A stretch of DNA of 35,332 nucleotides from Actinomycetes bacterium (lineage in GTDB: Bacteria; Actinomycetota; Actinomycetes; Nanopelagicales; Nanopelagicaceae): contig CAKKQM010000010.1 in the NCBI GenBank assembly GCA_919902125.1, positions 10,557 through 45,888 on the forward strand, in the 5' to 3' direction. Below are positions 1 to 35,332 of this stretch, piece by piece; within the stretch, counting starts at the first letter, position 1, and every line of letters begins with the position of its first letter. A program made the position numbers and the translations under genes. The notes beneath the pieces are model-generated. The model ran no database searches, was not told where the DNA came from, and saw only the letters and a program-made list of their open reading frames with translations.

Positions 1-139
1 ACTGCAGTAACTTTTTTTACAGCGGTTCCCTTATAACAAGTGATGGTTTTCTTAGTTGTCCATCCAACCGCACACTTAGGTTTAACTGCAGTAACTTTTT
101 TTACAGCGGTTCCCTTATAACAAGTGATGGTTTTCTTAG
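1..139. repeat. 84-bp tandem repeat inside the secreted protein gene; 55 nt identical between 1-55 and 85-139
   Basis: actgcagtaactttttttacagcggttcccttataacaagtgatggttttcttag occurs at 1-55 and 85-139; period 84 bp = 28 codons. Confidence 0.9.
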
Positions 140-236
140 AAGCAGCATTTGCAACTGTGCCATTTGTCGTTAGTACGCTTAGGGCGATAACGACAACCAA
201 CGCTCTCGCAAATTTTGATTTCTTAGTTGATTTCAT
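1..236 (-). CDS. N-terminal part of a secreted repeat protein (signal peptide plus 28-aa Lys/Cys repeats); truncated by the window edge
   Basis: Manual minus-strand translation from ATG at 236: MKSTKKSKFARALVVVIALSVLTTNGTVANAASKKTITCYKGTAVKKVTAVKPKCAVGWTTKKTITCYKGTAVKKVTA... Not in the ORF track because it runs off the window. Signal-peptide-like N-terminus; purine-rich GGGAGAGATGGGG upstream of the start. Confidence 0.75.
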   Translation of the reverse strand, partial: MKSTKKSKFARALVVVIALSVLTTNGTVANAASKKTITCYKGTAVKKVTAVKPKCAVGWTTKKTITCYKGTAVKKVTA

Positions 237-355
237 TTCAAATCCCCATCTCTCCCTGAGTTACTGCTTGTTACTAACAAGAGAATCTTCGCGCAGCGAA
301 CTCGCAAAAAACTCAATCTGTTATAGGACTAACACCTCTTTGACTATTCCATTGA

Positions 356-445
356 TCACATTCCAAGGGGTATTTATTCTCTGGGTCACATTTCAAGGGG
401 TATTTATTCCCTGGGTCACATCCTAAGGGGTAACTATTCCCCCTG
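356..445. repeat. Three tandem 30-bp units (tcaca-ttYcaaggggtatttattcYctggg), each with a short GGGG...CCC inverted repeat
   Basis: Unit starts at 356, 386 and 416; the third unit is the most diverged (taactattcccc). Confidence 0.85.
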
Positions 446-475
446 GGCGAATTCAACCGCCCAGGAACCCTTTTC
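442..475 (+). terminator. Hairpin CCTGGGCG-aattcaac-CGCCCAGG followed by aacccTTTTc; terminator or attenuator candidate upstream of marC
   Basis: 8-bp perfect stem (442-449 / 458-465), 8-nt loop, short T-run on the + strand. Confidence 0.55.
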
Positions 476-500
476 GATCCTTCAATCAAGAAGGTGTGAG

Positions 501-1112
501 ATGCTTTTGCACATGCGACTTAATAGCGATATCACGACATTAATTGCTCTGTTTGCCATCGTGAGCCCCATTACCTCTATCCCTGTTTTTCTTTCTCTCA
601 CCTCTGGCGCCACCAAGGAAAAACGACGTGTTATCGCTATGCAAACTGCCCTGGTCTCGGGATTGACTCTATTTATCGCCTACTTCATAGGGGATGTCAT
701 TCTGAAATTACTCAGTATTCAAATGGATGCATTCCGCATTGCAGGCGCGCTCGTAATTGGCGCGATAGCGTGGGGCATGGTGATGGGAAAGAAAGGTAAT
801 GTCATCGAAGCCTCTCCATCGGGTGCTGCGGTAGTCCCGCTTGCTATTCCCTTGATGGCTGGGCCTGGAGCAATAGCGACAGTGATTGCAATCGGCAATT
901 CTGACCGCGGAATCGTCCGCATCGCTGATGCGATCATCATTCTGGTTCTATCGCTTCTGACATTCTTGCTATTGCTCGCAGCAGAACCAATTGAACGCAT
1001 ACTTGGTGAGCAAGGCCTTATGGTGCTGACACGCATCTTTGGTCTGCTATTGCTTGCGATTGCAGTCTCTACGATTATGTCAGCACTTACATCAGCATTT
1101 CCAGGTCTCTAA
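501..1112 (+). CDS. MarC family integral membrane protein
   Basis: ORF 203 aa; multi-TM; MarC-like motifs (LFAIVSPITSIPVFLSLT, VPLAIPLMAGPGAIATVI). Possible alternative starts near the 5' end. Confidence 0.85.
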   Translation: MLLHMRLNSDITTLIALFAIVSPITSIPVFLSLTSGATKEKRRVIAMQTALVSGLTLFIAYFIGDVILKLLSIQMDAFRIAGALVIGAIAWGMVMGKKGNVIEASPSGAAVVPLAIPLMAGPGAIATVIAIGNSDRGIVRIADAIIILVLSLLTFLLLLAAEPIERILGEQGLMVLTRIFGLLLLAIAVSTIMSALTSAFPGL

Positions 1113-1129
1113 CGATAGAGGGTATGGGA

Positions 1130-1156
1130 AACAGAAAAGTCGCCCTGTAAGCCGGA
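1130..1156 (-). repeat. rnpB 3'-end fragment 1 (most distal)
   Basis: aacagaaaagtcgccctgtaagccgga versus aacagaggagtcgccctataagccgga at the rnpB 3' end; about 24/27 identical. Confidence 0.75.
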
Positions 1157-1194
1157 GAATCAGCAGTATCCGCTTGAATTACGTGTTGAAGTGT

Positions 1195-1250
1195 TTGACC
1201 GACATTCAGATCTGTGGATAAATTGTACAAAATATGTACTTTTTAGTACA
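1195..1250 (+). promoter_or_regulatory. TA promoter/operator: TTGACC-N18-TAAATT with YefM-type TGTACA boxes
   Basis: TTGACC 1195-1200, TAAATT 1219-1224; TGTACA 1224-1229; perfect IR TGTACT-tttt-AGTACA 1235-1250. YefM operators with a TGTACA core are established in E. coli. Confidence 0.65.
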
Positions 1251-1258
1251 ATCTTGTT

Positions 1259-1507
1259 ATGTCAGATTTGTCCATCTCAAATGCTCGCGCCGATCTTGCC
1301 AAAGCCGTTACTCGCGCCAAAAAAAATCCGGTGACCATCTCGAGGCACGGTAAGCCTATTGCCGTACTGATTAACCCATCATTGTTCGAAAAATTTGTTG
1401 AGTCAATCGAAGAACTAGAAGACATTGCTGCATTTGATGAAGCAATGTCCGATAAAGATCCAACAATTCCATGGGAGCAGGTCAAGAAAGATCTAGGCCT
1501 TCTTTGA
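1259..1507 (+). CDS. Type II antitoxin, Phd/YefM family
   Basis: 82 aa; SISNARADLAKAVTRAKKNPVTISRHGKPIAVLI is the Phd/YefM N-terminal pattern. Confidence 0.9.
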   Translation: MSDLSISNARADLAKAVTRAKKNPVTISRHGKPIAVLINPSLFEKFVESIEELEDIAAFDEAMSDKDPTIPWEQVKKDLGLL

Positions 1508-1776
1508 CCAATTACTCAATCGAGGTAAAGAAGAAAGCACAAAAATACCTCAGCACAATTCCCAAGAAGGACAAGCTCCGAATCGTTGGAGCAATAGAAT
1601 TACTCCGCGAGAATCCACTTCCGCCAAAGTCCTTGAAACTCAAAGGGCGCGACGGTTATCGAATTCGAATTGGCGAATATCGCATTATTTATTCTTTCAA
1701 TAGTAAACGGCTAACCATCCTCGTTATTAAAATTGGTCGCCGCAGAGACATCTATCAAACCGATTCCAATGAATAA
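1504..1776 (+). CDS. Type II toxin, RelE/ParE family mRNA interferase-like
   Basis: YSIEVKKKAQKYLSTIPKKDKLRIVGAIELLRENPLPPKSLKLKGRDGYRIRIGEYRIIYSFNSKRLTILVIKIGRRRDIY. Likely TTG start overlapping the antitoxin TGA (TTGA); the ORF is open to 1471. Confidence 0.88.
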   Translation: MTNYSIEVKKKAQKYLSTIPKKDKLRIVGAIELLRENPLPPKSLKLKGRDGYRIRIGEYRIIYSFNSKRLTILVIKIGRRRDIYQTDSNE

Positions 1777-1870
1777 CAGAAGAGTCGCTCTGTAAGCCGG
1801 ATCCTGTCGTCAACCTTGTTGCGACCTGCTGGTCTAGTTATTTGCTCGCAAATTTGCCAGCTTATTAAAA
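1775..1870 (-). repeat. rnpB 3'-end fragment 2 (diverged sequence, apparently conserved hairpins)
   Basis: First ~38 nt nearly identical to the rnpB 3' end. The rest keeps AACTAGA after a hairpin (ATTTG-CGAG-CAAAT) and a helix GTCGCAAC-aag-GTTG-a-CGAC in place of CGTCC-tttg-GGACG. Confidence 0.65.
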
Positions 1871-1882
1871 AGGACCCCGATT

Positions 1883-1943
1883 TGAACTGAACCCCTGAAG
1901 TTGGAGACTCAATTAAGAGTCTCGACCGAAGGGGTTCTTTTCA
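1883..1943. repeat. ~27-bp imperfect inverted repeat resembling IS3-family termini; may also act as a terminator
   Basis: TGAACTGAACCCCTGAAGTTGGAGACTC - AATTAA - GAGTCTCGACCGAAGGGGTTCTTTTCA. Confidence 0.5.
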
Positions 1944-2020
1944 ATTGCTCAGGGCCCTTGCTCAATCACCTTCAACTTCTTGATCACTACCAATAGATCA
2001 GTTTCAAGTGGTTAAGACTG

Positions 2021-2095
2021 TGGTGTAGGTGACGGGATTCGAACCCGTACTGCAGGTTTGGTAAACAAGCGTGCTGCCAGTTACACCACACCCAC
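2021..2095 (-). tRNA. tRNA-like gene (75 nt, encoded CCA); anticodon loop TTACCAA reads as ACC; anticodon stem has two mismatches; isotype uncertain, possible pseudogene
   Basis: GTGGGTG/CACCTAC acceptor (one G-U), D arm GTGTAACTGGCAGCAC, T arm ACGGG-TTCGAAT-CCCGT, discriminator A, CCA. Anticodon stem CTTGT/ACCTG pairs at only 3 of 5 positions. Confidence 0.6.
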
Positions 2096-2172
2096 ATCAC
2101 GAGGTGAAGTGTGCTGTTTTGTGGGAATTAACAAATTTAGAATTTCAAATTATGTGTATAGATTTTTCTTGG

Positions 2173-2217
2173 GGAAAGAGAAGGACCCGACAAGTTATAT
2201 CGGGTCCTTCTCTTTCC
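2173..2217. terminator. Perfect 18-bp inverted repeat, 9-nt loop; terminator candidate
   Basis: GGAAAGAGAAGGACCCGA-caagttata-TCGGGTCCTTCTCTTTCC. Confidence 0.6.
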
Positions 2218-2273
2218 AAACCTGCAGTGCACAGAAAGTATGGCAGAGAATTCAATTACTCGGAGTTAATGTG

Positions 2274-2437
2274 AACAGAGGAGTCGCCCTATAAGCCAGA
2301 TCCTGTCGTCCCAAAGAACGGATCACCATCCATCTAGTTCCGCAATTGCTCACGGAATCAAGCGACCTACCCGATAGCTCGAACGAGCAGTTCTCAAGCG
2401 CTATCTGTCTGGTCTTGCTCCAGGTGGGGTTTACCTA
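2274..2437 (-). repeat. rnpB 3'-end fragment 3: 164 nt near-identical to 3106-3269
   Basis: Direct comparison shows two differences by eye (agccAga/agccGga, aaagAacgg/aaagGacgg). Homology ends after ggtttaccta. Confidence 0.95.
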
Positions 2438-2492
2438 TTCATAACAGAGCTTTCTCTACCAAGACACGGTAAGGCGCTGATACCCTTAACGC

Positions 2493-2783
2493 ATGAGCCA
2501 GCGTCTGGAATACCTACGAGCGAACAGTGAAGCTATCAGGGCTATTGCAGCTCGCCACAAAGCTTTCAATGTTGCAGTTTTCGGAAGCGTTGCTCGCGGT
2601 GAGGATACCCCCAATAGCGATATCGACATACTTGTCGATTTCCTGCCAGGGGCATCCTTGGTGGACGAATTTCGCTTAGAGAATGAACTTCAAGAATTTC
2701 TGAAAACAAAAGTAGACTTGATTTCGCGAGGTGGCCTGAAAGCTAGGGACACCCATATTCGGGAAGAGTCGATGGCCTTATGA
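2493..2783 (+). CDS. MntA/MNT-type minimal nucleotidyltransferase antitoxin
   Basis: GSVARGEDTPNSDID matches GSX10DXD exactly; adjacent hepT-like gene. Confidence 0.88.
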   Translation: MSQRLEYLRANSEAIRAIAARHKAFNVAVFGSVARGEDTPNSDIDILVDFLPGASLVDEFRLENELQEFLKTKVDLISRGGLKARDTHIREESMAL

Positions 2784-3103
2784 GTCGTTCCGACACTGAA
2801 CGAATTGAAGACATCCTTGAATATGCCGACAAAATCGCAAACGCAGTGGCTCTTGGACATCACGTCTTTCTAAGTGACCAGTATGTGAGTCCTGCCGTCG
2901 AACGCTTCATTGAAGTGTTGGGAGAGGCGGCTAGGCAATTATCTGATGCCCGCAAGGCAGATTTTCCAGAAATAAACTGGGGAGAAATTGTCGGCCTTAG
3001 AACCCGATTAGCCCACATTTATCACCGGATTGATATAGAAAATATTTGGGGTGCCGCGTCACACGACGTACCGAACCTTGCGCGAGTACTTCGCGAAAAA
3101 TAG
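2780..3103 (+). CDS. HepT-like (DUF86/HEPN) toxin
   Basis: RTRLAHIY matches RX4HXY; ATGA overlap with the upstream nucleotidyltransferase ORF. Confidence 0.88.
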   Translation: MSRSDTERIEDILEYADKIANAVALGHHVFLSDQYVSPAVERFIEVLGEAARQLSDARKADFPEINWGEIVGLRTRLAHIYHRIDIENIWGAASHDVPNLARVLREK

Positions 3104-3109
3104 AAAACA

Positions 3110-3482
3110 GAGGAGTCGCCCTATAAGCCGGATCCTGTCGTCCCAAAGGACGGATCACCATCCATCTAGTTCCGCAATTGCTCACGGAATCAAGCGACCT
3201 ACCCGATAGCTCGAACGAGCAGTTCTCAAGCGCTATCTGTCTGGTCTTGCTCCAGGTGGGGTTTACCTAGCCACATGCGTTGCCGCACATGCTGGTGGTC
3301 TCTTACACCACCGTTTCACCCTTACTCGTTATTGCTAGCGAGCGGTTTATTTTCTGTGGCACTCTTCCCGCGGATTGCTCCGGGTGGGCGTTACCCACCA
3401 CCTTGCTCTCTGGAGTCCGGACTTTCCTCGGTGCTACCCAGAGTTAACTGGGCTACAACGCGGTGATCCGGGCGACTCATCT
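3110..3482 (-). ncRNA. rnpB: RNase P RNA (complete)
   Basis: Sense strand has GAGGAAAGTCCGGACTCC near the 5' end and CAGGATCCGGCTTAT near the 3' end; P1 helix GAGTCGCCC (3470-3478) pairs with GGGCGACTC (3113-3121). Confidence 0.95.
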
Positions 3483-3511
3483 GTTGGTGTCAGTCTACGC
3501 GAATACTAACT

Positions 3512-4006
3512 TTAATGGGATTTCTTTTTCTTCGGCTCATCTTCCTCATCTGCTTCTTCAGCACGGCGAAGCGCGACTTCTAAAAACTGGGTCGAGCGAA
3601 GCACGGTAAGGATGATTATTGTAAAACCAACGCCAACAACCTGGAAGCCAAGTCCAACGCAAACGCCCACAGCAGCAGTCGCGAAAATGGTCGCCGCCGT
3701 AGTCACGCCCTGGATTCCTCCACTCTTATCAGTGAAAATTAAGCCGGCCCCTAAGAAACCAATTCCAGTAATAATCGCGTGAAGTGCGCGAGTGGGATCT
3801 CCGAATTTAGCATTGACATCAAGAATCGCACCGATTGCAACGACGGTTGCGGCGGCGGAACCAACAAGTGCCATTGTGCGCGGTCCAGCTGATTTCCCCG
3901 CTCGGTCTCGCTCCCACCCAATAATTGATCCGAGAATCGCAGCCATAGCGCCATCAAGAATGACTGACAACTGCTGCCAGATATCGATCGCATGAAGATT
4001 TATCAT
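3512..4006 (-). CDS. MgtC/SapB family membrane protein
   Basis: GSIIGWERDRAGKSAGPRTMALVGSAAA... and GIGFLGAGLIF motifs; ATG at 4006 (MINLHAIDIW) preferred over 4159. Confidence 0.88.
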   Translation of the reverse strand: MINLHAIDIWQQLSVILDGAMAAILGSIIGWERDRAGKSAGPRTMALVGSAAATVVAIGAILDVNAKFGDPTRALHAIITGIGFLGAGLIFTDKSGGIQGVTTAATIFATAAVGVCVGLGFQVVGVGFTIIILTVLRSTQFLEVALRRAEEADEEDEPKKKKSH

Positions 4007-4085
4007 GGCTAATCGTACTTTCCTTTCCGCGAAAAATGCCTCAACAAATGCCCGACACGGCAGGCTTTCCCGTACGATCGCGGTT

Positions 4086-4991
4086 ATGGCAGGCAGGAAA
4101 TTGTCGCAGGATCCGAAATGGACTCGTGCCAATTCAATCTTTTCAAGCACCAAACCCAATGCAGATGTAGCTCTACTGGGTGTGCCAGCGCATGAAGTTT
4201 CACTCTCGTCTACATCGGCAGATCAAACTCCTACTGCTATTCGAGAAGCATTGGCACGCTACTCAACCTTCTCTAGTGCTCATGAGATAGATCTGCGCAA
4301 CCTCACATTTTCCGACTTAGGTGATGTCGATTCACCTGATCATGAAGTTGGCGAACAAAGAGTTGCCGCTGCAGTTGCTGGCGTATTGAGCAAACACAAA
4401 TTACTTATTGCCCTTGGCGGCGATAACTCCATTACTTACTCTGTAGCGGCTGGGTTGTGGCCAGATCTTTCGAAGGTCGGACTCATCACGCTGGATGCTC
4501 ACCATGATTTACGCGATGGCATCTCTAATGGTTCGCCAGTTTGGCGGTTGATCCAAGCAGGCTTATCTGGGAAAGGGATAGTGCAAATTGGCATTAGCGA
4601 TTTTGCCAATAGTCGCGAATATGCCGCACGTGCCAGAGATGAAAGTATCCACGTTGTCACTCGAGATCTCTTGCGCAAGCGCCCTATCTCGGATGTTATG
4701 ACCGAGGCACTTGAAATTGCAGGGGCACAAGGGCGCGAAATTTATGTGGATCTAGATGTTGATGTCTGTGATCGCTCCATCGCCCCAGCTTGTCCCGCAT
4801 CTTTACCTGGTGGAATTAGCGCTGATGAATTACGACAAGCGGCGTTTCTTGCAGGTAGAGATGCACGTGTGCGAGCAATTGATATCACTGAGATTGATGC
4901 AGCACTTGATACGCCAGATCAACGCACTATTCGCTTGGGTGCTTTGCTTGTGCTTGAGGCTGCTTGCGGTGTAGCAACCCGCCTGCGTTAG
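4086..4991 (+). CDS. hutG: Formimidoylglutamase (arginase/ureohydrolase family)
   Basis: GGDNS, TLDAHHDLRD and DLDVDVCD metal-binding motifs; next to hutH-hutI-hutU. ORF open from 4005; start uncertain. Confidence 0.8.
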   Translation: MAGRKLSQDPKWTRANSIFSSTKPNADVALLGVPAHEVSLSSTSADQTPTAIREALARYSTFSSAHEIDLRNLTFSDLGDVDSPDHEVGEQRVAAAVAGVLSKHKLLIALGGDNSITYSVAAGLWPDLSKVGLITLDAHHDLRDGISNGSPVWRLIQAGLSGKGIVQIGISDFANSREYAARARDESIHVVTRDLLRKRPISDVMTEALEIAGAQGREIYVDLDVDVCDRSIAPACPASLPGGISADELRQAAFLAGRDARVRAIDITEIDAALDTPDQRTIRLGALLVLEAACGVATRLR

Positions 4992-6541
4992 CGCAGATCT
5001 TTTACGACTTCTCTTGCTGCAAATGCAACTTTGCCTGATTGAACCAGAGTAACTGCTGCTTCAAGTTCGGGTGACAGCCAACGATCTGGCCCAACACCAG
5101 GAACAATTTTGCGAAGTTCCTTCACAACACTTGCAGTAGCAGGTGCCGGCGTGAGTCCTGTACGCAGATCAATTGCGCGAGCCGCTGTCACTAGTTCGAT
5201 GGCCAGAATACGCGAAAGATTTTCTACAACCTTGCGCAGTTTTCTGGCTGCATTCCAGCCCATAGAAACGTGATCCTCCTGCATCGCAGAACTTGGAATC
5301 GAATCAACGCTTGCGGGTGCAGCAAGACGCTTATTCTCGCTGACCAGGCTGGCCTGTGTGTATTGCGCAATCATCAAACCTGAGTCGACACCTGGATCGT
5401 GGGCTAAAAATGGAGGCAATCCAGCGGATCGATGTTGATCCAACATACGGTCGGTGCGACGCTCGGCAATCGAACCCAGATCAGCAGCAGCGATGGCAAG
5501 GAAATCCAGTACATAAGCAACTGGTGCTCCGTGGAAATTACCATTGGATTCAATGCGACCATCGGGCAGAATAACTGGGTTATCAATGAAACTCTGCAAT
5601 TCGCGACCCGCAATGGTGGCCGCATAATCAATAGTGTCTCGAACTGCGCCATTTACCTGCGGTGCACAACGCAATGAATACGCATCTTGTACGCGCGAGT
5701 CATTCTCTAAGTGCGAGGCAACAATTCCTGAATCGTTAAGGAGAGCATAAATATTTGCGGCACTAGCAACTTGACCTACGTGCGGACGCAACGGTCCGTG
5801 TAGATCTGGTGCAAATACCCGGTCTGTGCCGAGTAAACCTTCAATACTCATGGCAGCGGTTATATCTGCGACAGTGCACAGGGCCGCTAAATCAGCGCAA
5901 GCCATAATCAACATTCCAAGCATGCCATCGGTGCCATTGATAAGAGCCAGACCTTCTTTAGCTTCCAACTCAATGGGTTCGATGCCAGCAGTTTTCATCG
6001 CCTCAAGCGCTGGCATCTCTTTCCCACTTGCGTCATGAACCAGACCTTCGCCCATTACCGCCAGCGCACAATGCGAAAGCGGTGCTAAATCTCCGCTACA
6101 ACCGAGCGAACCGAACTCGGGCACAACTGGCGTAATACCTGCATTAAGAAAATCTGCATAAGCCTGTGCCAATGCAACGCGCACACCAGTGCGCCCTGAT
6201 GTCATGGTGCGCAGACGCAGGAACATTAAAGCGCGTACTACTTCTCGTTCAACTGCTGGCCCAACACCAGCCGCGTGCGAACGAATTAGTGACTTCTGTA
6301 GTTGCGTTCTATCTTTTACATCAATGTGGCGGCTAGCCAATGCCCCGAAACCTGTTGATACTCCATAAACGGGAATCCCACCGGCTGCATAATCCTCTAT
6401 GTACTTGCGTGAAGCGCTAATGGCGACAATGGCTTCGGGTGAAATAACTACCTTCGCATTCTGGCGCGCAACTGCAATCACATCATTAAAGGTAACCCCG
6501 CTGGTGCTAAGAGTTACGGCTTTATTTGATTCGATTGCCAT
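4988..6541 (-). CDS. hutH: Histidine ammonia-lyase
   Basis: GSLGCSGDLAPLSH (MIO region), INGTDGMLG, HAL/PAL family throughout; start MAIESNKAV. Confidence 0.93.
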   Translation of the reverse strand: MAIESNKAVTLSTSGVTFNDVIAVARQNAKVVISPEAIVAISASRKYIEDYAAGGIPVYGVSTGFGALASRHIDVKDRTQLQKSLIRSHAAGVGPAVEREVVRALMFLRLRTMTSGRTGVRVALAQAYADFLNAGITPVVPEFGSLGCSGDLAPLSHCALAVMGEGLVHDASGKEMPALEAMKTAGIEPIELEAKEGLALINGTDGMLGMLIMACADLAALCTVADITAAMSIEGLLGTDRVFAPDLHGPLRPHVGQVASAANIYALLNDSGIVASHLENDSRVQDAYSLRCAPQVNGAVRDTIDYAATIAGRELQSFIDNPVILPDGRIESNGNFHGAPVAYVLDFLAIAAADLGSIAERRTDRMLDQHRSAGLPPFLAHDPGVDSGLMIAQYTQASLVSENKRLAAPASVDSIPSSAMQEDHVSMGWNAARKLRKVVENLSRILAIELVTAARAIDLRTGLTPAPATASVVKELRKIVPGVGPDRWLSPELEAAVTLVQSGKVAFAAREVVKDLR

Positions 6542-7697
6542 GCGACCACACCTCATCTATTAGTGGAACACCCGGACGATATGCCAGATGAATATAAGAA
6601 GGGGTACTCAAAATTGAGAAGTCCGCGCTAGCACCCACGCTTAAATGCCCGACATCTGTACGACGAAGTGCCATTGCACCCCCTTTGGTTGCAGACCATA
6701 AAGCTTGCTCTGGGGAGAAACGAAGATCGCGTACGGCGATGGCGATCACGAAAGGCATATTTGTTGTGTAAGAACTTCCTGGGTTGCAATCTGAAGCCAA
6801 GGCAACGGTTACGCCAGCCTCAAATAATCTGCGTGCATCTGGATATTGCGATCGTGTAGAAAACTCAGCAGCCGGCAAGAGTGTTGCCACCGTGTTGGAC
6901 TTGGCAAGCGCGCTGATATCAGCATCGGAGATATGACTAACATGATCAACTGAAGCGGCATCTAATTCAACGCCAATTTGCACGCCTTCGCCTGGTTCGA
7001 GTTGATTAGCGTGTAACCTTGGCAGTAGTCCTTTAGCGATTCCCGCCTTTAAAATCTGGCGCGCTTGGTCTGCTGTAAATGCGCCTTTGTCGCAGAAAAC
7101 GTCGATCCATTTAGAGTGGGCAAGCGCAGCGTTCAACATAGGGCCACAGACCAGGTCTACATAATCATCGGGGCTATCTCTGAATTCTTTTGGCACAACA
7201 TGCGCGCCCAAGAAAGTTGTCTCATCGGTCACTTGCTTAGCAACAACTAGCGAACGTGCTTCATCGTCAACAGTGAGTCCATATCCAGATTTGCATTCAA
7301 TGGTGGTGGTTCCCGCGGCATTCGCCTCCGCCACTAAACGCCTCGCGCTCTGTAGCAATTGACCGTTGCTGGCCTTGCGAGTTAATTCCACAGTGTAATT
7401 AATTCCGCCAGCGTCGTAACCCTCCCTTTGCATCCGTGCCCGAAACTCCGCAGCACGGTCGCCAGCAAAAACGAGATGTGCATGGCTGTCAACGAAACCT
7501 GGAATAACGCAGCGGCCTTGGGCATTTACACGATTGGCTATCTCAGATCGCGGAGCAATTTGCGATGGTCCAACCCACGTTACTAAGTCACCTTCAACGA
7601 CAAATGCTGCATCGGGAAGCAATCCCAGTGGCGTGCCATCTATAGAAGGATCATTGGTCACCAAAAGACCAATATTGTCAACGAGGGTGCGAGTCAT
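6522..7697 (-). CDS. hutI: Imidazolonepropionase
   Basis: VDSHAHLVFAGDR, EFRARMQREGYDAGGI, ASDCNPGSS; operon context. Confidence 0.95.
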   Translation of the reverse strand: MTRTLVDNIGLLVTNDPSIDGTPLGLLPDAAFVVEGDLVTWVGPSQIAPRSEIANRVNAQGRCVIPGFVDSHAHLVFAGDRAAEFRARMQREGYDAGGINYTVELTRKASNGQLLQSARRLVAEANAAGTTTIECKSGYGLTVDDEARSLVVAKQVTDETTFLGAHVVPKEFRDSPDDYVDLVCGPMLNAALAHSKWIDVFCDKGAFTADQARQILKAGIAKGLLPRLHANQLEPGEGVQIGVELDAASVDHVSHISDADISALAKSNTVATLLPAAEFSTRSQYPDARRLFEAGVTVALASDCNPGSSYTTNMPFVIAIAVRDLRFSPEQALWSATKGGAMALRRTDVGHLSVGASADFSILSTPSYIHLAYRPGVPLIDEVWSHGNRIK

Positions 7698-7699
7698 GG

Positions 7700-9370
7700 C
7701 TACTCAGTATCCAGCATTGGTACGGGCACATGCTTTGTGCGTGCAGTTTCCAGCGCACCTTCATAACCCGCATCTGCATGACGGATCACGCCCATACCTG
7801 GGTCATTTGTTAATACTCGAGCCAATTTCTGGGCCGCTAACTTGGTGCCATCTGCCACTGAGACTTGCCCCGCGTGAATTGATCGGCCGATACCGACGCC
7901 GCCGCCGTGGTGAATTGATACCCATGAAGCACCTGATGAAATATTGACCATGGCATTAAGTAGCGGCCAATCTGCAATTGCATCAGATCCGTCCAGCATC
8001 GCTTCGGTTTCACGATAAGGCGATGCAACTGAGCCACAGTCCAAGTGATCGCGCCCAATAACAATGGGGGCGCGAACTTCGCCTCTAGCAACCAGATCAT
8101 TAAAAGCTAAGCCCGCTTTATCGCGTTCGCCATAACCTAACCAACAGATGCGAGCAGGCAGACCTTGGAAGGCAACTTTTTCTTGCGCCATAGTGATCCA
8201 GCGATGCAAGCCTTCATTTTCAGGAAAAAGTTCGAGCACTGCTTTATCTGTACGGTAAATATCTTTTGGATCTCCCGACAGGGCCACCCAACGGAATGGC
8301 CCTTTGCCTTCGCAGAATAAGGGACGGATATATGCAGGGATAAAGCCAGGGAATGAAAAAGCTTTGTCGTACCCACCTTGCCTAGCTTCAGCGCGGATGG
8401 AATTACCGTAATCAAAGACTTCCGCGCCCTTGCCCATAAAGCCAACCATCGCCTCAACATGTTTGGCCATCGATTCGCGTGCCTTGCGGGTGAAGTCTTC
8501 GGGATTCCTCTTGGCTAATTCAGTAGCATCGGCAAAATCCACACTGATTGGAATATACGCAAGGGGATCATGCGCTGATGTCTGGTCAGTGACGATGTCG
8601 AAGGGCACATCCATCATGAGTAATTGAGGAACTAGAACGGCAGCATTACCGACTAGACCAACTGAGAGTGGTCGTCCTTCACTTTTTGCTCTGAGCACGC
8701 GTTCAATTGCATCGCTGAGATTATCTGCAATTTCATCGAGGTAGCGAGTCTCCACTCGTTTAGCCAGTCGCGTCTGATCAATATCAATAATTAAGCAGAC
8801 GCCACCATTCATTGTTACCGCTAATGGCTGGGCGCCTCCCATTCCTCCGCAACCCGCCGTGAGCGTCAACGTTCCTTGCAGTGTGCCATTAAATCGCTTA
8901 TGTGCAATTGCTGAAAATGTTTCGTATGTACCTTGCAAAATTCCTTGAGTGCCGATGTAGATCCACGATCCTGCAGTCATCTGCCCATACATTGTTAAAC
9001 CAAGTTGTTCTAAGCGACGAAATTCTGGCCAATTTGCCCAATCCCCCACCAGGTTGGAGTTTGCGATTAAGACTCGTGGCGCCCATTCGTGCGTTTGAAA
9101 AACTCCTACCGGTTTTCCTGATTGCACTAGAAGAGTTTCATCATTTTTGAGTTTGGTTAACGATCGAACTATCGCATCAAAAGAAGGCCAGTCACGAGCA
9201 GCTTTACCTGTGCCTCCGTACACGACCAATTTCTCTGGATGCTCAGCAACTGCAGGATCTAAATTATTATGCAACATACGGATTGCAGCTTCTTGGCCCC
9301 ATCCCAACGCACTCATTGTTGAACCCGTTGCCGCATGCAGAATGCGGGGGGGCGAGGACGTCTGCGTCAT
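7700..9370 (-). CDS. hutU: Urocanate hydratase
   Basis: 556 aa; [22 protein letters not shown] and [16 protein letters not shown] motifs. Confidence 0.96.
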
Positions 9371-9408
9371 AAGTGGAGAATATCGCGACTTTGACCCAGA
9401 CTAGGCCT

Positions 9409-10917
9409 ATGTCTTCTCCTCGTACGGTAGATCCTGATTTTCTTGCTCTCCCACTTTCTGCCACAGCCGATGCTGCACTCAGCACCGCGGCAAGCGCAGG
9501 CGCATCCCACGTTGATGTACGTATCGAACGAGTCCGTACTGGATATCTACAGTTACGCGATGCACATCCAGAATCACAATCTGATAACACAGTCACTGGC
9601 GTCGGTGTGCGCGTCATCATTAATGGCACATGGGGTTTTGCATCATCTCCCGAAATATCCCCCGAGGTTGCGAAAAAACTAGCGCAGACCGCAGTTGCAA
9701 TGGCCAAGACAAGCAAACCACTCTCGACCGAGGAGGTCGCACTTGCCCCTGAGCCGGTGTATGGCAAGCAAACGTGGGTCTCTGACTATGAAATTGATCC
9801 CTTTTCTGTTCCCGATAAATCAAAAATCGCACGCTTAGCGCAATTAAGCAACAAGCTCCTTGCCACTTCGACGGTCAACCATGTCAGTGCGAACACTGTG
9901 TATGTAAAAGAACAGAAGTTCTACGCTGATTCCTATGGGACTACAACTACACAACAACGCGTACGCGTCCAGACTCAGATCGATGCAGTCAGCGTTGGTG
10001 ATCACGGCTTCGAATCCATGCGCACTCTTGCTCAGCCCGCTGGTTTTGGTTGGGAATGGATGGATAATGATCTCTACAACTGGGATGCAGAGATCGACGA
10101 ACTCCCCACCTTACTTGCAGAGAAAGTTAAAGCACCTAGCGTTGAAGCTGGAAAATACAATCTTCTTATTCATCCCAGTAATCTTTGGCTGACGATTCAC
10201 GAATCTATCGGCCATGCCACCGAACTGGATCGTGCTATTGGATATGAAGCAAACTATGCAGGAACCTCCTTTGCTACCCCTGAGAAGTTGGGAAAATTAA
10301 AGTACGGCTCGGAGTTGATGAATGTCACTGGAGATCGCATCACTCCGCACGGCTTAAGCACCGTTGGTTTTGATGACGAAGGTGTTGCTGCTCAGCAATG
10401 GGACATTATCAAAGATGGAACCTTGGTGGGTTACCAATTAGATCGACGGATCTCTGCACGGGTGGGTCGCGAACGGAGCAATGGTTGTGCATTCGCCGAC
10501 TCTCCGGCTCATGTGCCAATTCAACGTATGCCAAATGTTTCCTTGCAGGCCGATCCCAATGGTCCCGATCTGAATGGATTAATCGCCAGCATCGAGGATG
10601 GCATTTTAATTAAGGGCGATAAATCTTGGTCAATTGATATGCAACGGTACAATTTTCAATTTACAGGTCAGCAGTTTCACCGCATCAAGAATGGAAAAAT
10701 TGTTGGGCAAGTAAAGGATCTCGCCTATCAAGCTACAACAACAGAGTTCTGGGGTGCAATGCGCACTGTGGGCGGTCCTTCTACTTACGTACTTGGTGGC
10801 GCATTCAACTGTGGCAAAGGACAACCTAGCCAAGTTGCAGCGGTAAGTCATGGATGTCCCGCGGTAATCTTTGAGCAGATCAATGTCCTTAACACCGTTG
10901 CGGAGGCTGGAGCATGA
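9409..10917 (+). CDS. TldD/PmbA family metallopeptidase (TldD-like)
   Basis: HESIGHATELDR active-site motif; ATG 9409 likely, GTG 9373 possible. Confidence 0.88.
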   Translation: MSSPRTVDPDFLALPLSATADAALSTAASAGASHVDVRIERVRTGYLQLRDAHPESQSDNTVTGVGVRVIINGTWGFASSPEISPEVAKKLAQTAVAMAKTSKPLSTEEVALAPEPVYGKQTWVSDYEIDPFSVPDKSKIARLAQLSNKLLATSTVNHVSANTVYVKEQKFYADSYGTTTTQQRVRVQTQIDAVSVGDHGFESMRTLAQPAGFGWEWMDNDLYNWDAEIDELPTLLAEKVKAPSVEAGKYNLLIHPSNLWLTIHESIGHATELDRAIGYEANYAGTSFATPEKLGKLKYGSELMNVTGDRITPHGLSTVGFDDEGVAAQQWDIIKDGTLVGYQLDRRISARVGRERSNGCAFADSPAHVPIQRMPNVSLQADPNGPDLNGLIASIEDGILIKGDKSWSIDMQRYNFQFTGQQFHRIKNGKIVGQVKDLAYQATTTEFWGAMRTVGGPSTYVLGGAFNCGKGQPSQVAAVSHGCPAVIFEQINVLNTVAEAGA

Positions 10918-12305
10918 TCTCGCCACAAGAATTAATCGAGCGCATCACTGCATCTGCCGATTATGATGATTGCATTGTTATTGTCAATGAACAGACTCAA
11001 GCAAATCTTCGTTGGGCAAATAACACGCTGACCACAAATGGTGTTATTGCCGAACGCGCCATCACCGTTATCGCTTTTGTTGCTCTAGATAATGGGATGG
11101 CATCTGGCGGCATAACTCGTGCGGATATTGCTGTCCACGAAATTGATGCGATCGCAAAGGAAGCGGGCGTTGCGGCTCGTGCGGCAGGCAAGGCAAAGGA
11201 TATGGCCAAACTTGCCCGCAACCTTTCTGTTGGCACCTGGAGTGATGCGCACGCCACAACAAGTCCTGCTGTATTTGCGGCAATCGCACCGGCTCTGGGT
11301 GAGATGTTTCAACGCTCGCGTGGCGATGAGATCGAACTTTTCGGTTACGCCGAGCACACTCATCGCACTACCTGGGTTGGCTCTAAAGGCGGATTGCGTC
11401 TGCGTTGGGATCAACCAGCTGGACGTATAGAAATGACCGGAAAATCGCACCAGCGCACCCGTTCCACATGGGAGGGTGTCGCAACTCGGGATTTTTCCAA
11501 TGTTTCGATTGCGGATATTGATACCGCCATTCGTCAACGTTTAGAGTGGCAAGCAAAGCGGATTGAGATTCCAGCAGGGCGTTACAACACGCTCATGCCT
11601 TCAGGTGGCGTCGGTGATATTTTGACTTACCTTTTATGGAGCGCGGCAGGCCGTGATGCTTATGAAGGCCATTCTGTTTTCTCTCGCAAAGACGGCGCAG
11701 GCCCCAAAACACGCGTTGGGGAGAAACTCTCCAACCGCGCCGTAAATTTATACTCAGACTCGAACTATCCAGGACTTGAATGCGCACCTTTTTTAGTTGC
11801 CACTACAAGCGGCCCCACCAGTTCAGTCTTCGATAACGGTCAGAAAAATGACCATACTAATTGGATAACGCAGGGAGAACTTACATCCCTTGTACAGACT
11901 CGAGCATCAGCGGTCGATACTAAACTTTTATTTACTCCTATGGGCGACAACTTGATCATGGAAGTTCCTGGTGCAAAGGGTTCTTTAGAAGATCTCATTG
12001 CCGGCCTTGCAGATGGATTACTACTAACCACTCTTTGGTACATCCGCGAAGTTGATCCAAGCACTCTGCTACTTACCGGGCTCACGCGTGATGGTGTTTA
12101 TCGTGTCAAGGACGGTGAGGTAATTGGCGCAGTAAATAACTTCCGCTGGAATGAATCTCCTGTCGATCTCTTATCTCGCATGAAAACAGTAGGCGCAACG
12201 GAGATAACCCAACCACGCGAATGGGGTGATTACGTTGATCGTACTGCGATGCCGCCGGTTCTCTTTGAGAACTTCAATATGTCAACTGTAAGCCTGGGGA
12301 ACTAA
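10914..12305 (+). CDS. TldD/PmbA family protein (TldE-like partner)
   Basis: 463 aa, ATGA overlap with the tldD-like gene; lacks HExxxH. Confidence 0.86.
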   Translation: MISPQELIERITASADYDDCIVIVNEQTQANLRWANNTLTTNGVIAERAITVIAFVALDNGMASGGITRADIAVHEIDAIAKEAGVAARAAGKAKDMAKLARNLSVGTWSDAHATTSPAVFAAIAPALGEMFQRSRGDEIELFGYAEHTHRTTWVGSKGGLRLRWDQPAGRIEMTGKSHQRTRSTWEGVATRDFSNVSIADIDTAIRQRLEWQAKRIEIPAGRYNTLMPSGGVGDILTYLLWSAAGRDAYEGHSVFSRKDGAGPKTRVGEKLSNRAVNLYSDSNYPGLECAPFLVATTSGPTSSVFDNGQKNDHTNWITQGELTSLVQTRASAVDTKLLFTPMGDNLIMEVPGAKGSLEDLIAGLADGLLLTTLWYIREVDPSTLLLTGLTRDGVYRVKDGEVIGAVNNFRWNESPVDLLSRMKTVGATEITQPREWGDYVDRTAMPPVLFENFNMSTVSLGN

Positions 12306-12312
12306 GAAACTC

Positions 12313-13386
12313 TTAACGCAGGTGGCCGCGTTCGTTTGCTGCACGAAGTGCACGTAAACTATCGCTAGGCCAGATTGAAATAGCAGAGATCGAACATGGC
12401 GCGACATCAATATGAAAAATACTCTCCGGAGATCCACCAATAGCTAAACGGATAGCTTGCTTGATGGGGCCATTGTGAGTCACGACAACAATTCGCTGTC
12501 CTGGATATAACGCAACCAAATCGTTAAGGGCTTCATCGATGCGCCATCCCAGTGCGTCGTAAGACTCTCCTTGCGGTGGCGCATACGCCGAAGATGACAA
12601 CCACGCCTGATATTCCTTGGGATATGCCTGCCTCACTTCATCGACGGACATACCGTCCCATGCACCAAAGGAACATTCAAACCAAACCTCATCAAAAATG
12701 ATGGGAAGATCCACCGCTGCAGCAATCGCCTGCGCTGTTTGCGTAGTGCGCAACAATGGAGAAGCAATCAATACCTCTGGAGTGAGTTTTGCGACCTCAG
12801 CGGCAACTGCCACTGCTTGGGCCTGACCTTCGTCAGTAAGTGGTGGATTTGGCTCACCAGAACCGGAGAACTTGCGATCTGGCGTGAGGATCGTTTCACC
12901 GTGACGAACAAAGTAAATCATGGTGGGAGCTTCATCCGAGCGCAGACGCTCAGTTAAATAGTTCTGCTGCTGTGCAAGATTGCCGCCACGTTCATCGAGA
13001 GCGCGATTAGCAAGACGATCTGCGTGGGAATTTTCCTCACGTGGAATCCAGGTATAAGTGATCAACGAAGGTGCATGTGCGGCACGCGCTTCTTGCGCCA
13101 AAGTGCGCATATCCGGATGCTTAATCTGCCAACGGCCCGACATCTGTTCTACAACCAATTTGCTATCCATTCGGACATCGACTTTTGCTTCTGGATCCAT
13201 CTGGTGAATCGCAACAAGACCTGCAAGGAGTCCGTTGTATTCAGCAACATTATTAGTAGCCGTGCCGATGTAATCATAAAGTTCGGCGATTACTACATTG
13301 TTCTCATGTACTACCGCGCCATAACCAGCATGACCAGGATTTCCACGCGAGCCGCCATCTGCAGTTAATACAAAATGTCGAGCCAC
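12313..13386 (-). CDS. Bifunctional RNase H / histidine phosphatase (Rv2228c-like)
   Basis: RNase HI start (VLTADGGSRGNPGHAGYGAV) fused to RHG phosphatase (YFVRHGETILTPDRKFSG...). GTG start at 13386 overlapping the upstream TAG. Confidence 0.92.
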   Translation of the reverse strand: MARHFVLTADGGSRGNPGHAGYGAVVHENNVVIAELYDYIGTATNNVAEYNGLLAGLVAIHQMDPEAKVDVRMDSKLVVEQMSGRWQIKHPDMRTLAQEARAAHAPSLITYTWIPREENSHADRLANRALDERGGNLAQQQNYLTERLRSDEAPTMIYFVRHGETILTPDRKFSGSGEPNPPLTDEGQAQAVAVAAEVAKLTPEVLIASPLLRTTQTAQAIAAAVDLPIIFDEVWFECSFGAWDGMSVDEVRQAYPKEYQAWLSSSAYAPPQGESYDALGWRIDEALNDLVALYPGQRIVVVTHNGPIKQAIRLAIGGSPESIFHIDVAPCSISAISIWPSDSLRALRAANERGHLR

Positions 13387-14114
13387 TATTTTGCTCCGCG
13401 CACTAAAATACAACGACACTCTTCGCAACGGACGACCTCGTCGGAGGCAAGAGTCTTTATGCGGCTGAGTTCAACGCTATTAATTGCAAGGTGGCATCCG
13501 TCACAACGACCTTCGCGCAGGGCGGCAGCACCAGTGCCGTTGCTGCTGCGGAGTTTTTCGTAAAGATCCACGAGTGCGCCATCAATTGCTGCAACTGTGG
13601 CAAGACGTTCCGAGATGATGGCAGTCACTTCAGATTCAATTGCAGCGAGCGCTGCAGCTTTGCGTGCTTCGATCTGGGTCGCTTGTGCGATGAGCAAATT
13701 TTCTTCTGCTTTTAATTCATCCAGACGCGCTTTAACGGAATCCATCCGGAGCATGATTTCGAGTTCAACTTCTTCTAATTCAGAACGGCGGCTAGTAAGG
13801 GTCTGCACTTCATGTTGCAACTTCTCAAGTTCTTTTGGGGCAGTTGATCCATCAGCCAGGCGCTTTTCATCTCGCTCGAGCCTGGCAACAACTTGTTCAA
13901 CATCTGATTCAGAGCGCGAAAGTTCACGCTTGATATCACTGATCTGAGTCTGGGCCGCAATTTCTAGATCACGCACGACGGTTAAACGTTGAGTCGTCCC
14001 AAGTAATTCAGCAATCTCAGGTAGAGCAGAAGCTTTATTGTGCAGCATGGCTACGTGAAAATCCATCCGTTGGATATCGAGAATTTGCAACTGATCACTG
14101 GGGTTGGCTTTCAT
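13386..14114 (-). CDS. C4-type zinc ribbon, coiled-coil protein (CdsZ/Rv2229c-like)
   Basis: Long coiled coil, C-terminal CDGCHLAI...VVRCEECRCILVR. Confidence 0.85.
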   Translation of the reverse strand: MKANPSDQLQILDIQRMDFHVAMLHNKASALPEIAELLGTTQRLTVVRDLEIAAQTQISDIKRELSRSESDVEQVVARLERDEKRLADGSTAPKELEKLQHEVQTLTSRRSELEEVELEIMLRMDSVKARLDELKAEENLLIAQATQIEARKAAALAAIESEVTAIISERLATVAAIDGALVDLYEKLRSSNGTGAAALREGRCDGCHLAINSVELSRIKTLASDEVVRCEECRCILVRGAK

Positions 14115-14142
14115 CTTTCTCCAACCTCCTTTTCGTCAAGAC

Positions 14143-14217
14143 TGGTGGGCGCTGAGGGTTTCGAACCCCCGACATCCTCGGTGTAAACGAGGCGCTCTAC
14201 CACTGAGCTAAGCACCC
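14143..14217 (-). tRNA. tRNA-Val (anticodon TAC), CCA encoded
   Basis: GGGTGCTTAGCTCAGTGGTAGAGCGCCTCGTTTACACCGAGGATGTCGGGGGTTCGAAACCCTCAGCGCCCACCA; full cloverleaf. Confidence 0.95.
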
Positions 14218-14268
14218 TAAGGCACCCGAATGCTACTGGATTAGTGCACGTAGAACGAATTCGTCATG

Positions 14269-14727
14269 CTACAACGCTGAAATTGCAGCCTTGTAATCAA
14301 CAATATTGCGCGCATCACCCATGCCGTTGACCACTTGCCAACGTAAAATACCGACTTTATCGATTACAAAGGTGCCACGGATTGCACAGCCACGAGTTTC
14401 TTCAAAGACGCCATATGCCTTTGCCACAGTCCCATGTGGCCAGAAGTCGGAGAGGATGGGAAATTTATATCCCTCTGATTCAGCGAATGCGCGTTGCGCA
14501 TGCATTGGGTCGCAGGAAATTGCGATCAATTGCACGTTCTCGTTTTGAAATGCACTCAAGTCATCACGGATTGCGCAAAGCTCGCCTGTACATCTTCCAG
14601 AGAATGCAAATGGATAAAAGAGAACTACAACGTTCTTTTCGCCCTTAAATGAAGCGAGTGAAATTTTCTCACCGTGTTGATTGAGTAACTCAAAATCAGG
14701 AGCAGGATTTCCAATAGTTAGCGACAT
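14269..14727 (-). CDS. Peroxiredoxin (AhpE-like)
   Basis: FYPFAFSGRCTGELCAIRDD; start MSLTIGNPAPDFELL. Confidence 0.88.
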   Translation of the reverse strand: MSLTIGNPAPDFELLNQHGEKISLASFKGEKNVVVLFYPFAFSGRCTGELCAIRDDLSAFQNENVQLIAISCDPMHAQRAFAESEGYKFPILSDFWPHGTVAKAYGVFEETRGCAIRGTFVIDKVGILRWQVVNGMGDARNIVDYKAAISAL

Positions 14728-14737
14728 AGCACGCAAC

Positions 14738-15151
14738 CTATCGCTTACTCGACTTACGTGCCACCAATCGCGTCGCTGACCAATCAGTGGCAATAGCAAA
14801 CGTTGAGGTCTGACTCAATCCAGCAATTGGAGCTGCGTCTTGAATATCACTTGGTTCCACATGGCCAATCCTGCCAGCCTTTGGTGTTAGAACCCATATT
14901 TGTCCGCTCTCGGATAAATACGTAAGGCCATCAACCAATTCATCCACAAGATCGCCGTCGCCGTCGCGCCACCAAAGCAGAACAGCATCAACGACTTCTT
15001 GAATGTCGCCAGTAAGAAATTGATTTCCGGTAATTTGGGTAATGCCTTGACGCAAGGTTTCATCGCAATCATTGCTATGGCCGACCTCCACTATGAGGTA
15101 GCCAGGTTCAAAGCCCATCCGTGTTGCCATTGACTCCGTGCGGGTAGTCAC
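14738..15151 (-). CDS. DUF3052 family protein (Rv2239c-like)
   Basis: Between peroxiredoxin and aceE as in mycobacteria; WWRDGDGDLVDELVDGLTYLSESGQIWVLTPKAGR. Confidence 0.8.
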   Translation of the reverse strand: MTTRTESMATRMGFEPGYLIVEVGHSNDCDETLRQGITQITGNQFLTGDIQEVVDAVLLWWRDGDGDLVDELVDGLTYLSESGQIWVLTPKAGRIGHVEPSDIQDAAPIAGLSQTSTFAIATDWSATRLVARKSSKR

Positions 15152-15361
15152 AAACTCTTATCCTCTCCTTATATTGATGATCCATGTACCGATGACCAAG
15201 TCCACCTAAGAGTTGCTTTTTTCGCAAGCCTTTTTGGGACTTAAATCCTAATTTCCCCATATTTTGCTCAAATCCTGATGTTGATAGGGTCGCTATCCCA
15301 TCTATCGGTCGAGTAAAAGCGCCAATGTGACGCAAGAGGCTAAAGAGGGAAAGATAGGGGT

Positions 15362-18082
15362 ATGAGCGAAATTTTTGAGGCGCCCGATCAGGTTATAGAC
15401 CAACTTGTAGATACCGATCCGGAAGAGACAGCTGAATGGCACGCTTCTTTTGATTCAGCCCTCTCTCATGCCGGACCAGTCCGTGCCCGATACCTAATGC
15501 TCAGCCTCTTGCAGCGTGCACGTGAAAAAAATGTTGGTATCCCCAATCTACTTACGACTGATTACATCAACACGATCCCACCTGAACGCGAACCAGAATT
15601 TCCTGGAGATGAAGCCATTGAACGTCAAATCCGGGCATTTATCCGTTGGAATGCGGCGATGTTGGTGCATCGCGCGCAACGTCCAGGCGTTGGCGTCGGT
15701 GGGCATATTTCAACGTATGCATCATCTGCGGCCTTATATGAAGTGGGCTTCAATCACTTCTTCCGCGGTAAAGATCATCCCGGCGGCGGGGATCAGATCT
15801 ACTTCCAAGGTCATGCAAGCCCTGGAATGTATGCGCGCGCATTTCTGGAGGGACGCTTCAGCGAAGATCAACTTGATGGATTTCGCCAGGAACTTTCACA
15901 CATCGGCGGCGGACTTTCTTCATATCCTCATCCCCGTTTGATGCCGGAGTTCTGGGAATTTCCAACAGTCTCCATGGGCCTTGGCCCGATCAATGCAATT
16001 TATCAAGCTCGATTTAATCGTTACCTACATAACCGTGGCATTAAAGACACCAGCGATCAAAATGTCTGGGCATTCTTAGGCGATGGCGAGATGGATGAAG
16101 TAGAAAGCCTTGGCGCAATTGGACTTGCTGCCCGGGAAGGCCTCGACAATCTCACCTTCGTTATTAACTGCAACTTGCAACGCCTTGATGGACCGGTGCG
16201 CGGCAACGGCAAGATCATCCAAGAGCTTGAATCGATCTTTGGTGGTGCAGGGTGGAACGTCCTCAAAGTTGTATGGGGTCGCGAATGGGATCCGCTACTG
16301 GCCCAAGATCGTGAGGGTGCGCTTGTCCAATTAATGAACCAGACCCCTGATGGTGATTACCAGACTCTCAAAGCTGAAAATGGCGCATACGTACGTGAAC
16401 ATTTCTTTGGCAAAGATCCACGCACCGCAGCAATGGTTGCTAACTGGAGCGATGATCAGATCTGGCATCTCAAACGTGGCGGTCATGACTATCACAAACT
16501 TTATGCGGCATATCATGCAGCGACGCAACACAAGGGACGCCCAACAGTCATCCTTGCCAAAACCATTAAGGGCTGGACTCTGGGTTCGCACTTCGAAGGC
16601 CGCAACTCCACCCATCAAATGAAGAAGATGACAATGGAAGATATCGTCATGTTCCGCGATCGTTTGAGAATTCCAATTCCTGATAGCCAACTTGATGCAA
16701 AATTGCCGCCGTACTTCCGACCTGCAGAAAATTCGGAAGAAAATCAATATCTCATCGAACGCCGCCTGGCCCTGGGCGGCTCACTTCCACGCCGTCGGTC
16801 AATTTCTAAGCCCTTGCCGCAACCACCTGACTCGGTTTACGACTCGGTCAAACGTGGTTCAGGTCGTCAAGAAATAGCAACCACGATGGCATTTGTCCGC
16901 ATGCTGAAAGATCTTATTAAAGATCCAGCCATTGGAAACCGATTTGTTCCGATTATTCCCGACGAAGCTCGCACATTCGGTATGGATGCGTTATTCCCAA
17001 CGCTGAAGATCTACTCTCCACTGGGCCAGACCTATACCTCTGTAGATCGCGAGTTGTTGCTCTCTTACAAGGAATCAACCTCTGGGGTGATTCTGCATGA
17101 AGGTATTAATGAAGCTGGCTCAGTCGCATCATTTACTGCCGTAGGTACGTCTTACTCAACCCATGACGAGCCGATGATCCCGATTTACATCTTCTACTCA
17201 ATGTTCGGTTTCCAGCGGACTGGCGATGCATTCTGGGCGGCAAGTGACCAGATGACTCGAGGTTTTGTCCTTGGCGCAACGGCAGGACGGACAACTCTTA
17301 ACGGAGAAGGCCTGCAACATGAAGATGGACATTCCCTTCTCCTTGCTTCCACCAACCCAGCAGTAGTTGCCTATGATCCAGCTTTTGGGTTTGAACTTGG
17401 ACATATTGTTAAAGATGGTCTGCGCCGAATGTACGGCGAAAATAGCGAAAATATCTACTACTACTTGACCGTCTACAACGAGCCGTACATGCAACCGGCA
17501 GAACCAGAGAACCTCGATGTTGAAGGTTTACTACGTGGAATTTACGCTTACTCCCCCGCAACCAAGAGCACAAAGAAGCAAGCTCAAATCTTAGCTTCGG
17601 GGGTTGGTGTGAATTGGGCCCTTAAAGCCCAAGAACTCTTGGCAAATGACTGGGGCGTGGCTGCATCAGTCTGGTCGGTAACTTCCTGGAACGAATTGCG
17701 TCGGGATGGTCTGGATGTGAATCGTCATAACTTGCTGCATCCAGAGGATCAGAAGCAGGCATACATCACGAGCAAACTGACAGGGGCGCAAGGCCCAGTT
17801 GTTGCGGTAAGTGATTTCATGTGCGCCGTGCAAGATCAGATTGCCCCCTGGGTAGAACAGCCATTCTTCTCTCTGGGTACAGATGGCTTCGGACTCTCCG
17901 ACACCCGTGGAGCACTGCGTCGCCACTTCAAAGTCGATGCTGAATCGATTGCTATCGCCGTCTTGACGCAACTTGCCAAGAGCGGCGAAGTAGAGCAGAG
18001 CGTCATCACAGAAGCAATTGAGAAATATCAAATCTTTGACATTTCCGCCGCCGATCCTGGCAATACCGAAGGCTCCGGTTGA
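15362..18082 (+). CDS. aceE: Pyruvate dehydrogenase E1 component, homodimeric type
   Basis: 906 aa; [30 protein letters not shown] thiamine-diphosphate region. Confidence 0.97.
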
Positions 18083-19803
18083 TCGGCCGAATCCCAATCG
18101 CTGATATCTCCCCCGTTGTCTACTTCGGTGGAGAGTTTGTCCATGTTAAAGCAATACCTGGTGAAGAAATCACTATCGCCGCCACAGTTATCCGGGAAAG
18201 CGATGCAGCCTTTGGCGCGTATGTAATTCTCTTCGATAGCGTAGGGAAAGAAATCGCACGAGTGGAAATGTATGAAATCTGGCCGAAAAGCGATCGTTAT
18301 AAAGGAACTTTGGCCCTGCCAAAGACAGGTGATTACACTTTTTGTATTGAGGCCCGTGATGAAACAACCACTCCACAACTACTATCTCGATCAGAGTTTT
18401 TTCCATTGCGCGCTGATCGCGAACGGGCGCTTGTCGGCGCTTGGTACGAATTTTTCCCACGGAGCGAAGGTGCAACAAAAAATGCTAGCGGCACTTTCGC
18501 TACAGCTGCGCAGCGGCTGCCAGATATTGCTGCCATGGGATTTGATGTCATTTATCTGCCGCCAGTACATCCGATCGGGCACTCGCATCGTAAAGGTGCA
18601 AATAATTCGCTAAGCGCTAGGCCAGAAGATCCTGGTGTGCCCTGGGCAATTGGCAATAAAGATGGCGGGCATGATGCAATCAACCCCGATCTTGGAACGC
18701 TGGCAGATTTTGAGCAATTTGTTTCTTCTGCCAAAAAAGTTGGCTTGGAAGTTGCAATGGATCTTGCGCTACAAACATCCCCTGACCATCCCTGGGTAAA
18801 AGAGCACCCCAATTGGTTTACCCATCGCTCCGATGGAACTATCGCATATGCCGAGAATCCACCAAAAAAATACCAAGATATCTATCCGCTCAATTTTGAT
18901 CAGGATTACGAAGGGCTTTTGCAGGAAGTCTTACGGATCATTCGTTTTTGGATCGCAAAAGGTGTCACACTATTCCGAGTTGATAATCCGCACACCAAAC
19001 CAGTCCATTTCTGGCATGAGTTGCTAACGGTGATTCACAATGAGTCTCCCGAAATTATTTTCCTTGCCGAAGCTTTCACCCGTCCTGCAATGATGCAGGC
19101 GCTTGCTAAAGCTGGCTTCCATCAGTCGTATACCTACTTCACATGGCGTACGACGAAGCAAGAAATTATTTCTTACGGCAATGAAGTAGCCCAAGAAACA
19201 AGTGCATTCTTTCGCCCAAACTTCTGGGTCAATACCCCAGATATCTTGCCCTTCCATCTACAAAGCGGAATCCCTGCAATGTTTGCACTACGCGCAGTTC
19301 TTGCTGCAACTCTTGCTCCCTCATGGGGTATGTACGCAGGCTACGAACTCTTCGAGCATCGCCCCTCTAATGAAGGTGGCGAAGAGTACTTAACTTCAGA
19401 GAAATATCAGATCCGCATCCGTGACTGGGATGGGGCGCAAAAGAAAGGCTTAAGCCTTGCGCCATTTATCACTCAACTCAATCAGATCCGTCGGGCGCAT
19501 CCAGCTCTCCAACGATTGCGTAACTTGGTATTTCATCATACTGACTCCGATGCCATCATTGCTTATTCCAAACGCGCGGGATCTGACCTCCTATTGGTCG
19601 TCGTCAATCTAGATCCAACCGTTGCCCAAGAAACAACTGTGCATTGGGATATGAGCGCGCTCGGTCTCAACAAAGATAGTTTCACTGTCACTGATCTTTT
19701 GGATGGTTCAACTTTTTCTTGGTCTGCTCAAACTTTTATTCATCTTGACCCAAACAAACCTACTGGCAAAGTTGCACATATCGCTCATGTGGAAATGAGT
19801 TAG
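18079..19803 (+). CDS. glgE: Alpha-1,4-glucan:maltose-1-phosphate maltosyltransferase
   Basis: [11 protein letters not shown]..., [30 protein letters not shown] start overlapping the aceE TGA; 574 aa. Confidence 0.93.
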
Positions 19804-19804
19804 C

Positions 19805-21676
19805 GTGGCTTATCTCAATCCACATTCCACGCTTGGAGAGTTGGATCTCTATCTCATCGGCAAAGGATGCCACGAAAAACTCTGGGAAGTTCTGGGAGCG
19901 CATATCAAGCGCGCCAAATCTGGAAAGTTACTTGGCACTATCTTCACTCTGTGGGCGCCCAATGCCCAAGCGGTCAGCCTGATCTGCGATGCAAATTTCT
20001 GGGATCGTAACTCTCATAAGATGAAACGCGTTGGTCGCAGCGGCATCTGGGAAATATTTATTCCCGATCTGGGCGCCGGGCTGAGATATAAATTTGCCAT
20101 TCAACAAGGTGATGGTCGATGGGTTGATCACGCCGATCCGCTTGCTCACCATACTGAAATTCCGCCGTTGACCGCCTCGGTTCTCTTTGAGTCTCAATTC
20201 CAATGGAGTGATACGGATTGGATCGCAAAACGTGAGAAGTTTGAATCCTGGCGCAGACCTGTATCTATCTATGAAGTACACCTTGGGTCTTGGAAACTCG
20301 GCTTAAATTATCGCCAGCTCGCCAAAGAATTAGTTTCTTACGCGAAAGAGCAGGGTTTCACCCATATCGAATTTCTGCCCGTTATGGAGCACCCCTATGG
20401 CCCATCTTGGGGTTACCAAGTCACCTCGTTCTTTGCGCCAACATCGCGCTTTGGCTCCCCCGATGAATTCCGCTTCCTTATTGCCGAACTACACAAAGCA
20501 GAGATTGGAGTCATCCTGGATTGGGTTCCTGCCCACTTTCCTAAAGATGAATGGGCCTTGGCACGCTTTGATGGCACAGCACTCTATGAACATGCAGACC
20601 CGCGGTTAGGCGAGCACCCTGACTGGGGAACTTTCATATTTAACTTTGGTCGCAATGAGGTGCGCAATTTTCTGGTGGCAAGTGCTCTCTATTGGTTGAC
20701 TGAATTTCATATTGATGGCTTACGGGTTGATGCGGTCGCCTCAATGCTTTACCTTGATTACTCTCGCAAAGAAGGTGAATGGTTACCCAATAAAGATGGT
20801 GGGCGTGAAAATCTAGAAGCGGTACAACTCCTCAAGGAAGTAACTACTGCTGCCTACAGAACTCATCCCGGGATTATGATGATTGCAGAAGAATCAACAG
20901 CTTGGTCTGGGGTCTCAAGGAGCACCGATTTAGGCGGGCTTGGTTTTGGTTTTAAATGGAATATGGGTTGGATGCATGACACATTAACCTACCTGCAACG
21001 CGATCCTATTCATCGCGTTCATCACCACAACGACATTACTTTCCCCATACTTTATGCATGGAGTGAGAACTATGTTCTGCCAATTTCGCATGATGAAGTT
21101 GTCCATGGCAAAGGCTCTCTGGTAAATAAGTTCCCTGGAGATCGTTGGCAGAAACTCGCCACCCTGCGGGCCCTCTATGGATTTATGTGGGCGCATCCAG
21201 GCAAAAAATTACTCTTTATGGGTAGCGAGTTCGCCCAAAATGATGAATGGGATGAGAGCCAAGGGCTGCAGTGGCACCTCACCGAATTCGATGAACACCG
21301 TGGTATCCAGAGAACAATTCAAGCGCTCAATGAAAAATACAGAATGACGTCAGCACTCTGGGAACGAGATACATCTCCGGAAGGATTCACTTGGCTTGTT
21401 GATCAAGATGCCGCCAGCAACATTCTGGCTTTCGCGCGCTGGGATGATTCTGGAAAGGCGTTGGTCTGCGTGACAAATTTCTCGCCCATCCCCCACGAGC
21501 GCTATACCTTGCCTCTTCCACTATCTGGGCGCTGGGTAGAAGTAATTAATACAGACAGCCTTGCCTTCGGTGGAAGTGGCGTCCAGAACGATGCGATAAA
21601 TGCCAGTGCCACAAGTGGCAATTACGTCAATCTGCGAGTTCCCCCACTTGCGACAATCTGGTTACAACAAGGCTAA
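19805..21676 (+). CDS. glgB: 1,4-alpha-glucan branching enzyme
   Basis: GH13 signature HGLRVDAVASMLYLDYSRKEGEW, LPISHDEVVHGKGS; follows glgE. Confidence 0.96.
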   Translation: MAYLNPHSTLGELDLYLIGKGCHEKLWEVLGAHIKRAKSGKLLGTIFTLWAPNAQAVSLICDANFWDRNSHKMKRVGRSGIWEIFIPDLGAGLRYKFAIQQGDGRWVDHADPLAHHTEIPPLTASVLFESQFQWSDTDWIAKREKFESWRRPVSIYEVHLGSWKLGLNYRQLAKELVSYAKEQGFTHIEFLPVMEHPYGPSWGYQVTSFFAPTSRFGSPDEFRFLIAELHKAEIGVILDWVPAHFPKDEWALARFDGTALYEHADPRLGEHPDWGTFIFNFGRNEVRNFLVASALYWLTEFHIDGLRVDAVASMLYLDYSRKEGEWLPNKDGGRENLEAVQLLKEVTTAAYRTHPGIMMIAEESTAWSGVSRSTDLGGLGFGFKWNMGWMHDTLTYLQRDPIHRVHHHNDITFPILYAWSENYVLPISHDEVVHGKGSLVNKFPGDRWQKLATLRALYGFMWAHPGKKLLFMGSEFAQNDEWDESQGLQWHLTEFDEHRGIQRTIQALNEKYRMTSALWERDTSPEGFTWLVDQDAASNILAFARWDDSGKALVCVTNFSPIPHERYTLPLPLSGRWVEVINTDSLAFGGSGVQNDAINASATSGNYVNLRVPPLATIWLQQG

Positions 21677-22851
21677 AGAGTACTTTTTTTAAGTGTCTTA
21701 GTAGTAAATGCCACTGCGATCAGCATCGCCGCTGGAATCATCAAAGCCACTCCGATCGAGGTGAGTTGGGCAGTCCAAGCAATAATGCCTTTACAGATGA
21801 AGACAAAAATGGTGTTGACCGCACCTAACTGCCCAAGAACAACACTGCCTGGCGCTTTCGAACGACGGTTGGCTGCACCCAAAAATATTGGTGCTAAGAA
21901 CGAAGCGCCCAATCCCGCAATAAACATCCCAAAGGTGACAATTGCAAAACCAAGCGTGGGGAAACTCTTGCTCACTTGAACACCAACTGTCACTGCCACA
22001 ATAAAAGCAACTCCGCCAGTAATCACAGAGAGTCTTACAAGGCGCTCAATCCCTATATGCACAGTGACGCGATGAACAGTAAGCCGGCCGGTAATCATGG
22101 CAAGCACAAAGAGGATGTAAGGGATGGTGCTTACTCCAGCGCTCATATGTAAATCTTCTTTGGCAAAAATTGTTGCCCAGTCGCCCATTGCGAACTCCAA
22201 CATGATTGCACAGGTTAACCCGACGCTTACTATCCAATCGATTCTAAAGGATGAAAAGAGAGTACGCATTGAGTACTCATCGTCAAATTCTTTGCTGCCC
22301 GACAACAAAGTAGAATCGAGTCTTTGCAAAAGTATCAACATCGCGGTGTAAACAACGACGGCTAGTACATCGATATGCACCACAAGCGGAACTCTCCCAG
22401 TAAGAAAACCAGAAAAAATTGCGGTGACGAGCGCACCTGCAGACCAGAAACCGTGCAATCTCGGCATGAGATTTTCTCCATTTGACGCTTCTTCATGAAA
22501 CGCCTGACCATTTACCGCAATATGAAAGGCAGAAATACTGGCACCCATTGCGATATTGGCGAGAAGAAATTCCCATATCGAGGTCACATGCACAATGAGA
22601 GAAATAGTGCCAAATAAAAGTGTGGCGCTGACAGTTAGAGCCTTGCGAGTACCAAAGCGATGCACGAGATGGCCCACGGTGAGCAGACTGATTAAGGAGC
22701 CAATTGCACTAGCGCTGATCAAAGTACCGAACTGACCATTACTTAAATGAAGATTCTGCTTTACTTCAGGAAAGCGCGGAACCCACGCGATGATGCCAAA
22801 TCCAAAAAGGAAGAAAAGAGCTGCCAACGCCCTGCGTTGCGGAGTATTCAT
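21673..22851 (-). CDS. MFS transporter
   Basis: 392 aa, ~12 TM, repeated G-rich MFS motifs. Confidence 0.82.
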   Translation of the reverse strand: MNTPQRRALAALFFLFGFGIIAWVPRFPEVKQNLHLSNGQFGTLISASAIGSLISLLTVGHLVHRFGTRKALTVSATLLFGTISLIVHVTSIWEFLLANIAMGASISAFHIAVNGQAFHEEASNGENLMPRLHGFWSAGALVTAIFSGFLTGRVPLVVHIDVLAVVVYTAMLILLQRLDSTLLSGSKEFDDEYSMRTLFSSFRIDWIVSVGLTCAIMLEFAMGDWATIFAKEDLHMSAGVSTIPYILFVLAMITGRLTVHRVTVHIGIERLVRLSVITGGVAFIVAVTVGVQVSKSFPTLGFAIVTFGMFIAGLGASFLAPIFLGAANRRSKAPGSVVLGQLGAVNTIFVFICKGIIAWTAQLTSIGVALMIPAAMLIAVAFTTKTLKKSTL

Positions 22852-23705
22852 TAAAAAAGAGCGCTTGCCAGCGCGCTGCGAGCCTTGACTAACCGTGGAT
22901 CGGCAGGGTCAACTAATGCAAAAAGTTCGAGGAGGTGCGCTTTTGCGCGGCCTTGCTCACTTCCCTCAAATGTGCGTACGCAACGAAGTAGTCGATTAAA
23001 TGCCCCCTCCACATCTCCGCTAGCAATTTCAATATCAGCGCATTGAATTTGAAGTTCAAGGTTGTTGGGTTCAGTTGCTGCAGCCACAGAAACAGCCGCC
23101 GCATCAATGGCACTCGTACGGATAAGAAGCTGAGTTTGAGCCAGCCCCAACTTAGCAAATGAGTCTTGTGGCTTACGGGTAAGTAGTTTCTTGTATGCCG
23201 CTTCCGCGACAAGGAAATCACCTGCTTCAATGGCGGCAAGGGCTTCTTCCTCTTCTGGTTCCATGCGCTCTTCAACAGCAGATCCAATTCCTTGTTCGGC
23301 TGCAATAGCAAGAATTTTCTCTATCACCATCCGAATTTGCGCTTCGGGATAACTTTGTTCAAAGAGAGGGACAAGTTGTTCAGCGATGAGAGCAACCGCG
23401 TACGGAACTGTACGCGCTTGGAGTGCCTGTGCCACTTGGGTTTCTACATCAACATTGACCGTGCCAAGAACCCAACGATCTGCGTCGCTCATCTGCAAGG
23501 TCGATAAGATTTCTACAACTTTGATAGATTCAGGACTACGCACTGACCAACAGATCAGGATGACTGGCTTGGTGTGCGAAAGTGTGAGAAATTCTGTCGT
23601 GAAAGTGGCTGCGGTAACTTCTTTGCCTGCAGCAACCACCGGCACTGCTGGTTTTCCCAGCGCGCCAAGGTCGATAGCCCGACCAAAATTGGAAGATAAA
23701 GTCAT
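22851..23705 (-). CDS. Thioredoxin-like domain with C-terminal TPR-like region (CnoX/YbbN-like)
   Basis: Trx-fold N-terminus (VILICWSVRSPESIKVVEIL..., no CxxC), TPR-like C-terminus. Confidence 0.75.
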   Translation of the reverse strand: MTLSSNFGRAIDLGALGKPAVPVVAAGKEVTAATFTTEFLTLSHTKPVILICWSVRSPESIKVVEILSTLQMSDADRWVLGTVNVDVETQVAQALQARTVPYAVALIAEQLVPLFEQSYPEAQIRMVIEKILAIAAEQGIGSAVEERMEPEEEEALAAIEAGDFLVAEAAYKKLLTRKPQDSFAKLGLAQTQLLIRTSAIDAAAVSVAAATEPNNLELQIQCADIEIASGDVEGAFNRLLRCVRTFEGSEQGRAKAHLLELFALVDPADPRLVKARSALASALF

Positions 23706-23712
23706 TGTCCTA

Positions 23713-24936
23713 TCATGCCCTTAATTCAATACCGGAATCACGGCGGAAAGGCAGGACCTCAGAGATATAGGAGTGGGCCGCAAAATTAAGTCCGACATCG
23801 TGGCCAGCTTTCTCGCTCAGATACCAACGATGCTCCAACACTTCATGAAAGAGTTGTGCTGGCTCGATCCTTCCTTGAAGTTCAGGTGGGACCAGAGCAA
23901 TGATCGGTTGGAAAACTTCCCTCAACCATCGCATCGCACAGACTTCTATCGGTTCATCTGGTTTTGCTTCTCGCGTGCGATACCGATCAAAAGATGCAAT
24001 GAGGCGCTTGGCCTGCAATTCTTCCGTTTCCAAACCCACCAATTCGTGAAGGCGTTGTTGGTGATAACCCGCCGCAACTAATTTGGGTTGGAATCGCAAC
24101 GCATGATTGTCTCCATCGAGTAAGACTGAAACCTCTTCAACGGCAAAACCTAAATCTTGCAATTGGCGCATTGCGCCTTCCACCGCATGACGATCCTTAG
24201 GATCAAGAAGTTGCGGCTCTTTGAGCGTGGCCCACAATCTGCGGTAACGCTTGATAACGCCATCACTTGCGCGGACTGGATCCATACCGGGGTAGAGAAC
24301 GCCAGAGAGTGCCAAATCTTCAAGTTCTGCCGCAACGTTGAAGTGTGCAATATCTAAATCGTGCTCGCGTTGGCCATCGCTTAAAGTGTGTTGGAACTCG
24401 CCCGTCTCGGCATCGACCAGATAAGCTGCAAAACCTTCGGCATCTCTGCGGAAAAGAGCGTTGGAGAGAGAGCAATCCCCCCACCAGAACCCCAAGAGAT
24501 GCAACCTCACCAGAAGTAGCGCGAGCGCATTTGCCATGGTCATAACATCATGTGCGGTCATATTTCCAGTGAGCAGGACGCGATACGGCAACGAAAAGGG
24601 GAGAAATCGCGTCACCAAGGCACAGGGTAATTCCTCGCCGTTTGCATCTGTGCGCCCTTCGATTACAGCAATCGGCTCAACGCTGGGCGCGCTCAAATGA
24701 GAGAGTTGACGGAGCAACTGATATTCGCGATTGGCGAACTCAGCGACAGTTTCTTTTACGGCATAAATCTCACTATCGGGAGCTTGCGTTGCCCGCACCA
24801 GACGGACCACATGGCGCGAAATGCCTCGTTTTTCGGCAAGAGATGGATCCTCCGGCCACTCCTCCAGCGGCTGTTCCCATGGCAGACCTGTGATTGAAGC
24901 AATCTCCTCCCCCAATCCAGTGATCCGCAATGGCAT
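23713..24936 (-). CDS. DUF4032 domain protein (kinase-like N-terminus)
   Basis: YAVKET...REYQLLRQL, LHLLGFWWGDCSLSNALFRRDAEGFAAYLVDAETGE; start MPLRITGL preferred. Confidence 0.8.
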   Translation of the reverse strand: MPLRITGLGEEIASITGLPWEQPLEEWPEDPSLAEKRGISRHVVRLVRATQAPDSEIYAVKETVAEFANREYQLLRQLSHLSAPSVEPIAVIEGRTDANGEELPCALVTRFLPFSLPYRVLLTGNMTAHDVMTMANALALLLVRLHLLGFWWGDCSLSNALFRRDAEGFAAYLVDAETGEFQHTLSDGQREHDLDIAHFNVAAELEDLALSGVLYPGMDPVRASDGVIKRYRRLWATLKEPQLLDPKDRHAVEGAMRQLQDLGFAVEEVSVLLDGDNHALRFQPKLVAAGYHQQRLHELVGLETEELQAKRLIASFDRYRTREAKPDEPIEVCAMRWLREVFQPIIALVPPELQGRIEPAQLFHEVLEHRWYLSEKAGHDVGLNFAAHSYISEVLPFRRDSGIELRA

Positions 24937-25031
24937 GGTGACATTCTCTCCTATCCCTCCTACCAATGCCAACGAGAGATGAATACGACTCACCTGATGA
25001 GATGATTGTCGCCACCGTTTACACTAGTTAT

Positions 25032-26150
25032 ATGGCAATCTCTGATCGCGTTAAGAAGGTTCGCGCCAAAAAAGTTATTTCCCAAATTGATTTTGGCGCA
25101 CCTGGTGTACCCATCAACCGCGCACATCCATTTTACTTTGGATTTTTTGCAACAACTGGAGGACTTGCTGCGCTAGTACTCATGCGTTCACTTGCTGCTG
25201 CAAGTCAGATATTTGTTCTCATCATTATTGCTCTCTTCCTTGCTATGGGCCTCAACCCAGCAGTTGAAGCGTTGCGTCTGCGCGGACTTTCCCGCATAAG
25301 CGCAGTCACGACAATCTTTACCCTTGTCATAATCTTCGTTGGCCTTTTTGCATGGCTAGTCATACCTCCTGTCGTATCGCAGGGTGCTGAGCTCATCAAC
25401 AGCGCACCAACACTATTAAATGAACTTAAACAGAATGCAACGATAGCTTCGCTCAATGAGCGTTACGACCTAATCGATACGTTACAGACAAAACTCAAAG
25501 CAATCACCGGCGATGGCACCCTGCTTATCTCCGCTTTTGGTGGAGTTGTGGGTGTTGGGAAAACTGTGATTTCTGGAACTTTCACATCGCTTACTATTTT
25601 GGTTCTCACGTTGTATTTCCTAATATCACTTCCAGCCGTAATTGGACTGGGTTTGCGTTTGGTTCCTGCTACTCGACGCGACCGGGTCTCGCGTCTTACC
25701 AATGCAATCATTTCTCGCATTGGCGCTTTCGTTGGAAGTCAGATCACGATCGCAATTCTTGCAGGAGTATTTACTCTAATTTTCGCTGCCGTGCTTGGAA
25801 TGCCTTTCCCATTCGCCCTCGGTATGTTGATCTTTATCTGCGGTTTAATTCCTCTTATTGGGCACTTTATTGGTATCACGATCTTCACAATCGTTGCATT
25901 GACTCAGTCGATACTTACTGGCCTAATTGCCTTTCTTGGTTACGTCCTTTATGTACAAATTGAAAATTACATCATCACACCCCGGATTATGCGTAAGTCT
26001 CTTGCTATTCCCGGTGCGGTAACGATCATCGCTGCACTCCTGGGGTCATCGCTGCTCGGGCTCGTTGGCGCGCTACTTGCTGTGCCAATTGCCGCTGCAA
26101 TAATTCTTATTCTTGATGAAGTTGTTTTCCCACGAGCAGATAACTCTTAA
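25032..26150 (+). CDS. AI-2E family transporter
   Basis: Multi-TM; GLIPLIGHFIG..., QIENYIITPRIMRKS... motifs. ORF open from 24966. Confidence 0.88.
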   Translation: MAISDRVKKVRAKKVISQIDFGAPGVPINRAHPFYFGFFATTGGLAALVLMRSLAAASQIFVLIIIALFLAMGLNPAVEALRLRGLSRISAVTTIFTLVIIFVGLFAWLVIPPVVSQGAELINSAPTLLNELKQNATIASLNERYDLIDTLQTKLKAITGDGTLLISAFGGVVGVGKTVISGTFTSLTILVLTLYFLISLPAVIGLGLRLVPATRRDRVSRLTNAIISRIGAFVGSQITIAILAGVFTLIFAAVLGMPFPFALGMLIFICGLIPLIGHFIGITIFTIVALTQSILTGLIAFLGYVLYVQIENYIITPRIMRKSLAIPGAVTIIAALLGSSLLGLVGALLAVPIAAAIILILDEVVFPRADNS

Positions 26151-26153
26151 CTC

Positions 26154-26864
26154 TCAAAACTGGGTTGGCAAAGGCAATCGCTCTGGCGCTACACGTCTAA
26201 CGATTTCAGATAGAACACGATAAACAGAAGGTTCGCCAACCCAGAGATGTTTCGCCCCATCCACTGCAATAAGCTCAACATGCTCTATTCGGGAAAAACG
26301 TTGGCGGGCTTGGGCAGGCGGAAGATAATCATCAAACTCAGGAATAAGCGCAATCATCGGACGCGAATCAGAGTTCCAGTACATAAGTTGCTCGGGAGTT
26401 GAAGTTCGAAGCGGTGGACTCAAGAGGATCAAACCCTTATGGCGGGGGTCTTTCGCGTGCTGTAGCGCCAGATCAGTTCCGAATGACCATCCAACAACCC
26501 AGAGGTTGGTGAGTTGTAGCTCATCGAAGCAATAGGAAAGCATCGCTTGAAGATCCAAGCCTTCACCCACGCCATTGTCGAAATGGCCTTCGCTTCTTCC
26601 TGCATCACTGGCTGTTCCGCGGGTGTTAAATCGCACAACAGAAATTCCTGCCAGTGCCGGTAAACGATTGGCGGCTTTCTTAAACAGATGGCTATCCATC
26701 ATCCCGCCAGCAGTAGGCAGTGGGTGGAGGCAGAGAATTGCACCAGTGGGTTTATCTAAGGGACGCGCAATTTCGCCGATGAGAGTAAGACCATCGGCTG
26801 TACGGACCGTAAATGGTGTACGGACTGCAGGCAGAACTGTGTTGGCACGGATGATCTCTGACAT
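26154..26864 (-). CDS. Alpha/beta hydrolase
   Basis: GWSFGT nucleophile elbow, GAKHLWVG near the C-terminus; start MSEIIRANT (26864). Confidence 0.8.
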   Translation of the reverse strand: MSEIIRANTVLPAVRTPFTVRTADGLTLIGEIARPLDKPTGAILCLHPLPTAGGMMDSHLFKKAANRLPALAGISVVRFNTRGTASDAGRSEGHFDNGVGEGLDLQAMLSYCFDELQLTNLWVVGWSFGTDLALQHAKDPRHKGLILLSPPLRTSTPEQLMYWNSDSRPMIALIPEFDDYLPPAQARQRFSRIEHVELIAVDGAKHLWVGEPSVYRVLSEIVRRVAPERLPLPTQF

Positions 26865-26906
26865 GTCACTAAGTCTATCCACCACACCTACCGCTAGACT
26901 TTTTGA

Positions 26907-28391
26907 ATGACCGTTCAAGGTAGTTTGACATTTAGTACTCACTATCCAGCAACTGGTGAGGTGTCGGGTACTTATCCAATACATACAGATGCAGAGGTCA
27001 AGAGCGCCGTCGCTGCAGCGCGCGGGGTTGCGCCACAATGGCAAGAACTCGGATATGCCAAACGACGCAAAGTCTTGCTCGCTTGGAGCAGACTTCTAAT
27101 TGATCGCATTGAGGAATGCGCCGAACTGATCTCGCGCGAAACTGGAAAGCCCACGAGTGATGCCAAACTGGAAGCCAGCCTTGCGATTGGACATCTTGCC
27201 TGGGCGGCGCGCAATGCTCGCGAAATATTGCGGACGCAACATCGCAGACCAGGACTACTGATGGCCAACATGGCTGCAACTGTTGAACGGTCACCCCTTG
27301 GCGTTGTCGGTGTAATTGGTCCATGGAATTACCCGATCTTTACTCCCATGGGTTCCATTTCCTACGCTTTAGCTGCGGGAAATACTGTCGTCTTTAAGCC
27401 GAGTGAGTTTTCTCCCGGTGTTGGCATCTGGCTCGCAAAAACTTTTGCCGAAGTCGCTCCAAACCACGAGATATTCTTAGTTATCACTGGTTTGGGAGAT
27501 ACAGGTCACGCACTCTGTGAAAGTGGCGTCGATAAACTTGCATTCACTGGTTCTACAAAAACTGCCAAAATTGTTGCTGGCACTTGTGCCAGAACAATGA
27601 CGCCAGTGATCCTTGAATGTGGCGGCAAGGATCCCGTGATTATTGCAGCGGACGCCGATATCAAGACCGCTGCTGATTTCACTTTATGGTCTGCAATCTC
27701 TAACGCTGGACAGACCTGTATTGGTGCAGAGCGTGTATATGTTGATGAAAAAGTTGCCGATCAATTTATTACCGGAATTGTTGAATTAGGTAAGAAGGTC
27801 AGACCTGGTCCGCCAGGAGATGGAAATTATGGACCAGCGACGATGCCCAAACAACTTGACGTTATCGAATCTCATATTGCAGATGCCATCGCGCGTGGAG
27901 GCCAAGCTCTTCTTGGAGGATTGAATTCTCTCAAGCGTCCTTTTGTTGAACCCGTAATTTTAGTTAATGTTCCAGAAGATTCAATTGCGATGCAAGAAGA
28001 AACTTTTGGTCCGATCATCATTATCAATCGCGTTCAAGATATGTCAGAAGCGATCAGGCTTTCCAATGCTTCACGGTATGGACTTGGCGCGTCGGTCTGG
28101 TCTAAACGTCAAGGAAGCAAGATTGCATCACAACTGCACTGCGGCATGGTTGCAATTAACTCCACCATATCTTTTGCTGCTGTGGCCTCTGTTCCGTTTG
28201 GCGGAGTGAAAGATAGCGGCTATGGACGCATTCATGGCCCCGAAGGACTCTTAGAATTCACTTATGCCCGCACTGTAGTGCGGGCGCGTTTTCAATTACC
28301 TATTGCGTTGACAAGTTTTAGGCGGAATGCTTTTGCTGATCGCTTAATTGTTGGCCTGATTAAGGTCCTTCATGGGCGAAGGATTGGTTAA
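26907..28391 (+). CDS. Aldehyde dehydrogenase family protein (succinate-semialdehyde DH-like)
   Basis: GPWNYP, FTGSTKTAKIV, LECGGKDP, NAGQTCIGAERVYV. Confidence 0.92.
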   Translation: MTVQGSLTFSTHYPATGEVSGTYPIHTDAEVKSAVAAARGVAPQWQELGYAKRRKVLLAWSRLLIDRIEECAELISRETGKPTSDAKLEASLAIGHLAWAARNAREILRTQHRRPGLLMANMAATVERSPLGVVGVIGPWNYPIFTPMGSISYALAAGNTVVFKPSEFSPGVGIWLAKTFAEVAPNHEIFLVITGLGDTGHALCESGVDKLAFTGSTKTAKIVAGTCARTMTPVILECGGKDPVIIAADADIKTAADFTLWSAISNAGQTCIGAERVYVDEKVADQFITGIVELGKKVRPGPPGDGNYGPATMPKQLDVIESHIADAIARGGQALLGGLNSLKRPFVEPVILVNVPEDSIAMQEETFGPIIIINRVQDMSEAIRLSNASRYGLGASVWSKRQGSKIASQLHCGMVAINSTISFAAVASVPFGGVKDSGYGRIHGPEGLLEFTYARTVVRARFQLPIALTSFRRNAFADRLIVGLIKVLHGRRIG

Positions 28392-28404
28392 TTAATATCT
28401 CGTA

Positions 28405-28716
28405 CTAATATTTGGGCGCATTACGTGTGCGCTCGACTCGCGGCGTGCGATGTGCGCGCTTTATCCAACAGGCATTGTGCCAATGGCGACGGCTTTCAAC
28501 ATCATCTTCAATCCAGGCAACGGTATGCGGGGTTGCCATGGGAATCATCTGATCGCAACCTGGGCATCGATACGGCTTGGTTGAACTAGATCCCGTAATC
28601 TTTCTCACTCTATAAATACCCTCAGCATGTTCTTCAATCGCCTCACCGCTCGTGCTGATATCGCGCTCTTCGCGCGATGGTCTGCGATTCTTGGGGTGGT
28701 TACGGCGCGGGCTCAT
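28405..28716 (-). CDS. Small conserved actinobacterial protein with putative Zn-binding site (often annotated ATP/GTP-binding)
   Basis: YRCPGCDQMIPMATPHTVAW...RRHWHNACW. Confidence 0.75.
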   Translation of the reverse strand: MSPRRNHPKNRRPSREERDISTSGEAIEEHAEGIYRVRKITGSSSTKPYRCPGCDQMIPMATPHTVAWIEDDVESRRHWHNACWIKRAHRTPRVERTRNAPKY

Positions 28717-28755
28717 GCCCCTATCTTTTCGTATTTCTCAGCAACGGGTGACAGG

Positions 28756-29556
28756 ATGGGCACCGTGAGCGTCTTGGATTTCAACCCTCAGATTAGGCGC
28801 TCACTCCTCTCGCTATCTATAGCAGTAGTAATGGCTCTGGGAGCATCTGGAGCCTCTTTGTCGATGGCGGCAACAACTAAGCCCACGCCAAAACCCAGCG
28901 CAAAAACCACGGTCAAGGCAACGCCTAAGCCCACAGTAAAAACAACCGCGAAGGCAACGAAGAAACCCGTAGCGAAGAAAAAGGCAACGAAGAAACCCGT
29001 AGCGAAGAAGAAGACCACGAAGAAGAAGGTTCTCTATAAGAAGAAGATTACGAAAGTTAAGCCCTCACCCCCGCCTACATGGCCACCCAAAGGTTTCCGT
29101 GTAAACGGTGAGGTCTATGCGAAAGTCCCGACACCTAAAGAACTGCTCGGAGTCATATCCGCAGCCTCTACCCTTGCTTCGCAGGTCAAAGATTGTTCTA
29201 AGTACGCGTGCGGCGCAGTGCAAGTAGCTTCTTCTTCCGGCTGCACCTGGTGGGAAATCACTTCCACGGTCTCTGGTCCGAGCTCTGAAACAGATCCAAC
29301 GATTATCCCTTACGGTTCACTGCGGACAACTGCAAAAGCCTCTCGAGTAAAACAGGTGGTCACAATTTTGTTGATCAGCACTGAACCACTAAGGCCGAAC
29401 ATAAGCGTTGGAGATATAAACATAACGTGCTATCACTCACCGCGAACCGAGAAGGTGCCAACAAGTACATATACGTCTAACATGCTTAATACGCCTGCGC
29501 CAACCGCAACGCCTAATACACCTACACCAACTGCAACACCTACACCAACTAATTAA
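28756..29556 (+). CDS. Secreted Lys/Ala/Thr/Pro-rich protein, unknown function
   Basis: Signal-peptide-like N-terminus ending ASLSMAA; KKPVAKKKATKKPVAKKK repeats; C-terminal Pro/Thr tail. ORF open from 28627. Confidence 0.78.
   Translation: MGTVSVLDFNPQIRRSLLSLSIAVVMALGASGASLSMAATTKPTPKPSAKTTVKATPKPTVKTTAKATKKPVAKKKATKKPVAKKKTTKKKVLYKKKITKVKPSPPPTWPPKGFRVNGEVYAKVPTPKELLGVISAASTLASQVKDCSKYACGAVQVASSSGCTWWEITSTVSGPSSETDPTIIPYGSLRTTAKASRVKQVVTILLISTEPLRPNISVGDINITCYHSPRTEKVPTSTYTSNMLNTPAPTATPNTPTPTATPTPTN
28951..29010. repeat. Two tandem 30-bp coding repeats
   Basis: aaggcaacgaagaaacccgtagcgaagaa(a/g) at 28951-28980 and 28981-29010. Confidence 0.92.
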
Positions 29557-30125
29557 CGATTTGCCCCAGGCACCCAGAGTTGATCGCCAATTTCTTGGTT
29601 GGCGGTGCGAGCAATTACGAATAGTAAATCTGAAAGACGATTAAGGTACTTCGCAGTCAGTGGATTAACACCTGCACCAAAAGCGTGGATCGCTGCCCAC
29701 GTGCAACGCTCTGCGCGTCTGGTAACAGTCCGCGCAACATGCAGTAGGGCGGCGGTCGGCGTCCCCGAAGGTAGAACAAAAGATCGTAGTTGTTTCAAAC
29801 TTTCGTTATATTTATCGATCTGCTCCTCTAGATATGTTATTTGGGTCTCTATTACTCGTAACGGTTCGAATGCTGGGCCGTCAGAAACTGGAGTGCAGAG
29901 GTCTGCGCCAACATCAAAGAGGTCGTTCTGAATTCTCACTAATAAAACATGCAGATCTTCTGAGAGTTCGCCCAGTGCAAGGACCACTCCGATCGATGAA
30001 TTGGCTTCATCCACAGTGGCATAGGCTTCAAGGCGGGGATCATTCTTCGAAGTTCGGCTCATATCCCCCAGGGATGTCGTGCCATCATCGCCCGTCTTGG
30101 TGTAAATCCTCGTTAAATGGACCAT
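29553..30125 (-). CDS. PduO-type cob(I)yrinic acid a,c-diamide adenosyltransferase
   Basis: IYTKTGDDGTTSLGD, RRAERCTWAA, YLNRLSDLLFVIAR. Confidence 0.95.
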   Translation of the reverse strand: MVHLTRIYTKTGDDGTTSLGDMSRTSKNDPRLEAYATVDEANSSIGVVLALGELSEDLHVLLVRIQNDLFDVGADLCTPVSDGPAFEPLRVIETQITYLEEQIDKYNESLKQLRSFVLPSGTPTAALLHVARTVTRRAERCTWAAIHAFGAGVNPLTAKYLNRLSDLLFVIARTANQEIGDQLWVPGANR

Positions 30126-30187
30126 AGATAGAGCCTATTACGACAGTTACGATGAGACCACCCAAAATCTAGACCAAAGGAGAGCCC

Positions 30188-31453
30188 GTGGCTGTAGAAC
30201 GCTTCCGCATCGTTGGCGGAGCCAGGCTCTGTGGCGAAGTAAAAGTCGCTGGCGCCAAGAATTCAGTCCTTAAATTGATGGCTGCAACTCTCCTTGCCCC
30301 GGGCAAGAGCACGATCCGCAATGTGCCAGAGATAGTTGACGTCGAAATTATGGCCGAGTTGCTTACACGCCTTGGTTGTTCAATTGAACGTGGTAAGGAT
30401 TTTGTCACCATCGATGTTCCGGTAGCGCCAGGTCATCGCGCTGAATATGACCTGGTCCGAAAAATGCGCGCGTCAATTAATGTGCTCGGCCCACTAGTCG
30501 CACGCGTTGGCCAGGCAGAGGTCGCGTTACCTGGTGGTGACGCCATTGGTTCACGAGGTTTGGATTTCCATATCAAAGGTCTCGAATCCCTTGGTGCAAC
30601 TGCACATAACGAACATGGTTATGTCATTGCATCTGCACCATCCGGGCTTACCGGCGCGGAGATATCACTTGAATTTCCCAGCGTAGGTGCAACGGAAAAT
30701 TTACTTACTGCCGCGGTATTGGCAAAGGGAAGAACAACAATTGATAACGCCGCTCGCGAACCAGATATTGTCGATCTGGGAAACTTTCTCATTAGCATGG
30801 GTGCGCAGATAGAGGGTCTTGGCACTCCGAAACTTACAATTCACGGGGTTTCGCAATTACATCCAACTGATCACACCACTATTCCCGATCGAATCGTTAC
30901 AGGTACGTGGGCATTCGCTGCGGCAATGACGCGCGGTGACATCACGATCCACGGCGGGCGTGCTCAAGATCTTGAAGTGCCTCTGGAAAAACTTGCCTCT
31001 GCTGGCGCGATCATCACTTCCACCAATGATGGGATTCGAGTACGTATGGAAGGCCGGCCGCAATCTATTGATGTGGCAACGCTGCCTTATCCAGGATTTC
31101 CTACCGATCTACAACCGATGGTCATCTCTCTCAACGCAATCGCAGATGGCGATGCAATAGTTACCGAGAATGTCTTTGAAGGTCGCTTCATGTTTGTTAA
31201 TGAATTGGTACGACTAGGTGCCCAAATTAACGTTGATGGCCATCATGCGGCGATTCGCGGAATCGAGCAACTATCTGGCGCTCCTGTTGCTGCCACAGAT
31301 ATCCGTGCTGGTGCAGGTTTAGTTCTAGCAGGGCTAGTCAGCGATGGCATTACCATCGTGGAAGATTCATCCCATATCGACCGTGGCTATCCGCACTTTG
31401 CCGAACAATTGCAAGCACTTGGTGCTGATGTCACAAGAGAAAGCGTGGATTAA
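30188..31453 (+). CDS. murA: UDP-N-acetylglucosamine 1-carboxyvinyltransferase
   Basis: [56 protein letters not shown]. Confidence 0.97.
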
Positions 31454-31458
31454 CTGTA

Positions 31459-32424
31459 ATGATGACTGAGAATACAAATCCTGATCGCAACTTAGCCCTC
31501 GAATTAGTGCGAGTTACCGAAACCGCTGCAATTGCTGGATCAGCCTGGGTTGGCCGCGGTGATAAAAATTTAGCCGACCAAGCGGCGGTTGAAGCCATGC
31601 GAAGCATGATTAACACCGTTGACATGGACGGGATCGTCGTTATTGGAGAAGGCGAAAAAGATAATGCGCCCATGCTTCATAACGGCGAAAACGTTGGCAA
31701 TGGCCTAGGGCCGCGATGCGATGTCGCAGTAGACCCAATAGATGGAACTTCGTTAACTGCAAATGGCATGAATGGCGCGATCAGCGTTATTGCATTATCT
31801 CCCCGCGGAACGATGTATGACCCCTCAGCCGTTTTCTACATGAATAAAATGGCCACAGGCCCAGATGCGGCCGACGTCATTGATATTACAATTCCTCCAG
31901 CTGAGAACGTCCGAAGGGTTGCCAAAGCAAAGAAGATTTCGGTCAGCGACGTCACTGTTGTTGTCTTGAATAGACCACGGCACGCAGCATTACTTCAAGA
32001 ACTTCGAGATGTCGGAGCAAGAATTCGTCTGATCCAAGATGGAGATGTCGCCGCAGCCATCGAAGCGGCTCGTCCGGGTACCGGCATCGATATTTTGATG
32101 GGCATCGGTGGCACCCCTGAAGGTGTTATTACCGCCGCGGCGATGATCTGTCTGGGTGGCACCATCCAAGGTCAACTTGCGCCGAGGGATGATGAAGAAC
32201 GTCAGAAGGCAATCGATCTGGGCCATGATCTTTCGAAAATTCTTGGCTCGCGCGATCTCATCAACTCCGAAGATGTTTTTCTCTCTGCCACGGGAATTAC
32301 CGATGGCGAGTTACTTCGAGGAGTTCGCCACACGAGCTTTGGAGCGATAAGCCATTCCATAGTTATGCGCGGAGAGAGTCACACCGTACGTCTGATTGAA
32401 ACTGAGCACAACTTAAGAGACTAA
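31459..32424 (+). CDS. glpX: Fructose-1,6-bisphosphatase class II
   Basis: [38 protein letters not shown]. Confidence 0.96.
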
Positions 32425-32524
32425 GTAGATGTCACTTAAAGTAATCAACAAAACTTTCGTGGGCCCAGATCATGAATGAACTAAGCCATGTTAGAGTATT
32501 CCCACTTCGTTAGGTTCGTGTTAG

Positions 32525-32548
32525 TGCTCCATCAATTGAGCTACAACC
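32525..32548 (-). pseudogene. tRNA 5'-half-like fragment
   Basis: Minus strand GGTTGTAGCTCAATTGATGGAGCA matches a tRNA acceptor/D-arm pattern; no matching anticodon or T arm follows. Confidence 0.4.
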
Positions 32549-32549
32549 T

Positions 32550-32578
32550 AAAGCCTCGAGAGAATTTCTCGGGGCTTT
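32550..32578. terminator. Bidirectional intrinsic terminator between glpX and the dehydrogenase operon
   Basis: AAAGCCTCGAGA-gaatt-TCTCGGGGCTTT, 12-bp stem with one G-U pair. Confidence 0.8.
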
Positions 32579-32597
32579 AGTGTTTTCATAGTTCGCT

Positions 32598-33563
32598 TCA
32601 AAAAGTGAGAATGATTTTTCCTTGAGCATGTCCTTCTCCCAGGTAGCGGAACGCGTCGGCCATCTCGTTCAACTCGTAACAGCGATCTATAACGGGTTTC
32701 ACTTTCCCGCTCTCGAGAAGTTCTCGCAAGACCATCATGTCCGCCTGATTTATCTTCGCCATAAAAAACACGACCTTCTGACTGCTTCTCAATGAGGCGA
32801 GACATACTTTAGCGATGTGACTGAGCGGACCGAGCAAAGCATTGCCCTTCGGTGCTCCGACGACGACGAGAGTTGCCCCTGGTTTGAGTACCCGCCTGCA
32901 TTGTGACCATGACTTACTGCCGGCGACATCAAGAATCAGGTCATAGTGCTGATCACTCCGAGTGAAGTCCTCGCGGGTGTAGTCGATCACGTGGTCGGCA
33001 CCGAGGGATCGCACGAGTTCGACATTCCTCGGGCTGCACACAGCGCTCACCTCCGCCCCGAGAACCTTTGCGATCTGAACAGCGAATGTTCCTACTCCTC
33101 CCGAGGCGCCGTTGATCAAAACTTTTTGCCCTGGCCGGATCTTTCCCTTATCGCGCAAGCCCTGTAGTGCCGTAATCGCTGCAACTGGCACTGCTGCCGC
33201 TTCTTCGAATGTGAGGTTGGCAGGTTTCGATACGAACTCATCTCGAACGCATACATAATCTGCTAGAGCTCCACTTTCACCACCGAATACCTCATCACCA
33301 ATGTGAAACGCCGTGACGTCTCGGCCGACGGCTTCCACCGTGCCCGCGTAATCAATTCCCAATCTATTGCTCTTTGGTTTGGGTAACCCAAACCGTATGC
33401 GTGCAAGGTACGGCTTGCCAGTCAGGCTGTACCAGTCCGCCGGATTGATCGAAGCTGCGCGAACGCGCACCAACACTCCGTCATCCGTCAGCTCTGGTTT
33501 TTCAATTTCTTGGTATTCCAGGACATCAGGAGAACCGTAGGTGTTGTGAACTATTGCTCTCAT
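32598..33563 (-). CDS. NAD(P)-dependent alcohol dehydrogenase / quinone oxidoreductase (MDR superfamily)
   Basis: LINGASGGVGTFAVQIAK, LGADHVIDYTREDF. Confidence 0.9.
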   Translation of the reverse strand: MRAIVHNTYGSPDVLEYQEIEKPELTDDGVLVRVRAASINPADWYSLTGKPYLARIRFGLPKPKSNRLGIDYAGTVEAVGRDVTAFHIGDEVFGGESGALADYVCVRDEFVSKPANLTFEEAAAVPVAAITALQGLRDKGKIRPGQKVLINGASGGVGTFAVQIAKVLGAEVSAVCSPRNVELVRSLGADHVIDYTREDFTRSDQHYDLILDVAGSKSWSQCRRVLKPGATLVVVGAPKGNALLGPLSHIAKVCLASLRSSQKVVFFMAKINQADMMVLRELLESGKVKPVIDRCYELNEMADAFRYLGEGHAQGKIILTF

Positions 33564-34531
33564 GGAACTCGGCCGACCACGAGAGTTAAGACGACGTTGC
33601 CGATTTTCTGTTCCGTCTCCACATACCGAGTTGCTTCAACAACATCTTCCAGCGGATAGGACCGATCAATAACCGCTCTGTATTTCCCTGCTTCAATTAG
33701 ATCCTTGAGGAAGAGGACATTCGCTTTCGTGTACTTGGGCAGAACGAGCATCACCTTTTTATTGCCGACCCATCGCGTTAGTAAAATCAGAAGCGGAACA
33801 TGCCAGAGAAACCCGGGATCAGTTTCCATGTAGATCCCACCCGACTTCAATGAACGTCGGCATCGCCTAAAAGAGTGCTTACCGACAGCGTCAAAAATTA
33901 CGTCGTAGGTCTGACCGTTCTTGGTGAAATCTTCCTGCATGTAGTCAATGGCATGGTCGGCTCCGAGCGATCTCACGAGTTCGAGGTTCTTACTGTTGCA
34001 GACAGCCGTAACATCGGCATCGAAGTACCTGGCCAGTTGCACAGCTGCAGTTCCGATAGATCCAGAAGCGCCGTAAACGAGAACACTCCGCCCGTTGCGA
34101 AGATCCGCATGCTGCAGACCGGCCAGTGCAAGGATCGCTCCATCGCAGACCGCCGCAGCCTCATCAAAAGCCATGCCGGCCGGCTTTTTTGCCAACGCGG
34201 CGCTCTCATCAAGGCAGATAAATTCTGCGTGTGCCCCAAACCCAGTCATGCCAAAGACGTAGTCGCCCACGGCGAACGTGGTGACTGCCGTTCCGATTCC
34301 TACAACCTCCCCAGCCAACTCCATGCCGAGGATCTTCCGCTTGGGTCGGAGTAGTCCGGTGAAGAGGCGCGTAATGAAAATTTCAGCTCCACGAAGCCCG
34401 CAATCTGTTCGATTGACGGTCGTGGCGTGCACCTTAATAAGTACCTCACTCTCCTTCGGTATCGGCCGCTCAACCTCTTCAACGTGAAGCACATCTGGGC
34501 TTCCGTACTCCCTAAAAACAACCGCTCTCAT
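33560..34531 (-). CDS. NAD(P)-dependent alcohol dehydrogenase / quinone oxidoreductase (MDR), paralogue of the neighbour
   Basis: VYGASGSIGTAAVQLAR, LGADHAIDYMQEDF; start MRAVVFREYG (34531). Confidence 0.9.
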   Translation of the reverse strand: MRAVVFREYGSPDVLHVEEVERPIPKESEVLIKVHATTVNRTDCGLRGAEIFITRLFTGLLRPKRKILGMELAGEVVGIGTAVTTFAVGDYVFGMTGFGAHAEFICLDESAALAKKPAGMAFDEAAAVCDGAILALAGLQHADLRNGRSVLVYGASGSIGTAAVQLARYFDADVTAVCNSKNLELVRSLGADHAIDYMQEDFTKNGQTYDVIFDAVGKHSFRRCRRSLKSGGIYMETDPGFLWHVPLLILLTRWVGNKKVMLVLPKYTKANVLFLKDLIEAGKYRAVIDRSYPLEDVVEATRYVETEQKIGNVVLTLVVGRVP

Positions 34532-34535
34532 CAGT

Positions 34536-35291
34536 TCACTTCCGTTTCTGATTGAGTTGTGGGCGTCGAATCGGTCCGCCGTACTTCCACAACTTTCCGG
34601 CTCGGAACAACTCAGCCGGCTTTCCTCCGGCTGCACCGGGCCGAGCGCGACGTCGAGTCGGGATCACCCAGCCGTTCTCTGCAACTATGCTCCGCCTGAA
34701 GTTCGCTCCATCTAGTTGCACATCCCAGATGGCCTCATACACCGCCCGCAATTCGGCCAGGGTAAAGGTGACACCGACGAAGGCCGTCGCCACACCCGAG
34801 ACCTCGAGTTCGACGCGGACACGCGTGATCGCATCACGCACTATCCGTTCATGATCAAAGGCCAACTCGACTTTTCCGTTGAGCACGTCGGTGACTGGGA
34901 CCAAGCGCGCATCTGCGGCGTCCGACCCAGCAACCACCGCTCCGACTTCACGAAGCACAGCCAAATATGCGACTGTCACGACGTTCATTCGAGGGTCGCG
35001 GCCGGGATCACCATAGGCGCCGAACTGGGTCAATAATCTTGCCGCATCAACACCGGTCTCCTCGGTCAACTCGCGCTTGGCGGCTTCATCCAGCGTTTCA
35101 GTGGGACGTTTGAATCCACCTGGAGTCGCCCACTCACCCTCAAACGGCGCTTGACCACGGCGAACGAGCAGTACGTTCAACTCACCTTCGGACATGGTCA
35201 GGATCACCACATCCACGGTCACTGCGAATGGTGGGAACTGGGAAGGGTCATAGCCGACGAGGGCGTCATCCACTCGTGTTTTAGTCATCAT
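34536..35291 (-). CDS. NUDIX-domain protein, NrtR-like transcriptional regulator
   Basis: Intact Nudix box GFKRPTETLDEAAKRELTEETGV plus a long C-terminal region consistent with winged helix. Confidence 0.82.
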   Translation of the reverse strand: MMTKTRVDDALVGYDPSQFPPFAVTVDVVILTMSEGELNVLLVRRGQAPFEGEWATPGGFKRPTETLDEAAKRELTEETGVDAARLLTQFGAYGDPGRDPRMNVVTVAYLAVLREVGAVVAGSDAADARLVPVTDVLNGKVELAFDHERIVRDAITRVRVELEVSGVATAFVGVTFTLAELRAVYEAIWDVQLDGANFRRSIVAENGWVIPTRRRARPGAAGGKPAELFRAGKLWKYGGPIRRPQLNQKRK

Positions 35292-35327
35292 GACTCTTAC
35301 GGTACTTCGAGGTTAGAGTCTTGTCAA
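35292..35327 (-). promoter_or_regulatory. Promoter and candidate operator for the nrtR-like/dehydrogenase operon
   Basis: Minus strand TTGACA-N17-TACCGT (35327-35322 / 35304-35299), ATG about 7 nt after the -10; IR GACTCT...AGAGTC (35292-35297 / 35315-35320). Confidence 0.65.
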
Positions 35328-35332
35328 CCATA

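Follow-up and report, generated by a model that had tools for sequence, protein, structure and literature searches.

Accretion of CIMEs and IMEs at the 3′ end of a gene has been described, for example, for the ICESt1-related elements of Streptococcus (PMC5704250), and additive islands with tRNA-end repeats have been described for freshwater Methylopumilus (PMC10872708). The stretch of DNA analysed here (hereafter the window; 35,332 nt, corresponding to C10:10557-45888 in contig coordinates), from an actinobacterium of the family Nanopelagicaceae (the acI lineage), carries an arrangement of this general kind in which the repeated gene end is that of rnpB. We suggest that the rnpB 3′ end very probably serves as an attachment site at which cassettes accumulate by site-specific accretion.

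The original prediction was of a complete rnpB accompanied by three further copies of its 3′ end in the same orientation, each alignable to the gene, and covariance-model, alignment and core searches agree on this picture. RF00010 finds the full-length gene (class A RNase P RNA; 3108-3479, minus strand, as for all copies named here) at 308 bits and also matches, at 80 bits, the longest truncated copy (2274-2437), a core copy that takes in 164 nt of the gene's 3′ end; it is 99% identical to rnpB, terminates at GGTTTACCTA and forms the left boundary of the MntA/HepT cassette. A core copy with a degenerate rnpB 3′ end of ~90 nt (1775-1868) forms the left boundary of a cassette with a tRNA-like gene, and a core copy of 27 nt (1130-1156) that of the Phd/ParE cassette; all three lie on the 3′ side of rnpB. 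The unit common to the repeats is a core of ~24 bp, AGARGAGTCGCCCTATAAGCCGGA, which a core match places within rnpB itself as the final ~24 nt of the gene (3109-3132). With up to three mismatches allowed, the 23-nt core occurs four times in the window, always on the same strand, and not once in 100 shuffles. On its own contig the array extends to the left beyond the window, with cores at C10:131, 3262 and 4760, and the genes between the left-hand contig cores encode E1 dehydrogenase subunits together with a lipoyl domain, DinB, TerC, PGPGW, MMPL and MarC proteins. The gene for the MarC-family membrane protein (501-1112, plus strand; PF01914, 1e-44) is the right-hand gene of the next interval (C10:4760-11689); just to its left lies a 30-bp tandem repeat of 3.2 copies (345-441).

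The genes assigned to the two protein-coding cassettes were called correctly. One encodes a Phd/YefM antitoxin (1259-1507, plus strand; PF02604, 6e-13; TIGR01552, 2e-8) and a ParE/RelE-superfamily toxin (1471-1776, plus strand; PF05016, 1.7e-9; the frame opens at 1471 and the true start may be later), and the other an MntA-like nucleotidyltransferase that would act as antitoxin (2493-2783, plus strand; PF01909, 3e-12; NF047752, 4e-12, below the cut-off) and a HepT-like RNase toxin (2780-3103, plus strand; PF01934, 9e-18; NF047751, 1.4e-6, below the cut-off). Their stop codons abut the repeats as claimed, TAA at 1774-1776 overlapping the repeat at 1775 and TAG at 3101-3103 lying 2 nt ahead of 3106.

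The middle interval holds the expected tRNA-like gene (called as tRNA-Gly ACC; 2021-2095, minus strand). Cassettes homologous to this one are present in at least ten genomes, with homologues of window positions 1988-2228 at loci L043, L052, L090, L099, L169, L171, L178, L179 and L054, and a model of the tRNA-like RNA matches 99 of 296 genomes at E ≤ 1e-6, the weaker of which may be ordinary tRNAs. The RNA is conserved, lies inside rnpB arrays and has a noncanonical anticodon arm. A terminator-like hairpin is located upstream in the sense of the tRNA (2173-2217, minus strand; an 18-bp perfect inverted repeat with a conserved helix), and a leader segment (2213-2228, minus strand; inverted repeat I4) is complementary to the anticodon loop and 3′ strand of the tRNA-like RNA. 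This pairing, of up to 13 bp, covaries across genomes (94.6% of cells paired and six pairs changed on both sides, against 18-42% for slid controls), and a local hairpin that draws on the same 3′ strand covaries as well, so that alternative pairings are likely; the loop of a trailer hairpin shows UAUUGGUA, complementary to the anticodon loop of the tRNA-like RNA. The RNA and its leader look like a switch or attenuator. Identity as tmRNA was rejected, given that 11 of 15 genomes checked encode an ordinary tmRNA at another place. Weaker relatives (80-99 bits) are scattered off the core arrays in genome G015 (C3:456362, C2:813405, C2:204022 and C3:306804) and perhaps represent a wider mobile RNA family.

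The phenomenon extends beyond this genome. Of 296 family genomes, 151 contain the pattern AGARGAGTCGCCCTATAAGCCGG without mismatch, representing 12 of 17 genera, with up to six occurrences per genome, and a reversed-pattern control gave no match. A class-wide sample searched with two mismatches allowed gave matches in 39 of its 41 family genomes, and beyond the family an array was found in G633 only, with a single near-match in four others. Arrays often comprise 2-6 core copies that bound cassettes, and in most of 58 loci read (complete single-contig genomes included) same-strand core arrays lie downstream of rnpB; core orientation is uniform, and the cores are downstream wherever rnpB is on the contig, with exceptions in G121, G034 and G153. 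At the G121 locus (L093, C22) four cores are inverted and one of these lies 5′ of rnpB, which sets this array apart from the rest of those read, and in G034 and G153 a second rnpB-like stretch complicates the array picture; at the G034 locus (L041, C19), two rnpB copies, at 1179 and 9351, lie ~8 kb apart, each with a core. A lone core with one mismatch in G184 (C1:347005), on the strand opposite to the rnpB array and over 400 kb away from it, is a possible secondary attachment site.

The core-to-core cassettes (n = 113) have a median length of 779 bp (quartiles 492-1449) and carry toxin–antitoxin, metabolic, transport and restriction–modification (R-M) genes, with 128 cargo open reading frames directed along rnpB and 54 against it. 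The notion of small toxin–antitoxin cassettes thus needs widening, as such pairs are present but are one among many cargo types rather than the defining one. Similarly, the ~24-bp core holds up as the mark of the mobile unit, whereas the longer rnpB pieces are special to the window's genus, where they match each host's rnpB. Nor is the suggested divergence of copies with distance from rnpB general: across 73 array cores, divergence showed no relation to rank from rnpB (Spearman rho 0.007). The idea that every rnpB-adjacent cassette brings a terminator hairpin was rejected, a strong hairpin being present in just 16 of 49.

Comparison of related genomes reveals both occupied and empty sites and near-identical cassettes across genera, the polymorphism that the original prediction had looked for. 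G119 and G173, members of two genera, share a 4,104-bp cassette that encodes DUF2231, Rieske, DUF305 and HMA proteins and is 99.95% identical between them. A windowed alignment of the two gives mostly 97-100% identity within the block, against 31-41% (unrelated sequence) to its left; cassette identity ends at the cores, and rnpB is already divergent immediately beyond the core. The adjoining SnoaL cassette is 97% identical, which against the 99.95% of its neighbour makes it probable that they were transferred at separate times. The site is unoccupied in G021, which is related to G119 and ~95% identical to it in the flanks; a single core lies there between the same flanks. Together with 21 full-length cassette pairs between different genera, these alignments indicate that the cassettes differ in occurrence from genome to genome and cross genus boundaries, and the core arrays, the cassette boundaries at cores and the empty site in G021 uphold the rnpB 3′ end as a recurrent attachment site.

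As anticipated, the window's array has no local integrase; no IntR-like gene was found in the window's genome, where XerC/D-like genes are the sole tyrosine recombinases found. The search of relatives for a tyrosine recombinase apparently specific to the rnpB site was successful. Apart from XerC/D-like genes, there is a clade (IntR) of seven genes in six genomes, with ~50% mutual identity and 46-51% identity to the query. In six of the seven, a copy of the rnpB core follows the int stop codon at a distance of no more than ~310 bp (mismatches over the 24 nt: 0, 0, 0, 2, 4 and 5); the seventh, in G036, has just an 8-mismatch site beside int. At 24 other tyrosine recombinase loci, the best core match had 7-10 mismatches, mostly at chance level. 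The catalytic residues R-K-H-R-H-Y are invariant in six aligned members, in keeping with the PF00589 tyrosine recombinases, and the predicted structure (mean pLDDT 82, pTM 0.57) has three N-terminal strands and a helix, followed by core-binding and catalytic domains, with Tn1549 Int as the nearest solved structure (E 5e-15). Three strands and a helix are the topology of arm-binding domains. Elements of 6.6-6.8 kb encode, besides Int, an excisionase-like helix–turn–helix (HTH) protein (TIGR01764, 1e-12) and possibly a Rep; common to the elements of G234, G082 and G036 are int, a 262-347-aa protein, small HTH genes and a 432-aa protein whose match to replication proteins is very weak. The element of G165 is 11.1 kb long and carries a type III R-M system, and no conjugation genes were recognised in the complete elements examined. 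The cargo of the G234 and G036 elements (L181 and L184) includes large proteins with 8-9 DUF4379 treble-clef repeats. None of the IMG/VR viral contigs carried the core or the integrase, neither a free circular form nor a phage carrying attP was found among the viral contigs searched, and integrases from phage records included no near relative, the best being ~32% identical among the matches listed.

The cassettes that lack int are tied to the integrase elements by shared arm repeats. Direct repeats of the form TGCCC-N7-TGCCC (12-bp period) are located 30-42 bp from the core as a right arm and about 112-144 bp from it, mostly 132-135, as a left arm, and these positions match those in the integrase elements, in which TGCCC repeats lie 41 bp and 134 bp from the core (both arms in G165; the left-hand arm in G234, G245 and G082). 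With at most one mismatch, at least one arm is present in 33 of 113 cassettes and both in 11, against expectations from shuffling of 0.16 and 0.28 per end (~0.2-0.3). The remaining 80, all of the window's cassettes included, have no arm repeats, and a canonical attP is demonstrable at most for the minority with arms. Given that the window's genome has no IntR and its cassettes no arm repeats, its array is probably immobile at present or reliant on an incoming integrase.

We therefore envision the following course of events. The last ~24 nt of rnpB would be the attB of an integrative element family of these actinobacteria, and IntR, encoded by a minority of the elements, would recombine this attB core with the one borne by a circular element. 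As the incoming element would supply its own core copy, rnpB would stay intact and the old copy would come to lie at the distal end of the insert. Further rounds of this, probably for the most part at the core nearest rnpB, may then have produced the core-cargo-core arrays downstream of rnpB. Most cassettes have lost int or never had it and would persist as non-autonomous units, and those with arms on both sides could probably be moved in trans by IntR. The strand-exchange reaction, the movement in trans and a vehicle between cells are steps that we infer. A bolder and more tentative extension, which we hold to be possible though we would not favour it, is a family-wide cassette exchange on an essential ribozyme gene, in which int-less, often arm-less cassettes of one gene would be captured, stacked and traded among the streamlined acI genera with the integrase acting in trans, a counterpart of the integron without attC or a resident integrase.

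The arrays might instead have been built by RecA-dependent recombination (that is, tandem duplication, or uptake of an rnpB piece and a single crossover) with no dedicated recombinase, and the window's genus offers some reason to consider this. A ~160-nt rnpB piece lies beside MntA/HepT in G000, G017, G018 and G015, and its breakpoints almost coincide, those of G017, G018 and G015 being near GGTTTACCTA, and in G000, G017 and G018 it is 97-98% identical to the host's own rnpB, host-specific insertions and other indels included, the rnpBs of the genus members compared differing by 10-16%. The pieces either are kept similar by homologous exchange or stem from the host itself; such a match requires homologous exchange or gene conversion, and homologous exchange thus evidently also acts in this genus. 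In G015, one cassette's rnpB piece is only ~70% identical to the genus's other copies, as expected of foreign origin. The finding of XerC/D-like genes as sole tyrosine recombinases in the window's genome would likewise suit a RecA route. However, most cassettes have only ~24 bp in common with rnpB, which is short for RecA, the boundaries are exact (the 99.95% block stops at the core, not within rnpB), and the integrase clade adjoins the same core, with arm repeats at fixed distances, so that we consider RecA improbable as the builder of the arrays.

Part of the window does have the look of a vertically inherited array, made of ancient rnpB duplications and ordinary neighbouring genes. The order Phd/ParE, tRNA-like, MntA/HepT is common to the window's genome and that of its sister species G017 at 76-91% identity (91% for the Phd/ParE cassette and 76% over the aligned part of the tRNA-like one), and in many genera the cores on the left side of the tRNA-like gene have degenerated. 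Because the order is the same in G017, the Phd/ParE and tRNA-like cassettes are inherited rather than new, and the view of the window's cassettes as new arrivals has to be given up for part of the intervals. Vertical descent could nevertheless account for the oldest layer at most, in view of the strong polymorphism, the near-identical cassettes across genera and the empty site; the comparison of G119, G173 and G021 already largely refutes it, and as a general explanation it is very unlikely. We judge it just as unlikely that XerC and XerD mobilise the cassettes by a dif-like IMEX mechanism: Xer-like recombinases are indeed present in 30 of 30 genomes checked, the window's included, where IntR is absent, yet the core is the rnpB end and, judged by eye, unlike a dif site, arm repeats are unusual for Xer elements, and the int beside the core belongs to a separate clade.

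Site-specific accretion at the rnpB 3′ end, the reading we prefer, would add the RNase P RNA gene to the list of RNA genes that serve as integration targets; we found no earlier report of rnpB in this role among the open-access papers searched. The acI actinobacteria are among the commonest bacteria of lakes and have tiny genomes, and the route by which they take up genes is an open question; a gene-entry point can now be described in precise and countable terms, with a candidate enzyme, a 24-bp site, arm sites and dozens of cassettes.

As in elements known from the 3′ ends of RNA genes, a direct repeat of the gene end bounds the insert and the gene is left intact, the target being rnpB (RF00010) rather than a tRNA or tmRNA gene; an integrase lies beside the att site in relatives (six of seven clade members) and is absent from the window's genome. 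Integron arrays resemble the present ones in having small single-gene units with a recurrent recombination site between them, but here the separators are the rnpB core rather than attC, the window's array has no IntI or integrase platform, the integrase clade scores 44.6 bits against an integron integrase model with a cut-off of 265, and the logic is attB/attP-like with arm repeats. Arm-type repeats that flank the core, as in a lambda-type attP, are found in 33 of 113 cassettes, not those of the window. IntR itself shares its catalytic fold and residues, its predicted N-terminal topology and the arms flanking the core with Tn1549/Tn916- and lambda-type integrases, and is 21-24% identical to Tn1549 Int over the aligned region; what sets it apart from these is a target fixed in rnpB, with elements that are small and without recognised conjugation genes. 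The fGI1 tRNA cassettes of Ca. Actinomarinales (PMC7771536) are also small, end in an RNA-gene repeat, occur in streamlined actinobacteria and are exchanged between genera, but target tRNAs within an envelope island. The closest precedents are CIME accretion and the tRNA-end-repeat islands of Methylopumilus. With the CIMEs and IMEs (PMC5704250), the rnpB arrays have in common att-flanked, decayed units without int or transfer genes, accreted in tandem at one restored gene end, and int-less units stand beside rarer complete ones; here, by contrast, the target is the RNase P RNA gene, and most units hold one or two genes in 0.4-1.5 kb. With Methylopumilus (PMC10872708), the shared features are a streamlined freshwater plankton host and an RNA gene whose last ~20 nt are repeated and bound variable genes; that system belongs to an unrelated phylum and targets tRNA-Lys, and the parts of its description consulted mention neither a matching integrase nor arm sites. 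New here are the choice of rnpB as target, an integrase together with its arm sites, and small int-less cassettes in such numbers.
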